The notes below the pieces were generated by a model. It worked only from the letters and a program-made list of their open reading frames with translations, was not told the origin of the DNA and made no database searches. Below, piece after piece: positions 1 to 64,000 of a stretch of 64,000 nucleotides of DNA. A program made the translations under genes and the position numbers. Positions within the stretch are counted from its first letter, which is position 1; the number at the start of each line of letters is the position of its first letter. The DNA comes from Amnibacterium kyonggiense (GTDB lineage Bacteria > Actinomycetota > Actinomycetes > Actinomycetales > Microbacteriaceae): the NCBI RefSeq assembly GCF_004364555.1, contig NZ_SOAM01000001.1:248001-312000 (forward strand), given 5' to 3'.

Positions 1-277
1 TCCCACCGACGAGCACGATCGGACGAGCCCACGACGTCTCGACGGTCTGCACGCCGGCGCGGTACCGGAATCCCGCAACGACCGCTCCGATGCTGTCGTT
101 CTCGACGAAATCCTCGCGGATCGTGGCCGTCGCAACGGCTGTGGAGTCGTCCGACAGCTCGACGCGGTGAAGGCGCGGCTCGTGACCGTGGGCCCTGGTC
201 CGCTGTTCGGCGCCCCGAACGATCTCCATGAAGTACCACCGATCGATGGCGGGCACCGCGATCGAGATCACACCCAT
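1..277 (-). CDS. LacI-type sensor-domain protein, partial at window edge
   Basis: Reading the minus strand from the ATG at 277, the frame is open to the window edge. The protein begins MGVISIAVPAIDRWYF followed by EIVRGAEQ, the classic first beta-strand and helix of the periplasmic-binding-like sensor domain of LacI/GalR regulators. The frame stays open upstream to an ATG at 391, but the added 38 residues do not form a LacI helix-turn-helix; a short stretch (LPSEQDLA) only resembles the start of a GntR-type HTH. It is either a regulator that lost its DNA-binding domain or a chimera. The rest lies outside the window. It is divergent from the next gene and on the integrated element. Confidence 0.55.
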   Translation of the reverse strand, partial: MGVISIAVPAIDRWYFMEIVRGAEQRTRAHGHEPRLHRVELSDDSTAVATATIREDFVENDSIGAVVAGFRYRAGVQTVETSWARPIVLVGG

Positions 278-389
278 ACCGAGTCTCCCTCTTCGCCCGG
301 CATCGACCACGCACTCGCCTGCTCCGCCATCGGCGAGGTCCTGCTCCGACGGTAAGCCCGCACCTCGCCTGCACACTGGAACGCCGCCC

Positions 390-962
390 ATGTCAGCTCG
401 ACGACGCTATCCGACGTTCATCCTGTTGACAGCGAGCGGAACAGGTCGAGTCAGGGGCGGCGGCGGGGCCGGCACAGAGTTGCTGGTCGACGCGGGTCGC
501 GTGTTCTTCTTTGAGGACGCCGCACTCGAGCAGTCCGACCTCGATGAGCTCGAGCGGGAGTCGCCGCTGATCTCCTCGGACGCCAGCACAGAGAGCGCGC
601 TCGACTATCTCTTCGGAGCGTTCGCCGAGCCCGGGCGGGAGAACGCGGTCGCATTCGCGTTCGTCGACGCAGGTCGCACCATCCCGGCGATCCACGCCAC
701 GATCCTCGCCGCTTACGACGGCATCGAGCGCTCACTCCAACGGATCATCCGCCGAGAGCACCCGGGTCGACCGGATCACGTCTACGGGGCGGTCGCCCAG
801 GCCGTCTTCGCCCTCGCAGCCGGCAACAGCTACGTCAACGATCTCCGACCTTCGACCCGACGCATCGCCGAAGCTCGGCGCGCAGCTGAAGCGCTCATCG
901 ACGGGTCGCAAATGCAACCTGAGTTCGCGCGACTGAGCTGCTCAAGGTTCCGAGCTCGATAG
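390..962 (+). CDS. Hypothetical protein, possible TetR-type ligand-binding fragment
   Basis: 190 residues from the ATG at 390 (a longer frame from 228 would overlap the divergent LacI-like gene). I do not recognise it with certainty. The C-terminal half (VAQAVFALAAGNSYV and the following helix) reads like the ligand-binding helices of TetR-family regulators, whose members often carry an ALA-G pattern here, but there is no N-terminal HTH. The region is less GC-rich than the chromosome to its right, in keeping with cargo of the integrated element. The end of the frame lies next to the inverted-repeat region. It could be a decayed regulator. Confidence 0.45.
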   Translation: MSARRRYPTFILLTASGTGRVRGGGGAGTELLVDAGRVFFFEDAALEQSDLDELERESPLISSDASTESALDYLFGAFAEPGRENAVAFAFVDAGRTIPAIHATILAAYDGIERSLQRIIRREHPGRPDHVYGAVAQAVFALAAGNSYVNDLRPSTRRIAEARRAAEALIDGSQMQPEFARLSCSRFRAR

Positions 963-1046
963 GCGACGCGCTAGACCCCCTCGCTGGGCCCGTCGTTGTG
1001 TGCGTCGTGCGGGGTGATGGGGGTAGCGAGGGGTTTCGGGCGTTTT

Positions 1047-1163
1047 GCCCTGTCCTGGCCTGCCACCTCGCCTGGCGGCGCTCCCGAACCACCCACACAC
1101 AGCAGAAAGAGCGTTGCTGTGCGTGGGTGGTTCGGGAGTGCAGGTGGCAGGCCAGGACAGGGC
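1047..1163. repeat. 117-bp interrupted inverted repeat
   Basis: The outer arms 1047-1068 and 1142-1163 are perfect 22-bp complements. The inner arms 1081-1104 and 1115-1138 are 24-bp complements with one mismatch. They are separated by a 12-nt versus 3-nt internal loop, and the terminal loop is 1105-1114. A transcript could fold into one long hairpin. No T-run follows on either strand, so it is not an ordinary intrinsic terminator. It could be an element-borne regulatory structure or a small non-autonomous repeat. Confidence 0.85.
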
Positions 1164-1176
1164 AAGAAATGAGGAT

Positions 1177-1196
1177 GGGGTGGGGATGGGGTGGGG
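1177..1196 (+). promoter_or_regulatory. Perfect G-quadruplex motif
   Basis: Four runs of four guanines (1177-1180, 1182-1185, 1188-1191, 1193-1196) are separated by loops of 1, 2 and 1 nt. This matches the strictest G4 pattern on the plus strand, about 130 bp before the replication-relaxation gene. Short loops predict a very stable four-tetrad fold; any role in replication or expression of the element is inference. Confidence 0.7.
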
Positions 1197-1324
1197 ATTG
1201 GTGGAGTAAGTGTCAGGTGAATTGACGGTGCCTGGGGGTTGTGACGAGGTGGTGTGAGTGTCGGTGGACGGTGTTCTCGTTCGCGGGCGAGCGGGGATGT
1301 GTTCGTGGGCAGGGGTGATGCGGG

Positions 1325-2086
1325 ATGGTGCAGATCAGGGGTGGCACGGAGCGTCGGGTGTGGGTGGTGCCGCGCGATGAGGCGATGTTCGGCTGGTTCC
1401 GGATCGTGCGGATCGCGGACGTGCAGGCGGTCCGGTGGGTGCTCGGTGCGTTGAACGGGACCGACCGGCCGGTCTCGACGCGCCGAGCGCAGGAGTGGGT
1501 CGTTCGGATGGAGGCTGCGGGCCTGGTCGAGCGGGTGCAGCTCGGTGGCCGCGGCGGCTCCCTCGTGTTCGGTACCTACGCCGCTACCGGGCAGGGGCGG
1601 CCGGGTCTGTATCGGCAGACGACCCGGCATGAGGTCGCCGTGGCTGCGACCTCTGCCCGATACGCCGCGGCCGGGTACTCATGGCGGCGAGATGACAAGC
1701 CCGACTACGCAGGCGGACATCAGGCCGACGGAGTCGCCGAGAGCCAGGACTGGGCGGAGCTGATCGAAGTCGAATTGACCGGGAAGCGACTCCCCCGGTA
1801 CGCGCAGATCTTTACCGCGTTCCGCCGTCGCTTCGACGCCGGAGAGATGGACCAGGTCACCTATATCTGCTCCGACGAAGCAGCACAGACGGTCCGTGCC
1901 GCAACCAACGAGCTTCCCGTCGGCCGGACCATCGCTCCCCAGGTCCAGATCCAGCCTGTCTTCGATCCACTGGGTCACTGGGCCGACGACGCGCTGCCGT
2001 CGTGGATGCTGACCGCGCGCAATCGAGCCGCCGATGACGCGACTTCACGGAGCGGTGGACCGCGCCCCTCAGTCACGCTGTTCTAG
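1325..2086 (+). CDS. Replication-relaxation-type protein of integrated element
   Basis: 253 residues. The N-terminal about 100 residues have a winged-helix look (a helix with VSTRRAQEWVVRMEAAGLVE). The C-terminal half contains WAELIEVELTGKRLPRY and VTYICSDEA, a pattern I associate with the Replic_Relax family (PF13814) found next to integrases on actinobacterial mobile elements. There the family is thought to act in replication or mobilisation of the excised form. It ends 12 bp before the integrase start; its stop codon overlaps the integrase ribosome-binding site (aggagg, 2085-2090), so the two genes are translationally linked. The family assignment comes from sequence pattern and context. 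Confidence 0.65.
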   Translation: MVQIRGGTERRVWVVPRDEAMFGWFRIVRIADVQAVRWVLGALNGTDRPVSTRRAQEWVVRMEAAGLVERVQLGGRGGSLVFGTYAATGQGRPGLYRQTTRHEVAVAATSARYAAAGYSWRRDDKPDYAGGHQADGVAESQDWAELIEVELTGKRLPRYAQIFTAFRRRFDAGEMDQVTYICSDEAAQTVRAATNELPVGRTIAPQVQIQPVFDPLGHWADDALPSWMLTARNRAADDATSRSGGPRPSVTLF

Positions 2087-2098
2087 GAGGCACTGCGC

Positions 2099-3430
2099 GT
2101 GGGAACTGTCACCCCGTACGACACCGCCAACGGTCGCCGCTACCGCGTTCGGTACCGCAAGCCCGATCAACACCAGACGGAGCGCCGAGGCTTCCGCACG
2201 AAGCGCGAGGCGGAGCTGTATCTCGCGTCTGTCGAAGTGTCGAAGGCGCGCGGCGAGTTCATCGACGCTGTCAGCGCTCGAGAACGGATCGCGGCACTCG
2301 GATCGGCATGGCTGACGCAGCAGGCGCACCTGAAGCCCTCATCGCTCTATGTGCTCAAGAGCACCTGGCGCCTGTGGGTCGAGCCGCGGTGGGGCACCAC
2401 CTCCGTCTCGGACATCCGGCACAGCGACGTCCGCGCGTGGGTGACGGAGATGAGCGAGCAGCGCGGTGCCACGACTGTCATCCGCGCCTACGGGATCCTC
2501 GCTGCGATCCTCGATGTCGCCGTGCGTGACCGTCGGATCCCCGCAAACCCGGCGCGCGGGGTGAAGATGCCGCGCAAGCGGCAGCGACCCCACACGTATC
2601 TCTCCCACGACCAGGTCAGCGACCTCGCCCAGGCCGCCGGCGATCTCGGACCGCTCGTGCTCGTGCTCGCGTACTGCGGATTGCGCTGGGGCGAGGCATC
2701 CGGGCTGCGCGTCGGCGACGTCGACTTCGAGCGCCGCCGGCTGCACGTGCGGCAGAACGCCGTCCTCGTCGGCAGCGAACTGATCGTCGGGACGCCGAAG
2801 ACCCACAAGCAGCGCTCGGTCCCGTTCCCGCGGTCCCTCCAGCCGGCGATCGCCCGCGCCTGCCGCGGCAAGCGCGCCGAGGACCTTCTGTTCCCCGGGC
2901 CCGACGGCGACTTCCTCCGCCGCGTGCACGGACCCGGAAAGGGCTGGTTCTGGAACGCCGTCGTCGCGGCCGGGCTCCCTGCCCTGTCGCTGCACGACCT
3001 CCGGCACACCGCCGCGAGCCTCGCGGTGCGTTCGGGCGCGAACGTGAAGGCTGTGCAGCGGATGCTCGGGCACGCGTCGGCAGCCATGACCCTCGACGTC
3101 TACGCGGACCTGTTCGACGACGACCTCGACCAGGTCGCCGACCGCCTCGACGTCGAGCTGGCGCGCACGAATGTGGGCAAAATGTGGGCAAACGCCGATC
3201 CTGACGGCGTGTCTCAGCATGCAGAACAAGATGCTGATCAGCCGAAACACCAGACTGCCCGGCAGCGGAGGGCGTGGGATTCGAACCCACGAAGCATTGC
3301 TGCTTACCGGTTTTCAAGACCGGGTCCATCGGCCGCTCGGACAGCCCTCCAGGCCGCCGACGATACCCGGCCCGGTGCGACGCCTGCGGTCAGCAGGGCT
3401 CGGGCGTCGGGGACGCGGCCCGGACCGTGA
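2099..3430 (+). CDS. Tyrosine-family site-specific integrase
   Basis: 443 residues from GTG 2099, preceded by aggagg at 2085-2090. It has an N-terminal AP2-like arm-binding segment (GRRYRVRYRKPD), a SAM-like core-binding domain (about 60-150) and a catalytic domain with R196 (CGLRWGE), the beta-hairpin lysine region (TPKTHKQR), H299-x-x-R302, H325 (MLGHAS) and nucleophile Y335 (DVYADL). It should catalyse integration and excision of the element at tRNA-Ser. The natural protein probably ends soon after residue 360. Here the frame runs through the antisense of the tRNA gene (3266-3350) into chromosomal DNA, so about the last 55 residues (RRAWDSNPR and beyond) are host sequence acquired by integration. 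Confidence 0.93.
   Translation: MGTVTPYDTANGRRYRVRYRKPDQHQTERRGFRTKREAELYLASVEVSKARGEFIDAVSARERIAALGSAWLTQQAHLKPSSLYVLKSTWRLWVEPRWGTTSVSDIRHSDVRAWVTEMSEQRGATTVIRAYGILAAILDVAVRDRRIPANPARGVKMPRKRQRPHTYLSHDQVSDLAQAAGDLGPLVLVLAYCGLRWGEASGLRVGDVDFERRRLHVRQNAVLVGSELIVGTPKTHKQRSVPFPRSLQPAIARACRGKRAEDLLFPGPDGDFLRRVHGPGKGWFWNAVVAAGLPALSLHDLRHTAASLAVRSGANVKAVQRMLGHASAAMTLDVYADLFDDDLDQVADRLDVELARTNVGKMWANADPDGVSQHAEQDADQPKHQTARQRRAWDSNPRSIAAYRFSRPGPSAARTALQAADDTRPGATPAVSRARASGTRPGP
3266..3350 (-). tRNA. tRNA-Ser(UGA)
   Basis: 85 nt on the minus strand. The acceptor stem is GGAGGGC/GCCCTCC with discriminator G. The anticodon loop CTTGAAA has anticodon TGA, reading UCA. A variable arm of serine type (long) and a T-arm with GGTTCGAATCC are present. 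No CCA is encoded. It lies a few kilobases from serS. It is the integration target of the element to its left, and the tRNA remains intact. Confidence 0.95.
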
Positions 3431-4577
3431 TCCTCCTGCGCCCCAGCGACAGCAGCACGACCAGCGCCGCGATCGCGATGCCGCCCGCGAGGAAGAAGTC
3501 GAAGGCGATGCCGAACCGGCCCACCCCAACACCGCCGACGACGGAGCCGAGGGAGATCGCGATCTGGATCGTGCTCACGAACAGCGCGAGGCTGCCGTCC
3601 GACGCGGAGGGCGCCGCCCGCGACATCCACGTCTGCAGCCCGAGCGGGAGCGCGCCCCAGACGAAGCCCCACACGACGAGCAGCACCAGGACGCCCGGCA
3701 GCGACCAGGCGAGCAGCGGCAGAGCGACGACCGCGAGGGCGAGCACGACCTTCGTGACGGCGAGCGTGCCCGTGACGCTGCGGCTCAGCGTCACGCCCGC
3801 GACGAAGTTGCCCGCGATCCCGGCGACGCCGAACGCGAGCAGCGCGATCGTGACCACGGTCGGCGAGACGCGGACCAGGTCCTCGAGGTACGGCGCGACA
3901 TAGGTGTACGCCGAGAACTGGGCGATGAACGCGAGCGCGGTGGCGATGAGCCCGATCCGGGCGCGGGGGACGCGGAGGAGCTCGCCGAGCGTGCCGAAGC
4001 GGACCCGCTGCTGCGACGGGATCCGGGGCAGGAGGACGAGCTGCAGCGCGAGGGCGACCACGCCGAGCGCGGCGCCGATGACGAACGCGAGGCGCCAGGT
4101 CGCGACCGCGGAGACGAGGGCGCCGAGCGGGAGGCTGACGACGGTCGCGACGGAGACGCCGCCGGTGATCAGCGAGGTCGCGCGGATGACGGCGCTCTCG
4201 CGGACCAGGCGCCCCGCGATGCCCGCGCCGAGCGCCCAGAAGCCGCCGATGCAGAGCCCGAGCAGCATTCGCGACGCGAGCAGGACGCCGAAGGTCGGCG
4301 CGATCGCCCCGAGCACGTCGGCGACGACGAGCAGCGCCACGAGCGACCACAGCACGGTCCGCCGGTCGACGCGCGAGGTGAACACGGTCACCACCGGCGC
4401 CCCGATCGCGCCGGTGAGCGCGGTGACGACCACCATCAGGCCGGCCGTCCCGACGCCGATGCGCAGGTCGGCGGCGATGGCGGGCAGCAGGCCGATCGGC
4501 AGGAACTCGGACAGCACGAGCACGAAGGAGCCGAGCGCGACGGACAGCACCGCGACCCACCCCCGGCGGTCGCTCAT
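3390..4577 (-). CDS. MFS efflux transporter (AraJ/sugar-efflux type)
   Basis: 395 residues from ATG 4577 (a GTG at 4613 would add 12 residues). Twelve hydrophobic segments cover the length, with the drug-efflux H+ antiporter-1 look: an N-terminal SEFLPIGLLPAIAADL in helix 1, a basic loop after helix 2 (SRVDRRTV), and GGFWALGAGIAGRL. The closest well-known relatives are the AraJ/YdhP/purine-efflux group of the major facilitator superfamily at the plasma membrane. The substrate is unknown. The gene ends 39 bp from tRNA-Ser and is divergent from the small membrane gene at 4820. Confidence 0.85.
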   Translation of the reverse strand: MSDRRGWVAVLSVALGSFVLVLSEFLPIGLLPAIAADLRIGVGTAGLMVVVTALTGAIGAPVVTVFTSRVDRRTVLWSLVALLVVADVLGAIAPTFGVLLASRMLLGLCIGGFWALGAGIAGRLVRESAVIRATSLITGGVSVATVVSLPLGALVSAVATWRLAFVIGAALGVVALALQLVLLPRIPSQQRVRFGTLGELLRVPRARIGLIATALAFIAQFSAYTYVAPYLEDLVRVSPTVVTIALLAFGVAGIAGNFVAGVTLSRSVTGTLAVTKVVLALAVVALPLLAWSLPGVLVLLVVWGFVWGALPLGLQTWMSRAAPSASDGSLALFVSTIQIAISLGSVVGGVGVGRFGIAFDFFLAGGIAIAALVVLLSLGRRRITVRAASPTPEPC

Positions 4578-4819
4578 CGGGCGCGGTTCGGCGACTGCGG
4601 GATCGGCGGTCACGGGGCTCCAGACGTCGCATTCGGAGGGGCGCCGTCCGGCCTCGCAGCAGGCACGCCCGCATCGGCTCGGAGGGGCGCAACCGCGGTC
4701 CGCATCGGCGTATGCCCGGCCGCTCGTCCGCGCCCGGCCGGGCGCGTCGACGCCCCCGTCGGCGGCGGGTTCGAGGGGCGTCCTTCCCGCCGCGGAGGTC
4801 GGAGGCGGAGGATGGTGCC

Positions 4820-5083
4820 GTGGCTCCGCGCCGACAGGTCCGCATGACGCCCGAGGAGGCGCAGCGCATCCGCGCCCAGGACGCCGCCGGCCGGCTCGAT
4901 CACGCCGACCCCGAGGTGCGCCGGGTGATCGAGGACGCGAACCGCACCTCCGTGCGGGCGCACGTGTACGGTCGCGACGCGGCCGCCCGGGGCACGATCC
5001 GCTGGTCACTGCTCGTGACGATCGCGGCGACCGCCGTGTTCATCGTCGGGCTGGCGCTGCACTTCCTCCTGCCGCCGATGTGA
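4820..5083 (+). CDS. Small single-pass membrane protein
   Basis: 87 residues from GTG 4820, chosen because GGAGGCGGAGGA (4801-4812) lies at good spacing; an internal ATG at 4844 is the alternative. The N-terminal 60 residues are charged and soluble, with an EAQRIRAQDAAGRLDHADPE stretch. A single C-terminal transmembrane helix (about 62-83, LLVTIAATAVFIVGLALHFL) ends almost at the C terminus, giving a tail-anchored topology. I do not recognise a family; similar short proteins are common in Microbacteriaceae. Confidence 0.7.
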   Translation: MAPRRQVRMTPEEAQRIRAQDAAGRLDHADPEVRRVIEDANRTSVRAHVYGRDAAARGTIRWSLLVTIAATAVFIVGLALHFLLPPM

Positions 5084-5103
5084 CGCGTGCGGCGGCCGGG
5101 TCG

Positions 5104-5138
5104 TGATCTCGAGGCTCGCTTCGCTCGCACCTCGATCA
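5104..5138. repeat. Dispersed 35-bp palindromic repeat, copy 1
   Basis: An imperfect palindrome with the core CGAGGCTCGCTTCGCTCG and flanks TGATCT and CTCGATCA. Nearly identical 35-bp copies are at 35176-35210 and 42965-42999, differing mainly in one central base and in the flank. Here it lies between a plus-strand gene end and a minus-strand gene end. It behaves like a REP element. Confidence 0.85.
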
Positions 5139-5179
5139 GCGGGGAGGGGGGCCGCTCGCCTGCACGCGGATCGGACGAC

Positions 5180-5201
5180 TGCATGCGCGGGCGCGCATGC
5201 A
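5180..5201. terminator. Hairpin downstream of HAD/serS operon
   Basis: Perfect 9-bp arms (TGCATGCGC at 5180-5188 and its complement at 5193-5201) around a 4-nt loop lie 45 bp beyond the stop codon of the minus-strand HAD gene. There is no T-run, as is usual in very GC-rich actinobacteria. Terminator function is inferred from position. Confidence 0.4.
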
Positions 5202-5245
5202 CACGTCCACGAAGCGCGCAGACGGGCCGACGGCGCCGGGGGCGC

Positions 5246-6049
5246 TCAGGGCAGGGTGTCGAGCACCTTCGCGAGGCCGTCGTCGCGCACCTCGCGCGTC
5301 GTCTCGTCCGCGGCGGCGACCACCTCGGCCGGCGCCTGGCCCATCGCGACGCCCCGGCCCGCCCATTCGAGCATGTCGATGTCGTTCCGGCCGTCGCCGA
5401 TGGCGACCGTGCGCTCGATCGGCACGCCGAGGCGTCCGCGCACCCACTCCATCGCGGTCGCCTTGTTCACGCCGTCGGGCGCGATGTCCAGCCACGCGGT
5501 CCAGCCGATCGCGTAGCTGACGCGGGAGAGCCCCATCTGCTCGACGACGCCGAGGAACTCCTCCGTCGCGTGGTTCGGAGAGATCACGACGACGCGGGTG
5601 GCCTCGACCTCGAGGAGCGACTCGAACGGCACCTCCTCGCTGCCCGGCCCGACCGCGGACTCGGGGAACCGCGCCGTGTAGCGGAAGCGGCCCTCCGCGT
5701 CCTCGACGGCGTAGCGGGCGTCCGACAGCGCGCCGGAGATCGTCGTCAGCACCTCGGTCGGGTCGAACGTCTCGACCCGGGCGCGGCGGTAGCCGGAGGC
5801 GTCGTCGGCGTCCCGCTCGAGCGTCACCGCGCCGTTCGAGCACACGAGGTAGCGCGGGAGGACGCCGAGCTGCTCGAGCACCGGTGTCGTGGAGGCCGCG
5901 GACCGCCCGGTCGCGAGCATCACCTCGTTGCCGCGGGCGTCGGCGTCGCGCACCGCCCGCCGGACCGTGTCGGACAGGAACCCGTCCTCATGGAGGATCG
6001 TGCCGTCGATGTCGAGCGCTGCGAGCCAGCCGCCGGGTCGGAGCGTCAT
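5246..6049 (-). CDS. HAD-superfamily hydrolase, Cof type
   Basis: 267 residues. Motif I is DIDGTIL (both aspartates present), motif II lies near MLATGRS, and motif IV is [12 protein letters not shown] near the C terminus with the K of VNKATA before it, all as in Cof-type (HAD IIB) phosphatases. These typically dephosphorylate sugar phosphates or nucleotide/cofactor phosphates in the cytosol; the substrate cannot be told from sequence. The start codon overlaps the stop of serS (ATGA), so the gene is the second cistron of the serS operon. Confidence 0.88.
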
Positions 6050-7311
6050 CCGAGGGGCTCGAGCTCGGCGAGCCCGCCGATGAACGGTCGCAGGACCTCG
6101 GGCACGACGACGGAGCCGTCGGCCTGCTGGTGGGTCTCGAGGATCGCGGCGATCCAGCGGGTCGTGGCGAGCGTGCCGTTCAGCGTCGCGACCGGGGCGG
6201 TGCGGCCGCTCTCCGTGCGGTGCCGGATGGCGAGCCGTCGCGCCTGGTAGGTCGTGCAGTTCGACGTGGAGGTGAGCTCGCGGTAGGTCCCCTGCGTCGG
6301 GATCCAGGCCTCGACGTCGAACTTGCGCGCAGCGGAGGAGCCGAGGTCGCCGGCGGCGGTATCGATCACCCGGTAGGCGAGCCCGAGGTCGGTCATCATC
6401 CGCTCCTGCATCGCCAGCAGGCGCGCGTGCTCCTGCTCCGCGTCCGCAGGGTCGACGTAGGAGAACATCTCGAGCTTGTCGAACTGGTGGGTGCGGATGA
6501 TGCCGCGGGTGTCCTTGCCCGCGCTGCCCGCCTCGAGGCGGTAGCAGGTCGACCAGCCGGCGTACCGGAGCGGGCCGTCCGCCAGGTCGATGATCTCGTC
6601 CGCGTGGTAACCGGCGAGCGCGACCTCGCTCGTCCCCGTGAGGTAGAGGTCCTCCGACTCGATCCGGTAGACGGCGTCGGAGTGCTTGTCGAGGAAGCCG
6701 GTCCCCCGCATGATCTCCGGCTTGACCATCGTCGGGGTGATCAGCGGCACGAACGCGGCCTCGAGGGCGCGGTCGAGCGCCAGGTTCATGAGCGCGAGCT
6801 CGAGGCGCGCGCCGACCCCGCGGAGGTAGGAGAAGCGGGCGCCGGACACCTTCGCGCCGCGGACCATGTCGATGGCGCCGAGCAGCTCGCCGAGCTCGAG
6901 GTGGTCGCGCGGCGCGAAGTCGAAGGTCGGGATGTTCCCGACCTCCCGAAGGACGACGTAGTCGTCCTCACCGCCCTCGGGCACCCCGGCCAGCACGACG
7001 TTCGGGATCGAGGCGACGGCCTCCTCGGCCACGGCCTCCGCCTCGGAGGAGCGCTCGGCCGCGGCCTTCACCGCGGCGGCGAGCTCCTTCACCTGCGCGA
7101 GCAAGGCGGGCTTCTCGTCCTTGGACGCGGCGGCGACGCGCTTCCCGAACGCGTTCTGCTCGGCCCGGAGTCGCTCGAACTCGGCGATGGCGTCCCGCCT
7201 GGCCGCGTCCGCCTCCGCCGCCCGGGCGACGAGGCCGACATCGGCGCGACGGGCGCGCTGCGACGCCTCGACGACCTCCGGAGCCGCACGGAGCAGCTGC
7301 GGATCGATCAC
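6046..7311 (-). CDS. serS: Seryl-tRNA synthetase
   Basis: 421 residues, the usual length, starting at GTG 7311 ([12 protein letters not shown]), a typical SerRS N terminus. An N-terminal coiled-coil arm (about 30-100) precedes the class II core: [13 protein letters not shown] and [18 protein letters not shown] (motif 2), [12 protein letters not shown], and [16 protein letters not shown] (motif 3). It charges tRNA-Ser with serine via seryl-AMP. TAGGCT at 7324-7319 on the minus strand lies 7 nt before the GTG, which suggests a leaderless transcript and supports this start. No T-box-like leader is seen. Confidence 0.97.
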
Positions 7312-7318
7312 GGCCGCC

Positions 7319-7425
7319 AGCCTACGGGCTCGCGCGGAACGCGCCTCCCGGTCGCACGCCAGTGCACGCGCAAGGACGGCCTTCAAGATTCTTCCAGTCA
7401 GCGATCAGGCGCTGCTCAGTACCAT
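7319..7425. promoter_or_regulatory. Divergent leaderless promoters of serS and the kinase-like gene
   Basis: On the minus strand TAGGCT (7324-7319) is followed by 7 nt and the serS GTG. On the plus strand TACCAT (7420-7425) is followed by 6 nt and the ATG at 7432. Both match the TAnnnT -10 element at leaderless spacing. Confidence 0.55.
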
Positions 7426-7431
7426 CTGGTC

Positions 7432-8466
7432 ATGACCTCGGCCGAGAGCACGTCCTCCCCGTTCGCCGCCGTCGTCTTCAACCCGGTGAAGGTGGACGAG
7501 GCCCGGTTGCGGGCCGCCGTCGAGGCCTCGGAGCGGGACGCCGGCTGGGCGCCGAGCCGCTGGTACGAGACCTCGGTGGAGGACCCCGGGGTCGGGCAGG
7601 CGAAGCAGGCCGTCGCCGACGGCGCGTTCGTCGTGATGGCGGCGGGTGGCGACGGCACCATCCGCGCGGTGGCCGAGGGCCTCCACGACACCGACGTGCC
7701 CCTCACCCTCCTGCCGTCGGGCACGGGCAACCTCCTGGCCCGCAACCTGCGGCTCTCGCTCGACCGGCTCGAGGAGTCCGTCAGCACGGCCTTCACCGGC
7801 GTGAACCGGAGCATCGACCTCGGGCTCGTGGAGCTCGAGCGGGAGGACGGCTCCCGCGACCGCCACGCCTTCGTCGTGATGGCCGGGCTGGGGATCGACG
7901 CCCAGATGATCGCGAACACCGACCCCGAGCTGAAGAAGCGCGTGGGCTGGCTGGCCTACGTGCAGGGCATCGTGCGGGCGCTCCGCGGTCCGAACGCGGT
8001 GCGGCTGCGCTTCCGGCTGGACGACGAGCCGCCGCGGTCCGTCCGTGTCAACACCGTGCTGATCGGCAACTGCGGGCTGCTGACCGGCAACATCCTGCTG
8101 CTGCCCGAGGCCGCGGTGGACGACGGCATCTTCGACATCGTCGCCCTCCGGCCGGACGGCCTGCTCGGCTGGATCCAGATCGCCTGGAAGGTCCTCTGGG
8201 AGAACGGCGTGATGCGCCGCAGTGAGATGGGCCGCAAGATCCTCAGCAGGACGAAGGAGGTGCGGACGCTGCGGTACCTCAAGGGCAAGAAGGTCGTGTT
8301 CCGCGCCGAGACGCCGCAGGAGTTCCAGCTCGACGGCGACGCGATGGGCGAGGTCGTCGCGGTGCGCGCCCACGTCCGGCCCGGCGGCCTCGCCGTCCGG
8401 ATCCCGGCGACCGAGGCGGACTCCCTCCCGATCTCCGAGGAGGCCAAGGAGGCGCAGGCCGCCTGA
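7432..8466 (+). CDS. Diacylglycerol kinase-family lipid kinase
   Basis: 344 residues. It carries the signature of the DAGK catalytic domain: AAGGDGTIRAVAEGL (ATP site) and LPSGTGNLLARNL. A following beta-sandwich domain contains GLGIDAQMI and the DDGIFDIVALRP segment; the LDGDAMGE near the C terminus corresponds to the metal-site region. Family members phosphorylate diacylglycerol or related lipids at the inner membrane face; YegS/BmrU/DgkB-type activity is the likely range. The start is fixed by a -10 element 6 nt upstream. Confidence 0.9.
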   Translation: MTSAESTSSPFAAVVFNPVKVDEARLRAAVEASERDAGWAPSRWYETSVEDPGVGQAKQAVADGAFVVMAAGGDGTIRAVAEGLHDTDVPLTLLPSGTGNLLARNLRLSLDRLEESVSTAFTGVNRSIDLGLVELEREDGSRDRHAFVVMAGLGIDAQMIANTDPELKKRVGWLAYVQGIVRALRGPNAVRLRFRLDDEPPRSVRVNTVLIGNCGLLTGNILLLPEAAVDDGIFDIVALRPDGLLGWIQIAWKVLWENGVMRRSEMGRKILSRTKEVRTLRYLKGKKVVFRAETPQEFQLDGDAMGEVVAVRAHVRPGGLAVRIPATEADSLPISEEAKEAQAA

Positions 8467-8495
8467 GCGGGAGCGTCCCTGGCATAGTCGCTCCC

Positions 8496-10745
8496 GTGGC
8501 GGACGGGATCGAAGGGCTGCTCGTCGTCGTCGGCGCCGCGCTCGGCCCGGGTCGCTGGTTCGCCGACCGGCTCGCCGACGGCGTCCGGCCCGCGGTCCTC
8601 GTCGACACCGCCGCAGCGGCGGGCGCGCTGCGCGACCGCGACGACGGCACCACGCTCGTCGCGACGATGGGCGACGACGGCGCCTTCACGCGCGTGGTCG
8701 ACGGCTCGCGGATCGAACCCGGCGTCGCGTCCACGGTCGTCGTCGCCGTGCCGATGGCGGCCGTGCCGCAGGTGCTGCGCGAGCTCGCCGTGCACACCGG
8801 TCCCGAGACCGACGTGGTCGTCGTGACGAGCACGATGGCGACGACGCTCGACGCCGCCCGCCCGCTCGCGGGCGACGTCCGGCTCTGGGCGGCCCACCTC
8901 CTCTTCGATCCGAACGTGACGGCCGTCGACGGCCAGGGCGTCTTCGTGGCCGGCGAGGGCGCGGCCCCCGCCTGGCTCGAGGCCGCGGTCGTCGGCAGCG
9001 GCGGCGTCCTCCGCTCGGGGACGGCGGAGGAGCACGACGCCGCGATGGCGAGTGTGCAGGCGACGACCCACCGGACCCTCGTCGCCTTCGCGGACGCGGT
9101 GACGCGGAGCGAGGTCGACCTCGAGACCCTGTGGACCCTGCGCACCCCGCTCTTCGACAGCCTCTTCGGCCTCACCGCCAGGGCGCTCGACCCCCGGCAG
9201 CAGGCGGCGGTCGTCGCGGTGCAGGCCGAGAGCGGCGGCACGGCCGGCGACCTGCTCCGCGCCGCTCTCCGGGACCTGGAGGCGGAGGACTTCGAGGCCT
9301 CCGTGGTGCGCGTGCGCGATCGGATCACGGGCGCGCTGTTCGAGGAGCTGCAGGCGTCGGCGACGGCGGGGATCCAGGCCGCGCAGGCGCGCCGGCGCGA
9401 CATCTCCCGGCGGCGGCGCGACGGCCGGCTCGTCGGACTCCGCCGCGTCGGCACGAGCGGGCCGGTGCGCGTCGGCCGGATCGTCGACGTCTCCCCCACC
9501 CGTGTCGAGCTCGCGGTCCTGCTCGTCGGACCGCCCGGCCGCGGGGCGCTGCTCGACGGACCGGGGCTCGACAACGCGCAGCGGCTGGGCGTCTCGATGA
9601 CGGTGCGGCGTCGGTCGTTCGGGCTGGGGCACATCGAGCTGGTGCCGGAGGCGGAGCTCGCCGCGGTGCTCGACGAGCAGCTCGCCTTCCTCGGCCGGGA
9701 CGTGCGGTTCCTCGTGCCCGAGTCGGTGGCCGGCGGCGGCGTCGCGCGCGTCGTGGCGCAGTTCGACGGCCTCCGCGACGTGCGGCTCGTCGACGAGGTC
9801 GTCCGCACCGGGCAGCGCTCCGTCGTCGTGCACGTCGGGATCCGCGCGGACCGGGACGTCGAGGCGACCATCGAGGCGGTGCGGCGCGAGGTGGAGGCCG
9901 CGTACGCCTGGCCCGTCGGCGTCGCGCGGACGCTGTCGCGGGACGTGTTCGACGTGGCGTACCTCGGTCCGTCCGGCACGTTCTCCGAGGCCGCGGCCCG
10001 CCAGTGCGCCACGAGCGTCGGGCTCGAGGCCGGGAACCTGCTCGCCCGCGCGACCTTCCCCGACGTGCTCGCCGCGATCCGGCCGGGCACGATCGCGGTG
10101 CTGCCGATCTCGAGCTCGGCCTCCGGCCTCGTCTCGCGGTCCGTGCAGGCGCTGCTCGACCACGACGGTGCACTGACCGCGAGCGGCGTCGTCGACGTCG
10201 CCGTGCGGTTCGACGCCTACACCGCCGCCTCCCGGCCGCTCGAGTCGTACCGGGGCGCGCAGGTGTTCAGTCATCCGCAGGGGCTCGCGCAGTGCACCCG
10301 CTTCATCGCCCGGTGGGGGCTGCGCCCGGTGCCGACCGACTCCACCGCGGCGGCGCTCGCCCTGGCACTCGCCGCCGACGAGCCGGCTGTGGCGCTCGGC
10401 GGCGCGGGGCTCGCGACCGGCGACCTGCACGTCATCGAGCGGGAGGTCGACGACCTGTCAGGCTCGATCACGCGCTTCGTGGTGCTCGGAGCGCCGGGGG
10501 AGTTCGCGCCGCAGCGCGACGGCTCCGACCCGACGCTGCGCTCCGTGCGCATCGGCGCCCGCGCGGCGGACGCGCTGCCACTGCTCGGCGGCGCGGGTGC
10601 GGCGTTCTCGGAGCTGCTGACCGACGATGCCGGACGCTTCCTCCTCATCTCGAGCGCCACGGGCGGGGACGCGCCCGGCACGCGCCTCCTCGGCACGCTC
10701 CCCTGGTCGCCCCGCACCCCGGTCGTCCGCGTCCCCTCCTCCTGA
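8496..10745 (+). CDS. pheA: Fusion: TyrA-like, FDX-ACB-like and prephenate dehydratase domains
   Basis: 749 residues from GTG 8496. Residues 1-about 270 resemble prephenate dehydrogenase of the T-protein type: a degenerate nucleotide-binding start (VVVGAALGPG), VVAVPMAAVPQVL, H134 in AAHLLFDPN (compare HPMFGPD), then the helical dimerisation region. Residues about 400-485 (RDVRFLVPESV ... SVVVHVGI) resemble the FDX-ACB fold. Residues about 486-690 are a prephenate dehydratase domain: AYLGPSGTFSEAA, FSHPQGLAQC, DSTAAALALA, and the catalytic TRF motif with T659. The usual ENS motif reads PISSSASG. The C terminus lacks a clear ACT domain. The pgm/serS neighbourhood is that of ordinary pheA, so it probably supplies phenylpyruvate synthesis; dehydrogenase activity is doubtful. 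Confidence 0.75.
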   Translation: MADGIEGLLVVVGAALGPGRWFADRLADGVRPAVLVDTAAAAGALRDRDDGTTLVATMGDDGAFTRVVDGSRIEPGVASTVVVAVPMAAVPQVLRELAVHTGPETDVVVVTSTMATTLDAARPLAGDVRLWAAHLLFDPNVTAVDGQGVFVAGEGAAPAWLEAAVVGSGGVLRSGTAEEHDAAMASVQATTHRTLVAFADAVTRSEVDLETLWTLRTPLFDSLFGLTARALDPRQQAAVVAVQAESGGTAGDLLRAALRDLEAEDFEASVVRVRDRITGALFEELQASATAGIQAAQARRRDISRRRRDGRLVGLRRVGTSGPVRVGRIVDVSPTRVELAVLLVGPPGRGALLDGPGLDNAQRLGVSMTVRRRSFGLGHIELVPEAELAAVLDEQLAFLGRDVRFLVPESVAGGGVARVVAQFDGLRDVRLVDEVVRTGQRSVVVHVGIRADRDVEATIEAVRREVEAAYAWPVGVARTLSRDVFDVAYLGPSGTFSEAAARQCATSVGLEAGNLLARATFPDVLAAIRPGTIAVLPISSSASGLVSRSVQALLDHDGALTASGVVDVAVRFDAYTAASRPLESYRGAQVFSHPQGLAQCTRFIARWGLRPVPTDSTAAALALALAADEPAVALGGAGLATGDLHVIEREVDDLSGSITRFVVLGAPGEFAPQRDGSDPTLRSVRIGARAADALPLLGGAGAAFSELLTDDAGRFLLISSATGGDAPGTRLLGTLPWSPRTPVVRVPSS

Positions 10746-10795
10746 TCGCACCTCCGCTGACCGACGGGGATGGGTGCACCTCAAGCCGCTTGCGC

Positions 10796-10801
10796 CAGGA
10801 T
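10796..10801 (+). promoter_or_regulatory. -10 element of pgm, leaderless spacing
   Basis: CAGGAT ends 6 nt before the pgm ATG at 10808, with no Shine-Dalgarno sequence between. The spacing matches the other leaderless-type starts in the window. Confidence 0.4.
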
Positions 10802-10807
10802 GAGCGC

Positions 10808-12430
<1,623 letters not shown>

Positions 12431-12442
12431 TGCGGTGAGAGC

Positions 12443-12478
12443 GCGCTGATGCGGTCGGACGCGGGACAACATCAGCGC
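12443..12478. repeat. 36-bp palindrome, left copy
   Basis: GCGCTGAT and ATCAGCGC close a 36-bp unit. The unit at 13485-13520 has the same length, the same first 12 bases and the same last 8 bases. The two units flank the gene at 12564-13472. Confidence 0.75.
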
Positions 12479-12563
12479 GTTCGAGCCGCATCAGCACGGC
12501 TCGCGAGTGCGGAGTGCGCTCCTCCACACGACGCCGGCCGAGCCCTGCGGCAGGGTGCCGGTC

Positions 12564-13472
12564 ATGTCGGGCTGGGACGTCGAACTGCTGCTCTCACGTG
12601 ATGGACGCGATCGTCGAGCTCTGGCGCGTGATCGCGCGAGGGGCATCGCGATCCGGGTCCGGCACGGCGTCTCGGTGCTCGCCGCCGACGTCGCTGGGCT
12701 GACCCCGGAGGAGAAGCATGTCGTGGCTGCCCGCGCCCTCGTCGCGGTGTCGTCGAGGCCGCTCGTCCTGTCCCACTGGACCGCGGCGGTCGTCGAGGGC
12801 ACGGACGTCCTCCGGACGGCCCTTGGACGGCTGCACGTGACGTTCCGCGAGCCCGGGGCGAGGGGGCTCGAGAAGGTGGTCGGCCATGTGCTCGCGCTCG
12901 ACGACGAGGAGATCGTCGAGCGCAACGGGCTGCTCGTGACCGCGATCGGGCGCACGGTGCTCGACATCGCAGCAGGCGGAACCTTCATGGACGGTGTCGT
13001 GGCGGCCGACTCCGCTCTGAGAAACGGGCTCCGACCGGAGGAGCTCGAGGCGGCGATCGATCTCGCAGGGCCGCGACGCGCGGCGAGCCGGATCAGTCGC
13101 GTCATGGAATTTGCTGACGGGCGGAGCGGATCGGCCGGCGAGTCCGTCAGCCGCGTCACGATGGACGCGATGGGGATCCATCCGGTGCTGCAGCGCAAGC
13201 ACTTCGACCGAGACGGCTTCATCGGGAAGTCCGACTTCTTCTTCCCGGAGGTGAAGGCCGTCGGCGAGTTCGACGGGCGCGTCAAGTTCTTCGATCCTCG
13301 CTACGCGCCGGGCGGCGCCGCCGCCGTCCTCTGGGCCGAGAAGGTCCGGGAGGACCGCATGCGCGCGGTGAACGACGGCTTCGTGCGCTGGGGGTGGTTG
13401 GAGGCGAACGACGCCCATCGACTCGCGCCGGTGCTTCGAGCGGTCGGACTCCGCATCCCTGCGCGCTTCTGA
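12564..13472 (+). CDS. AbiEi-antitoxin-like / DUF559-type protein
   Basis: 302 residues from ATG 12564 (MSGWDVELLLSRD); GTG 12507 would add 19 residues. The N-terminal part looks like the winged-helix AbiEi-type antitoxin domain common in actinobacteria (LARDRARGIAIRVRHGVSVL). The C-terminal part has the GESVSRV ... DFFFPEVKAVGEFDG...K arrangement of PD-(D/E)xK-fold DUF559/VSR-like proteins, with the acidic residues and lysine present. No partner toxin gene is adjacent, so it is an orphan. Flanking 36-bp palindromes suggest it moves or was inserted as a cassette between pgm and the DD-carboxypeptidase gene. Function is not established. Confidence 0.65.
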   Translation: MSGWDVELLLSRDGRDRRALARDRARGIAIRVRHGVSVLAADVAGLTPEEKHVVAARALVAVSSRPLVLSHWTAAVVEGTDVLRTALGRLHVTFREPGARGLEKVVGHVLALDDEEIVERNGLLVTAIGRTVLDIAAGGTFMDGVVAADSALRNGLRPEELEAAIDLAGPRRAASRISRVMEFADGRSGSAGESVSRVTMDAMGIHPVLQRKHFDRDGFIGKSDFFFPEVKAVGEFDGRVKFFDPRYAPGGAAAVLWAEKVREDRMRAVNDGFVRWGWLEANDAHRLAPVLRAVGLRIPARF

Positions 13473-13484
13473 TGCGGCTCGGAT

Positions 13485-13520
13485 GCGCTGATGCGGCTCG
13501 ACGCCGACCCGCATCAGCGC
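13485..13520. repeat. 36-bp palindrome, right copy
   Basis: Perfect 12-bp arms GCGCTGATGCGG (13485-13496) and its complement (13509-13520). Same unit as at 12443-12478. It could also serve as the terminator between the convergent genes ending at 13472 and 13546. Confidence 0.8.
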
Positions 13521-13545
13521 ATTCGCGCCGCACGAGCGGGGCGGG

Positions 13546-14328
13546 TCAGTAGTCGGGGCTGTCGGGGAGGCCGAAGAACTGCTCGAGCGTCTTCACGTCG
13601 GTGTCGTGCATCTCCGTCGCCGCCGGGACGCCGATGTACCGGAAGTGCCACGGCTCCGTCTGGATGCCGGTGATCTTCGTGTACCCGAGCGGGTAGCGGA
13701 GGATCCACCCGTAGCGCCACGAGTTCGCCGCGAGCCACTTCGCCGCGGGGTGCGACTCGAAGCACACCGCGAGGTCGCACGAGGAGCCGTCGCCCAGGTC
13801 GTCGGCGAGGCCCGTCTGGTGCTCGCTGTAGCCGGGCCTGGCGGTCAGGCCGAGTGTCGTCTCGCGGCCGAGCTGCCGCAGGTTGCGGTCGAAGATCGAG
13901 GTCTGCGTCGCGTAGGAGCGGTAGGCCGACAGGGAGACGAGCGTGATGCCGTCGCGCTTCGCCGCCGCGAACATCGTGACGAGCGCGTCCGCGGCGACCT
14001 GCCGCAGCTGCGGCACGTTCGTGTGCGGCACGTCGGGTGTCACGAGGTCCGCGGGGACGTAGGTCTTCGGCTGCAGCGGCCGCTTCTTGTCGACGACGAC
14101 CCAGATGCTGGTCGGGTCGTCGAGCGAATGCGCGCTCCGATCGAAGGTCGACACGGGCGTCGGGGTGGGCGTCGTCGGGGCGGTCGTGTGCGCCGCGTCA
14201 GCGGTGCTCGCCGACCCGGTCGATGGCTGCGTCGGCGCCGATTGCGCTGCCGTGCACGCGGCGAGCAGCAGGACGGCGGACGCGGCGACCACCGCTCGAA
14301 CGGGACGACCGAGGGAGGGCTGACGCAC
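13546..14328 (-). CDS. M15-family D-alanyl-D-alanine carboxypeptidase, lipoprotein
   Basis: 260 residues from GTG 14328. A lipoprotein signal ends in LLLAAC (C25), followed by a Thr/Pro-rich linker (about 26-60). The VanY-type catalytic domain has SAYRSYATQ, the zinc motif SEHQTGLADDLGD (H and D ligands) and EPWHFRYIG (catalytic E and third ligand H). It should trim D-Ala from peptidoglycan stem peptides at the outer face of the membrane. TAGGGT (14340-14335, minus) is 6 nt before the GTG, supporting this start. Confidence 0.92.
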   Translation of the reverse strand: MRQPSLGRPVRAVVAASAVLLLAACTAAQSAPTQPSTGSASTADAAHTTAPTTPTPTPVSTFDRSAHSLDDPTSIWVVVDKKRPLQPKTYVPADLVTPDVPHTNVPQLRQVAADALVTMFAAAKRDGITLVSLSAYRSYATQTSIFDRNLRQLGRETTLGLTARPGYSEHQTGLADDLGDGSSCDLAVCFESHPAAKWLAANSWRYGWILRYPLGYTKITGIQTEPWHFRYIGVPAATEMHDTDVKTLEQFFGLPDSPDY

Positions 14329-14334
14329 CCGCCG

Positions 14335-14340
14335 ACCCTA
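14335..14340 (-). promoter_or_regulatory. -10 element at leaderless spacing
   Basis: TAGGGT on the minus strand is followed by CGGCGG and the GTG at 14328. Confidence 0.5.
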
Positions 14341-14391
14341 ACCACGCCCCGCGGACGGGGGACGTCGACACGGCTGCGGACGGCCGCGCGG

Positions 14392-15246
14392 TCATGGTCG
14401 TGGCACGACCATGACCGGCACCCGTGCATGGCGGAGGAGCCGCGCGGACACCCCGCCGAGGAGCACCCGTCGAGCCGGGCCGTAGCCGCGGGAGCCGCAC
14501 ACGAGCAGGTCGGTGTCCTCGGGCCCGAGGCCGGCGAGCCCCTCGACGACGGGGCCCTCGATGAGCCGGGAGCGCTCGCCCGGCAGGACGGCCTCCGCGA
14601 GCGACGCGGCGAAGTCCTCCCGCTGCCCCTCCGCGAACCGTCGGGGCTCGCCGAGCGACGGCCGGACGAGGGTGTCGGGGAGGACGGAGACGACGTCGAC
14701 GGAGCCCTGCACCTCCGCCGCGTGCGCGCGAGCGGCCTCGAGCGCCGCGCGGCCGTCCGGGGTGTCGATGAACGCGACGCTGACCCGCTGCACCTGGGGC
14801 TGCGGCAGCTCCTCGTAGTCCCACGGGACGAGCACCACCGGGCCGGGCGCGCCGGTGAGCAGGCGCTCGGCGGTGCTGCCCGGCGCGGTGCGCCGGACGC
14901 CCTTCGTCGTCCGGGACCCGAGCACGGCCACCGCGCCGGGCCCGGCGGCCTCCATCGCCTCGTGGAGCCCGCGGGGCGCGGACTCGGCGGGGATCGCCTC
15001 GAAGGTCGCATCGGTTCCGGCGAGCGCCTTCCTGGCGCCGTCGAGAATCGACTCCGCCTCGTGGCGGTTGTAGGCGACCCACTCGGCGTCCACCCGCCCA
15101 CGCCCGACGGGTGCGCTGCCCGGATACACCGTCACCACCCGGACCGGGCGGCCGGAGGCGCCGCGCCAGCGCGTGGCGAACGTGAGCACGTCCGGACCGG
15201 CCGGCCCCTTGTACGCCGCGATCAGCGGCGGCAGCCCGGCGCTCAC
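14392..15246 (-). CDS. Universal stress protein, two tandem Usp domains
   Basis: 284 residues from GTG 15246, whose codon overlaps the stop of the permease gene (GTGA). There are two Usp domains. The first (about 5-140) ends in PGPVVLVPW and has a weakened nucleotide loop (GSRTTKGVRRTAPGSTAERL). The second (about 150-284) has CGSRGYGPARRVLLGGVS, close to the ATP-binding G-x2-G-x9-G-S motif. Tandem Usp proteins bind ATP and are induced by stress or dormancy signals in actinobacteria. Overlap with the permease gene suggests it modulates or responds to the transporter. Confidence 0.88.
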   Translation of the reverse strand: MSAGLPPLIAAYKGPAGPDVLTFATRWRGASGRPVRVVTVYPGSAPVGRGRVDAEWVAYNRHEAESILDGARKALAGTDATFEAIPAESAPRGLHEAMEAAGPGAVAVLGSRTTKGVRRTAPGSTAERLLTGAPGPVVLVPWDYEELPQPQVQRVSVAFIDTPDGRAALEAARAHAAEVQGSVDVVSVLPDTLVRPSLGEPRRFAEGQREDFAASLAEAVLPGERSRLIEGPVVEGLAGLGPEDTDLLVCGSRGYGPARRVLLGGVSARLLRHARVPVMVVPRP

Positions 15247-16676
15247 ACCTGCTCCGCCGCGGGGAGCTCGGTGCGCTCGCCGGTGCGCGCCCTCGAGTGC
15301 TTGCGGGAGTACGTGAAGTAGATGACGAGCCCGATCGCGAGCCAGACGACGAACCGCACCCAGGTCTCCCACGGCAGCGCCGCGAGCAGGAGGAGGCAGA
15401 AGAGCACGCCGATGATCGGCAGCACCGGGGCGCCCGGCACCCGGAACGGCCGCTTCATGTCGGGGCGCGTGCGGCGGAGGACGATCACGCCGAGGTTGAC
15501 CAGCACGAACGCGAACAGCGTGCCGATGTTCGCCATCTCGACGATGACGCCGAGCGGGATGAGCGCGGCCAGGATCGCGATGAGCACGCCGAAGACGATG
15601 GTGAGGTCGAACGGGGTGCCCGTCCGCGGGCTGACCTTCGCGAAGCGGCGGGGCAGGAGGCCGTCGCGGCACATCGCGAAGAAGATCCGGACCTGCCCGT
15701 ACATGATCACCAGCACGACGCTCGTGATCGCGATGAGCGCGCCGAGCGAGAGCACCGCACCCGCCCAGGGGATGCCCGCGCCCTCGCGGAGCGCCGTGGC
15801 GAGCGGGGCGTCGCTGCCGGACAGCTGCTTCGTCGGCGCCACCCCGAACGCCGCGAACGCCACCAGGACGTAGAGGACGGTCGAGATGACGAGCGACCCG
15901 ATGATGGCGATGGGGAGGTCGCGGCCGGGGTTCTTCGTCTCCTCCGACGCCGTCGAGACCGCGTCGAAGCCGATGTAGGCGAAGAAGATGATGCTCGCCG
16001 CGCTCGTGACGCCCGCGACGCCCTCCGGAAGGAACGGCGTCAGGTTGCCGCTCGCGAAGTTCACGAGCGCGACGACGATGAAGAACAGCAGGATCGCGAT
16101 CTTGATCACGACCATCACGAAGTTCGCCCGCACGCTCTCCCGGGTGCCGTTCGCGAGCAGGGCCATGACGGCCAGCACGATGACGGCCGCGGTGAGGTTG
16201 ACGACGCCGCCCTCGAACGGGCCGGCGGTGATGGCCTTCGGGAGCTCGACGTCGAAGGTCGCCTTCAGGAACTCGTTGACGTTGCCGCCCCACCCGACCG
16301 CGACCGCGCCGACCGAGACGCCGTACTCGAGGATCAGGTCCCAGCCGATGATGAAGGCGACGATCTCGCCGAGCGTCGCGTACGAGAACGTGTACGCGCT
16401 GCCCGACACCGGCACGGCCGAGGCGAGCTCGGCGTAGGAGAGCGCCGAGAACGCGCACGTGATCGCGGCGAGCACGAACGAGAGGATCACCCCGGGGCCG
16501 GCGAGTTCCGCGCCCTGACCGATGACCACGAAGATGCCGGTGCCGATGATCGCGCCGACGCCGAGGGCCGTCAGGGTGAACGGCCCCATGGTCTTCTTGA
16601 GGCGCTCCCCCTCGCCGCCGGTCTCCTCGACCAGCTCGTCGATGTTCCGGGTGATGAAGAGATCTCTGACCGCCAC
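15243..16676 (-). CDS. APC-family amino acid permease (cationic amino acid transporter type)
   Basis: 477 residues from GTG 16676, chosen because GGAGGGAG lies 8 nt upstream; a longer frame exists but adds an arginine-rich non-conserved stretch. About 12 transmembrane helices. Helix 1 carries GVGAIIGTGIFVVIG and helix 6 IIFFAYIGFDAVSTASEE, the signature substrate-site helices of the YfnA/CAT subfamily. Likely a proton-coupled amino acid importer in the plasma membrane. Co-transcribed with the overlapping Usp gene. Confidence 0.93.
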   Translation of the reverse strand: MAVRDLFITRNIDELVEETGGEGERLKKTMGPFTLTALGVGAIIGTGIFVVIGQGAELAGPGVILSFVLAAITCAFSALSYAELASAVPVSGSAYTFSYATLGEIVAFIIGWDLILEYGVSVGAVAVGWGGNVNEFLKATFDVELPKAITAGPFEGGVVNLTAAVIVLAVMALLANGTRESVRANFVMVVIKIAILLFFIVVALVNFASGNLTPFLPEGVAGVTSAASIIFFAYIGFDAVSTASEETKNPGRDLPIAIIGSLVISTVLYVLVAFAAFGVAPTKQLSGSDAPLATALREGAGIPWAGAVLSLGALIAITSVVLVIMYGQVRIFFAMCRDGLLPRRFAKVSPRTGTPFDLTIVFGVLIAILAALIPLGVIVEMANIGTLFAFVLVNLGVIVLRRTRPDMKRPFRVPGAPVLPIIGVLFCLLLLAALPWETWVRFVVWLAIGLVIYFTYSRKHSRARTGERTELPAAEQV

Positions 16677-16814
16677 TGCCGACTCCCTCCGGCGGCACGG
16701 GCGCCGCTCGACCGACACCCTCCTCTCCCTGAACGGACGATGAACAGGGTTTGGGAGGGAACTCGGAGGAACCCGAAACATGCCCGTCGACCGCGCCGCG
16801 GCCGACGCGACGGG

Positions 16815-17690
16815 TCAGCGGCCGAGCGGACGCCCCGCCATCGCCTCGAGCCGCGCGATGCGGTCCTGCATCGGCGGGTGGGTGGAGAAGAGCCGGCCCA
16901 CGTCCTGCGCTCGGAACGGGTTCGCGATCATCAGGTGGCTCGACGACTGCAGCTGCGGCTCCGGCGCGAGCGGCCGCGCCTGCGTGCCGACCTCCAGCTT
17001 GCGGAGCGCCGACGCGAGGGCCAGCGGGTCGCCGGTGAGCGTCGCGCCGTCCTCGTCCGCGTCGTACTCGCGGGTGCGGCTGATGGCCATCTGGACGAGC
17101 CCCGCGGCGATCGGGCCGAGGATCAGCATGAAGATCGCGCCGATGCCGCTGCCGCCGCGATCGCGGTCGTTCCCACCGCCGCCGAAGAGCATCGCCGCGT
17201 AGGCGAGGTAGGTGATGACGCTGCTCATCGCCGCCGCGAGCGAGCCCGTGAGCATGTCGCGGTTGTAGACGTGCATGAGCTCGTGCCCGAGGACGCCGCG
17301 CAGCTCGCGCTCGTCGAGGATCTGCAGGATGCCCTCCGTGCAGCAGACGGCGGCGTGCTGCGGGTTCCGTCCCGTCGCGAACGCGTTCGGGGCGAGCGTC
17401 GGCGACACGTAGAGGCGCGGCATCGGCTGGCCGGCGCGATCGGAGAGCTCGCGCACGATCCGGTGCATGGCGGGCTGCTCCGCCGCCGTCACCTCGCGGG
17501 CGCGCATCGCCCGGATCGCGACGGTGTCGCTGAACCAGTAGGAGCCGAGGTTCACCGCGAGGGCGATCACGAGGCCGATCGTGAGCGCCGCGAGGTTCCT
17601 GCCGAAGAGCAGGTAGCTCGCGACGAGGACGACCCCGCCGAGCAGTCCGAAGAGCAGAGCGGTCTTCAGGCCGTTGTGGTGGCGGTGCAT
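16815..17690 (-). CDS. htpX: Membrane zinc metalloprotease HtpX
   Basis: 291 residues from ATG 17690 with GGAAGGGA upstream. N-terminal two transmembrane helices, the zinc motif GHELMHV, two further hydrophobic segments with a Gly-rich loop (FGGGGNDRDRGGSG), then the third ligand region TREYDADEDGA. The C terminus ends STHPPMQDRIARLEAM, typical of HtpX (M48B). It degrades damaged membrane proteins as part of envelope quality control. Confidence 0.96.
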   Translation of the reverse strand: MHRHHNGLKTALLFGLLGGVVLVASYLLFGRNLAALTIGLVIALAVNLGSYWFSDTVAIRAMRAREVTAAEQPAMHRIVRELSDRAGQPMPRLYVSPTLAPNAFATGRNPQHAAVCCTEGILQILDERELRGVLGHELMHVYNRDMLTGSLAAAMSSVITYLAYAAMLFGGGGNDRDRGGSGIGAIFMLILGPIAAGLVQMAISRTREYDADEDGATLTGDPLALASALRKLEVGTQARPLAPEPQLQSSSHLMIANPFRAQDVGRLFSTHPPMQDRIARLEAMAGRPLGR

Positions 17691-18087
17691 TCGTCCCTTC
17701 CGTTCCTCGCAGCACCGACGGCTGCGGTCATGACAACAGCAGGATGCCCGCTCCGCTTCCCCGCCCGGACGAGGAGCGCCTTGCGGTTCTCGAAGAGATC
17801 CCCGAGGACCCGGACGCCGTCGGACGCTCGACGCGCCGAGCGGAAGAAGCCCCGGTTCGGGGGCCGGGGAACTCGTGGGTCCGGGTTCCCAGCGCACCCG
17901 ATCGCGGGACGCGTGCGCTCGACTTCCGCATGGTTCCGCGGATCGCGAGGCATCGGGCCCTGCTCCCGGAGCGCTCGCGCATCCGGATTGCACCTGGTGG
18001 GGGCCGCGTTCTGGGGGATGGGGGGACACGGCGTGTCCCCCCATCCTTCGAGAGGCCCGCTCCGGGCCCTGAAAGGAACCTCCACCC
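17691..18087. other. Non-coding region between htpX and the SipW locus
   Basis: 397 bp between divergent genes. A frame open on the plus strand (17744-18091) is Arg/Pro-rich and matches nothing, so I treat it as non-coding. The right third holds a perfect palindrome (18016-18046) and a good ribosome-binding site (AAAGGAA) before ATG 18088. The long leader suggests post-transcriptional control of the export locus. Confidence 0.6.
18016..18046. promoter_or_regulatory. 31-bp perfect palindrome in the leader of the SipW locus
   Basis: GGATGGGGGGACACG (18016-18030) and its exact complement (18032-18046) are separated by one base. It is followed 42 bp later by the start codon of the first exported protein. 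It may be a dimeric-repressor operator or, as RNA, an attenuator hairpin. There is no T-run. Confidence 0.6.
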
Positions 18088-18732
18088 ATGATCCCCACCG
18101 CTGTCGCGAAGCGCATGCGGTTCACCCCGCTGGCGCTGACCACCGTCCTGCTGTCCGCGGGCCTGCTCTCGCTGTCGGTCACCGGCACCCTCTCCGGCTT
18201 CACCGCGCAGATCACGAACGGCGCGAACACCGTCACCACCGGCTCGCTGGTGCTGCAGGAGGGCGTCGGCAGCAACGCGACGACCTTCACCTGCACCTCG
18301 GCCGACGGCGCGAGCATCACGACGAACTCCTCGACGTGCTCGACGATCAACACGTTCGGCGGCACCGGCTCCCAGACGATGGTCCCGGGCCAGACGGTGA
18401 CCCAGAGCGTCACGTTCAAGAACGCCGGCACGATCCCCGCCAGCACCTTCACGCTGCAGCCGACCGCCTGCTCGCAGTCCGCGGTGACGACGCCCGCCGG
18501 GTCGGCGACCGACCTGTGCTCCAAGCTCAGCGTCGTCGTCACGCAGTCCGGCGCCACGGGCTCCGTCTACAGCGGCACGCTCGCCGGCTTCACCGCGAAT
18601 CAGACGCTCACGACCCTCGCGGCCGGCGCCTCGACCACGTTCACCTTCGCCGTGACGCTCGCGAGCGGCGCCGGCAACAGCTACCAGGGCCTCCAGGCCT
18701 CGGTGCCGATGACGTGGACGCTGAACAGCTGA
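18088..18732 (+). CDS. Secreted SipW-dependent-type protein
   Basis: 214 residues. The signal region has a hydrophobic core (about 13-31) and then GTLSGFTAQITNGANTVTTGSL. Cleavage would fall in the SGFTAQ area, with mature sequence rich in Thr, Ser and Ala and three or four Cys, predicted as a beta-sandwich. This looks like the camelysin/TasA-type substrates of SipW, which form extracellular fibres in Bacillus. The next gene encodes an ER-type signal peptidase, and the third gene repeats the motif FTAQITNGANT as YSAKLTNGADT. A matrix or surface-fibre role is inference. Confidence 0.75.
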   Translation: MIPTAVAKRMRFTPLALTTVLLSAGLLSLSVTGTLSGFTAQITNGANTVTTGSLVLQEGVGSNATTFTCTSADGASITTNSSTCSTINTFGGTGSQTMVPGQTVTQSVTFKNAGTIPASTFTLQPTACSQSAVTTPAGSATDLCSKLSVVVTQSGATGSVYSGTLAGFTANQTLTTLAAGASTTFTFAVTLASGAGNSYQGLQASVPMTWTLNS

Positions 18733-19757
18733 CCCTCCTCCCCGGTCGGACCGTCTGGACGCTGCGCGACGAGCCGGTCCCGACCGGCGGGGAGGCGCGG
18801 ACGGAGGCACCGGCCGATCACGCCCTGCGGCACTTCTCGGTGCCCGGGATCCTCGGACCGGAGGACGACCCGGGCTGGGCCGTGCACGCCGACGACCTGG
18901 TCGCGGAGCTCCGGGTCGAGGACGCCGGGTCACCGTCGACCGCGGTCCGGCCGCGATCCGGCCGTCCCGCGCTCGTCGTCGCGACGGTCGTCCTGCTGCT
19001 GCTCTGCGCGACGGTCGGCGCCGGTCTCCTCGCGGGCTACCGCGGGTTCGTCGTCGAGACGCCCTCGATGGGCACGGCGGCCCCGGTCGGCACGCTCGTC
19101 GTGACCGCACCGATCACGACCGCACCGCAGCGCGGCGACGTCATCGCCTTCATCGCGCCGGGCGTGCGCCGCGTCTACACCCACCGCGTGTCCGCGGTCG
19201 ACGCGGCCGGCGGCATCCGCACGAAGGGCGACATCAACGCGGCTGCGGATCCGTGGACGATCGAGCGCTCGGCGGTGCTCGGGCGCGCGGTCGCGATCGT
19301 GCCGGGCGTCGGCTTCGTGCTGCGCGCGGTGCCGCTCCTCCTCGTCGGCGGGCTGCTGCTCACCCTCCTCACGCTGCCGATCCGTCGGCGCGACGTCCGC
19401 GCGGCGTCCCGCGTGATCGGCTGGCACCTGATCGGCACCGCGGTCCTGCTCCACCTGCAGCCGCTCGTCCACGTCGTCGTCATCGCGAGCGAGGCGGCCG
19501 CCGACGGCGCGCGCGCCTCGATCGTCTCGACCGGTCTGCTCCCGATCCGCCTCGTCACGGCGTCCGGCGACGTGCTCGCGCGGCTCGCCGACGGCGTCCC
19601 CGGGACCGTCGCGCTGCCGACAGGCGGCTCGACCCGGATCGTCGCGGTGCCGGACCTGGCACCGGGCGCGCAGCTCCTGCTCATCGGGCTGGCCGTGCTG
19701 CCGTCGCTCGTCGTCCTCCTCGTCGGCCTCCCCCGGCGTGAGCGGGTCGCCGCGTGA
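18714..19757 (+). CDS. ER-type (SipW-like) signal peptidase I
   Basis: 347 residues from GTG 18714, overlapping the upstream gene by 19 nt; the start is uncertain because no clear Shine-Dalgarno is present, and GTG 18840 is possible. After a long acidic cytoplasmic N-terminal segment (about 80 residues) and a transmembrane helix, ETPSMGTAAPVG carries nucleophile S118 and VYTHRV carries H157, followed by TKGDINAAADPW. Ser-His rather than Ser-Lys catalysis marks the ER/SipW class. A C-terminal half with further hydrophobic segments is an unusual extension. It should process the flanking exported proteins. Confidence 0.85.
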   Translation: MDAEQLTLLPGRTVWTLRDEPVPTGGEARTEAPADHALRHFSVPGILGPEDDPGWAVHADDLVAELRVEDAGSPSTAVRPRSGRPALVVATVVLLLLCATVGAGLLAGYRGFVVETPSMGTAAPVGTLVVTAPITTAPQRGDVIAFIAPGVRRVYTHRVSAVDAAGGIRTKGDINAAADPWTIERSAVLGRAVAIVPGVGFVLRAVPLLLVGGLLLTLLTLPIRRRDVRAASRVIGWHLIGTAVLLHLQPLVHVVVIASEAAADGARASIVSTGLLPIRLVTASGDVLARLADGVPGTVALPTGGSTRIVAVPDLAPGAQLLLIGLAVLPSLVVLLVGLPRRERVAA

Positions 19758-20617
19758 GGTCGCTGCGCGCGGAGCTGCGCGGTCGCGCGCTCGGGCTCGG
19801 CGCGCTCGCGGCGGCCGGGCTGCTCGGCCTGGCCCTCACGGCTGTGCCCGGCGCGTCGGGCGGGTACAGCGCCAAGCTGACGAACGGCGCCGACACCGCG
19901 ACGACCGCGAAGTACTTCCTCTGCTCCGACGCGCTGGCGCAGGACCAGGCATCGGCGCTGTTCCAGTGGCCGCTGAACGACGCCGCGGGATCCGCAGGAC
20001 CCGCCGACATCAGCGGTCAGGGTCACACCGGGGCCTATCAGGGCACCGTGACGACGAACGCGTCGACGCCGATCTCCTGCCCCCGCGACGGCGGGACCGC
20101 CTGGACGCTCGACGGCGCCACGAACTACGCCGACTACCCGGTCCAGCAGACCAATCCGCAGGTCTTCACCGTCGAGATCTGGTTCCGGACGACCGTCGCG
20201 GGCGGGAAGCTGATCGGCTTCGGCGCGAACGCCACCGGCGCGAACACGACGTACGACCGGCACGTGTTCCTCGCGGCGAACGGCTCGCTGGTGTTCGGCG
20301 TGTACTCCGGTGGCGCACACACGGTGTCCTCGCCGGGTCCGTACAACGACGGCAGGTGGCACTACGCCGCGGCGACGCTCTCCTCGGCGGGCATGGCGCT
20401 CTCCGTCGACGGGAGATCGGCGGTCACCGGGACCACGACGGTGGCCGAGAACGGCAGCGGCTACTGGCGCGTCGGCTACGACTCGATCAGCACGACGTGG
20501 TCGTCCCCGCAGACGAAGACGTACTTCACCGGCGACCTCCGCTACGCCGCGGTCTACACGACGGCGCTCACGTCGTCGCAGATCGCCGCGCACTGGGCGG
20601 CGGGCGTCGGCAGCTGA
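19754..20617 (+). CDS. Secreted LamG/concanavalin-like domain protein
   Basis: 287 residues from GTG 19754, overlapping the signal peptidase stop (GTGA). A signal region (hydrophobic 13-30) leads into SGGYSAKLTNGADTATT, matching the first exported protein of the locus. The rest (about 70-285) is a laminin-G-like jelly roll: ISGQGHTGAYQGT, FTVEIWFRTT, DGRWHYAAATL, GDLRYAAVYTTALTSSQIAAHW. Such domains bind carbohydrate or surface ligands. It is probably exported via the adjacent SipW-like peptidase and could be a surface adhesin. Confidence 0.82.
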   Translation: MRSLRAELRGRALGLGALAAAGLLGLALTAVPGASGGYSAKLTNGADTATTAKYFLCSDALAQDQASALFQWPLNDAAGSAGPADISGQGHTGAYQGTVTTNASTPISCPRDGGTAWTLDGATNYADYPVQQTNPQVFTVEIWFRTTVAGGKLIGFGANATGANTTYDRHVFLAANGSLVFGVYSGGAHTVSSPGPYNDGRWHYAAATLSSAGMALSVDGRSAVTGTTTVAENGSGYWRVGYDSISTTWSSPQTKTYFTGDLRYAAVYTTALTSSQIAAHWAAGVGS

Positions 20618-20618
20618 G

Positions 20619-21686
20619 TCAGGGGACGCGCTCGAGCCACTCCCTCGTGGAGAACTTCGTGCGGACCAGCTCCTCCGCCGTGGCGATCTCCTCGGGGGTC
20701 AGGTCGCCCCTCGTCGCGCCGGTGAGGCGGACGAAGGTCTCCTCGAGCCGCTCGATGATCGCGGCGCGCGGCAGGCCCGTCTGCTTGCGGAGCGGGTCCA
20801 CGCGCTTCGCGGCGGACGTGGTGCCCTTGTCGCTCATCTTCTCGCGGCCGATCCGGAGCACCTGGACCATCTTGTCGCCGTCCATGTCGTAGGACATGGT
20901 CACGTGGTGCAGGACGGCGCCGCTGCCGAGCCGCTTCTGGGCGGCGCCGCCGATCTTGCCGGCCGACGACGCGATGTCGTTCAGCCCCTGGTAGGTGGCG
21001 TCGATGCCGAGGGAGCGGAGGGCCTGCAGGACCCAGTCGTCGAGGTAGGCGTACGACTCGGCGAAGGACATGCCGCGCACGAGGTCGCCCGGCGCATAGA
21101 GCGAGTAGGTGACGACGCTGCCGGCCTCCATGAACATCGCGCCGCCGCCGGAGACGCGGCGCACCACGTCGACGCCGTGCTTCGCGGCGCTCTCGAGGTC
21201 GACCTCGTTCTTCAGCGACTGGAAGCTGCCGATCACGACCGCGGGCTCGTCCCACTCCCAGATGCGGAGGGTCGGCTTGCGGCGCCCGGCGCCGACCTCC
21301 TCCGTCAGCACCTGGTCGAGCGCCAGGTGCACCGCGGGGCGCACGGCGGGCGGGTGGACCAGCTCCCACGCGAAGTCGCGCCAGTCGGCGGCGCGGCCGA
21401 TCGCCCGCCGGACCGCGGTCGCGACCGCCTCGGAGCTGAAGCCGAGCAGGACCGCGCCCTCGGGGAGCGCGCGGCGGACGGCGCCGGCGAGGTCCGCCGC
21501 GGAGGCGTCGGCCGGGAGGCCGATCAGCGACCGGTCGATCGCCTCGAGCGCGTCGTCGGGTTCGAGGAAGAAGTCGCCGGCGAGGCGGAAGGCGCTGATC
21601 CGGTCGTCCTCCACGCCGAGGTCGACGACGACGAGCTTGCCGCCCGGCACCTTGTACTCGCCGTGGAGGCGCTGCTCGTCGGTCAT
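20619..21686 (-). CDS. lplA: Lipoate--protein ligase with N-terminal accessory domain
   Basis: 355 residues from ATG 21686 (GAAGGGG upstream). The catalytic BPL/LplA domain (about 100-355) has RRVSGGGAMFMEAG and GKIGGAAQKR, the substrate loop and catalytic lysine region. The first about 95 residues (YKVPGGKLVVVDLGV, FFLEPDDALEAID) correspond to the small lipoate-ligase C domain, here placed N-terminally. It activates free lipoate as lipoyl-AMP and attaches it to E2/GcvH lysines. The start overlaps the stop of the upstream lipase gene (ATGA). Confidence 0.85.
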   Translation of the reverse strand: MTDEQRLHGEYKVPGGKLVVVDLGVEDDRISAFRLAGDFFLEPDDALEAIDRSLIGLPADASAADLAGAVRRALPEGAVLLGFSSEAVATAVRRAIGRAADWRDFAWELVHPPAVRPAVHLALDQVLTEEVGAGRRKPTLRIWEWDEPAVVIGSFQSLKNEVDLESAAKHGVDVVRRVSGGGAMFMEAGSVVTYSLYAPGDLVRGMSFAESYAYLDDWVLQALRSLGIDATYQGLNDIASSAGKIGGAAQKRLGSGAVLHHVTMSYDMDGDKMVQVLRIGREKMSDKGTTSAAKRVDPLRKQTGLPRAAIIERLEETFVRLTGATRGDLTPEEIATAEELVRTKFSTREWLERVP

Positions 21687-22534
21687 GCCCTGATCCCCTT
21701 CAGCACGTGCGACTCGATCCAGCCGACCAGGTCGGCGATCACCTCGTCGCGGTTCGTCTCGTTGAACACCTCGTGGCGCGCACCCTCGTAGACCCGCACC
21801 GTGACGTCGCGGAGGCCGGCGCGCTCCCGGTAGGCGCGGGCGAGCCGGTGGACGCTGCGGCCGCCGCCGAGCGTGTCGTCCGAACCGACCTGCAGCAGCA
21901 GCGGCAGGTCCGCGGGCAGCCGGCGCCCGGGACGGCCGAGCAGGCGGAGCGCGTCGCGCATGCCGATGAGCTTCGCCGTGTTCGCCGGGAAGGTGAGCGG
22001 GTCGCGCAGCCAGTCCTGCGCGACGGCGGGGTCGCGGCTGAGCCACTCCGCGCCGGTCGTGCCGAGGGAGCGGTGGCGCCGGTTGAGGTCCCCCGCGTCC
22101 ATGAACCCCGGGAGGCGGTACGCGGTACCGGTGAGCACGACGCCGTCGTAGGCGTCGGGGCGGCCGTTCAGCGCGATCTGCGCCATCAGCGATCCCCAGC
22201 TGTGCGCGACGAGCACGAGCGGCAGGTCGGGGAAGCGCTCCTTCGTGAGGTCGCGGAAGCGGCCGATCGCCGCGATCGTCGCGCGGAGGCCACCCGGCCC
22301 CAGCGACCCGAGCTTCGCGGCGTCGCCCCACTGCGCCATGCCGGTCGCCCCGTGCCCGCGGTGGTCGTCGGCGACGACCGTGAACCCGGCGCGGTTCAGG
22401 TCGGCGGCGAGCGCGGCGTACCGCCCCGCGTGCTCGCCGATGCCGTGCGAGATCTGGATCACGGCCCGCGGGTCGTCGACCGCCCACTCGACCGTGCTGA
22501 TGACGACGCCCTCGTCGTCGGTGAAGGAACCCAC
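21683..22534 (-). CDS. Alpha/beta hydrolase, monoacylglycerol lipase type
   Basis: 283 residues. Oxyanion region SHGIGEHAGRY, nucleophile elbow AHSWGS, acid residue QVGSDDTLGG and catalytic His EGARHEVFNE, all as in the MGLL/PldB (serine aminopeptidase S33-like, Hydrolase_4) group. Likely hydrolyses monoacylglycerols or lysophospholipids. CAGAAT lies 6 nt before GTG 22534 on the minus strand, pointing to a leaderless transcript that also covers lplA. Confidence 0.87.
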   Translation of the reverse strand: MGSFTDDEGVVISTVEWAVDDPRAVIQISHGIGEHAGRYAALAADLNRAGFTVVADDHRGHGATGMAQWGDAAKLGSLGPGGLRATIAAIGRFRDLTKERFPDLPLVLVAHSWGSLMAQIALNGRPDAYDGVVLTGTAYRLPGFMDAGDLNRRHRSLGTTGAEWLSRDPAVAQDWLRDPLTFPANTAKLIGMRDALRLLGRPGRRLPADLPLLLQVGSDDTLGGGRSVHRLARAYRERAGLRDVTVRVYEGARHEVFNETNRDEVIADLVGWIESHVLKGIRA

Positions 22535-22584
22535 GGTCCGATTCTGGTGGCGTCGCGCCCGGCCGGTGCGCCAGGCTCGGCTCC

Positions 22585-23139
22585 GTGACCGCGCCGCGCC
22601 TCCCCCTCCGCGTCCGCGCCGCCGTCGTGGTCGTCGCCGTGCTCGGCGTCCTCGCGGTCGTCGGCGGCACCGCCGTGATCCGGACGGGCGCGGACGCCCT
22701 CGAGGTCGGCGGCGGGTTCACGGTGAGCGGCCCGTGGTACGCGGGACCGCGCTGGGCCGGCGTCGAGCTCGAGAACCGCTCCTCCGTGCCGATCACGCTG
22801 CGGGCGGTGGAGGTCCGGACGGCGTCCAACGTGCGGGTCCTCGGCACCCGGGTCCTCGGTCCGACGGGCGCGCACATCCTCATGAACGACACGTCCGATC
22901 CGGACGTCGGGGCCGCGGTCGACGCGGGGCAGCCGGTCGACGGATTCGTCCTCCCGCCGCACAGCCGGTCGAAGTACCAGGTGGCGGTCGAGTTCGAGCC
23001 GAGATCGCCCGGGCAGGCCGTGATCAGCGGCACCGCGGTCGTGTACAGCGTGTTCGGCCTCGACCACGGCGCGGTCTCCGGAGGCGTCTACTGCGTGCGC
23101 GGCCCCGGGAAGGAGTCCTGCGCGCCGTTCGCCTCATGA
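22585..23139 (+). CDS. Membrane-anchored hypothetical protein
   Basis: 184 residues from GTG 22585. One N-terminal transmembrane helix (about 11-33, VVVVAVLGVLAVVGGTAV) is followed by an extracytoplasmic beta-rich domain (GVELENRSSVPITLRAVEV, VLPPHSRSKYQVAVEFEP) and two Cys near the C terminus (YCVRGPGKESC) that could form a disulphide. No family is recognised. It has the pattern of an Ig-like domain with an anchoring helix. Divergent from the lipase gene. Confidence 0.7.
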   Translation: MTAPRLPLRVRAAVVVVAVLGVLAVVGGTAVIRTGADALEVGGGFTVSGPWYAGPRWAGVELENRSSVPITLRAVEVRTASNVRVLGTRVLGPTGAHILMNDTSDPDVGAAVDAGQPVDGFVLPPHSRSKYQVAVEFEPRSPGQAVISGTAVVYSVFGLDHGAVSGGVYCVRGPGKESCAPFAS

Positions 23140-23175
23140 CGCCCGAGCCTGCGCAGATACACAGGCTGGACTGCA

Positions 23176-23181
23176 TATACT
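23176..23181 (+). promoter_or_regulatory. -10 element of the MFS gene, leaderless spacing
   Basis: TATACT, a perfect TAnnnT match, lies 8 nt before ATG 23190. The stretch is clearly less GC-rich than its surroundings. No Shine-Dalgarno sequence fits between. Confidence 0.65.
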
Positions 23182-23189
23182 CCTGATTG

Positions 23190-24431
23190 ATGAGTGCGAC
23201 GACGGGTGCGGGCATGTTCCGCTCGCTCCGCGGCCACGACTACCGCCTCTGGGCGTCCGGCGCGATCGTGTCCAACGTCGGCACGTGGATGCAGCGGACG
23301 ACCCAGGACTGGATCGTCCTCACCCGGCTGACGGACCACGACGCCTTCGCGGTCGGCATCACGACCGCGCTGCAGTTCGGACCGCAGCTGTTCCTCTCCC
23401 CGCTGACCGGGTACGTCGCCGACCGGGTCCCGAAGCGGACGCTGCTGACGATCACGCAGGCGTCGATGGCGATCCTCGGGCTCGGTCTCGGGCTGCTCGT
23501 GCTGACCGGCAGGGACACGCTCGTCGAGGTCTACGGCTTCGCGCTGCTGCTCGGCGTCGTGGCCGCGTTCGACGCGCCCGCCCGGCAGAGCTTCGTGTCC
23601 GACCTCGTCGGACCGGAGGACGTGTCGAACGCGGTCGCGCTGAACTCCGCGTCCTTCAACCTCGCCCGGCTGCTCGGCCCGTCGGTCGCCGGCCTGCTCA
23701 CGGAGGCGGTCGGCCCCGGGTGGGTGTTCCTGATCAACTCGGCGAGCTTCGCGGGGGTGCTCGTCTCCCTCCGATTCATCCACGCGCCCGCGTTCGGCGC
23801 CGCGGGCAGGCCGACGCGGTCTTTCAAGGACATCGGCGAGGGCTTCACGACCGTGGTGCGGCGGCGGGACCTGGCGATCGTGTTCGTGCTCGTCGCCGTG
23901 ATGGGGACGTTCGGGCTGAACTTCCCGATTTACGCCTCGACCATGGCCGTGCTCTTCGGGCAGGGAGCGACCGGGTACGGGCTGCTCTCCTCCGCCCTCG
24001 CGATCGGCGCCGTGACCGGCGCACTGCTCTCCGCGCGGCGACCGGCGCCGCGGTTCGGGCTGCTCGTGCTCGCGTCCGCGCTGTTCGGGATCGGCCTGCT
24101 GCTCGGGGCCCTCGCCCCGTCCTACCTCTGGCTCGCGATCGTGCTGCCGCTCGTCGGCGTCGCCTCGCAGACGTTCATGACGACGGCGAACGGGCTCGTC
24201 CAGATGGGTGTCGACCGCGTGGTGCGCGGCCGCGTCATGGCGCTCTACATGGCCACGGTCATGGGCGGCACCGTCGTGGGCGGACCGCTCGTCGGGTGGG
24301 TCGCGAACGCGCTCGGGCCGCGCGAGGGGCTCGTCGTCGGAGCGACCGCCGGCGTCGTCGTGGCGGTCATCGGCGCGGTGCACCAGCACCGGCACGCCGA
24401 CCGGCCCGCGCCGGTGCTGCACACGGACTGA
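23190..24431 (+). CDS. MFS transporter, MFS_3/EntS type
   Basis: 413 residues from ATG 23190 (an in-frame TTG directly precedes it). Begins FRSLRGHDYRLWASGAIVSNVGTWMQRTTQDW, characteristic (shown in two parts here: RSLRGHDYRLW and GTWMQRTTQDW) of the MFS_3 family of exporters. GYVADRVPKRT is the loop 2-3 motif; 12 hydrophobic segments. EntS-like members export siderophores; many relatives are uncharacterised drug or metabolite exporters, so the substrate is open. Confidence 0.87.
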   Translation: MSATTGAGMFRSLRGHDYRLWASGAIVSNVGTWMQRTTQDWIVLTRLTDHDAFAVGITTALQFGPQLFLSPLTGYVADRVPKRTLLTITQASMAILGLGLGLLVLTGRDTLVEVYGFALLLGVVAAFDAPARQSFVSDLVGPEDVSNAVALNSASFNLARLLGPSVAGLLTEAVGPGWVFLINSASFAGVLVSLRFIHAPAFGAAGRPTRSFKDIGEGFTTVVRRRDLAIVFVLVAVMGTFGLNFPIYASTMAVLFGQGATGYGLLSSALAIGAVTGALLSARRPAPRFGLLVLASALFGIGLLLGALAPSYLWLAIVLPLVGVASQTFMTTANGLVQMGVDRVVRGRVMALYMATVMGGTVVGGPLVGWVANALGPREGLVVGATAGVVVAVIGAVHQHRHADRPAPVLHTD

Positions 24432-24476
24432 GGCGGCTCGGAGCTCACGGAGCCGACCTTGTGGGGCTCACGAGCA

Positions 24477-24541
24477 CCTCTTTGCTCACGCTTCTTGCCG
24501 CCGCGACCTCATCGCGGCGGCAAGAAGCGTGAGCAAAGAGG
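24477..24541. terminator. 29-bp perfect hairpin between convergent genes
   Basis: The arms 24477-24505 and 24513-24541 are perfectly complementary over 29 bp with a 7-nt loop. It sits between the MFS gene ending at 24431 and the ROK kinase ending at 24545, so it could terminate transcription from both sides. The stem is far longer than a typical terminator and lacks T-runs on either side. Confidence 0.6.
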
Positions 24542-24544
24542 AGG

Positions 24545-25426
24545 TCAGGGGAGGAGGTCGTCGGCGAGCGCGAGCGCGCCGACGACGCCGGGGGAGTCGG
24601 CGATCGCGGGCGCGACCAGGACGTCCGTCGGATCGGCGGAGGAGAGCGACGCCGGACCGTAACCCCGGGCCAGGTCCGGCAGCGCGGCGCGCACCGCCTC
24701 GAGCAGCCCGGGGGACTGCATGACGCCGCCGCCGAGCACCAGCTTCTCCGCCCCGACCGTGAGCATGACGCTGTACGCCATCTGGGCGATGTAGGAGGCG
24801 AGGATCGCGATCCGCCCGTCGCGGACGTCCTCGGGGAACGACGAGGCGTCCGCGCCCCAGCGCCCGAGGACGGCGGGGCCGGCGGTGAGGCCCTCGAGGC
24901 AGTCGCCGTGGAAGGGGCAGTTGCCGGCGAAGTCGTCGTCCGGGTGCCGGCGGACGAGCAGGTGACCGACCTCCGGCCAGCCGTCGCCGCCGATGGGGCG
25001 CCCGTCGACGATCATCCCGACGCCGACGCCCGTGCCGATGGTCGCGTAGGCGAGCGAGGAGGTGCCCCGCCCGGCGCCGTAGCGCAGCTCCCCCACCGCG
25101 GCGCCGACGACGTCGCTGACGAACGCGGCCGGGACGCCGTCCGTCGCGACGCGACCGAGCAGGTCCGTGTCCGCCCAGCCGGGCTTCGGGGTGGTCGTGA
25201 CCCGGCCGAAGCGGGGGCTCGACGGATCGGCGTCGACGGGCCCGAAGGAGGCCAGCCCGATCGCCTCCACCGCGCCCGTCGCCCGGATGAAGTCGTGGAT
25301 CCGGCCGATCGTCTCGTCCGGCGTCGTCGTCGGGAAGCGCTCGACGCGGAGCGGGACGTCCGGGGAGCCGGCCTCGGCCGCGGCGCAGACGACCTTCGTG
25401 CCGCCGGTCTCGATGCCCACGATCAT
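24545..25426 (-). CDS. ROK-family sugar kinase (fructokinase/glucokinase type)
   Basis: 293 residues from ATG 25426 ([15 protein letters not shown]), the phosphate-1 loop. [32 protein letters not shown] and [15 protein letters not shown] follow, then [13 protein letters not shown], the Cys/His zinc motif of bacterial ROK fructokinases. It should phosphorylate fructose (or mannose) with ATP in the cytosol. The divergent neighbour is pgi, which fits fructose-6-phosphate entering glycolysis. Confidence 0.88.
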
Positions 25427-25607
25427 GCCGAACTCCGCTCCGACCGCAGCAGCGCGGTCGACGCCGACCCTAGCGACGCCGAGGGGTCGCCGTACGGCGA
25501 GCGATCGTGCAGCCACAGGGTCTAGCGTCTGTCGAGGCGCGGCTCCTCCGGCCCCGCCCGACGGCGGGCGGCCTCACCCAGTCCTACTCGAAAGGCGCGT
25601 GCCTCCC

Positions 25608-27302
25608 GTGACCTCCTCCCCCGTCGACCCCACGACCTCCGGCGCCTGGCAGGCGCTGTCCGAGCTCGCCGAGGGCTTCGCACCCGATCTCCGCGCCTGG
25701 TTCGCCGAGGACGAGGGCCGCGCCGACCGCTACACCTTCCAGGCCGCGGACCTCACCGTCGACCTGTCGAAGAACCTGGTGACGGAGGAGGTCCTCGGCC
25801 ACCTGCTCGAGATCGCCCGCACCGTCGACGTGGCCGGCCGGTACCGGGCGATGATCTCGGGCGAGCACATCAACGTCACCGAGGACCGCGCGGTGCTGCA
25901 CACCGCCCTCCGGCGCCCGTCCGGCGACGACCTGACGCCGGCCGCGCCGCTCACGGTCGACGGGCAGGACGTCGACCACGACGTGCACGAGGTGCTCGAC
26001 AGGATCGCGACGTTCGCGAGCGCGGTGCGCGACGGCTCGTGGACCGGCGTCACCGGCAAGCGCGTCGAGACGGTCGTGAACATCGGCATCGGCGGGTCGG
26101 ACCTCGGCCCGGTCATGGTCTACGAGGCGCTGAAGCCGTACGTCCAGGCCGGCCTGACCGCGCGCTTCGTCTCGAACATCGACCCCTCCGACATCTACGA
26201 GAAGACGGCGGACCTCGACCCCGAGACGACGCTCTTCATCGTCGCGTCGAAGACCTTCGGCACGCTCGAGACACTGACGAACGCGCGGCTCGCCCGCGAG
26301 TGGCTCTGGAAGGGCCTGTCGCAGGCCGGCGCGATCGAGGACACCGACGAATCGCGCCGCGACGCCGTCTCGAAGCACTTCGTGGCCGTGTCGACCGCCC
26401 TCGACAAGGTCGAGGCGTTCGGCATCGACCCGACGAACGCGTTCGGCTTCTGGGACTGGGTGGGCGGCCGCTACTCGGTCGACTCCGCGATCGGCACGTC
26501 CGTCGCGATCGCGATCGGCCCGGACGGGTTCGCCGACTTCCTCGCCGGCTTCCACGCGGTCGACGAGCACATGCGGACGGCGCCCCTCGAGGCGAACGTG
26601 CCCGTCCTCATGGGCCTGCTGAACGTCTGGTACTCGAACTTCCTCGGGGCCCAGAGCCACGCGGTGCTGCCCTACGCGCAGTACCTGCACCGCTTCCCCG
26701 CCTACCTGCAGCAGCTGACCATGGAGTCGAACGGCAAGAGCGTGCGCTGGGACGGCACGCCGGTCGTGACCGACACCGGCGAGGTCTTCTGGGGCGAGCC
26801 CGGCACGAACGGGCAGCACGCGTTCTACCAGTTGATCCACCAGGGCACCCGGCTGATCCCGGCGGACTTCATCGCGACCGCCAACCCCGCGCACCCGCTG
26901 CAGGACGGCGACACCGACGTCCACGCGCTGTTCCTCGCGAACTTCTTCGCGCAGACGAAGGCGCTCGCCTTCGGCAAGACCGCGGACGAGGTGCGCGCCG
27001 AGGGCACCGCGGAGGCCGTCGTGCCCGCCCGCACCTTCAGCGGCAACCGGCCGACGACGTCGATCCTCGCGCCGCGCCTCACGCCGTCGGTGGTCGGTCA
27101 GCTGATCGCGCTCTACGAGCACATCACCTTCGTCGAGGGCACCGTCTGGGGCATCGACTCGTTCGACCAGTGGGGCGTCGAGCTCGGCAAGCAGCTCGCG
27201 CTGCAGATCGCGCCGGCCGTGCAGGGCGACGCCGACGCGCTCGCGAGCCAGGACCCGAGCACGAAGTCGCTCATCGCGAAGTACCTCGAGCTGCGCGAGT
27301 AG
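25608..27302 (+). CDS. pgi: Glucose-6-phosphate isomerase
   Basis: 564 residues from GTG 25608, with GAAAGG upstream (GTG 25599 is a less likely start). Signature segments: [49 protein letters not shown], the catalytic Glu region [18 protein letters not shown] and [14 protein letters not shown]. Interconverts glucose-6-phosphate and fructose-6-phosphate. Followed by a strong 22-bp hairpin. Confidence 0.97.
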
Positions 27303-27317
27303 GCGCCGGGAACGACG

Positions 27318-27372
27318 AACGGGCCGCCTCGGCGGGAGGGAGCGACAGCTCCTCCCGCCGAGGCGGCCCGTT
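27318..27372. terminator. Strong bidirectional hairpin after pgi
   Basis: Perfect 22-bp arms (27318-27339 and 27351-27372) with an 11-nt loop lie 16 bp after the pgi stop and 15 bp from the stop of the minus-strand small gene. It can end transcription of both. The outer end is AACGGG, giving a short T pair on exit. Confidence 0.8.
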
Positions 27373-27386
27373 GCCTGTGCGGGGGA

Positions 27387-27566
27387 TCAGGCCGCGCGGC
27401 CCGCGTGGCCCAGGTGGACCTTCGGCGCGTCCACGTCGAGCGGACGGCGGCGACGGCGCGGGGCCGTCGTGGTGTCGGTGGCGAGGGCGATGCCCGTCGC
27501 GTGGGTGCGGACGCCGTGGCCCAGCAGCGGGTTGCGCGCGATCAGCGTGTCGACGAGCCCGCTCAT
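27387..27566 (-). CDS. Small basic protein, 59 aa, unknown
   Basis: 59 residues from ATG 27566, overlapping the stop of the 37-aa gene upstream (ATGA). Starts MSGLVDTLIARNPLLGHG and has an arginine cluster (PRRRRRPLDVD) and a short C-terminal tail ending LGHAGRAA. No family recognised. Its placement in a two-cistron unit with a strong Shine-Dalgarno in front, a hairpin behind, and a divergent ROK repressor supports it being a real gene. Confidence 0.55.
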   Translation of the reverse strand: MSGLVDTLIARNPLLGHGVRTHATGIALATDTTTAPRRRRRPLDVDAPKVHLGHAGRAA

Positions 27567-27676
27567 CGGGTGCCCCCGACGTGGACGGCCGTCACCGGAG
27601 CGGCGTACTGGAGCGCGGCGTAGCTGTCCCAGCGCTGAACGATCTCACGCAGGACCGCGATGATGCGGTTCGTCAT
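27563..27676 (-). CDS. Small protein, 37 aa, unknown
   Basis: 37 residues from ATG 27676, preceded at ideal spacing by the consensus GAGGAGG, one of the best ribosome-binding sites in the window. Sequence starts MTNRIIAVLREIVQRWDSY, a probable amphipathic helix, and continues AALQYAAPVTAVHVGGTR. The stop overlaps the next small gene's start. Too short for most gene finders. The pair is divergent from a ROK repressor, which probably controls it; the function is unknown. Confidence 0.6.
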   Translation of the reverse strand: MTNRIIAVLREIVQRWDSYAALQYAAPVTAVHVGGTR

Positions 27677-27700
27677 GGTTCCTCCTCGGATGAGCATCTC

Positions 27701-27720
27701 AACTATTTCGTATGATAGCT
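27701..27720. promoter_or_regulatory. Shared promoter/operator between small genes and ROK repressor
   Basis: The A/T-rich segment aactatttcgtatgatagct contains CTAT...ATAG in inverted orientation and TATGAT (27711-27716), a good -10 for the plus-strand repressor. It lies 25 bp before the minus-strand small gene start, so a repressor bound here could control both directions. Confidence 0.5.
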
Positions 27721-27767
27721 GAACGAACGAACCTGTGCCAGTGTTCCCGGGTGCGGGAGCGGATTCG

Positions 27768-28892
27768 ATGACGCTGCCGGAACCCCTCGCGGAGACGGCG
27801 GGGCGCGCGCTGCGCGCCCTGCTCGAGCGCGAGCACGCGACGCGGCCGGAGCTCGCCGACGCCCTCCGCGTCACGAAGCAGACCGTCTCCGCGGCGATCG
27901 TCGAGCTCGAGGAGCGCGGCCTGGTCGAGGCGGTGGCCGTGCAGCAGGGGCACACCGGCCGCTCGGCCGTCCGCTACGGGCTGCACCGCAGCGCCGGGTG
28001 GGTCGCCGGCATCGATCTCGGCTCGGCCCGACTGCGGGTGGCGGCGGCGCGGCTGGACGGCACCGTGGTCGCCGAGCGCCTCGTGCCGAACCCGGCGCCC
28101 ACGGTGTCGCGGGACTGGCCGGATCAGCTCGAGGTCGCCGCGCACGCGCTGGCGGACGTCGCGCAGGAGCTCTCGGAGTCGCAGGGCGGCCTGCTCGGTG
28201 CGGCGATCGCGGTGCCGCGCGCGGTGCCCGTGCGCCGGGACCTGCTCGGCTCCGACGCGGACGACGAGCGCCTCCTCGCCGCGCTCGCCCCGGTCGCGCC
28301 CGCCGCGGTGTGGACCGAGAACGACGTCAACTGCGAGGCGATCGCGCAGCTGCGCTACCGCCCCGGCTCCGCCCCGCGCTCGGTGCTGCACCTGCACATC
28401 GGCGCGGGGGTCGGCGTCGCGCTGATCGTCGAGGGGACGATCCTGCGCGGGGCGCGGGGGAGGGCCGGGGAGATCAAGGCGCTCGCGTCGCCCATCGCGC
28501 GCGGCCGCACCGTGGAGGACGCGCTCTCGATCGCCGGGCTGCTCGACGCGGCGGGCCACTCGCCCGCCGCTCCCCTGCCCGGTGCGCTCGACGACCTGTT
28601 CGCCGCCGCGACGACGGGCGACAGCGCCGCCGAGTCGGCGATCGCGGACGAGGCGACGGGGATCGTGCTGCTGCTCCGCGACCTGACCGCCGTGGTCGAC
28701 CCGGACCTCGTGGTGCTGTCGGGCGCCCTCGGCGCGCGGCGGGAGCTGCACGGCCGCGTCGTCGCGGAATGCCGCCGCCTCGGGGTGGAGCCGGTGCCGG
28801 CGGAGGACCCGCTCGGCGACGCCGCTCCGGTGCTGGGCGCCGCGTCGCTCGCCGCCGACCTCGTCCTCGATGCGATCGCCCCCGTCCGCTGA
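27768..28892 (+). CDS. ROK-family transcriptional repressor (HTH + ROK domain)
   Basis: 374 residues from ATG 27768 (GGAGCGG upstream; GTG 27735 is an alternative adding 11 residues). N-terminal winged helix (RPELADALRVTKQTVSAAIVELEERGLV, shown here as LRVTKQTVSAAIVELEER) is followed by a ROK kinase-like domain: GIDLGSARLRVA, LHIGAGVGVALIVEG, AGEIKALASPI. The zinc Cys motif of kinases is missing, as in NagC/XylR-type repressors that bind a sugar or sugar phosphate. Likely represses the divergent small genes and itself. Confidence 0.85.
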   Translation: MTLPEPLAETAGRALRALLEREHATRPELADALRVTKQTVSAAIVELEERGLVEAVAVQQGHTGRSAVRYGLHRSAGWVAGIDLGSARLRVAAARLDGTVVAERLVPNPAPTVSRDWPDQLEVAAHALADVAQELSESQGGLLGAAIAVPRAVPVRRDLLGSDADDERLLAALAPVAPAAVWTENDVNCEAIAQLRYRPGSAPRSVLHLHIGAGVGVALIVEGTILRGARGRAGEIKALASPIARGRTVEDALSIAGLLDAAGHSPAAPLPGALDDLFAAATTGDSAAESAIADEATGIVLLLRDLTAVVDPDLVVLSGALGARRELHGRVVAECRRLGVEPVPAEDPLGDAAPVLGAASLAADLVLDAIAPVR

Positions 28893-28906
28893 CCCGGGGC
28901 CCCAGT

Positions 28907-28943
28907 CTTCGTTTCGGAGGAGTCCGTCTCCTCCAGAACGAAG
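28907..28943. terminator. Hairpin between convergent ROK and GT9 genes
   Basis: 16-bp arms (28907-28922 and 28928-28943) with two central mismatches and a 5-nt loop. Lies 15 bp after the ROK stop and 10 bp from the stop of the minus-strand glycosyltransferase. Confidence 0.65.
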
Positions 28944-28952
28944 GGTGCGGCG

Positions 28953-29993
28953 TCAGGCGCGGGCGAGGAGGCGCTCCGCCGCCGCGACGACCTCCGTCGG
29001 CGCGACCGAGGTGAGGCACGGGTGCCCGGGCACGGGGCAGAGCGTCGCGCGCGACCCGCGGCAGGCGGCGTCCCGCCGGCCGAGCAGCTCGACCGGGACG
29101 CCGTAGGGCGCCCAGCGCTCCGGCGGCACCACCGCGGAGAAGAGGCTCACGATCGGCCGGCCGACGGCGGCGGCCAGGTGCGCCGGCCCGGTGTTGCCGA
29201 CGATGACCGCGGACGCCCCGGCGAGCGCCTGGGCCGTGCCCCCGAGGTCGAGCCGGCCGCCGAGGTCGATGCCGCGCTCCCCCGCGACCGCCGCGGTGAG
29301 GGCGCGCTCGTGCTCGCCGCCGGTCACCACGACCCGGTGCCCCGCCTCGACGAGGAGGCGCACCACCTCCGTGAAGTGGTGGGCCGGGTACTCGCGCGCC
29401 GGGTACTGCGCACCGGGGTGCACGACGAGGTACTCGTCGGGCAGGTCGTCGAGCGCTGCCGGACGGGTGTCCGGCAGGTCCACGCGGAGGGCGCCGTCGT
29501 CGCCCTCGGGCAGCGCGTAGCCGGCGAGCCGCACGATCGCGAGGTTCCGCTCGGGCTCCGGGATGTCCTCGGGGAACGTCTCGCCCGGGATCCACCGTCC
29601 GTCGAGCAGGCCGGCGGAGGCCTCGACCGACGCGCCGAGGATGCGCGGGACGCCGGCCAGCCGCAGCAGGAGGGCGATCGGCAGCGGCGACTGGTGGGCC
29701 GCGGTGAGGATGATCGCCTCGTCGGGCCGGCACTCCTCGACGACCGCGTCCACCTCGGCGACGAGGGCCGCGTCGACCGGGCGGTCCACGGCCGTGATCC
29801 ACGGGACGCCGACGATCCGCAGCTCGTCGACGCCGGGCAGCAGCCGTGCGGCGGACTTCCCGCGCGGACCGCCGAGGAACCAGACCTCGGTGTCCTCGCG
29901 GGCGGCGACGGCGCGGACGGCGGGGCCGGCCATGATCACGTCGCCCATGCTGTCCAGGCGGACGACGAGGATCCGCCGCGTCGCGGTCGTCAC
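28953..29993 (-). CDS. Glycosyltransferase family 9 protein
   Basis: 346 residues from GTG 29993. GT-B fold with an N-terminal ILVVRLDSMGDVIMAGPAVRA, LVVHPGAQYPARE at the start of the nucleotide-sugar domain, and GNTGPAHLAAAVGRPIVSLFS at the donor site, as in the GT9 (heptosyltransferase) family. Cys cluster (ACRGSRATLCPVPGHPC) near the C terminus is seen in several GT9 proteins. In a Gram-positive it cannot build LPS core; an envelope glycan or glycolipid is the likely acceptor. Confidence 0.85.
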   Translation of the reverse strand: MTTATRRILVVRLDSMGDVIMAGPAVRAVAAREDTEVWFLGGPRGKSAARLLPGVDELRIVGVPWITAVDRPVDAALVAEVDAVVEECRPDEAIILTAAHQSPLPIALLLRLAGVPRILGASVEASAGLLDGRWIPGETFPEDIPEPERNLAIVRLAGYALPEGDDGALRVDLPDTRPAALDDLPDEYLVVHPGAQYPAREYPAHHFTEVVRLLVEAGHRVVVTGGEHERALTAAVAGERGIDLGGRLDLGGTAQALAGASAVIVGNTGPAHLAAAVGRPIVSLFSAVVPPERWAPYGVPVELLGRRDAACRGSRATLCPVPGHPCLTSVAPTEVVAAAERLLARA

Positions 29994-30000
29994 GCGGCGC

Positions 30001-30588
30001 TCAGCGCCGAACGGCGGCGCGCGCGGTGTCCGCGAGCTTCGCCAGCGCGTTCACGCGCGTGTCGGCGTCCGGCACACCCGCGATCGCGAGGCGCACGGCC
30101 TTGCGGACCTGCTCGGCCTCGAGGAGCCAGGCGATGTGCCCGAGGAGCTCGGAGAGGTGCTCCTCCGGCGGCAGGTCCTTCGCGGCCGGGCTCAGTCCGA
30201 GCTTCGGCAGCACGAGCTCGTGCGCGACGACGAAGGCGCCGATGCCGTACGCGGCGCCGGCCCAGAGCTTGGTCCTCGGGAGGTACTCCGCGGCCACGGC
30301 GTACGCGGCGACGGTGACGACGGAGAAGCCGAAGTGCACGGCGAGCACGCCCCAGGGCACCTGGTTGCCGTTGTACTCGTACGTGTACTGGTCGGGATCG
30401 ATGCCGCGCTGCTGGAGGAAGGTGACCGGCGGCACCTCGCGGTCCGGCTTCCGGGGCGGGAAGAGCGACTCCCACCCCATCTTGATCGCGCCCGAGCTGA
30501 GACCGGCGACGACGCCCGCGACGAGCGCGGCGCCCGGTCGGCGGCTCTCCGGGGCGGACAGGTCGAGCAGGCCGAACGGAGTCTTCAT
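30001..30588 (-). CDS. YagU-like DUF1440 membrane protein
   Basis: 195 residues from ATG 30588. Resembles E. coli YagU: an initial helix with GVVAGLSSGAIKMGWESLFPPR, then VPWGVLAVHFGFSVVTVAAYAVAAEYLPRTKLW (second and third hydrophobic segments), GIGAFVVAHELVLPKLGL, and SELLGHIAWLLEAEQVRK near the end. YagU has been linked to acid tolerance in E. coli, but the mechanism is unknown. Sits 7 bp upstream of the first GT9 gene and shares its strand. Confidence 0.8.
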   Translation of the reverse strand: MKTPFGLLDLSAPESRRPGAALVAGVVAGLSSGAIKMGWESLFPPRKPDREVPPVTFLQQRGIDPDQYTYEYNGNQVPWGVLAVHFGFSVVTVAAYAVAAEYLPRTKLWAGAAYGIGAFVVAHELVLPKLGLSPAAKDLPPEEHLSELLGHIAWLLEAEQVRKAVRLAIAGVPDADTRVNALAKLADTARAAVRR

Positions 30589-30611
30589 CCGTGCATCGTC
30601 GTCGGTATCGG

Positions 30612-31745
30612 CTACACCAGTCTGGGATTCCGCTGCAAGGGGTTGCGCGCGGCTGCACCCTCCCGAGCGACCTGCTCGAAGAGCTCGACCGCCGCGTCGC
30701 GCACGTCGTCCTCGTGGACGTCGTGGGTCGCGCTGGCGCCGTGGCCGCACCAGCCGTCGAGCACCCGCAGCCCGCACACCCGGCAGCCGCCGTGCCAGGA
30801 CACGAGCGCACGATGGCGGGCCCTCGTCAGCGGCGCGACGTCCGCGAGGTTGGCGTGGGTGAAGACCGCGACGGTGGCCGTGCCGACCGCCGCCGCGATG
30901 TGCCGCGGGCCGGAGTCGTTGGCGAGCAGGAGGTCGGCACGGGCGAGCAGGCCGACGAGGCCCGGCAGCGCGAGGCCGCCGACGATCGTCTGCACGTCGC
31001 CGCCGAAGCCGCGGGCGACGGCGGCGACGCGGTCGGCCTCGGAGGGGCCGCCCACGACGACGACCCGGGCGCCGCGGTCCGCGAGCACGCGGGCGATCCG
31101 GCCGAGGCGGTCCTCCGGGTAGCACCGGCGCGGATCCGTCGCGCCGGGGTGGACGACGACCAGGGGCTCGTCCGTCGCCGGCACGACGGCGAGGGAGGCC
31201 GTCAGGTCGGCGTCCGTGACCGCGAGCTCGGGCTCGAGCCGCACGGGCGGTGCGCCGGCCGCGCCGACGACCTCCAGCCAGCGGAGCGTGTCGTGCTGGA
31301 ACGACGTGTAGGGCACCCAGCGGTCCGGCTTCGGCGCGTCGGGGGTGGCCGCGCCGACCGTCGTCGCCGCGCCGAGCCGCAGCAGGAGGCGGTTCGAGTT
31401 GCCGCCGCCGCCGTGGAGCTGGACGGCGAGGTCGTACGACTCCGCGCGCCGGTCGGCGGCCCAGGCGTCGATCTCCGCCTCGGTCGCGTCCGGCGCGTCC
31501 GACCCGACGCGCACCCCGTGCACGGGCGGGACGACGACGACCCGGTCGACCGGGGCCGGGCGGTCGGCGAGCAGGGCGGCCGTGTGGGCGGCGCCGAGCA
31601 GCGTGATCTCCGCGTCCGGGTACGCGGCCCGGAGCGCGGCGAGCGCGGGCTCGCCCACGACGTAGTCGCCGAGGCCGTTCGCGCGGAGCACGGCGATCCG
31701 GCGGACGTCGGGGAGGGGCGCGGACGCGGCGTGCAGCGGGTTCAT
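30612..31745 (-). CDS. Second glycosyltransferase family 9 protein
   Basis: 377 residues from ATG 31745. IAVLRANGLGDYVVGEPALAAL at the N terminus, LVVVHPGATDPRRCYP in mid-protein and LANDSGPRHIAAAVGTATVAVF at the donor site are the GT9 hallmarks. Cys/His cluster WHGGCRVCGLRVLDGWCGHG near the C terminus may bind metal. With the gene at 28953 and the YagU-like gene it forms a same-strand group likely acting on an envelope glycan. Confidence 0.85.
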   Translation of the reverse strand: MNPLHAASAPLPDVRRIAVLRANGLGDYVVGEPALAALRAAYPDAEITLLGAAHTAALLADRPAPVDRVVVVPPVHGVRVGSDAPDATEAEIDAWAADRRAESYDLAVQLHGGGGNSNRLLLRLGAATTVGAATPDAPKPDRWVPYTSFQHDTLRWLEVVGAAGAPPVRLEPELAVTDADLTASLAVVPATDEPLVVVHPGATDPRRCYPEDRLGRIARVLADRGARVVVVGGPSEADRVAAVARGFGGDVQTIVGGLALPGLVGLLARADLLLANDSGPRHIAAAVGTATVAVFTHANLADVAPLTRARHRALVSWHGGCRVCGLRVLDGWCGHGASATHDVHEDDVRDAAVELFEQVAREGAAARNPLQRNPRLV

Positions 31746-31789
31746 CGGGAACAGTTCTGCCACAGCGCGACCCGGGAGTCGCCCGGCTC

Positions 31790-32434
31790 TCAGCGAACGA
31801 GGGCGACGACGAGCGCGGCGAGGAGGACGCCGGGCGCCGCGGCGGCGACGAGGTCCGACGTCGCGACCCCGGGTCGATCGCGGCGCCGGTACGCGAGCAC
31901 GAACTCCGCGATGCTCGCCGCGAGGACGACGAGCGTCAGGACCCGCACGGCCGGCCCGGGACCGGTCCCCGCGAGCCCCGCCCCGATCTGCGTGAAGGCG
32001 ACGACGCCCCACGGCACCACGCCGAGCACCGACCACCAGCGGAGCGCCGCCGGACGCCCGTCCGGCCGGTGCAGCGACCGGAGGAGCACCCCGCCCGCGG
32101 AGGAGGCGTAGACGAGCACGAGCGCCATCGCGTCGAGGACGCCGTTCAGGCGGGCGACGAGGAAGAGGACGATCGGCGCCGCAGCACCGGAGGCCCACAC
32201 GGCCGCCGACCGGTCGAGCCGGCCGGTCGCGTGGAGACCCGCCGCGACGGCGACGAGGAGCGGCGGGACGAGGACGGCGGCCGCGCCCTGGACGGCCGCG
32301 ATCCGCACGGACGCGGCGCCGAGGTGCGCGACCACGGGCAGCTCGAGCGGGTCGCGGAGCACGGCCGCGACGCCGAGGACGACCACGACGACGAGCAGCG
32401 CCGCGGCGAGCACGGCCGACCCCGGCCGGGTCAC
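31790..32434 (-). CDS. Seven-helix membrane protein resembling heliorhodopsin, without the retinal lysine
   Basis: 214 residues from GTG 32434, overlapping the phosphatase stop (GTGA). Seven hydrophobic segments: about 6-26, 43-67, 78-97, 99-120, 130-156, 163-183, 193-213. From memory of heliorhodopsin 48C12, helices 3-7 align well: ASGAAAPIVLFLVARLNGVL with its SSSVMIVLIAQICGIAD, WSVLGVVPWGVV with its GCIAGIVPWIGLL, and the helix 6-7 region AEFVLAYRRRD ... DLVAAAAPGVLLAALVV with ALVQYLQYKGK ... YIVLSLVAKSALAWQIF. The Schiff-base lysine position is Pro/Gly here, so it cannot bind retinal covalently. No search was run. Confidence 0.6.
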   Translation of the reverse strand: MTRPGSAVLAAALLVVVVVLGVAAVLRDPLELPVVAHLGAASVRIAAVQGAAAVLVPPLLVAVAAGLHATGRLDRSAAVWASGAAAPIVLFLVARLNGVLDAMALVLVYASSAGGVLLRSLHRPDGRPAALRWWSVLGVVPWGVVAFTQIGAGLAGTGPGPAVRVLTLVVLAASIAEFVLAYRRRDRPGVATSDLVAAAAPGVLLAALVVALVR

Positions 32435-33075
32435 GGGACGGCGGATCCGGTCGGGTCGCTGTCCGGCGCGGTGAAGCGCCGGTCCGTCCAGCTCTCGACG
32501 AACCACGGCCCGGAGCCCGAGCGCTCGAGGACGACGACGCCGGTGTTCGGCAGGCCGTGCTCGGCGCCGAAGTCGTCCGCGACGTTCGCGCCGCGCGCCG
32601 TCGCCCAGGTGCGGATCGCGGCGCCGTGGCTCACGCAGAGCACCGTGCCGCCGTCGGCGACCGCGGTCTCGACGGCCGCGTCGTAGCGCGCGAAGAAGTC
32701 GGTGCCCGTCTCGGGCGCGCCCGGCATCGTCGCCGACAGGTCGCCCTCCGCCCAGGCGAAGATCGTGCGGAGGTACGCGAGGTGCGAGTCGCGGTCCGCG
32801 TTCAGCTCGAGGTCGCCGGCGAGGATCTCCCGCAGCCCGGCGTCGGTGCGGAGTTCGAGGCCGTGCTCGCGCGCGATCGGCCCGGCCGTCTGCACGGTCC
32901 GCGCGAGCGGGGACGCGACGACCCGGTCGATCCGCTCGGCCGCGAGCACGTCGACCAGCGCCGCCGCCTGCTCCCGGCCGAGCGTCGTCAGGTCGGCGCC
33001 CGGCGCCGCGGTGTCGAGCAGGCCCTGCACGTTCGACCGGGTCTGCCCGTGCCGGACGAGGATCAGACGGGACAT
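32431..33075 (-). CDS. Histidine phosphatase (phosphoglycerate-mutase-like)
   Basis: 214 residues from ATG 33075. LVRHGQTRSNVQGLLD carries the phospho-accepting His, SPLARTVQTA the second Arg, and CVSHGAAIRTW the second catalytic His. This is branch-1 of the histidine phosphatase superfamily; substrates range from sugar phosphates to alpha-ribazole-phosphate. It is the first gene of a two-gene unit with the heliorhodopsin-like protein. Confidence 0.9.
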   Translation of the reverse strand: MSRLILVRHGQTRSNVQGLLDTAAPGADLTTLGREQAAALVDVLAAERIDRVVASPLARTVQTAGPIAREHGLELRTDAGLREILAGDLELNADRDSHLAYLRTIFAWAEGDLSATMPGAPETGTDFFARYDAAVETAVADGGTVLCVSHGAAIRTWATARGANVADDFGAEHGLPNTGVVVLERSGSGPWFVESWTDRRFTAPDSDPTGSAVP

Positions 33076-33133
33076 GGCGCCATCCTCCCCGAACACTCGT
33101 GCACGACCGCTGCGGGCCGTCGGCGCACGCGCG

Positions 33134-33139
33134 TACCGT
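33134..33139 (+). promoter_or_regulatory. -10 element at leaderless spacing
   Basis: TACCGT followed by 6 nt and the ATG at 33146 of the small NPGP-repeat gene. Confidence 0.5.
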
Positions 33140-33145
33140 TCGCGC

Positions 33146-33340
33146 ATGGACAGCGACGTCACCGGCAGCTCGAACCCCGGCCCCGAGGAGGGCGAGCACG
33201 AACCGCACCGTCAGGGCACCGAGGACCCGGGTCCCGGCGGGACGACCCCGGGACAGGGCTCCGGCAACCCCGGGCCCGCGGAGCCCGAGGAGGCCGACGA
33301 GCCGAGGACGGGCTCGGAGAACCCCGGCCCGCGCGAATGA
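33146..33340 (+). CDS. Small acidic NPGP-repeat protein
   Basis: 64 residues from ATG 33146. The sequence is built from degenerate copies of a short unit: SSNPGPEE, TEDPGPGG, SGNPGPAE, SENPGPRE, joined by Glu/Gly/Pro-rich spacers. It has no hydrophobic segment and is probably disordered. A good leaderless promoter supports expression. No family recognised. Convergent with the transglutaminase gene, whose stop lies 10 bp away. Confidence 0.55.
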   Translation: MDSDVTGSSNPGPEEGEHEPHRQGTEDPGPGGTTPGQGSGNPGPAEPEEADEPRTGSENPGPRE

Positions 33341-33349
33341 CGCGGCCGG

Positions 33350-34192
33350 TCACGCCTCCCGTGTGATCTCGACCTCGACGAACAGGCGGCTGCCGAACGG
33401 CCCCGCGTACACGCCGCGCAGCGGGGCGACGTCCGCGTAGTCCCGCCCGCGGCCGACGAGCACGTGGCGCTCCCCGATGGGGAGGTCGTTCGTCGGATCG
33501 AAGCCGTGCCACGAGCCGCAGAACCACTCCACCCAGGCGTGCGACTCACCCGTCACCGGCGTCCCGATCGGGAACGCCGGGTCCGGGTGCAGATAGCCCG
33601 ACACGTACCGCGCAGGCACGCCGATGGCGCGCAGCGCCCCGATCGCGATGTGGGCGATGTCCTGGCAGACGCCGCGGCCGTGCTCCCACGACTCCTGGGC
33701 CGTCGACTGCACGCCGGTCACGCCCGCCATGTAGACGACGCGACGGTGGATCTCCCGGCAGACGGCGAGCGCCGCGGCGCAGGGGTCGAGGTCCGCGGCG
33801 GCCGCCCGTGCGATCGCGACGACCTCCTCCGGCGGCTCGGTGAGCCGCGTCTGCTGCAGCTGCTCGACGGTGTCGACGGACGCCTGCGCCGCGGGGCCCA
33901 GGTCCGTCCACGACAGCCCCGGCTCCGCGTGCGCCGCGCGCTGCACCTCGACGAGGCTCGTCGCCGTCAGCGACAGCTCATCGTGCGGCGTGAGGATCTC
34001 GAACGAGTTGACCCGCGTGCCCCAGTAGTCGACGTACGCCTGCGACGACGAGATGGGGGAGATCTCGAGGTTCGCGGCGAGGACGAACTGCCCGTCACCG
34101 GAGCCGGGCAGCATCCGCGCCTCGTTGTAGGACTGCGTCACGCCGCCGCCGTACTGGTAGCCCGTCACGTGCCGCACCCGCAGCCGACTCAT
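33350..34192 (-). CDS. Transglutaminase-like cysteine protease-fold protein
   Basis: 280 residues. N-terminal beta domain (RVRHVTGYQYGGGV), then the transglutaminase core: GRGVCQDIAHIAIGALRAIG (catalytic Cys), GESHAWVEWF (His) and HGFDPTND (Asp). The family typically occurs with alpha-E and circularly permuted ATP-grasp proteins, as here. It may hydrolyse or form isopeptide/amide bonds in a peptide made by the ATP-grasp enzyme. Last gene of the three-gene operon, 28 bp after the alpha-E gene. Confidence 0.9.
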   Translation of the reverse strand: MSRLRVRHVTGYQYGGGVTQSYNEARMLPGSGDGQFVLAANLEISPISSSQAYVDYWGTRVNSFEILTPHDELSLTATSLVEVQRAAHAEPGLSWTDLGPAAQASVDTVEQLQQTRLTEPPEEVVAIARAAAADLDPCAAALAVCREIHRRVVYMAGVTGVQSTAQESWEHGRGVCQDIAHIAIGALRAIGVPARYVSGYLHPDPAFPIGTPVTGESHAWVEWFCGSWHGFDPTNDLPIGERHVLVGRGRDYADVAPLRGVYAGPFGSRLFVEVEITREA

Positions 34193-34220
34193 GCCGCACC
34201 GCGCATGTGCTTCGTCGCCA

Positions 34221-35147
34221 TCAGAACTCCCCCACCCAGACCGGCGTCGCGTTCGTCGGGAAGTACCGCTGCCGGATCGCCTCGGACGCCGCCGACGTCG
34301 CGCCCTGCACCGCCTCCATCTGCACCGCGAGCTCGTCGAGGATCTCGTCGATCGGCCGGAACTCGAGCTCCGACCGGATCTGCCCGAGTACGCGCAGGGC
34401 GCGGTCCGAGGTCCCGACCCGCTCGTTGCGCGGCTCGAGCTGGCGGAGGCACGACTCCGCGCGCTGGATCGAGAACAGGATCGACCGCGGGAAGAGGCGG
34501 TCGACGGCGAGGAACTCGGCCGCGTTCTGCGCCGACGGGTTGCCCCGGTACGTGCGGAGGTAGGCCTCGTAGCCGCCGCAGGACCGCAGCAGCGTCGTCC
34601 AGCTCGGCCCGTTGTTGCCGGTGAGGGCGTGCGTCGCGAGCAGCCGGGCGGTCATGTCCGCGCGCTCGAGACTCCGGCCGAGCGTGAAGAACTGCCACAC
34701 GTCGTCGCGGCTCGTGGCGCTCTCGATGATCCCGACGGCGAGCGCGGTGCGCTCCCGGACCCAGTCGAAGAACTCCGAGACCCGCGCGGGGGAGACCTGC
34801 CGCGGCATCCGGGCACGCGTCGTGTTCAGGCACTCCCAGAGCTCGGTGCTGACGATCTCGCGGGCGCGGCGAGCGTTCTCGCGCGCCGCGGTGAGCGAGT
34901 AGGCGATGGAGGCGGGGTGGGTCCGGTCGATGCCGAGGATCGCGAGCACGTCGCCGCGGGCGAGCCTCCCCTCCTCCGCCGGCGCCGACCCCATGACGGA
35001 GAGCAGTGCGCGGCAGGCGGTGTCCTCGTCGACCCACGGGTCCTCGAGGAGGAGCTGGAGGTGCACGTCGAGGATGCGCGCGGTGCCGTCGCCCCGCTCG
35101 ATGTACCGCCCGATCCAGAACAGGCTCTCGGCGATGCGGCTCAGCAC
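34221..35147 (-). CDS. Alpha-E domain protein
   Basis: 308 residues from GTG 35147, overlapping the upstream gene's stop by 7 nt. All-helical: LSRIAESLFWIGRYIERGD at the N terminus and TLGRSLERADMTARLL in the middle are the two internally repeated alpha-E motifs (RxIERAD). Function is unknown experimentally. Iyer, Aravind and co-workers predicted a role with ATP-grasp amidoligases in peptide synthesis or modification. Confidence 0.92.
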   Translation of the reverse strand: MLSRIAESLFWIGRYIERGDGTARILDVHLQLLLEDPWVDEDTACRALLSVMGSAPAEEGRLARGDVLAILGIDRTHPASIAYSLTAARENARRAREIVSTELWECLNTTRARMPRQVSPARVSEFFDWVRERTALAVGIIESATSRDDVWQFFTLGRSLERADMTARLLATHALTGNNGPSWTTLLRSCGGYEAYLRTYRGNPSAQNAAEFLAVDRLFPRSILFSIQRAESCLRQLEPRNERVGTSDRALRVLGQIRSELEFRPIDEILDELAVQMEAVQGATSAASEAIRQRYFPTNATPVWVGEF

Positions 35148-36850
35148 GGGGCGCTCCGGTCGATGCCGCTCGCGGTGGTCTCGAGGCTCGCTCCGCTCGC
35201 ACCTCGACCAGCCGAGCGGGCCGACTGCTGCTGCTGCTGTTGCTGCTCGCCCGTGTCGTCCACCGCGTCGAGCGGCGCGTGGTCGGGCTCGTGGGAGGTC
35301 GGCACGGCGCGCTCCTCGCGGTCGTGGGACGCCTGCCCGCGCACGATCGCGCCGACGGAGCGCTCGGTCGGCGCGGGGTCCGACCCGATCACCCAGGTGT
35401 CCTTCGAGCCGCCGCCCTGGCTCGAGTTCACGACGAGCTGCCCCTCCGGCAGCGCGACCCGCGTCAGGCCGCCCGGCAGCACCCACACGTCGCGGCCGTC
35501 GTTCACGGCGAACGGGCGCAGGTCCGCGTGCCGCGGCCGGACGCCGTCCTCGACGAGCGTCGGGATCGTCGACAGCTGGACGACCGGCTGCGCGATCCAG
35601 CCGCGCGGATCCTCGATCAGGCGCCGGCGGAGGTCGTCGAGCTGCGACCGCGTCGCCTTCGGGCCGACGACGAGGCCCTTGCCGCCCGACCCGTCGACCG
35701 GCTTCACGACGAGCTCGTCGAGCCGGTCGAGCACCTCCTCGAGGGCGCCCGGGTCCTCGAGCCGCCACGTGTCGACGTTCTTCAGCTTCGGCTCCTCGCC
35801 GAGGTAGTAGCGGATGAGGTCCGGCAGGTACGTGTACACGAGCTTGTCGTCGGCGACGCCGTTCCCGACCGCGTTGGCGATCGTGACGTTGCCGAGGCGG
35901 GCCGCGAGCATCAGACCGGGGGAGCCGAGCAGCGAGTCGGCCCGGAACTGCAGCGGGTCGAGGAACTCGTCGTCGACGCGGCGGTAGATGACGTCGACCC
36001 GGGTCGGGCCCGCCGTCGTCCGCATCCAGACCCGCCCACCGGAGCAGAAGAGGTCGCGGCCCTCCACGAGCTCGACGCCCATCAGCCGCGCGAGGAGGGT
36101 GTGCTCGAAGTAGGCGGAGTTGTACACGCCCGGGGTGAGCACCACGACCGTCGGATCGTCGATGCCCGGGGGAGCGGCGGACCGGAGCGCCTGCAGGAGC
36201 CGGCGCGGGTACTCCCCGACCGGGCGGATGCGCATCTGCACGAACAGCTCCGGCAGGGTCTGCGCCATGACCCGGCGGTTGGAGATCACGTAGCTGACGC
36301 CGGACGGGACGCGCACGTTGTCCTCGAGCACCCGCCACTCGCCGTGCTCGTCGCGGATCAGGTCGATGCCGGACACCTGGATCCGCACGCCGTTCGCCGG
36401 CACGATCCCCGCGGCCTGCCGGTGGAAGTGGGAGGAGGAGCTGATCAGCCCCGCGGGGATCACCCCGTCGCGCACGGCCGCCTGCGGGCCGTAGACGTCG
36501 GCGAGGAACGCCTCGAGGGCCGTGACCCGCTGCTGGACGCCGGCCTCCACGAAGGCCCAGTCGTCCGCCTCGATCACGCGCGGCACCGCGTCGAGCGGGA
36601 ACGGCCGCTCCTCGCCGGCGAAGTCGAACGTGACGCCCTGCGCGAGGTAGGAGTCGGCGAGCGCCGCGGTCCTCCCCCGCAGCTCGGCCTGCGTCATCGA
36701 CGCGAGTGCCGAGTGCACCTCCTTGTACGGCGCCCGCGGCACCGCGTCGGCGGTCGTCATCGGCAGATCCGCGAACATCTCGTCGAACGGGGCCGCACCC
36801 GGCGCCGGCGGCGTCGCCGTGCGCGCGTATCCGTCGAAGAGGTCCGCCAT
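35141..36850 (-). CDS. Circularly permuted ATP-grasp protein with aberrant C-terminal tail
   Basis: 569 residues from ATG 36850; TACGCT lies 6 nt upstream. The conserved part (about 1-500) contains APYKEVHSAL, NVRVPSGVSYVISNRR, DDKLVYTYLPDLI, VVKPVDGSGGKGLVVG (ATP-binding loop), WIAQPVVQLSTIPTLV and VNSSQGGGSKDTWV, as in CP_ATPgrasp proteins linked to alpha-E. It should form an amide bond using ATP. The last about 60 residues are odd: a charged stretch, a run of seven Gln (codons at 35226-35247), and sequence encoded by the 35-bp dispersed repeat (35176-35210). The tail was probably reshaped by repeat insertion and triplet expansion. Confidence 0.88.
   Translation of the reverse strand: MADLFDGYARTATPPAPGAAPFDEMFADLPMTTADAVPRAPYKEVHSALASMTQAELRGRTAALADSYLAQGVTFDFAGEERPFPLDAVPRVIEADDWAFVEAGVQQRVTALEAFLADVYGPQAAVRDGVIPAGLISSSSHFHRQAAGIVPANGVRIQVSGIDLIRDEHGEWRVLEDNVRVPSGVSYVISNRRVMAQTLPELFVQMRIRPVGEYPRRLLQALRSAAPPGIDDPTVVVLTPGVYNSAYFEHTLLARLMGVELVEGRDLFCSGGRVWMRTTAGPTRVDVIYRRVDDEFLDPLQFRADSLLGSPGLMLAARLGNVTIANAVGNGVADDKLVYTYLPDLIRYYLGEEPKLKNVDTWRLEDPGALEEVLDRLDELVVKPVDGSGGKGLVVGPKATRSQLDDLRRRLIEDPRGWIAQPVVQLSTIPTLVEDGVRPRHADLRPFAVNDGRDVWVLPGGLTRVALPEGQLVVNSSQGGGSKDTWVIGSDPAPTERSVGAIVRGQASHDREERAVPTSHEPDHAPLDAVDDTGEQQQQQQQSARSAGRGASGASLETTASGIDRSAPC
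35176..35210. repeat. Dispersed 35-bp palindromic repeat, copy 2 (inside coding sequence)
   Basis: The same palindrome as at 5104 and 42965, here lying within the 3' end of the ATP-grasp gene and translated in frame (GASLETTASG region on the minus strand). Confidence 0.85.
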
Positions 36851-36856
36851 TCCCGA

Positions 36857-36961
36857 AGCGTAACCAGGGCGGTGTTCCGGGCTTGTTACGGGATCCGACC
36901 CGTGCGCATCCCGCGCGGACGGCCGTCGTGCCGGGGCGACGAGCCTCCGCTCCCCTACGAT
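36857..36961. promoter_or_regulatory. Divergent leaderless promoters
   Basis: TACGCT on the minus strand (36862-36857) is 6 nt from ATG 36850. TACGAT on the plus strand (36956-36961) is 6 nt from ATG 36968. The 117-bp gap therefore carries two promoters for the ATP-grasp operon and the kinase-like pair. Confidence 0.55.
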
Positions 36962-36967
36962 CGCGCC

Positions 36968-38143
36968 ATGTCCGGCCCGCCGTGGACCGCGCGCCGCGCG
37001 CTGTCGGACGGGCTGCGCGCAGCAGGGCTCTGGTACGGGTCCACCGCGCTCGTCCTCGCGTGGACGACGACCGCCCTGATCCACGGATCGCCGTCGACGC
37101 TCGGCCTCCTCGCCGTCACCGCCGCGGTCGTCGCCCTCGGGGGCCTCGTGTTCGTGCTCCCCGCGCCGCCGCGGGTGGGCGCGGTCGTCGTGCTCGCGGC
37201 CGTCGTCGTCATGGCCGCCGGCTTCACCGCGACCCTCGTCGTGGTCGCGCGGTCCCCCCTCCCGCCCGGCTCGACCGCCGGGTTCCCGCTCTCGCCGGTG
37301 AAGACCGCGATGCTCGCGTTCGCCGTGAACGCCGGGCGTCGACGGGCGCCGCTGCTCGCCGGCGCGGCGCTCGCCGTCGTCGTCGAGACGGTGTGCGCGG
37401 TCCTCGGCCCCGCGCTCGGCGTGCCCTGGGCCTTCGATCTGCCGGAGGCGGCGACGCTCGCGCTCGTCGCGCTCGCGTCCTCCGGGTTCCTCATCGCGGG
37501 GCGCCGGACGGAGCAGCCGCGCCGCGCCTCGAAGGCCGCGGCGTTCGAGGAGGCGCTGACCCGCACGCGGTCGATCGCCCGGTCGCGCGCCGCCGCGGTG
37601 GTGCACGACACGGTCCTCGGCGATCTGGCGGCGGTCGCCGCCGTCGGCCCGGGCCGGCTGACGCCCGCGGCCGCGCGGCGGCTGGGGGGCACCCTCGAGC
37701 TGCTGGCATCGCCCGACTGGGCCGCACCCGCCGGCGGCGAGCCCGCGGCGGTCGGCGGGCCGGTCCTCGCCGCGATCGAGCGCACCGAGGCCGCCGGGCT
37801 GTCCGTGCGCCTCGACGGGGAGCTCGCGGAGCTCGGCGGTCTCGCGCCGGACGTCGAGGCGGCGCTGGCCGCGGCCGTCGAGCAGTGCCTCGTGAACACG
37901 CGGACCCACGCGGGCACCGACGTCGCGGACGTCACCGTGCTCGCCGACCGCGACGGCCTGACGGTGATGGTCGCCGACTCCGGCAGCGGCTTCGACCCCG
38001 AGGCGGTCGACCGCGACCGGCTCGGCATCAGCACGGCGGTGCGGGCCCGGGTCGAGGAGGTCGGCGGCGCCGTGCGGGTGTTCGCGCAGCCCGGGGTGGG
38101 CACCACCGTGCTGCTGACCGTGCCGAAGGGGGGCGCGGCATGA
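36968..38143 (+). CDS. Membrane histidine-kinase-like protein (NarL-type)
   Basis: 391 residues. Five or six hydrophobic segments occupy about 18-180. H213 in AAVVHDTVLGDLAAVAA matches the phospho-accepting site of HisKA_3-type kinases. A C-terminal HATPase domain has AVEQCLVNTRTHAG (N box, with N replaced in context), VADSGSGFDPEAV (G1) and GTTVLLTVP (G2). No response regulator is adjacent. Instead the start of a second, ATPase-less membrane protein overlaps its stop. Confidence 0.78.
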   Translation: MSGPPWTARRALSDGLRAAGLWYGSTALVLAWTTTALIHGSPSTLGLLAVTAAVVALGGLVFVLPAPPRVGAVVVLAAVVVMAAGFTATLVVVARSPLPPGSTAGFPLSPVKTAMLAFAVNAGRRRAPLLAGAALAVVVETVCAVLGPALGVPWAFDLPEAATLALVALASSGFLIAGRRTEQPRRASKAAAFEEALTRTRSIARSRAAAVVHDTVLGDLAAVAAVGPGRLTPAAARRLGGTLELLASPDWAAPAGGEPAAVGGPVLAAIERTEAAGLSVRLDGELAELGGLAPDVEAALAAAVEQCLVNTRTHAGTDVADVTVLADRDGLTVMVADSGSGFDPEAVDRDRLGISTAVRARVEEVGGAVRVFAQPGVGTTVLLTVPKGGAA

Positions 38144-39210
38144 GCCTCGCCGCGCGCGAACCGCTGCTGCTGGGCGCTCCGGCCCCCGTCCTCGCCGGCG
38201 GCGGCGCCGCGCTCGCCGTCGCCACCGCGGTCGCCGAGACCGTGCTCGGCCGCGCACAGGTCGCCTCCTGGCCCGTCGAGGCGGCCGCGCTCGCGGTCCT
38301 CGTCGCGGCCGGCGTCGTCGTGGTGGTGCAGGCGAGCCCGTTCCGCGCGCCGTTCCGCGCGCGGTCCCACGTCGCGGTGCTCGGTCTCGTGCTCGCCGCT
38401 GCCGTGCTCGACGAGCTCGCGCAGATCGGCAGGGACGTCCTCATCCACGACGACTGGGGCCTCGTCGTCGTGCCGGTGTTCCTCCTGGTCCTCGCGACCC
38501 TCCGGCCGCCGCGGGAGGTGCTCACCGGCGGGCTCGCCGCGGTCGCGGTCGTCGCGGCGACCGTGCTGGCGCTCTCGCCGTTCCTCGCCGGGCCGCTCCC
38601 GGCGCCCGCACGGGTCGGGATCGCGGTGACGCAGGTGCTGCCGCCGGCCCTGGCCGCAGCGGCGCTCGCGAGGACGACGCTCCGCGCGCTGGTCGGGCGC
38701 CGGGCACCGGCGCCCGAGACGCCGGACCCGACGCTGTCGGTGCAGCAGGAGGCCGTCGCGCGGCTCGAGGCGGAGGCGATCCCGCTCCTCACGGCGGTCG
38801 CCGCCGCGGGCGCGGCGACCGCGGGGCAGGCGGACCGGGCGCGCGCGATCATGGCGGAGCTCCGCGCCGCGCTCGTCGCCGACCTCGCGCGGGGCTGGCT
38901 CGCGGAGGCCGGCTTCGCGGTCGACGACCCGGACGGCTACGGCGAGCGGATGACCGCCGAGCAGCGCACCGCGCTCCGCACGACCGTCGCGAGCCTCCCG
39001 CTCGCAGACTTCGAGCGGCCGGGCACGGCATCAGCCCGCGGCCAGGACCGGGAGGCGGTCCTGGTGCTCGACCTCCCGGTCGCCGCGCGCCCGCGGCGGA
39101 CGCGGGTCGCGCCTCTCGTCCCCCTGCTCCGCACGGCGTTCGGGCGCGCGGACGTGCGCATCGACGACGAGCGGGTAGTGGTCGAGGTGGGGTTCTCGGT
39201 CGCGCGCTGA
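38140..39210 (+). CDS. Membrane partner protein of the kinase-like gene
   Basis: 356 residues from ATG 38140 overlapping the upstream stop (ATGA). About six N-terminal hydrophobic segments (about 15-200) precede a cytoplasmic helical region (VQQEAVARLEAEAIPLLTAV) and a small alpha/beta C-terminal part (EAVLVLDLPVAARPRR ... VVVEVGFSVAR). The layout mirrors the preceding kinase, but I see no His site and no G boxes. It may be a pseudokinase-like partner forming a heteromer; no family recognised. Confidence 0.65.
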   Translation: MSLAAREPLLLGAPAPVLAGGGAALAVATAVAETVLGRAQVASWPVEAAALAVLVAAGVVVVVQASPFRAPFRARSHVAVLGLVLAAAVLDELAQIGRDVLIHDDWGLVVVPVFLLVLATLRPPREVLTGGLAAVAVVAATVLALSPFLAGPLPAPARVGIAVTQVLPPALAAAALARTTLRALVGRRAPAPETPDPTLSVQQEAVARLEAEAIPLLTAVAAAGAATAGQADRARAIMAELRAALVADLARGWLAEAGFAVDDPDGYGERMTAEQRTALRTTVASLPLADFERPGTASARGQDREAVLVLDLPVAARPRRTRVAPLVPLLRTAFGRADVRIDDERVVVEVGFSVAR

Positions 39211-39232
39211 GCGCCGTCGCCGGGTCCCGGGT

Positions 39233-40642
39233 TCAGGAGGCGGTCGCCTCCGCCGGCGTCCGCGCCGCGGACGGCTCCGCGCCCGGGGCCGGCACCACCC
39301 GCGGCAGCCGCAGCTCGAGCACCGCTCCCGGCAGGTCGCCGGGCCCGCCGTCCACGCAGGCGAGCGAGCCGCCGTGCGCCTCCGCCAGGCCGCGCGCGAT
39401 GGGCAGGCCGAGCCCGGCGCCGCCGCGCGCCGCGGACCGCGCCGGGTCGAGGCGCACCATGCGGTCGAAGACCGCCTCGCGCGACGCTGCCGGGATGCCC
39501 GGCCCGTCGTCGGAGACCCGCACGACGGCGTCGCCGCCGTCGATCCGGGCGTGCAGCCGCACGCGTCGGGCGCCGGCGGCGCCGGCGTTCGCGATGAGGT
39601 TCGCGAGGACCTGATCGATGCGGCCCGCGTCGACCGCGACCGTCGCGTCGTCGCCCGACACCTCGACGGTCGGGGCGTCCCGCCGCGGCGCCGTGCGCTC
39701 CGCCGCGTCGACCAGCAGGTCGTGCACCGAGCGCGGTCGTGCGTCGATAGTCAGGTCGCCGAGCCGGGAGACGAGGAGGAGGTCCTCCACGAGCCGGCCC
39801 GCGCGGCGCGTCTCCCGCACCAGCTGCACGAGCACCCGGTCGCGGTCGGCGTCGTCGAGCGGCTCGCGGATGAGGCGCTCCGCTCCCGCGGACACGGCCG
39901 CCAGGGGCGTCCGCAGCTCGTGCGAGGCGTCGGAGAGGAAGCGCCCGAGGCGGTCGGCGGACTCCTCCGCGCGGCGCTCCGCGCCCTCCAGCTCCTCGAG
40001 CATCGCGTCGAACTGGCTCGCGGCCCGGCCGAGGTCGCTGGCGGGATCCTGCGGGTCGAGGCGTCGGCCGCGTCCGCCCGCCGCGGTCTCGGTCGCCGCG
40101 CGAGTGAGCTCGTCGAGCGGTCGCATCGCGCGACGCAGCACGAGCGGCAGCAGCGCCGCGGCGAGCGCGATCGCGACGACGCTGGCGATGGCCATGATCA
40201 GGCGGAACCGCGCGAGCTCGGCCTCGATCTGCCCGCTGTCGGTCTCGAGCTTCAGCGTGACGCCGGGACGGAGGGTCTCCCTCGCGACGAGCTTCCCGCC
40301 CTCCTGGGTGATCGCTGCGGCGGGGGTCGTCGCCTCCGGCGGCTTCGGCGGCCTGCCGGTCGGACGCTGCCCGGGCTGCGGTGTGCCGATGACGGTGTCC
40401 CCGGACGGGTACTCGATGCTCGCCTCGATGCCGGGCATGCTCAGGCGGTCCGCCAGCTTCTGGTCGGAGAGGCCGGTGAGCGCGGTGGCCAGCGAGGCGA
40501 CGGACTCGAGTCGCTGCCGCTGCTCCGCCTTCAGCACGGTCCCGAGCGCGAGGTCGACGCTCACCCCGACGACGAGCAGCAGCAGGGCGAGGACCGAGAC
40601 CGACCAGAGGACGACGCGGCGCCGGAGGGACGGCGTCCTCAC
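39233..40642 (-). CDS. Sensor histidine kinase (OmpR-type two-component system)
   Basis: 469 residues from GTG 40642 overlapping the regulator's stop (GTGA). Two transmembrane helices (about 9-31 and 165-187) enclose an extracytoplasmic domain with a Pro-rich stretch (PTGRPPKPPEATTP). HAMP, then FLSDASHELRTPLAAVSAG (phospho-accepting His), NLIANAGAAG (N box), VSDDGPGIPAA (G1) and GGAGLGLPIARG (G2). It would phosphorylate the co-transcribed response regulator. The stimulus is unknown. Confidence 0.95.
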   Translation of the reverse strand: MRTPSLRRRVVLWSVSVLALLLLVVGVSVDLALGTVLKAEQRQRLESVASLATALTGLSDQKLADRLSMPGIEASIEYPSGDTVIGTPQPGQRPTGRPPKPPEATTPAAAITQEGGKLVARETLRPGVTLKLETDSGQIEAELARFRLIMAIASVVAIALAAALLPLVLRRAMRPLDELTRAATETAAGGRGRRLDPQDPASDLGRAASQFDAMLEELEGAERRAEESADRLGRFLSDASHELRTPLAAVSAGAERLIREPLDDADRDRVLVQLVRETRRAGRLVEDLLLVSRLGDLTIDARPRSVHDLLVDAAERTAPRRDAPTVEVSGDDATVAVDAGRIDQVLANLIANAGAAGARRVRLHARIDGGDAVVRVSDDGPGIPAASREAVFDRMVRLDPARSAARGGAGLGLPIARGLAEAHGGSLACVDGGPGDLPGAVLELRLPRVVPAPGAEPSAARTPAEATAS

Positions 40643-41331
40643 GCCGCCTCCGCCCGGTCGATCGGCCGCAGCACGTAGCCGAAGCCGCGGACCGTGTGGA
40701 GGACGCGGGGGCCGTGCTCCTCGAGCTTGCGCCGGAGGGCGCTCACGTGCACCTCGACGAGGTTCGCGTCGTAGTCGTCGTAGCCCCACACCTGGGTGAG
40801 CAGCTGCGTCTTCGAGAGGATCCGGCCGCGCTCGCGGGCGAGGTAGCCGAGCAGGCGGTACTCCGTCGCGGTGAGGTCGAGGACGACGCCGCCGCGGACG
40901 ACCTCCGCGCTCTGCTCGTCGATGACGAGGTCGCCGAGCTCCATCGTGGCCGGCACCCGACCCAGGCGGCGCAGGACGACCCGCACCCGGGCGATCAGCT
41001 CCTCGACGATGAAGGGCTTGACGATGTAGTCGTCCGCGCCCGTACCGAAGCCGGCGAGCCGGTCCGCGCCGCTGTCCCGCGCCGTGAGGAAGATCACCGG
41101 CACGTCGCGGTCGCGGCGGAGCGAGCGCGCGAGCCGGAGGCCGTCGACGGGTCCGGGCAGCATCACGTCGAGCAGGGCGAGGTCGGGCCGGAAGTCAGTG
41201 GCGATCCGGGCGACGTCCGTGCCGTCGGGGAGCGCGTGGACGGAGAACCCGGCGCGCTCGAGCGCGGCGGCGACGGATTCGCGGATGAGGGCGTCGTCCT
41301 CGACGACGAGCACGCGGGCGGGGGAGGGCAT
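40639..41331 (-). CDS. OmpR-family response regulator
   Basis: 230 residues from ATG 41331. Receiver domain with acidic pair E11/D12-D13, phospho-acceptor D55, T83 and K105. C-terminal winged helix with LTATEYRLLGYLARERGRILSK, VHVSALRRKL and VRGFGYVLRP. Likely binds the three tandem CTGAA direct-repeat pairs upstream (41355-41450), controlling both its own operon and the divergent secreted-protein gene. Confidence 0.96.
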   Translation of the reverse strand: MPSPARVLVVEDDALIRESVAAALERAGFSVHALPDGTDVARIATDFRPDLALLDVMLPGPVDGLRLARSLRRDRDVPVIFLTARDSGADRLAGFGTGADDYIVKPFIVEELIARVRVVLRRLGRVPATMELGDLVIDEQSAEVVRGGVVLDLTATEYRLLGYLARERGRILSKTQLLTQVWGYDDYDANLVEVHVSALRRKLEEHGPRVLHTVRGFGYVLRPIDRAEAA

Positions 41332-41354
41332 GCGTTCGACCCTGCGGGCCGGCG

Positions 41355-41450
41355 CTGAAGCGGACCTGAAGCGGCGCCGATGAATCGTCTGAGAACGCGG
41401 AGGGTGCTGAACCGGCGCTGAAGACCTCCGGCGCTTCAGGTCCGCTTCAG
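41355..41450. promoter_or_regulatory. Three tandem OmpR-type binding sites
   Basis: Pairs of hexamers spaced exactly 11 bp: CTGAAG 41355 and 41366; CTGAAC 41407 and CTGAAG 41418; CTTCAG 41434 and 41445 (opposite orientation). The first and third pairs form a perfect 19-bp inverted repeat. An 11-bp period is the hallmark of OmpR/PhoB-family dimer sites. They lie between the divergent response-regulator and secreted-protein genes. Confidence 0.8.
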
Positions 41451-41512
41451 AGCCGGGCCGTGTCGTGGATGTCGAGCGGCGCATCGGTCGCTCGACACCG
41501 AAGGAGCACCCC

Positions 41513-42229
41513 ATGAACTCGTTCTTCCGATCGAAGCGCACGGCGATCATCGGCTGCGCGGCCGGTGCGGCCGTGCTCGCGGCCGTCGGCGTCGGCGGCG
41601 CCGCGTTCGCCGACGGCGGCCCGGCGACCCCGTCCACGAGCGCCTCGCAGGGCGCGATGGCGCCGAGCGGCGCACCGAGCGCCCCCTCCGGCGCCCCCTC
41701 CGGCGCGCAGACCGCGCCGTCCGGCGCCCCCGCCGCACCGCCCGCCGGCGGCCCCGCCGGTGGGCCGGCCGCGAAGGGCGGGCCGGCCGGCAAGGGCGGC
41801 CCCGCGGCGAAGCACGAGCCGCACATCGGCGGCGAGGTCCGCTCCGTGGACGGCGACACCGTCACGGTGCAGGACCCGGACGGCTTCACCCGAACCATCC
41901 GCCTCGCGGACGGCGCGACCGTCACGAAGGACGGCGCGACGTCCTCCGTCTCCGCGATCACGAAGGGCGTGCACATCGACGCGACCGGGAAGGTCGACGC
42001 GAACGGCACGACACTCGACGCGACCGCGGTGACGATCGGGCTGCCGACGCCCCCGAAGGGCGGACCGGCGGGCCCCGGCGCCGGCGCGCCGAAGGGAGGG
42101 ACGGCTCCCGCCGCTCCCGCCGCTCCCGCCGCCCCCGCCGCCGGCGGCGGCTCGTCGTCCACCGCGCCGGTCGCGCCCGGGACCGGGCCGTCCTCGACGC
42201 CGTCCGCGTCGACGCCGACCGGTTCCTGA
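41513..42229 (+). CDS. Secreted Gly/Pro/Ala-rich protein with DUF5666-like core
   Basis: 238 residues from ATG 41513 (AAGGAG upstream). Signal peptide 1-about 33 (AAVLAAVGVGGAAFA). Then a low-complexity arm (SGAPSAPSGAPSGAQT and PAGGPAGGPAAKGGPAGKGG), a compact domain (about 100-180) with IGGEVRSVDGDTVTVQDPDG and DGATVTKDG that resembles DUF5666/OB-type folds, and a second Ala/Pro arm. No anchor is seen. Its promoter contains the putative response-regulator sites, so it is a likely target of the divergent two-component system. Confidence 0.75.
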   Translation: MNSFFRSKRTAIIGCAAGAAVLAAVGVGGAAFADGGPATPSTSASQGAMAPSGAPSAPSGAPSGAQTAPSGAPAAPPAGGPAGGPAAKGGPAGKGGPAAKHEPHIGGEVRSVDGDTVTVQDPDGFTRTIRLADGATVTKDGATSSVSAITKGVHIDATGKVDANGTTLDATAVTIGLPTPPKGGPAGPGAGAPKGGTAPAAPAAPAAPAAGGGSSSTAPVAPGTGPSSTPSASTPTGS

Positions 42230-42290
42230 TCCTCGGCGTCGGGACCCTTCGTACGATGGGTCCCGACGCGGACGGAGGCCTCCGACGACC

Positions 42291-42908
42291 ATGAGCTCGC
42301 GAAGCAGGGACTTCTGGGAGGGCCGCTACCGCACCGCCGCCGAGGCGGGCACGAGCCTCTGGGGCGACGCGCCGAACGGCTGGATCGCCGAGCGGGTCGC
42401 CGGGCTCGCGCCCGGCGTCGCCGTCGACATCGGAGCCGGGGAGGGCCGCAACGCGCTCGCGCTCGCCCGGCGCGGCTGGCGGGTCATCGCGACCGACTTC
42501 TCGCCCGCCGCCGTCGAGGGCATGCGGGCCGCCGGGGCCGGGCTCCCCCTCGAGGCGGTCGAGGCGGACGCGACGACCTGGACGGCGCCGGAGCCCGCCG
42601 ACCTCGCGGTGCTCTGCTACCTGCAGCTGCGGCCCGAGGGGCTGGCCGCGGCGATCGCCCGCGCCGCCGAGTCGCTCGCACCGGGCGGGGTGCTGCTCGG
42701 CATCTGGCACGACCGGGAGGACGTCGAGCGCGGCCTCGCCGGGACGATGGATCCCGCGATCCGGACCACCCCGGACGAGACGCGGGCCGCCGCGGAGGCA
42801 GCCGGTCTCGTCGTCGAGCTGTCCGGGCGCCGCGACCGGGAGACCGCAGCGGGGCTCGCCTGCGACTGCCTCCTCATCGCCCGGAGGCCCGTGGACCACA
42901 CCGGTTGA
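42291..42908 (+). CDS. Class I SAM-dependent methyltransferase
   Basis: 205 residues with GGAGG upstream. Starts RDFWEGRYRTAAEAGTSLWG, typical of TehB/UbiE-like small methyltransferases. VAVDIGAGEGRNALALARRG is motif I (SAM), VIATDFSPAAVEG the following acidic strand, and LAVLCYLQLRPE motif II/III. Substrate unknown; related proteins detoxify tellurite or thiopurines. Confidence 0.88.
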   Translation: MSSRSRDFWEGRYRTAAEAGTSLWGDAPNGWIAERVAGLAPGVAVDIGAGEGRNALALARRGWRVIATDFSPAAVEGMRAAGAGLPLEAVEADATTWTAPEPADLAVLCYLQLRPEGLAAAIARAAESLAPGGVLLGIWHDREDVERGLAGTMDPAIRTTPDETRAAAEAAGLVVELSGRRDRETAAGLACDCLLIARRPVDHTG

Positions 42909-42931
42909 GCCGGGCGCCCCGCGCCCGCGCC

Positions 42932-42971
42932 GAGACCACCCCGGACGAAAGGTCCACTCCGGGGTGGTCTC
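42932..42971. terminator. Hairpin after the methyltransferase gene
   Basis: Perfect 14-bp arms (42932-42945 and 42958-42971) with a 12-nt loop, 24 bp after the methyltransferase stop. Its right arm runs into the dispersed repeat at 42965, so terminator and repeat are fused. Confidence 0.65.
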
Positions 42972-42999
42972 GAGGCTCGCTGCGCTCGCACCTCGACCA
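42965..42999. repeat. Dispersed 35-bp palindromic repeat, copy 3
   Basis: Third copy of the palindrome seen at 5104 and 35176, with a G at the variable central position. It lies between convergent genes (methyltransferase and rocD). Confidence 0.85.
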
Positions 43000-43055
43000 A
43001 CGGGTGGCGCGGAGCGACGCGGGCGGGGCGGGTGGCGCGGAGCGACGCGCGGCCG

Positions 43056-44243
43056 CTACGAGCGGAGGGCGCCCTCGAAGACGTCGATCGCGTGGTGGAG
43101 GTCGGACTCCTCGATGACGATCGGGGGCGCGAAGCGCACGGTCTGGCCGTGGGTGTCTTTCGCGAGGACGCCGCCGGCCATCATCCGCTCGCAGACCTCG
43201 CGCGCGGTGCCGACCGCGGGGTCGATGTCGACGCCCGCCCAGAGGCCGCGGACGCGGACGGCGGTGACGCCGTGCCCGATGAGCGGCTCCAGTCGCGCGC
43301 GGAGGACCTCGCCGAGCTCGCGGGCGCGGCGCTGCGGCTCGCCCGTGGCGAGCATGCGGACGACCTCCAGGCCGACGGCCGCGGCGAGCGGGTTGCCGCC
43401 GAAGGTCGACCCGTGCTCGCCGGGCCGGAGGACGCCGAGCACGTCGTCGTCGCCCACCACGGCCGACACCGGGACGATGCCGCCGCCGAGCGCCTTGCCG
43501 AGGAGGTAGAGGTCCGGCACGACGCCGACCAGGTCGCAGGCGAAGGTGGCGCCGACGCGGCCGAGGCCGGACTGGATCTCGTCCGCGATCATGAGCACGT
43601 TCCGCTCGTCGCAGAGGCGGCGCACGGCGGGCAGGTAGTCGTCCGGCGGCACGACGACGCCGGCCTCGCCCTGCACGGGCTCGAGCAGGACGGCGACCGT
43701 GGTGTCGTCGATCGCGGCCTCGAGCGCCTCCGCCGAGCCGTACGGCACCATCCGGAAGCCCGGCGTGTACGGGCCGAAGCCCTCGCGCGCCGACGGGTCG
43801 TCGCTGAACGAGACGATCGTGGTGGTGCGGCCGTGGAAGTTGCCGCTCGCGACGACGATCGTCGCAGCGCCGTCCGGCACGCCCTTCACCCGGTAGCCCC
43901 AGGCGCGGGCGACCTTGATGCCGGACTCGACGGCCTCGGCGCCGGTGTTCATCGGCAGCACCATCGTCTTGCCGGCGAGGGCGGCGAGCTCCCGGGCGAA
44001 CGGCTCGAGCCGGTCGTTCTCGAAGGCGCGGCTGACGAGCGTCACCCGGTCGAGCTGCGCCTTCGCCGCGGCGATCAGCTGCGGGTGCCCGTGCCCGAAG
44101 TTCACGGCGGAGTAGGCGGCGAGCAGGTCGAGGTAGCGGCGACCGTCCGAGTCGACGACCCACGCGCCCTCGCCCGTCGCGATCTCGACGGGCAGCGGGT
44201 GGTAGTTGTGCGCGAGCGCGCTGCGCTCTTCCACGGCGCTCAT
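43056..44243 (-). CDS. rocD: Ornithine--oxo-acid aminotransferase
   Basis: 395 residues from ATG 44243, overlapping the DDAH-like stop (ATGA). PLP class III aminotransferase: AYSAVNFGHGHP, MNTGAEAVESGIKVARAWGY, GNFHGRT, EPVQGEAGVVVPP, LMIADEIQSGLGR and the Schiff-base region LLGKALGGGIVPVSA, then GSTFGGNPLAAA. It converts ornithine and 2-oxoglutarate to glutamate semialdehyde and glutamate. Co-transcribed with a dimethylarginase-like gene. Confidence 0.95.
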   Translation of the reverse strand: MSAVEERSALAHNYHPLPVEIATGEGAWVVDSDGRRYLDLLAAYSAVNFGHGHPQLIAAAKAQLDRVTLVSRAFENDRLEPFARELAALAGKTMVLPMNTGAEAVESGIKVARAWGYRVKGVPDGAATIVVASGNFHGRTTTIVSFSDDPSAREGFGPYTPGFRMVPYGSAEALEAAIDDTTVAVLLEPVQGEAGVVVPPDDYLPAVRRLCDERNVLMIADEIQSGLGRVGATFACDLVGVVPDLYLLGKALGGGIVPVSAVVGDDDVLGVLRPGEHGSTFGGNPLAAAVGLEVVRMLATGEPQRRARELGEVLRARLEPLIGHGVTAVRVRGLWAGVDIDPAVGTAREVCERMMAGGVLAKDTHGQTVRFAPPIVIEESDLHHAIDVFEGALRS

Positions 44244-45091
44244 CGGTCGCCCCGCAGCTCGAGCGTGCAGCACTTGACCCCGCCGCCGCCGAGCAGCAGC
44301 TCGGCCAGGTCGAGGCCGATCGGGGTGTAGCCCCGCTCCTTCAGCGAGGCCTCGAAGCCGACGGCGCGGGAGGCAATGACGACGTTGCGGCCGTCGGAGA
44401 TCGAGTTGAGGCCGAGCCAGCGAGCGTCCTCGAGGCCGACCTCGATCGCGTCCGGGTAGCGGCGGTGCAGCTCGGCGCGGCTCACGTCGTCGAACGCCTC
44501 GGGCAGGAACGCGATGTTCGCGTCCGCGCCCGTCGGGTCGAGCACGGCGAGCGCGGTGTCCAGGTGGTAGAACCGCGGGTCGACGAGGCGGAGGGTCACG
44601 ACCTCCCGGCCCGTGACCTGCGCCAGCTCCGCGTGGCTCTCCACGCTCGTGCGGAAGCCGGTGCCGGCGAGGATCACGTCGCCGACGAGGAGGAAGTCGC
44701 CCTCGCCCTCGTTGACCTCCCGCGCCTCGTGGACGCGGAAGCCGTGCTCGGCGAACCAGGCGCCGTAGGCGGGGCCCTCGGGCTGGCGCTCCGGGTGGGT
44801 GAACCTCGCCGTGTAGGCGACGCCGTCGAGCGTGAAGCCGCCGTTCGCGGCGTAGACCATGTCGGGCAGGCCGGCGATCGGGTCGATCAGCTCGACGTCG
44901 TGACCGAGGCCGACGTAGGCGTCGTACAGGGTCTGCCACTGGCCGAGGGCGACCGACGTGTCGGTCGGGTCCTCCGGGTTCATCCAGGGGTTGATCCGGT
45001 ACGCCACGGTGAAGTGCTCGGGACGGCACATCAGGAAGCGGCGCCGGAGGGCGGTCCGCCCGGCGACGGCGGAGGGTGCGGGAAGCGACAC
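44240..45091 (-). CDS. DDAH/arginine-deiminase-fold amidinohydrolase
   Basis: 283 residues from GTG 45091 (GAGAGGA upstream). RRFLMCRPEHFTVAYRINPWMNP at the start (first part FLMCRPEHF), VYAANGGFTLDG, GEGDFLLVGDVILAG, FYHLDTALAVLDP (catalytic His) and the C-terminal GGGGVKCCTLELR (catalytic Cys) match the DDAH/CtlX family. It probably hydrolyses dimethylarginine or arginine to citrulline or a related product feeding the adjacent RocD route. The annotation is often N-dimethylarginine dimethylaminohydrolase. Confidence 0.88.
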   Translation of the reverse strand: MSLPAPSAVAGRTALRRRFLMCRPEHFTVAYRINPWMNPEDPTDTSVALGQWQTLYDAYVGLGHDVELIDPIAGLPDMVYAANGGFTLDGVAYTARFTHPERQPEGPAYGAWFAEHGFRVHEAREVNEGEGDFLLVGDVILAGTGFRTSVESHAELAQVTGREVVTLRLVDPRFYHLDTALAVLDPTGADANIAFLPEAFDDVSRAELHRRYPDAIEVGLEDARWLGLNSISDGRNVVIASRAVGFEASLKERGYTPIGLDLAELLLGGGGVKCCTLELRGDR

Positions 45092-45166
45092 GACGGTCCT
45101 CTCGGGGTGCAGCGGAAGCTGGACGTGCCGGACCAGGTCGACGGCGCATCCAGTGTGACCCGAGGA

Positions 45167-45194
45167 CTGCGCAATCGGCGCCAGACCTGCGCAA
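45167..45194. promoter_or_regulatory. Two CTGCGCAA boxes, possible AsnC/Lrp site
   Basis: CTGCGCAA occurs at 45167-45174 and again at 45187-45194, 20 bp apart (two helical turns), about 80-105 bp upstream of the DDAH-like start. Two-turn spacing suits a dimeric Lrp-type regulator; an AsnC-family gene lies 550 bp away. Confidence 0.45.
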
Positions 45195-45268
45195 CGATCG
45201 TGCGGCCGAACTGCTCTGACTGATCTTTCCGTGCGTTGTACCGCCGATCGACGGTGCGGACCGCGCGA

Positions 45269-45634
45269 TCAGCGGTGACCGGGCACGCGGTGCGGCGTGC
45301 CGGCCACGCCCGCGCTCACACCGCCGGCGCCGGCGAGGCGTCGCTGGGCCTCCCGCGCCCGCATGGCCTCGATCCGCTCGACCGCGCGCCGGTGCCGCCG
45401 GACGCCCCGCCGGCCGCGGACGACGAGGAACAGCCCGAGCGCGAGCAGCAGGGCGCCGCCGAGCATCGGCCAGAAGGCCGCGACCGACACGAACCCGATC
45501 ACGAGCTCGGCGACGAAGCCGGGGATGGAGCCGACGTGCACGACGAGGACGAGCGCGCCGACGAAGGCCATCGTGCCGCCGACGCCGATCTCCACCCGCG
45601 ACGGGGTGGGCGGTGCGGATGCACGACTGGACAC
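45269..45634 (-). CDS. Small two-helix membrane protein
   Basis: 121 residues from GTG 45634; TACGGT lies 6 nt upstream, supporting the start. Two hydrophobic segments (about 20-40, MAFVGALVLVVHVGSIPGF, and 45-70, FVSVAAFWPMLGGALLLALG) are followed by a strongly basic tail (RGRRGVRRHRR) and a C-terminal Ala/Gly stretch. No family recognised. It lies between the arginine operon and the asnC gene. Confidence 0.65.
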   Translation of the reverse strand: MSSRASAPPTPSRVEIGVGGTMAFVGALVLVVHVGSIPGFVAELVIGFVSVAAFWPMLGGALLLALGLFLVVRGRRGVRRHRRAVERIEAMRAREAQRRLAGAGGVSAGVAGTPHRVPGHR

Positions 45635-45731
45635 GGCGCGACCGTATGCCGCCGAGCGGACCGACCGCCCTCCCCAGTCCGGGTCGGGCGCAGCGATGCT
45701 GCGTCGAGGACCTGGTCGACGCAACGACCCG

Positions 45732-45737
45732 TAGGGT
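45732..45737 (+). promoter_or_regulatory. -10 element of the AsnC gene, leaderless spacing
   Basis: TAGGGT followed by 6 nt and ATG 45744. Confidence 0.5.
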
Positions 45738-45743
45738 CGGCGC

Positions 45744-46181
45744 ATGGATGCCATCGACTCCCGCATCATCGACCTGCTGAAGCGCAACGCGCGCTCCGCG
45801 TACGGCGACATCGGCGCCGTGGTGGGCCTGTCGGCGTCCGCGGTGAAGCGCCGGGTCGACCGCCTGCTGGCCGAGGGCGTCATCCGCTCCTTCACCGTGC
45901 AGGTCGACCCCGCGACCGAGGGGATGAGCACCGAGGCGTGGGTCGAGCTGTTCTGCCGCGGCACCGTCTCCCCCACCGAGCTGCGCCGCATCCTCTCCGC
46001 CGTGCCGGAGGTCGTCTACGCCGGCACCGTGACCGGCAGCGCGGACGCGATCGTGCACATGCGGAGTCGTGACATCCCGAGCCTGGAGCTCGCGCTCGAG
46101 CGCGTCCGTGTGGCGCCGAACGTCGACCACACCCGCAGCGCGATCGTCCTGTCGCGGCTCGTGAACCGCACGGCGGGCTGA
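45744..46181 (+). CDS. AsnC/Lrp-family transcriptional regulator
   Basis: 145 residues. N-terminal HTH (RIIDLLKRNARSAYGDIG, LSASAVKRRVDRLL) and a C-terminal RAM ligand domain (VYAGTVTGSADAIVHMRSRD). Lrp-type proteins sense amino acids and regulate their metabolism. Location beside the ornithine/arginine operon makes that operon the best candidate target. Confidence 0.92.
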   Translation: MDAIDSRIIDLLKRNARSAYGDIGAVVGLSASAVKRRVDRLLAEGVIRSFTVQVDPATEGMSTEAWVELFCRGTVSPTELRRILSAVPEVVYAGTVTGSADAIVHMRSRDIPSLELALERVRVAPNVDHTRSAIVLSRLVNRTAG

Positions 46182-46517
46182 TCCGGCGCCGATTCCGCTG
46201 AGCGGGATTCCGCGGAGCACCCGCAGAACGGACCGTCGCACCCTGGGAATCCCGGGCACGACCTGGGGTTCGTGTCTCGATCCGGCAACACGCTCGGCGC
46301 GTCGTCGGCGCCGGACGCCCTCGATCCACTAAGCGCGCATTCGCCTCGTCGTGATCCTCCTGTTACCTTCCTCGGCGACCTCCGCGGCCCGATCACCACC
46401 CGGGCTGCGAGCCATCAGGCGCGCCCCCCATCGCGGCCGACGACCACCCCGTCCGGCCTGCCTCCGGCGCGCCCGCGGCACGCCCTCGGGCGGCCGCCCG
46501 ACCCGAGGAGATCCCCA
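46182..46517. other. Non-coding leader upstream of the NlpC/P60 gene
   Basis: 336 bp. TACCTT at 46364-46369 is a plausible -10, which would give a leader of about 140 nt before GTG 46518, rich in G and C and able to fold. Shorter inverted segments occur near 46195-46250. Actinobacterial NlpC/P60 genes often carry c-di-AMP riboswitches, but I could not recognise that motif here. Confidence 0.45.
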
Positions 46518-47312
46518 GTGCCCCGAAGGACGATCAGGACCGCCGCGATCGCACTGACCGGAGCGGCGACCGCCGCGACCGTCGCCGCCGGATGCCTGCT
46601 GGGCGCCGCGCACGCGGCCCCGCCGGCGCAGCCCGCAGCGGCTGCCTCCCCCGACACCGCCGCCGTGGTGCAGGTCGTCCGCACGCGGCTGACGGTGCTC
46701 GAGACGCAGGCCGACGCCGCCGGTCGCGCCGCCCAGCTCGCGGACGAGGCGGTGCTCGAGCACGACACCGCGGCGAACCGCGCCGCGGCCGACCGCGCCG
46801 AGGCCGCCCTCGCCACGCTGGCGGATTCGCAGACGCCCGAGCTCACGCGCCTGCTCGACCGCCTCACCGCCCTCGGGGTCCGGGTCGACGACCCCGCCTC
46901 CGACGGCGCGACCGCCACGACGGCGGCGCTGGTCGGCAAGACGCGCGCGCTGCGGGCCGTCTCCTTCGCCCGCAAGCAGATCGGCGACCCCTACGGCTTC
47001 GCGAAGGCGGGCCCGGGCCGCTGGGACTGCTCCGGCCTCACCATGAAGGCCTACACGGCCGTGCACGTCTCCATCGGCGGCCACAGCGCGACCGCGCAGT
47101 GGCGCAAGGCGAAGCAGCGCCACGACCTGAAGGCCTGGAAGCAGCGCAAGCCGGGCGACCTCATCTTCTACGGCCGCCCCGGCGCCGTGTACCACGTGGC
47201 GATCTACGTCGGCCACGGCCGGATGATCGAGGCGCCGTACCCCGGCAAGCGGGTGCGCGAGGTCAAGGTCCGCAACGCCGGCCGGCTCTCGCAGGTGGCG
47301 CGCCCGGCCTGA
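46518..47312 (+). CDS. Secreted NlpC/P60 peptidoglycan hydrolase
   Basis: 264 residues from GTG 46518 (GAGGAG at good spacing). Signal peptide to about 34 (LLGAAHAAPPA), a helical segment rich in Ala (about 45-140), then the NlpC/P60 domain: GRWDCSGLTMKAY (catalytic Cys), PGDLIFYGRPGAVYHVAIYVG (His region; shown in part as VYHVAIYVG) and MIEAPYPGK. Should cleave gamma-D-Glu-diaminoacid bonds in stem peptides during cell separation. Confidence 0.9.
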   Translation: MPRRTIRTAAIALTGAATAATVAAGCLLGAAHAAPPAQPAAAASPDTAAVVQVVRTRLTVLETQADAAGRAAQLADEAVLEHDTAANRAAADRAEAALATLADSQTPELTRLLDRLTALGVRVDDPASDGATATTAALVGKTRALRAVSFARKQIGDPYGFAKAGPGRWDCSGLTMKAYTAVHVSIGGHSATAQWRKAKQRHDLKAWKQRKPGDLIFYGRPGAVYHVAIYVGHGRMIEAPYPGKRVREVKVRNAGRLSQVARPA

Positions 47313-47378
47313 CCGCGCGGGGCGCGCGGAGGCCCTCGGTACGCTCGAGCGGTCCGTGTTCGAGCGCCGAGGAGCGGA

Positions 47379-48608
47379 ATGCCCGTCGACCCCACCGATC
47401 CCGACCTCCCGCTGTACGGGGCGTCGCCGCTGACCGCCTACGCGCGCTACTGGAAGCGGTACGTCGTGTTCACAGGGCGGGCGAGCCTGTCCGAGTACTG
47501 GTGGTCCGTGCTGCTCAGCTCGGTCATCGCGATCGCGCTCGGCGTGCTGGGCGGGATCCTGCTCGCGGTCGGCGCCGCGCTGGCCCAGCAGGGCTCGGCT
47601 GCGGCGGCGATCCCGAACGCCCTCGGCGCGGTGCTCCTGTTCGCCCTCGTCGCCTTCGCCCTGGCGCAGATCGTGCCCGGGATCGCGATCTCGGTCCGGC
47701 GGCTGCACGACGCGAACCTGTCGGGGCTGCTCTACCTGCTCGCGTTCATCCCCTCGGTCGGCGGCCTGATCCTCCTCGTGCTGAACGTGCTGCCGTCGAA
47801 TCCGGAGGGCCGCCGCTTCGACGCCGGCGCACCCCTCTGGCAGCCGGTGATGCCGCAGCCCGTCGTCGCGTCCGGGGCGGCCGCTCGCCCCGCGCCGACC
47901 CCGGCGCCCGTGAACGGCGGCTTCGACGCCTGGCCGGCCCCGTCCGCACCGCCGCCCGCGACGGCGCCGCTGCCCGTCACGCCGCTCGTGGACGCCGCGC
48001 CGGAGCCGGACGACGCGATCGTCGCCGCGTGGAGGACCGTCGGCCGCGTGGACCGGGTCGAGGCGAAGCTCGGCATGCAGCCGTCGTGGCGCCGGCAGGC
48101 CTACCTCATCGTCCGTCGTGACGACGGCGTCGAGATCCTGACGACCGACGGGCTCGGCGAGGAGGAGGGGGCCGCGGCCCTCGGCGCCGGCGCGGAGGTC
48201 TACCTCGCGGGCCGGGACCTCGGCGCGACCCCGGAGGACGTCGCGGACGGCTGGCGCTTCACGCTCGTCGCCGCGGTCGCGCGACGCATCGGCGCGAGCG
48301 GGATGCACCTGCCCGCGGAGCTCGAGCAGTACGGCGCGCTCTCGATGTCCGTGCCGGCCGACGCCCCCGCCGAGTGGCGCACGCCGGACGGCGGCGTCGG
48401 CGTCCTGATCGGGGTCGGGCTGCCCGGCGTGCCCGAGGCCGTCGCCACGACGGCCGGGGAGGTCCGCCTCGTCGGCCTGGTGCCCCTGCGGCCGGAGGAG
48501 CTGCAGCGCATCCTCGACGGCGGCCGCGACGCCCGCTCGGCGATCGCCGGGCGCCTCGCCGCGCTGCCGCCGGCCGTCCTCACCGATCCGGCGCGGCCCG
48601 CGGTCTGA
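47379..48608 (+). CDS. DUF805 membrane protein with unknown C-terminal domain
   Basis: 409 residues from ATG 47379 (GAGGAGCGGA upstream). The N-terminal DUF805 domain (about 15-140) has YWKRYVVFTGRASLSEYWW, ISVRRLHDANLSGLL and the last hydrophobic segment IPSVGGLILLVLNVLPSNPEG. A Pro/Ala linker (about 155-205) leads to a soluble domain of about 200 residues (VDRVEAKLGMQPSWRRQAYL, GMHLPAELEQYGAL, VRLVGLVPLRPEEL) that I do not recognise. The fusion puts this domain in the cytoplasm. Confidence 0.75.
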   Translation: MPVDPTDPDLPLYGASPLTAYARYWKRYVVFTGRASLSEYWWSVLLSSVIAIALGVLGGILLAVGAALAQQGSAAAAIPNALGAVLLFALVAFALAQIVPGIAISVRRLHDANLSGLLYLLAFIPSVGGLILLVLNVLPSNPEGRRFDAGAPLWQPVMPQPVVASGAAARPAPTPAPVNGGFDAWPAPSAPPPATAPLPVTPLVDAAPEPDDAIVAAWRTVGRVDRVEAKLGMQPSWRRQAYLIVRRDDGVEILTTDGLGEEEGAAALGAGAEVYLAGRDLGATPEDVADGWRFTLVAAVARRIGASGMHLPAELEQYGALSMSVPADAPAEWRTPDGGVGVLIGVGLPGVPEAVATTAGEVRLVGLVPLRPEELQRILDGGRDARSAIAGRLAALPPAVLTDPARPAV

Positions 48609-48614
48609 CGCCGG

Positions 48615-49571
48615 TCAGTGGAAGCGGTGGTCCTGCGGGGCCAGCCGCTGCGCGCGCCGCGGCGGACCGACCCCGCTCGCGACGATGAGCCGCATGACCC
48701 GCTGCCGGTGCCCCCGCCACGGCTCCAGCAGCTCGAGCATCCCCGCGTCGTCGACCTTCCTGCCGATGAGCGCGGTGCCGACGATGCCGGGCAGGTGGAG
48801 GTCGCCGAAGCTCGGCGCGTCCGGGTCGCCGTGCGAGCGCTGGCTCGTCTCCGCCGCGGTCCAGATGCCGACGCCGGGCACGCTGCGGAGTCGCTGCGCG
48901 ATCTCCGCGCCGCCGCGGCCCAGCGCGAGCGTGCGCTCGAGGCCGGGGGCGACGGCCGTGGCCGCCATCACCGCGGCGGAGCGCTTCGGATCGACACCGG
49001 CCCGGTGCCAGTCCCAGGAGGGGACCCGGCGCCAGGTGCTCGCGGACGGCGCGACGCGCATGCCCTCGGGCGCCGGTCCCGGTGCGGCCTCGCCGTGCCG
49101 CCGGACCAGCCACGCCCAGGCGCGGTGGGCGTCGACCGTCGCGACCTTCTGCTCCAGGATCGCCGCGACGAGCATCTCGAGCACCTGGCGGCACCGCGTC
49201 AGCCGCAGGCCCTCGTGGCGGCGCAGGGTCTCCGCGAGCAGCGGCACCGCGGCGACGTCGAGGTCGTCCCACTCGTCGCCCGCGCCGAGCAGCTCCGGCA
49301 CGCCGTCGATGGCCCACTCGGCGCCATCGCCCCAGGCGTACGCGTGCACGGACCCGTCCGCGTGCTGCGCGAGGCGCAGGGTCGCGGGCCCGTCGGGGGT
49401 GCGGACTGCCCGCCAGACCACGGGCCGGTCGAGCTCGCGGCGGTAGGTCGGGTCGCCGGCGCCGCGGCGCAGCACCCGCACGGTGGCGATCAGATCGACC
49501 GGCGCGGCCGGCGCATAGACCGTGCGCACGACGCGCTCGGCCGCGATCGTCGCGCCCGCCGTCCCCCGCAC
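48615..49571 (-). CDS. AlkA-like DNA-3-methyladenine glycosylase
   Basis: 318 residues from GTG 49571. C-terminal HhH-GPD fold: EMLVAAILEQKV, hairpin LRSVPGVGIWTAAE and the catalytic aspartate region PSFGDLHLPGIVG. The N-terminal about 110 residues form the AlkA-type beta domain (VWRAVRTPDGPATLRLAQ). Removes alkylated purines from DNA in base excision repair. Divergent from the PNPOx-fold gene. Confidence 0.85.
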   Translation of the reverse strand: MRGTAGATIAAERVVRTVYAPAAPVDLIATVRVLRRGAGDPTYRRELDRPVVWRAVRTPDGPATLRLAQHADGSVHAYAWGDGAEWAIDGVPELLGAGDEWDDLDVAAVPLLAETLRRHEGLRLTRCRQVLEMLVAAILEQKVATVDAHRAWAWLVRRHGEAAPGPAPEGMRVAPSASTWRRVPSWDWHRAGVDPKRSAAVMAATAVAPGLERTLALGRGGAEIAQRLRSVPGVGIWTAAETSQRSHGDPDAPSFGDLHLPGIVGTALIGRKVDDAGMLELLEPWRGHRQRVMRLIVASGVGPPRRAQRLAPQDHRFH

Positions 49572-49663
49572 CCGGCCAGCGTAGATCGCGCGAACGACAG
49601 GCGTGTGGTTCGTGCGCGCTTCGTCGCAGGGCGCACGCGCAGGGTTCTCGCCCGTCGGTCGGC

Positions 49664-49669
49664 TACCGT
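49664..49669 (+). promoter_or_regulatory. -10 element at leaderless spacing
   Basis: TACCGT followed by 7 nt and the ATG at 49677. Confidence 0.5.
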
Positions 49670-49676
49670 CCGGCGG

Positions 49677-50165
49677 ATGGCGACCAAGGAAGAGCTCGAA
49701 CAGCTCGGCACGATCATCGGCAAGGCGCGGATCGGCATCATCACCACCGTCAACGAGCACGGCGCGCTCGTGAGCCGGCCGATGTCGGTCAAGGACCGGG
49801 AGTTCGACGGCGACCTCTGGTTCTTCACCGAGGACCCGTCGCACAAGACGGACGAGGTCCGCGCGAACCCGCAGGTGAACGTCGCGCTCGACTCCGGCAA
49901 GGGCTGGGTGTCGATCGCCGGGGAGGCGTCGATCGTCAAGGACCCGGCGAAGATCGACGAGCTCTGGGACACCGGCGCCGAGGCCTGGTTCGAGGACGGA
50001 CGCCAGGATCCGAAGGTCGCGCTGCTCAAGGTGACGGCGCACACGGCCGAGTACTGGGCGACCGACGCCCCGACGCCGCTCGTGCTCCTCAAGTACGCGA
50101 AGGCCGCGGTCACGGGCGGCCGCCCGGACGTGGGCGAGGCGCGCACCGTCGACCTCGACGGCTGA
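49677..50165 (+). CDS. Pyridoxamine 5'-phosphate oxidase-fold general stress protein
   Basis: 162 residues. The split-barrel flavin fold is indicated by IGIITTVNEHGALVSRPMS, DLWFFTEDPSHKTDEV, NVALDSGKGWVSIAGEA and EAWFEDGRQDPKVALLKV, as in the YdaG/GSP26 group. Such proteins bind FMN or F420 and are induced by general stress. Followed immediately by an oxidoreductase gene. Confidence 0.9.
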   Translation: MATKEELEQLGTIIGKARIGIITTVNEHGALVSRPMSVKDREFDGDLWFFTEDPSHKTDEVRANPQVNVALDSGKGWVSIAGEASIVKDPAKIDELWDTGAEAWFEDGRQDPKVALLKVTAHTAEYWATDAPTPLVLLKYAKAAVTGGRPDVGEARTVDLDG

Positions 50166-50167
50166 CC

Positions 50168-51103
50168 GTGCGGGCGATCGTCGCGTCCGAGGCGGGCGCA
50201 CCGGCGGCGCTCGGCGACCGTGCCGAACCGGACGGGCACGTCCTCACGGCGCTCTGGTCGTCCCTCAACTACAAGGACGCCCTCGCACTGCGGGGGCGTC
50301 CCGGTGTGCTGCGGTCGCTGCCGCTCGTGCCCGGCATCGACGTCGTCGGCCGGGACGCGGCGGGTGAGGTCGTCGTGGTGACCGGCGCCGGGCTCGGCGA
50401 GCGGACCGACGGCGGGCTGGCGGAGCGCGTCGCGATCGATCCGGCGACGGCCGTGCCCGTCCCGGCGCCGTTCACGCCGCAGCAGGCCGCCGGGATCGGC
50501 ACGGCTGGCGTCACCGCGGCGCTGGCGGTCGCGGCGCTCGAGCGCGACGGCCTCCCCGACGGCCCGGTGCTCGTGACCGGCGCGGGAGGCGGGGTCGGCG
50601 GCTTCGCGATCGCCCTGCTCGCGGCGGCGGGCCGCGAGGTGCACGCCGCGACGGGACGCGCGGACGCGATCGGGGACCACCTCCGCGCGCTGGGCGCCTC
50701 GCGGGTGGTCGACCGACTGCCCGCGGAGCCGGGCCGGCCGCTGCAGAAGGCCGTCTGGGCCGGCGTCGTCGACTCCCTCGGTGGCGGTGCGCTCGTGAAC
50801 GCGATCGCGCAGACCCTCCCCGGCGGCACCGTCGCGGCGTGCGGGCTCGCGGCCTCGCCGGACCTGCCGGGCACGGTGCTGCCGTTCATCCTGCGCGGTG
50901 CGACCCTCGCGGGGATCTTCTCCGTCGACCTCCCTGCGGCACGGCGCCGCGCGGCGTGGGACCTGCTCGCCGAGCGGATCGACGGCGCCGTCGTCGACCG
51001 GCTCACCGAGCGCGTCGTCGAGCTCGCCGAGGCGCCCGCGGTCGCGGAGGACGTGCTCGCGGGCGCCGTGCGCGGGCGGGTCGTGGTGCGGATCGCACCG
51101 TGA
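50168..51103 (+). CDS. YhdH/AcuI-type medium-chain oxidoreductase
   Basis: 311 residues from GTG 50168, 2 bp after the previous stop. MDR fold: SLNYKDALALRGRPGV, PLVPGIDVVG, VTGAGGGVGGFAIALLAAAG (NADP site) and GATLAGIFSVDLPAARR. Members of this branch reduce acryloyl-CoA or quinone-like enones with NADPH. Likely one transcript with the PNPOx-fold gene. Confidence 0.9.
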   Translation: MRAIVASEAGAPAALGDRAEPDGHVLTALWSSLNYKDALALRGRPGVLRSLPLVPGIDVVGRDAAGEVVVVTGAGLGERTDGGLAERVAIDPATAVPVPAPFTPQQAAGIGTAGVTAALAVAALERDGLPDGPVLVTGAGGGVGGFAIALLAAAGREVHAATGRADAIGDHLRALGASRVVDRLPAEPGRPLQKAVWAGVVDSLGGGALVNAIAQTLPGGTVAACGLAASPDLPGTVLPFILRGATLAGIFSVDLPAARRRAAWDLLAERIDGAVVDRLTERVVELAEAPAVAEDVLAGAVRGRVVVRIAP

Positions 51104-51207
51104 GCGGCACGACCGTCGTACCGGCGTCCGCGGACGCCTTCGACGACGTGGAGCTCGCGCTCGGGGCTCGCGGAGACGAGCCACCCCGTCGCCGTGCCCG
51201 GTCATGA
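51100..51207 (+). pseudogene. N-terminal remnant of a GNAT-like gene
   Basis: A 35-residue frame starts at GTG 51100, overlapping the oxidoreductase stop (GTGA). It reads VVPASADAFDDVELALGARGDEP and then an arginine-rich end. The first 27 residues resemble the N terminus of a GNAT-type acetyltransferase family that starts with VVPA..W.DL..VFGTRGDP. The rest of that family's sequence is absent before the lacI gene, so this is probably a 3'-truncated relic. Confidence 0.35.
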
Positions 51208-51230
51208 CCCTCGCGGCCTGAGCCGTCCCG

Positions 51231-52241
51231 TCAGGCGGCCGGCGGAGCGGTCGACGACCGGACGACGAGCTCCACGGGCGCCGGAGCGGTGCTGACCGCG
51301 CCGCGGCGCGCCCCGAGGTCCGCGAGGAGCAGGTCGGCCGCACGAGCGCCCTGCTCGGCGGGCGACTGCCGGACGGTCGTGAGCCCGTAGCCCGCCGAGT
51401 AGGGGTGGTCGTCGAGGCCGGCGACCGACAGGTCCTCGGGCACGCGGAGCCCGAGCCGCTGCGCCGCGAGCAGCACCCCGAACGCCGTCTCGTCGGTCGC
51501 GGCGAACACGGCGGTCGGGCGGTCCGGCCGGGCGAGCAGCTGCAGCGCCGCGGCGCGGCTGCCGTCGATGCTGAGGCCGCCCGACGCGAACCACCAGGAG
51601 GGCGCGGCGACGCCCGCCTCCGCGAGCATCGTCGTCCAGGCCTCGCGCCGCGCGCCCAGCACGCTCTCGAGCACGCCGGGGTCGAGCACGGCGCCGACGT
51701 GCGCGATGCGCCGGTGCCCGAGGGCGAGCAGGTGTCCCACGGCGAGGCGCGCCGCGTCCGCCTCCGGGATCGAGATCCCCCGCACGCCGGCGAACCGCCC
51801 GCCGACGGACACGAGCGGGGCGCGGACGTCGCGGAGCACCTGCTGCTCGTCCGCGTCGAGTCCGAACCCGATCACGACGTGGGCCGACGCCTGTCCGGCC
51901 CGGAGCTCCGCCGCGGTGAGGCGGCGGCGCGCACCGCCGGGCTCGGCGAGGTTCACGAGGCTCGTCGCCCAGCCCGCGCGTCGCAGCGCGGCGTCGACGC
52001 CCTCGAGCACGGCGGCGTAGAACCACCCCGTCAGCAGCGGCGTGACCACGCCGACGACCTTCGGGCGCCCCGTCGCGAGCGCGGCGGCGTTGCGGGACGG
52101 GACGAACCCCAGCCGGTCGGCCGCCTCCCGCACGGCCTCGACGGTCTCCGGGGCGACGTGCCGGAGGTCGCGGAGGGCGCGCGAGACCGTGGCCTCGGAC
52201 ACGCCGGCCAGCCTGGCCACGTCCCGGATCGTCGCCGGCAT
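51231..52241 (-). CDS. LacI-family transcriptional regulator
   Basis: 336 residues. HTH TIRDVARLAGVSEATVSRAL with hinge helix NAAALATG, then a sugar-binding-protein-like sensor domain (VVGVVTPLLTGWFYAAVL, PTAVFAATDETAFGVLLA, VPEDLSVAGLDD, LTTVRQSP). Likely represses the divergent MFS gene through the GCAA...TTGC site at 52320-52331. The effector is unknown, usually a sugar. Confidence 0.94.
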   Translation of the reverse strand: MPATIRDVARLAGVSEATVSRALRDLRHVAPETVEAVREAADRLGFVPSRNAAALATGRPKVVGVVTPLLTGWFYAAVLEGVDAALRRAGWATSLVNLAEPGGARRRLTAAELRAGQASAHVVIGFGLDADEQQVLRDVRAPLVSVGGRFAGVRGISIPEADAARLAVGHLLALGHRRIAHVGAVLDPGVLESVLGARREAWTTMLAEAGVAAPSWWFASGGLSIDGSRAAALQLLARPDRPTAVFAATDETAFGVLLAAQRLGLRVPEDLSVAGLDDHPYSAGYGLTTVRQSPAEQGARAADLLLADLGARRGAVSTAPAPVELVVRSSTAPPAA

Positions 52242-52319
52242 CCCACCCGTCCCCGCGCCGGCCGATCCGGCAGGGACAACGCTACGGCCGCGCGACGCGC
52301 CGGACGAGGGGTTTGCTCC

Positions 52320-52331
52320 GCAATCGCTTGC
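52320..52331. promoter_or_regulatory. Possible LacI-type operator
   Basis: GCAATCGCTTGC is a 4+4 inverted repeat with a central TCGC, the format of LacI/GalR operators. It lies in the 202-bp gap between the LacI gene and the divergent exporter gene, 113 bp before the latter's start. Confidence 0.5.
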
Positions 52332-52443
52332 AGATCGAGGCTTCTCGGGTCTTCACGCGCGCCGGTGCCGGGGTCGGCGCCAGTGCTGCCGATGCCGTTC
52401 CGGAGATGCGCACCGCCGCCCGCCACATCCCGGGAACCGCCTC

Positions 52444-53694
52444 GTGTCCACGAACACCGCCTCCATCGCCGCCGTCCGCCTGTCGCCGGGCGACGCCCTC
52501 CGGCCCCGCGCGCGGGCCACCGTCGTCGTCATCCTCGGGCTGCTCGTCGCCCTCGGCCCGTTCACGACCGACCTCTACCTCCCCGCGTTCCCCGCCGTGC
52601 AGGCCTCGTTCGCGACGACGGACGTCGCCATCCAGCTGACGCTCTCCGCGACGGTCGCGGGCTTCGCGCTCGGCCAGCTCCTCGTCGGTCCGCTGTCCGA
52701 CCGGTTCGGGCGGCGCGTCCCCCTCCTGGTCGCGACGAGCGTGCACGTGCTCGCCTGCCTCGGCGCCGCGATGGCGCCCGACGTGGGCGTGCTCGCCGCC
52801 CTGCGGCTGCTGATGGGCATGGGCGCGGCCGGCGGCGGCGTGGTCGCCGCGGCGATGGTGCGGGACCTCTTCCACGGGCACCGCCTCGTGCGCATGCTCG
52901 CGAACATGGGCCTCGTGTCGGGCGCCGCCCCGATCATCGCGCCGCTGATCGGCTCCCAGCTGCTCGCCGTGCTCGACTGGCGCGGTCTCTTCGTCTGCCT
53001 CGCCGTCTACGGCGCGGGCGCGCTGACCCTGGGCGCCATCGGCATCGGCGAGACGCGACCGGCGGAGCAGCGCGCCTCCCGCGTCCGGCGGACCGTCCGA
53101 TCCCGCTACGGCGCCGTGCTGCACGACCGCTTCTTCGTCGGCGCGATGGTCGTCGGCGCCATGAACGGCGCGGGGCTGTTCTCCTACCTCGCCGTCTCGC
53201 CGTTCCTCCTGCAGGGCGGCTACGGCCTCGACCCGCAGCAGTACGGCGTCGTGTTCGCGATGAACTCCGTCGGTGTCATCGGCGGCGCGCAGCTCTCCGC
53301 CCGGGTGATGCGGCGCATCGGCCCGCAGTGGATCCTCGTCGGCACGATCTCGGCGCAGCTGCTGAGCGCGGGCGCACTGCTCACCACCCTCCTGTACCCG
53401 GCCCCGCTCGTCGCGGTCCTCGTGCCCCTCGCCGTGTTCCTGACCGCGTGCGGGTTCACGTTCCCCTGCGTGCAGGTGCTCGGCCTCCTGCACCACGGGG
53501 AGGAGGCCGGCACCGCGGCCAGCCTGCTGGGCGTCGGCAACTTCGGCCTGGCGGCGGTCACGCCCCTGATCGTCGGTTTCCTCGGCGCCGCGGTCGCGTC
53601 GTCGATCGGGATCGTCGCCGCCGTCGCCGGCGTCGTCGCGGCGACCGCGCTGCTGCTCCTCGTGCGGCCGAGGACGGTGCCGCCGATCGCCTGA
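52444..53694 (+). CDS. Bcr/CflA-family multidrug MFS exporter
   Basis: 416 residues from GTG 52444. Twelve hydrophobic segments. Helix 1 ends in FTTDLYLPAFPAVQASF, diagnostic for the Bcr/CflA family, and the loop motif GPLSDRFGRRVPLL follows. Drug:H+ antiporter of the plasma membrane; substrates may include sulfonamides, bicyclomycin or chloramphenicol-like drugs. Probably regulated by the divergent LacI protein. Confidence 0.92.
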   Translation: MSTNTASIAAVRLSPGDALRPRARATVVVILGLLVALGPFTTDLYLPAFPAVQASFATTDVAIQLTLSATVAGFALGQLLVGPLSDRFGRRVPLLVATSVHVLACLGAAMAPDVGVLAALRLLMGMGAAGGGVVAAAMVRDLFHGHRLVRMLANMGLVSGAAPIIAPLIGSQLLAVLDWRGLFVCLAVYGAGALTLGAIGIGETRPAEQRASRVRRTVRSRYGAVLHDRFFVGAMVVGAMNGAGLFSYLAVSPFLLQGGYGLDPQQYGVVFAMNSVGVIGGAQLSARVMRRIGPQWILVGTISAQLLSAGALLTTLLYPAPLVAVLVPLAVFLTACGFTFPCVQVLGLLHHGEEAGTAASLLGVGNFGLAAVTPLIVGFLGAAVASSIGIVAAVAGVVAATALLLLVRPRTVPPIA

Positions 53695-53725
53695 CCCGGC
53701 GCCGGGCCCGTTCTCGGGGAAGGGG

Positions 53726-55147
53726 TCAGGCGGGCGGCGTCGCGGCGGCCGCGGCGCGGGCCGCGGCCGGCAGGGCCTCCTCGACCCGGGCGAGCGCCGC
53801 GTCGTCATGCGCTGCGGTGAGGAACCACGCCTCGAACACGGAGGGCGGCAGGCTCACGCCCTGCTCGAGCATCGCGTGGAAGAACGCGGGGTGCCGCCAC
53901 GACTCCTGGGCGCGCACCTCGTCGTAGTCGCGCGGGGCCCGCTCGAGCCCGAACGCCACGCTGAACAGGTTGCCGGCCCGGGAGATCGCGTGGGCCACGC
54001 CGGCCGCCGAGAGCGCCGAGCCCACCGCCGCGACGACGCGGTCGGCCGCGGCGTCGACGCGGGCGTACACGCCGTCGTCCGCCGCGCGCAGCGTCGCGAG
54101 GCCCGCCGCGACCGCGAGCGGGTTCCCGGACAGGGTGCCCGCCTGGTACACGGGGCCGAGAGGCGCGAGCAGGTCCATGACCGACGCCCGACCGCCGAGG
54201 GCCGCGAGCGGCATGCCGCCGCCGATGACCTTGCCGAAGGTGAGGAGGTCGACGTCCACCGCGCCCGCGGGGTCGAGCGCCCACCAGCCGCCGGCGTGGA
54301 CGCGGAAGCCGGTCAGCACCTCGTCCATGATCACGAGCGCGCCGTCGGCGTGCGCGACGTCGACGATCGTGCGGTTGAAGCCGTCGTCCGGCGCGACGAC
54401 GCCCATGTTCGCCGCGGCCGCCTCGGTGATCACCGCGGCGATGCGACCGGGGTGGCGCTCGAACGCCAGGCGGAGCGCCGCCTCGTCGTTGTAGGGCAGC
54501 ACGAGGGTCTGCGCCGCGATCTCCGCCGGCACCCCGGCGGAGGCGGGCAGCGCGAACGTGGCGAGCCCCGACCCGGCGTCGGCGAGCAGCCCGTCGGAGT
54601 GCCCGTGGTAGTGCCCGGCGAACTTCACCACGAGGGACCGGCCGGTCGCGCCGCGGGCGAGGCGGACGGCGGTCATCGTCGCCTCCGTCCCCGTCGAGAC
54701 GAGGCGGAGGCGCTCGATCGGCGAGCGACCATCGCGGTGGACGCGGGCGCGGACGAGCTCGGCGAGCTCGACCTCGCCCTCGGTCGGCGCGCCGAACGAC
54801 AGCCCGCGGTCCGCGGCGCGCTTCACCGCGTCGACGACGGCCGGGTTCCCGTGCCCGAGCAGGGCGGGCCCCCAGCTGGCGACGAGGTCGACGTACTCGC
54901 GGTCCTCGGCGTCGTAGACGTACGGCCCGGACGCGCGCTGCACGAATCGGGGCGCGCCGCCGACGGAGCGGTATGCGCGGACGGGGGAGTTGACGCCGCC
55001 CGGGATGGAGCGCTGCGCCCGCTCGAACAGCCGCGCATTCGCGTCGAACGCGGCGTCCTGAGGCCCTCGAAGGGGCTCCTCCGGCGCCGCGACGCGCTGC
55101 TCCGCGTCGGGCGCGTCCGCGAGGTGCGCGCCCGCCGTCGAACTCAC
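53726..55147 (-). CDS. hemL: Glutamate-1-semialdehyde 2,1-aminomutase
   Basis: 473 residues from GTG 55147, chosen because it overlaps the hemB stop as GTGA like the other joints in this operon (ATG 55162 is the alternative). Core hallmarks: [59 protein letters not shown] and [19 protein letters not shown] with the PLP lysine. Converts glutamate-1-semialdehyde to 5-aminolevulinate. The first about 45 residues are a non-conserved extension. Last gene of the chdC-hemHCDBL operon. Confidence 0.95.
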
Positions 55148-56121
55148 CGGTTCCGCAGCCATCCGGCCACCTCCGTCGCCCAGTAGGTCAGGACCGCGTC
55201 CGCGCCGGCGCGGCGGATCGCGGTCACGGACTCGAGGATCGTCCGTTCGCGGTCGATCCAGCCGTTCGCCGCGGCCGCCTCGACCATCGCGTATTCGCCG
55301 GACACCTGGTACGCCCACACCGGCACCGGGCTCTCGCGCGCGACGTCGGCGAGCACGTCGAGGTAGAAGGAGGCCGGCTTGACCATGACGACGTCCGCCC
55401 CTTCGGCGACGTCGAGTACGGCCTCCCGCCGCCCCTCGCGGCGGTTGGCGGGGTCCAGCTGGTAGGTGCGGCGGTCGCCCTGCAGCGCCGACTCGACCGC
55501 GTCCCGGAAGGGGCCGTACAGCGACGAGGCGTACTTCGCGGAGTAGGCGAGCAGCAGGACGTCCTGGCGCCCGGCCGCGTCGAGCGCCTCCCGGACCGCC
55601 GCGGTCTGGCCGTCCATCATCCCGGAGAGGCCGAGCATGTGCGATCCGGCCTCCGCCTGCGCGAGCGCCATGTCGCGGTAGCGGAGGAGGGTGGCGTCGT
55701 TGTCGACCGAGCCGTCGGCGGCGAGCACGCCGCAGTGGCCGTGGTCCGTGAACTCGTCGAGGCACAGGTCCGTCTGGATCACGACCGCGTCGCCGACCTC
55801 CGCGGCGACCGCGCGGGTCGCGACGTTGAGGATGCCGTCGGGATCCGTGCCGCCGGAGCCGATCGCGTCGCGGTGCTCGGGCACGCCGTAGAGCATCAGC
55901 CCGCCGACGCCCGCCGCCACGGCCTCGACGGCCGCGCGCCGGAGGCTGTCGAGGTCGTGGTGCAGCACGCCCGGCATCGACTCGATGGGGCGGGGCCCGG
56001 TCGCCCCCTCCCGCACGAACATCGGCAGCACGAGCTGCGCCGGATCCGTGCGGGTCTCGCTCACGAGCCGGCGGACGGCGGCCGACTGCCGGAGGCGACG
56101 GGGACGGACGACGGGGCTCAT
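55144..56121 (-). CDS. hemB: Delta-aminolevulinic acid dehydratase (porphobilinogen synthase)
   Basis: 325 residues from ATG 56121, overlapping the hemD stop (ATGA). [13 protein letters not shown] is the metal region with Asp at one of the zinc-Cys positions, as in magnesium-type enzymes. [24 protein letters not shown] and [11 protein letters not shown] carry the two active-site lysines. It condenses two 5-aminolevulinate to porphobilinogen. Confidence 0.97.
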
Positions 56122-56906
56122 GGCAGCGGTCCTTGCATGGGTCGGTGGAGGGCGAGCTCCTCGAGGGTGTCGATCAGCGACTCGCTGCTCCGCTCCCGCG
56201 CGACGAGGTCGACGCGCAGGCCGGCCGCCTCGGCGTCGACGGCCGTGCGCGGGCCGATGCAGGCGATGATCGTGCGCGACGGCACGAGACCGATCTGCAT
56301 GGAGATCTGGTTCGCGACGCTGCCCGAGGTGATGAGGATCGCGTCGAACTGGCCGGACGCGACCTGCGCGATCGTCTCCGGCGCGATGGGCACGCCGACG
56401 GTGCGGTAGGCGACGACGGAGTCGACGTCGTGCCCCGCGGCGCGGAGACCGTCGGTCAGCACCGGCTTCGCGATGTCGCTGCGCAGGGCGAGGATCCTGA
56501 GCGGCACGACGCCCTCGGTCGCGTCGCCCCACTCGGCCAGCAGGCCGGCGGCGGAGTTGTCGCGGCGCGGGACGAAGTCGACCCGGTAGCCGGCGGCGCC
56601 GAGCGCGGCCGCGGTCGTCTCGCCGACCGCGGCGACCTTCGTGCGCTCCGGGAGGACCACGCGATGGGCGGACAGCACGTCCACCGTCGTCGCGCTCGTG
56701 ACCGACATCCAGTCGTACTCGCCGCCCGTGAGGCGGGTGAGCGCCTGGTCGAGCGCCGGGCCGTCGGCGGTGCCCGCGAAGTTGATCGAGGGCGCGACGA
56801 CGGGATTCGCGCCTCGGAGCCGCAGCTCCGCGGCCACCCCGTGGCCCCACGGGCCGCCGCGCGGGACGAGCACCTTCCAGCCGCGCAGCGGCTTGTCGCC
56901 GGTCAT
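56118..56906 (-). CDS. hemD: Uroporphyrinogen-III synthase
   Basis: 262 residues; overlaps hemC upstream and hemB downstream by 4 nt each. The family is weakly conserved, but the two-lobed pattern is clear: [19 protein letters not shown] and [15 protein letters not shown] in lobe 1, [15 protein letters not shown] and [19 protein letters not shown] in lobe 2. It closes hydroxymethylbilane to uroporphyrinogen III. Confidence 0.92.
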
Positions 56907-57844
56907 GCCTGCGCTCCGAGCGGTGCGAGATCCGCGGCTCCAGCGGCGAGCAGCTCCGCGGCGAGGGCGTCCGCCGCGGCGGCGAGCTCGGCGCCGCGGT
57001 CATCGGCAGCGAAGGAGACCGTCCGCCGGCGATCGAGCCGTCGCCCGCCGCCGGGCCGGTGCACCGAGGCCCAGAGGGTCGCCGATCCCTCGCCGACGGT
57101 GCTCGCGACGCCGATCGGGGCGGCGCAGCCGGCCTCGAGCAGTCCGAGCACGCGGCGCTCCGCCGTGGCCGCGTCGCGCGCGGAAGGATCGGTGAGCTTC
57201 GCGATCACCGCGCCGATCGGCGTCGCCGGGTCGGAGTCGGCCTCCCGCACCTCGAGTGCGAGCGCGCCCTGCCCCGCGGCGGTCGGCCACGACTCGAGGT
57301 CGAGCACCTCCGTCGCGGCGTCGAGCCGGCCGAGCCGCGCGAGGCCGGCCCAGGAGAGCACGACCGCGTCGAGCGCGCCGTCCCGCACGCGGCCGAGGCG
57401 GGTGTCGACGTTGCCGCGGAGGTCGACGACGCGCAGGTCGTCCCGCCGGTCGATCAGCTGCGCGTGCCGGCGGGGCGAGCCCGTACCGACCGTCGCGCCG
57501 GCGGGCAGGGCCGCCAGGTCGAGGCCGTCGCGCGCGCAGAGCACGTCGCGCGCGTCCTCCCGCACGGGCACGCCTGCCACGACCAGCCCGGGCGCCGGGT
57601 CGATCGGCAGGTCCTTGAGGGAGTGGACGACGAGGTCGACCTCCTCCGCCAGGAGCGCCGCGCGCAGGGCGCCGGCGAACACGCCGGTGCCGCCGATCTG
57701 CGCGAGCGACGCCTTCGACACGTCGCCCTGGGTGGTCACGACGACGAGCTCGCAGGGCTCGCCGAGCGCCTGGATCGCGTCGCGGATGCGCCCGGCCTGG
57801 GCGAGCGCGAGCGCGCTCCCCCTCGTCCCGAGGCGCACCGTCAC
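56903..57844 (-). CDS. hemC: Hydroxymethylbilane synthase (porphobilinogen deaminase)
   Basis: 313 residues from GTG 57844, overlapping the hemH stop. [16 protein letters not shown] at the N terminus, VHSLKDLP (catalytic Asp region nearby), [25 protein letters not shown] and EAGCAAPIG with the cysteine holding the dipyrromethane cofactor. Polymerises four porphobilinogen units. Confidence 0.97.
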
Positions 57845-59016
57845 GGGGTGAGGCCGGCGACCGCGGGTCGGAACCCGAGCCTCGCGTTCTCGCAGCAGCC
57901 GGGTCGGCACACGTCGTACCAGGGGCCGAGCTCGGTCTCCGCCGGCCGGTCCGCGGTCGGGGTGCCGTGCACGCGCTCGAGCACGAGGTCCACGAGGCCG
58001 GCGACGTAGGCCGGGTCGACGCCCGGGGTCGGCGTCCGGACCGAGACGATCCCGAGCTCGCGCGCGGTCTCGGTCGCCTCCTCGTCCAGATCCCACATGA
58101 CCTCCATGTGGTCCGACACGAAACCGAGCGGCACGAGCAGCACGGCCTTGACGCCACGGCCCGCGAGGTCGCGGAGCGCGTCGTTCACGTCGGGCTCGAG
58201 CCAGGGCTGCGTGGGCGGCCCGCTGCGGGACTGGTAGACGAGGTCCCAGGGCACGTCGCGGCCGCTGCGGGCCATGACGACCTCGGCGACCGCCGTGTGC
58301 TGCGCGGCGTACGCGCCGCCGTCGCCGAACCCGCGCGCCGCCGGACCGCTGTGCGACGCGTCGCCGGTCGGGATCGAGTGCGTGCAGAACAGCACGTGCG
58401 CCTCGTTCGCGAGATCGATGCCGGGGACCTGCCGCTCGAGCTCGGCGAGTCCCTCCTCGACGCCCTTCGTGAACGGCGCCACGAAGCCGGGGTGGTCGAA
58501 GTACTGCCGCACCTTGTCGATCACCATCGTGTCGGCGAGGCCCGTCGCGTCGAGCTCGCGCGCGAAGTCCTCCCGGTACTGCCGGCAGGAGGAGTAGGAG
58601 CTGTACGCGCTCGTCGCGATCGCGATGAGCCGGTTCGAGCCCGCCGCGGCCGCCTCCTGCAGCGCGTCCGCGAGGAACGGGCCCCAGTTCCGGTTGCCCC
58701 AGTACACGGGCAGGTCGACGCCGCGGGCCGCCAGCTCGGCCTCGAGCGCGGCCTTCAGCGCGCGGTTCTGCGCGTTGATGGGGGAGACGCCGCCGAAGTG
58801 CCGGTAGTGGTGCGCGACCTCCTCGAGGCGCTCGTCCGGGATCCCGCGACCGCGGGTGACGTTGCGGAGGAAGGGGATGACGTCGTCCTGGCCCTCCGGG
58901 CCGCCGAAGCTCGCGAGCAGGATGCCGTCGTACGCGACGGGGACCTCGACGTGCTCCGGGCCGGAGGACGCGGGCTCGGAGGCGTTGCGCACCGCGCCGA
59001 TGTTCACCGCGGTCAC
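57841..59016 (-). CDS. hemH: Coproporphyrin ferrochelatase with [2Fe-2S] cysteines
   Basis: 391 residues from GTG 59016, overlapping the chdC stop (GTGA). LLASFGGPEGQDDVIPFL at the start, FCTHSIPTGDAS with the metal-site His, LVPLGFVSDHMEVMWDLDEEA with the Glu/His pair. VCRPGCCENARLG at the C terminus plus SSCRQYRED (about 160) supply the four cysteines expected for the actinobacterial iron-sulphur cluster. Inserts iron into coproporphyrin III (CpfC role), given ChdC next door. Confidence 0.95.
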   Translation of the reverse strand: MTAVNIGAVRNASEPASSGPEHVEVPVAYDGILLASFGGPEGQDDVIPFLRNVTRGRGIPDERLEEVAHHYRHFGGVSPINAQNRALKAALEAELAARGVDLPVYWGNRNWGPFLADALQEAAAAGSNRLIAIATSAYSSYSSCRQYREDFARELDATGLADTMVIDKVRQYFDHPGFVAPFTKGVEEGLAELERQVPGIDLANEAHVLFCTHSIPTGDASHSGPAARGFGDGGAYAAQHTAVAEVVMARSGRDVPWDLVYQSRSGPPTQPWLEPDVNDALRDLAGRGVKAVLLVPLGFVSDHMEVMWDLDEEATETARELGIVSVRTPTPGVDPAYVAGLVDLVLERVHGTPTADRPAETELGPWYDVCRPGCCENARLGFRPAVAGLTP

Positions 59017-59675
59017 GACAGCACCTCGTACAGCTCGTGCAGCTCGATGCGGCGGCCGGTGAAGAACGGCGTCTCCTCGTTCACGTGGAGCCGCGCCTCG
59101 GTCGCCCGGAGGTCGCGCATCATGTCCACGAGGTCGCTGAGCGAGTCGGACTCCATCGGCAGGATCCACTCGTAGTCGCCGAGCGCGAACGCCGAGACGG
59201 TGTTCGCGACGACGGAGGTGAACGCGGCGCCCTTCCTGCCGTGCTCCGCGAGCATCCGCTTGCGGTCCTCCTCGGGCAGCACGTACCAGTCGTAGCCGCG
59301 CACGAAGGGGTACACCGCGAGCCAGTCGCGCGCGCGCTCGCCGCGGAGGAAGCCGGGTACGTGACTGCGGTTGAACTCCGCCTCGCGGTGCACGCCGAGG
59401 GCGCTCCAGGTCGGGATCAGCGGCGCGAGCATGGCGGTGCGGCGGATGCGGCGCACGGCCCACTGGAGCACGGCCGGGTCGTCGCCGTGGAACCAGAACA
59501 TGAGGTCGGCGTCGGCACGGAGTCCCGAGACGTCGTACACCCCGCGGGTCGTCACGCCCCTGTCGGAGAGCTCCTGGAGGACCTGCTCCAGGTGCTCGGT
59601 CGAACTGTCGCCGGGCACCTGCCCGGCGGTCCCTCGGCGGAACACGGCCCAGAGGGCCCAGCCTCCGTCTGTCAT
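59013..59675 (-). CDS. chdC: Coproheme decarboxylase
   Basis: 220 residues from ATG 59675 (GAGGAAG 9 nt upstream). Chlorite-dismutase fold: GWALWAVFRRG, LMFWFHGDDPAVLQWA, RGERARDWLAVYPFVRGYDWYVL and GDYEWILPMESD. It converts coproheme III to protoheme by two oxidative decarboxylations. First gene of the chdC-hemH-hemC-hemD-hemB-hemL operon, all joined by 4-nt overlaps. Confidence 0.96.
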   Translation of the reverse strand: MTDGGWALWAVFRRGTAGQVPGDSSTEHLEQVLQELSDRGVTTRGVYDVSGLRADADLMFWFHGDDPAVLQWAVRRIRRTAMLAPLIPTWSALGVHREAEFNRSHVPGFLRGERARDWLAVYPFVRGYDWYVLPEEDRKRMLAEHGRKGAAFTSVVANTVSAFALGDYEWILPMESDSLSDLVDMMRDLRATEARLHVNEETPFFTGRRIELHELYEVLS

Positions 59676-59811
59676 GGTGCGGCACTTCCTCGAAAGCAGC
59701 ACGTGGGTGCACCCGCGCGGGCTGCTGCGACCCTGCGCATCGGACGCCGTCTGCTCGACGTCGTCTCGGCCGCGACGGCGCAGGCCGCAGACAGTGTCGC
59801 ACCTCGTGGAT

Positions 59812-59836
59812 GGGTGCCCGGTCCCGCCGGGCACCC
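59812..59836. terminator. Hairpin after the DUF3618 gene
   Basis: Perfect 10-bp arms GGGTGCCCGG (59812-59821) and complement (59827-59836) around a 5-nt loop, 30 bp beyond the stop of the minus-strand DUF3618 gene and ahead of the chdC promoter region. Confidence 0.6.
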
Positions 59837-59865
59837 TCTCGGCGGGAGGGGACCCCCACCCGCCG

Positions 59866-60129
59866 CTACCTCCTGGTCGCGCTCCGGATGATCAGCGCGG
59901 TGACGCCGGCGACGAGCCCGAGGGCTGCGGCGAGCGCGGCGTACACGACCTCGGGACGCTCCTGCCGGACTGTGTCGAGGGTGTCGATCGCGTCACGGAG
60001 GGCCGATCGGACGCGCTTCGGCACGTCCAGGCGGTCCTCGATCGCGTCGAGGGTCTCCGCGAGCCGCTGCCGGGTGGCCTCGATGTCGGACCGGATCTCG
60101 GAGAGCTGGCGCTCCTTGTCATCGGTCAT
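59866..60129 (-). CDS. DUF3618 membrane protein
   Basis: 87 residues. ERQLSEIRSDIEATRQRLAETLDAIEDRLD is the DUF3618 helix (core IEATRQRLAETLDAIEDR), followed by a single C-terminal transmembrane helix (about 62-82). Function unknown; usually encoded with phage-holin-like and YtxH-like genes, as here. Overlaps the holin-X-like gene end by 11 nt. Confidence 0.85.
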   Translation of the reverse strand: MTDDKERQLSEIRSDIEATRQRLAETLDAIEDRLDVPKRVRSALRDAIDTLDTVRQERPEVVYAALAAALGLVAGVTALIIRSATRR

Positions 60130-60529
60130 ACTGCTGGACCCCCTTGAACGCCTTCACGTCGTCTTTCACGCTGTCGACCGCTTCCTTCGGCACCGGCGGC
60201 ACGCCCTTCTTGAGGCGCGAGACGCCGATGAGCACGAGGACGACCGCGATGATCAGCAGCAGCGCGCCGATGATCAGCGCGGACAGCCACAGGGGCAGCG
60301 CCTCACCGAGCCCGAGCACCGCCGCGGCGAGCAGCGGGAACGCCGCGAAGTAGAGGAACACGGCCGCGCCCGCGAAGAGCGCGATGCCGATGCCCGCGCT
60401 CTTCAGGCGCGTGACGAGCTCCCGCTTCAGCTGCTCGATCTCGTCCCGGATCAGCGTGGTGATCAGGCCGGGCAGCTCGCCGATCAGGGTGAAGACGGAC
60501 TTCTTGCCGTCGTTCTTGTCAGCCGCCAT
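60119..60529 (-). CDS. Phage-holin-family / holin-X-type membrane protein
   Basis: 136 residues from ATG 60529. SVFTLIGELPGLITTLIRDEIEQLKREL followed by two transmembrane helices (about 47-70 and 80-103) and a basic tail matches the actinobacterial Holin-X (PF07332) pattern: ELPGLITTLIRDEIEQL is the telling part. Despite the name, these chromosomal proteins are thought to be envelope-associated rather than lytic. Confidence 0.8.
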   Translation of the reverse strand: MAADKNDGKKSVFTLIGELPGLITTLIRDEIEQLKRELVTRLKSAGIGIALFAGAAVFLYFAAFPLLAAAVLGLGEALPLWLSALIIGALLLIIAVVLVLIGVSRLKKGVPPVPKEAVDSVKDDVKAFKGVQQYDR

Positions 60530-60534
60530 CGTCG

Positions 60535-60810
60535 TCAGATGGACGGCGACGGCTCGCCGTCGTCCGTCCGCTTCACCTTCGAGACGACCTTCTTGGCCTG
60601 GCCCACGACGGCGTCCTGCACCTCCGGCGCCTTCTCCTTGACGAAGCCCTGCACCGTGCCGACGACCTCGTTCACGCCCTTCTGGACGTTGCGGTCGTTC
60701 CACAGGCGGTCGGCCGCGGACTTGATCTGGTCGTAACGCCGTCGGCCCGCCCGGGCACCGAGGACGTACCCGACCGCTGCACCGGCGACGAAGAAGATTC
60801 GACCCGCCAT
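60535..60810 (-). CDS. YtxH-like small membrane protein
   Basis: 91 residues from ATG 60810 (AGAGGTGA upstream). N-terminal hydrophobic segment IFFVAGAAVGYVLGARAG with the GxxxG-type YtxH look, then an amphipathic charged helix (RYDQIKSAADRLWNDRNV, VKEKAPEVQDAVVGQAKK). First gene of the three-gene envelope unit. Confidence 0.8.
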   Translation of the reverse strand: MAGRIFFVAGAAVGYVLGARAGRRRYDQIKSAADRLWNDRNVQKGVNEVVGTVQGFVKEKAPEVQDAVVGQAKKVVSKVKRTDDGEPSPSI

Positions 60811-60931
60811 GGTTCACCTCTTTGCTCGGACGTGTCGCCGTTCCGGTCTGAACGACGTCGGCAACTGTATCGACCGCCGACTGAGTGCTCAGGATGTTCC
60901 CGACGGATGATCAGGATGCTCCTGGTGCGGT

Positions 60932-62269
60932 TCAGGACGTCCGCGGTCGCGCCGCGCGCTCGGCGCCCGCGACCACCGACGCGAGGCCGGTCCCCGCGAC
61001 CCACGAGCCCGCGACGGTGAGGCCCGGCGGCAGCGTCGTCCGCGCGAGCGCCGACCGGAGGGCGATCGTCTCCGGGGCGAGGGCCGGGGCCGTGTCCGTC
61101 CAGGGCGCGTCGACGCGGGCGGCCGCGTGCAGAGCGTCGACCCCGAGCAGGGCGGCCGCGTCCCCGAGCACGACCGCGTCCGGCACCGCGTCGTGCCCCC
61201 GGTACGCGAGGCGGAGCAGGTGCCGTCGCCGTCCGGCGCGGTCGGCGAGCCACGGCCACTTCGCGGTGAGGTGCGTGATCGCGGTCGCGCGGACGTCCGT
61301 CCTGCCGGCGGCCCGCAGCACGCCGGTCCCGCGCGGGGCGCCGTCGAGCCGGGCGTCCTCGACGAGCAGCACGACCGCGCGCGTCTCGGCCGGCGCGGGT
61401 CGGGGCATCGCGGCGAGCGCCGGGGCGGCATCGCGGAGGAGGTCGAGCGCTGCGGCCCCGTCGACGGCGAGCACGACGCGGTCCGCCTCGAGGTCCTCCC
61501 GCTCGGTGACGACGGTGAAGCCCTCCCCCTCCGGATGCGGGTGCAGCCCGATCACGGGCGCATCCGTGCGCACGTCGGCGCCGAGGGAGCGCACGCGCGC
61601 CGCGAGGGCGTCGACGAGCCGGTGCACCCCGCCCTCGAGACCCTGCGCCGCCGCGCCCGCGGGAGCGGCGGCCCGCAGGCCCAGCACGGCGCCCGACAGC
61701 GACCCGGCGGCCGTGATCGCCGCGTTGAGGCCCGGTGCGATCAGCTCGACCGGCACCTCGTCGGGGTCGGCGCCGTAGACGTTCTCCACGACCGGGGCGA
61801 CCAGCCGCTCGAGCACGCGGTCGCCCATCCGCGCCCGGACGAGCGGGCCGAGCCGTTCGTACCGGCCGACCTTGAGCACGGGCAGCAGCCGATCCAGGTA
61901 GGCGCGGGCCGCGCCCCTCCCGTCGATCACGCGGACGACGTCCGTCGCGACCGGGGACGAGGGGATGCCGAGGACCCCGCCCGCCGGCAGCGGCACGGTG
62001 CGGTCCGCGAGCGCGACCCACGCCGATCCGGCCGGCTCGCGGACCGCGTCGCCGAGCCCGAGGTCGTCGACGAGGGTCCGCACCACGCCGCCGCGCACGG
62101 CGAAGCTCTCCGCCCCGACGTCGACGGTCACGCCGCCGACGTCGAGGGGTCGGATGCGCCCGCCGAGCCGGTCGGACGCCTCGAGCAGCACGACGTCGTC
62201 GCCGTGGATCGCGAGGCGCCGGGCCGCGACGAGCCCGGCGACGCCGCCCCCGATGACGACGGTGCGCAT
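60932..62269 (-). CDS. hemG: Coproporphyrinogen III oxidase / protoporphyrinogen oxidase family
   Basis: 445 residues from ATG 62269, sharing one base with the hemE stop (TGATG). FAD site VVIGGGVAGLVAARRLAIHG, GGRIRPLDVGGVTVDVGAESF, NVYGADPDEVPVEL, and the C-terminal FAD motif TVAGSWVAGTGLASVVAGA. In Gram-positives with ChdC and CpfC this enzyme (CgoX, old name HemY) oxidises coproporphyrinogen III. Co-transcribed with hemE. Confidence 0.93.
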   Translation of the reverse strand: MRTVVIGGGVAGLVAARRLAIHGDDVVLLEASDRLGGRIRPLDVGGVTVDVGAESFAVRGGVVRTLVDDLGLGDAVREPAGSAWVALADRTVPLPAGGVLGIPSSPVATDVVRVIDGRGAARAYLDRLLPVLKVGRYERLGPLVRARMGDRVLERLVAPVVENVYGADPDEVPVELIAPGLNAAITAAGSLSGAVLGLRAAAPAGAAAQGLEGGVHRLVDALAARVRSLGADVRTDAPVIGLHPHPEGEGFTVVTEREDLEADRVVLAVDGAAALDLLRDAAPALAAMPRPAPAETRAVVLLVEDARLDGAPRGTGVLRAAGRTDVRATAITHLTAKWPWLADRAGRRRHLLRLAYRGHDAVPDAVVLGDAAALLGVDALHAAARVDAPWTDTAPALAPETIALRSALARTTLPPGLTVAGSWVAGTGLASVVAGAERAARPRTS

Positions 62270-63288
62270 CAGCGGCGGTGGGCCCAGTCGACGATGCGCG
62301 TGAGCACGCCCGGATCGGTCTCCGGCGGCACCCCGTGCCCGAGGTTCAGCACGTGCGCGGGCGCGGCGCGACCCGCCTCGACGACCTGCTCGAGGTGCCG
62401 CTCGAGCACGGGCCACGGGGCGGCGAGCAGCGCGGGGTCGATGTTCCCCTGCACGGGCGTCGTGCCGCCGAGCAGCGCGGAGGCCGCGTCGAGCGGGATG
62501 CGGTGGTCGACGCCGACGACGTCCGCCCCCGCATCGCGCATGGCCGCGAGCAGCAGGGCCGTCCCGGTGCCGAAGTGGACCTTCGGCACGCCGTCGACCG
62601 CGGCGAGCGCGGCCGCGGAGGCCGGCAGCGCGCCGGCGCGGTAGTCCGCCTCGGAAAGCCCGCCCGCCCAGGAGTCGAACAGCTGCACGGCGCGGGCGCC
62701 GGCTCGGACCTGCGCGGCGAGGAAGGCGCCGGAGAGGCGGGCGAGGAAGTCCGTCAGCGTCCGCCACGCCTCCGGGTCCGCGTGCATGAGGGTCCTGGCG
62801 CGCAGCTGATCCTTCGAGGGACCGCCCTCGACGACGTAGGAGGCGAGGGTGAAGGGAGCGCCGGCGAAGCCGATGAGCGGCACGTCGCCCAGCTCGGCGA
62901 CCGTGCGCGCGACGGCCTCCTCGATCGGCGCGAGCGCGTCGTCGGGCAGGTCGTGGGCGACGAGGTCGGCGAGGTCGGCGGCGTCCCGCACCGGGCGGCC
63001 GAACACGGGGCCGCGGCCGGGGGCGATCTCGACGTCGACCCCGGCGAGCTTCAGCGGGACGACGATGTCGCTGAAGAAGATCGCGGCGTCGACGCCGTGG
63101 CGCCGGACCGGCTGCAGCGTGATCTCGGCGGCGAGCTCGGGGGTCAGACAGGCGTCGAGCATCGCGGTGCCGGCGCGCGTCGCCTTGTACTCGGGCAGCG
63201 AGCGGCCGGCCTGGCGCATGAACCAGACGGGCAGGCGCTCGGATCGGACGCCGCGGTAGGCCTGGAGGAGCGGGGAATCGGCGGGCAC
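62269..63288 (-). CDS. hemE: Uroporphyrinogen decarboxylase
   Basis: 339 residues from GTG 63288. LPVWFMRQAGRSLPEY is the signature N-terminal arginine loop, AIFFSDIVVPLKLAGVDVE follows, then FAGAPFTLASYVVEGG (second signature), LFDSWAGGLSEADY and LNLGHGVPPETDP. Decarboxylates uroporphyrinogen III to coproporphyrinogen III. CAGGAT lies 8 nt before the GTG on the minus strand. Confidence 0.97.
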   Translation of the reverse strand: MPADSPLLQAYRGVRSERLPVWFMRQAGRSLPEYKATRAGTAMLDACLTPELAAEITLQPVRRHGVDAAIFFSDIVVPLKLAGVDVEIAPGRGPVFGRPVRDAADLADLVAHDLPDDALAPIEEAVARTVAELGDVPLIGFAGAPFTLASYVVEGGPSKDQLRARTLMHADPEAWRTLTDFLARLSGAFLAAQVRAGARAVQLFDSWAGGLSEADYRAGALPASAAALAAVDGVPKVHFGTGTALLLAAMRDAGADVVGVDHRIPLDAASALLGGTTPVQGNIDPALLAAPWPVLERHLEQVVEAGRAAPAHVLNLGHGVPPETDPGVLTRIVDWAHRR

Positions 63289-63376
63289 GGACCGGCATCC
63301 TGCCAGGGGCGCCCGCGGACCGTGCACATCACCTGACCCTCGTCGGCCCGGCGCCCGGCCCGGATTCGACGACTGG

Positions 63377-63382
63377 TAGAAT
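63377..63382 (+). promoter_or_regulatory. -10 element of hemA, leaderless spacing
   Basis: TAGAAT, a near-consensus -10, is 8 nt before GTG 63391. The 102-bp gap to divergent hemE also holds CAGGAT 8 nt before the hemE GTG. Confidence 0.65.
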
Positions 63383-63390
63383 CGCCCGCC

Positions 63391-64000
63391 GTGCTGACCG
63401 CTCTGACCGCCGACTACCGCACGGCGGGGTTCGAGGTCCTCGAGCGGCTCGCGACCGTGTCCCCCGAGACCTTCGCGCGATTCGTCGGCGCCCATCGGGG
63501 CGTGCGCGGCGGCGTGCTGCTGGCGACCTGCAACCGCTTCGAGGCCTACCTCGACGTCGCCGACGAGGCGGAGGTCGACGGGCTGCTCGACTTCGCCGCC
63601 GCGGAGGCGGGCGTCGACGCGGCCGCGGTCGCCGACGCCGCCGCCCGCCGCACCGGGTCCGACCTCGCCGGACACCTCTTCGCGGTGTCGAGCGGCCTCG
63701 AGTCCCTCGTCGTCGGGGAGGCGGAGATCGCCGGTCAGGTGTCCCGCGCGCTCGAGGCGGCGCGCGGGCTCGGCACGACGACGCCCGACCTCGAGCGCCT
63801 CTTCCAGCGCGCCTCCCGCACCTCCAGCGCCGTCCAGCAGCGCACGCGGGTCGGCAGCGCGGGCCGCAGCATCGTCCGGCTCGCCCTCGACCTCGCGGGC
63901 AGCCGCGTGACGGACTGGGCGACGACCCGGGTGCTGCTCATCGGCACCGGCACGTACGCCCGGGCGACGCTCGCCGCCCTGCGCGACCGCGGGGTGCACG
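63391..64000 (+). CDS. hemA: Glutamyl-tRNA reductase, partial at window edge
   Basis: 203 residues from GTG 63391 to the window edge. GVLLATCNRFEAYLDV contains the catalytic cysteine of GluTR, SSGLESLVVGEAEIAGQVSRAL the next conserved block, and VLLIGTGTYARATLAAL the start of the NADPH-binding domain. Catalyses the first committed step, glutamyl-tRNA to glutamate-1-semialdehyde, which HemL then uses. The end of the gene lies outside the window. Confidence 0.96.
   Translation, partial: MLTALTADYRTAGFEVLERLATVSPETFARFVGAHRGVRGGVLLATCNRFEAYLDVADEAEVDGLLDFAAAEAGVDAAAVADAAARRTGSDLAGHLFAVSSGLESLVVGEAEIAGQVSRALEAARGLGTTTPDLERLFQRASRTSSAVQQRTRVGSAGRSIVRLALDLAGSRVTDWATTRVLLIGTGTYARATLAALRDRGVH

Follow-up and report, generated by a model that had tools for sequence, protein, structure and literature searches.

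Lysine-less members of the type-1 rhodopsins (Rh-noK) were reportedly described by Yamauchi in 2019. Non-light roles have been proposed for the Rh-noK, or opsin-related proteins, in the available portions of Becker 2016 (PMC4915679) and of a study on G. theta (PMC7714340). The latter study assigns about 600 of the 5,558 genes for microbial rhodopsins "including HeRs" (heliorhodopsins) to the Rh-noK; since HeRs are included in this count, earlier tallies may already contain lysine-less HeRs. The FArhodopsins are presented in the accessible text of PMC10308929 as a widespread paralogue of proteorhodopsin with a flotillin gene beside it, most freshwater members of which carry no lysine. In the survey of PMC9601134, as its available sections describe it, the helix-7 lysine was a condition of inclusion, and surveys that demand it would miss sequences of this kind.

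The HeRs (type-3 rhodopsins, PF18761), such as 48C12 and TaHeR, are the family to which the present locus is compared, and what they do is still mostly open. The roles of the retinal-site residues of 48C12, including the retinal-flanking F206, were taken from the available parts of PMC6951262 and PMC9385722; according to the former, the long A-B loop of 48C12 is required for the dimer and for retinal binding. The actinobacterial HeR of IMCC26103 binds glutamine synthetase, with a 1.5-fold rise of kcat/Km in the dark (PMC9529153). Because this HeR changes the activity of its partner in the dark as well, the HeR scaffold can act without light. An ABC-transporter partner of HeR is reported in the accessible part of PMC11109279.

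In the 64,000-nucleotide stretch of DNA analysed here (the window), a gene was found whose product belongs to a single HeR-derived clade of its bacterial family, which is without the retinal lysine and under selection. The window protein resembles the HeRs in its near full-length homology, its seven helices, the VPW motif of helix 5 and a predicted charge pattern that would fit an N-terminus inside. Unlike the HeRs, it has no Schiff-base lysine; the counterion is missing in its genus, the flanking aromatics and both histidines of the site are lost, the A-B loop is shorter and its clade has invariant residues of its own. The Rh-noK, as far as the available sources describe them, are likewise opsin-fold relatives without the retinal lysine, often in genomes with lysine-bearing rhodopsins. 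However, they derive from type-1 rhodopsins (PF01036), whereas the clade described here is derived from HeRs and matches only PF18761. No description of a lysine-less HeR clade was found in the literature searched, which covered the HeR papers partially and few subscription journals.

The gene and its product

The features considered below are as follows.

31790..32434, minus strand: gene of the lysine-less HeR homologue, with GTG start and TGA stop, 214 aa
31829..31831, minus strand: codon of Gly202, which the alignment of 96 proteins places opposite the Schiff-base lysine, K241 in HeR 48C12
32006..32017, minus strand: codons of VPWG (residues 140–143) in helix 5, from the alignment
32144..32146, minus strand: codon of Asn97, which belongs to the LNG motif where helix 3 ends, from the alignment
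32431..33075, minus strand: histidine phosphatase, branch 1 (PF00300), whose stop shares 4 nt with the start of the HeR homologue gene
30612..31745, minus strand: glycosyltransferase family 9 (PF01075), whose ATG lies 44 nt downstream of the HeR homologue

The open reading frame that an earlier note on this DNA had placed at 31790–32434 was confirmed on the minus strand, from the GTG codon at 32434 to the TGA codon at 31790–31792. Its G+C contents at the three codon positions are 0.85/0.54/0.96, and the neighbouring genes are alike in this respect. The 214 residues of the product include no lysine.

The seven helices claimed in the earlier note were recovered from the alignment with HeRs and are also seen as helix elements in an AlphaFold model of low confidence; in the hydropathy curve alone, helices 3 and 4 run together. 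The model, which was built from a two-sequence alignment, contains seven helices (pLDDT 48.6, pTM 0.36). With this low-confidence model, Foldseek gave no match at E ≤ 0.001 in the PDB and viral libraries, and none of the PDB entries listed was a HeR. When the loop boundaries were set by hand, 11 positive residues fell in the predicted inner loops versus 3 in the outer ones; this predicted distribution of charge would fit an inverted topology, with the N-terminus inside.

Homology to heliorhodopsin

The Pfam scan of the window protein listed PF18761 as the sole family up to E 10, with E 0.0026 and 17.6 bits, below the curated cut-off of 26.7. In the NCBIfam scan, the HeR model gave E 0.0057 and 16.2 bits (cut-off 100), and SecD followed more weakly with E 0.17 and 10.6 bits, both being far under their cut-offs. 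Structures of HeRs were matched by phmmer at E 0.08. A profile of 12 ordinary HeRs scored the window protein at 22.8 bits, a value that neither 2000 full shuffles (best 8.3) nor 2000 segment-preserving shuffles (best 13.6) attained.

The homology with HeRs, as proposed in the earlier note, was settled through 30 relatives that bridge the sequence gap. The profile of the 31 lysine-less proteins matched HeR 48C12 (6uh3) significantly, at E 2.4e-38 over residues 10–249 of 252, and TaHeR at E 9.5e-24. The profile search suggested in that note led to the PF18761 family, under the cut-off for the window protein alone and with significance for the 31-protein profile, and the lack of a match that would have spoken against the note was not seen. 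In profile–profile comparison with the 12 ordinary HeRs, the 31 proteins gave E 3.6e-35; the three sequences of the window's genus alone gave E 9.1e-7 with ordinary HeRs, over helices 1–5. The Pfam scan of the clade members individually matched PF18761 at E ≤ 0.01 in 29 of the 31; this was the only family listed for them, and homology to the type-1 rhodopsins (PF01036) was not found there. At the level of sequence, the window protein is confirmed as a homologue of HeR over nearly the full length. An unrelated seven-helix protein and a chance match had also been considered, and both were ruled out by the chain of intermediates and the shuffles.

Distribution and origin of the lysine loss

The family sample consisted of 398 genomes and was searched with the window protein and with PF18761. 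The matches fell into 67 ordinary HeRs, with 277–326 bits, and a divergent class of 27, with 23–132 bits; a contig-end fragment (129 bits, profile positions 1–126) was kept out of both. With the addition of three genomes matched by the protein alone and of the window's own genome, the lysine-less class has 31 members in 31 of the 398 genomes and 12 of the 85 genera, which is a lower bound because few candidates were scored per genome. A scan of genome contigs gave at least one relative among the matches listed, and two scans of viral contigs and a phage search gave no viral copy.

The lysine was absent from the Schiff-base column in all 31 proteins, as the earlier note had claimed for the window protein: the column holds T in 8, A in 6, G in 4, P, V in 3 each, L, F, S in 2 each and R in 1. 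The Pro/Gly reported at this position corresponds to Gly202, which is aligned with the lysine, and the preceding Pro201. It was also found that 24 of the 31 proteins, with the start codons chosen in this analysis, have no lysine anywhere. Among the Microbacteriaceae relatives, for which a survey of the lysine had been suggested, the residue is therefore missing throughout the divergent class, while all 30 in-family ordinary HeRs fetched, out of the 67 matches, retain it.

Beyond the family, the search with the divergent profile gave matches in 26 of 396 genomes of the order and in 92 of 346 genomes of the phylum, the window's own genome being included in both. The 25 other matches of the order (one of which, G160, belongs to the same family) and the best 29 of the 91 other matches of the phylum were fetched, and 54 of 54 had the lysine together with the Glu of helix 3. 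In total, the Schiff-base lysine was present in all 84 ordinary HeRs checked. Since every ordinary HeR fetched from the order, the phylum and the family has the lysine, the divergent class of a single family is, in the genomes sampled, the only place where it was lost.

In the tree of the 96 proteins, one branch (100/100) splits the 31 lysine-less proteins from the 65 ordinary HeRs. When the archaeal TaHeR was used as the outgroup and seven fast rows were omitted, the 31 proteins nested among the ordinary HeRs of the phylum. The stem of the clade amounts to 1.22 changes per column, and the exact placement of the clade within the HeRs of the phylum is unsure, given the long branches. An origin inside the family's own HeRs, that is, a recent duplication, was neither shown nor rejected by the AU test (p 0.199 and 0.36). 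The tree suggests that the retinal lysine was lost once, in a single clade. The dN/dS values, obtained by a simple counting method from DNA of biased composition, were 0.21–0.54 in 9 of 9 pairs, some of which have a member in common; the pairs tested show purifying selection.

Changes at the retinal site

The columns of the retinal site of 48C12 were examined in the 31 clade proteins. At the column of F206, 29 of them have a small residue (Ala, Ser or Thr), and Y108, the other half of the retinal-flanking aromatic pair, is kept in 3. The histidines of the Schiff-base cavity, H23 and H80, are both present in 65 of 65 ordinary HeRs but are kept in only 3 and 2 of the clade proteins, respectively; in the window protein, they are replaced by Leu and Ala. 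S237 is retained in 13 proteins. At the column of the helix-3 counterion, E107, 20 proteins have Glu and 4 have Asp, and those of the window's genus have Ala. The A-B loop has 20 residues in the window protein versus a median of 29 in ordinary HeRs, and it is shorter than 29 in 25 of the 31. In the H80 column on helix 2, Arg occurs in 21 of the 31, and a charge is unusual at such a site.

The conservation is also distributed differently. From the 65 ordinary HeRs to the clade, the mean value drops from 0.81 to 0.47 for helix 7 and rises from 0.55 to 0.68 for helix 5. The VPW motif that the earlier note had recognized in helix 5 is present at residues 140–142; in the VPWG of the lysine-less proteins, the P, W and G are invariant (31/31), while the same G is found in 1 of the 65 ordinary HeRs. 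The residue at Asn97 is Asn in all 31 proteins versus 15 of the 65. Together with Asn97, the residues Gly143, Ala146, Thr167 and Leu171 are invariant in the clade, and Tyr109 (30/31) and Gln149 (27/31, with Glu in the other 4) are nearly so. The clade's own invariant residues are located on helices 3–6, mostly in the outer half as judged from the order of the helices, and they may form one polar site.

Neighbouring genes

The 4-nt overlap with a histidine phosphatase gene, pointed out in the earlier note, was verified, and the phosphatase was assigned to PF00300. The suggestion that the two products act together fared less well. The overlap is kept in all three genus members where the gene was found, the phosphatases of the others being 70 and 76% identical to that of the window. 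However, none of 28 relatives outside the genus has a relative of the window phosphatase adjoining the gene (tblastn, E ≤ 1e-5), and the genus members G003, G005 and G006 carry a phosphatase of about 50% identity without a lysine-less HeR gene beside it. In G329, a relative of the phosphatase is located about 4 kb from the lysine-less HeR gene.

The PF01075 gene is likewise downstream in G002 and G004. In G001, the contig starts 90 nt before the match to the glycosyltransferase, and the lysine-less HeR gene of this genome may therefore be lost in the gap. The window gene at 30612–31745 was clustered with the family 9 glycosyltransferase genes of the genus relatives, and so was an open reading frame near 29474, about 2.6 kb downstream of the HeR homologue; the two are perhaps a tandem pair.

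Various genes are found at the other loci: a LuxR-type regulator in G383, ABC-2 and CDP-glycerol transferase genes in G158, glycosyltransferase and DUF1684 genes in G325 and others of its genus, and a gene related to photolyases, about 0.6 kb upstream of the lysine-less HeR, in G368. In G010, the lysine-less HeR gene (L066:6409-7080) shares 4 nt with the gene of a GAF-ANTAR regulator, and an HATPase gene follows downstream; the three may be a signalling unit. The neighbouring frames were taken with a codon-position filter that missed the HeR gene itself in several loci, and 40 chosen neighbours were scanned with Pfam; in this material, no conserved operon partner was found across the clade loci beyond the level of the genus. 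The 40 proteins included no rhodopsin and no flotillin; the latter sets the clade apart from the FArhodopsins, with which, as the partial source describes them, it shares the pattern of a widespread paralogue with the lysine mostly missing. Open reading frames of G156, G354 and G380, lying 4.2–4.5 kb away and clustered with HeR, were rejected as antisense low-complexity frames without HeR signal.

Possible functions of the clade

The window protein has a high likelihood of being unable to form a retinal Schiff base and hence of having no ordinary photocycle, so that it would not be a normal photoreceptor. Since the relatives share the lysine-less version, the job is probably independent of light, and a non-photic role seems the most plausible. 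As a whole, we consider it probable that the clade is HeR-derived, selected and retinal-free; of the roles considered for its members, the most likely is that of a light-independent membrane regulator or sensor, which would have a polar input site and an inner partner. Taken on its own, a light-independent regulator or sensor with inverted HeR topology has, in our judgement, somewhat less than an even chance.

In this mechanism, the input would come not from retinal but from a polar site of helices 3–6 (Asn97, Tyr109, Gln149 and Thr167, with the small Gly143 and Ala146), situated in their outer half, where HeR holds the retinal amid apolar surroundings. The arginine-rich inner loops could contact a partner protein, by analogy with the HeRs that have glutamine synthetase or an ABC transporter as partners. 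A single conserved partner is unsupported, because no partner gene is common to the whole clade; the inner partner would differ between genera, and in the window's genus, the histidine phosphatase would be the first candidate. More tentatively, HeR may have given rise, on a single occasion in this bacterial family, to non-photic seven-helix receptors, in which the retinal site, rebuilt into a small polar one (Gln/Glu at 149), reads a chemical instead of light and the inner partners differ between genera.

Some of the results do not fit the preferred retinal-free reading well. One is that the counterion column is Glu or Asp in 24 of the 31 proteins, which would be needless for a Schiff base in a retinal-free protein. 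Another is the dN/dS of 0.35–0.54 in the window's genus, a high value if the protein were under strong constraint. The last is that type-1 rhodopsins occur in 26 of the 31 carrier genomes, and this would be compatible with some link to light.

In one alternative, the protein would be an accessory subunit of lysine-bearing rhodopsins, which pairs with a type-1 rhodopsin or an ordinary HeR or hands over retinal or a carotenoid to it; such a role was speculated for lysine-less type-1 rhodopsins beside proteorhodopsin in the available part of PMC10308929. Besides the type-1 rhodopsins, Blh is found in 20 of the 31 carriers, and an ordinary HeR stands together with the lysine-less one in 10. In one sample of the family, 58 of 259 non-carriers but 17 of 20 carriers have type-1 rhodopsins (Fisher p 2.6e-8, uncorrected for kinship), a comparison which assumes that its 279 genomes lie within the 398 and include the carriers G127 and G172 (184 match-free genomes are not listed by name). 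The window's genome, in which no ordinary HeR match was found, has a Blh family gene (PF15461) and three type-1 rhodopsin genes, one of them frame-broken. However, searches for PF15461 (Blh), PF03055 (RPE65-type oxygenase), type-1 rhodopsins and ordinary HeRs were all negative in five of the 31 carriers (G010, G127, G172, G298 and G332), although the first four are at least 98% complete (G332, 81%), and the scanned neighbours include no rhodopsin. We regard an accessory subunit as unlikely.

A light receptor that binds retinal, a carotenoid or another pigment non-covalently is less probable still. The acidic residue kept at the counterion column and the presence of Blh in most carriers would agree with it, but the retinal-flanking aromatic pair and both cavity histidines are mostly gone, Ala takes the place of the counterion in the window's genus, and some carriers are without Blh or an RPE65-type enzyme. 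A decaying remnant that stays open by chance in G+C-rich DNA is hardly credible: the fast evolution seen in the long stem, the upper dN/dS values and the shortened loops would suit it, yet dN/dS is below 0.55 in every pair, and several clade-invariant columns differ from those of ordinary HeRs.

If the preferred reading of a retinal-free clade holds, the third rhodopsin type, like type 1, would have yielded a pigment-free branch. A natural scaffold that has dispensed with the chromophore lysine, and that ten genomes carry alongside an ordinary HeR, could serve to tell the cellular role of HeRs from the effect of light.

As for the rhodopsins of the window's genome, the type-1 rhodopsin at G000 C3:240831-241481 (locus L163), near the Blh gene at C3:238428-239255, seems to leave frame just before the expected helix-7 lysine, and this break is either a pseudogene or an assembly error; the other two (L164 and L165) keep the helix-7 lysine. 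Finally, a translated plasmid search with one relative gave two records, each annotated as HeR. In the plasmid record NZ_CP141705.1, an annotated heliorhodopsin gene lies at 4176–4655 on a 10.5-kb plasmid of Lactococcus petauri.
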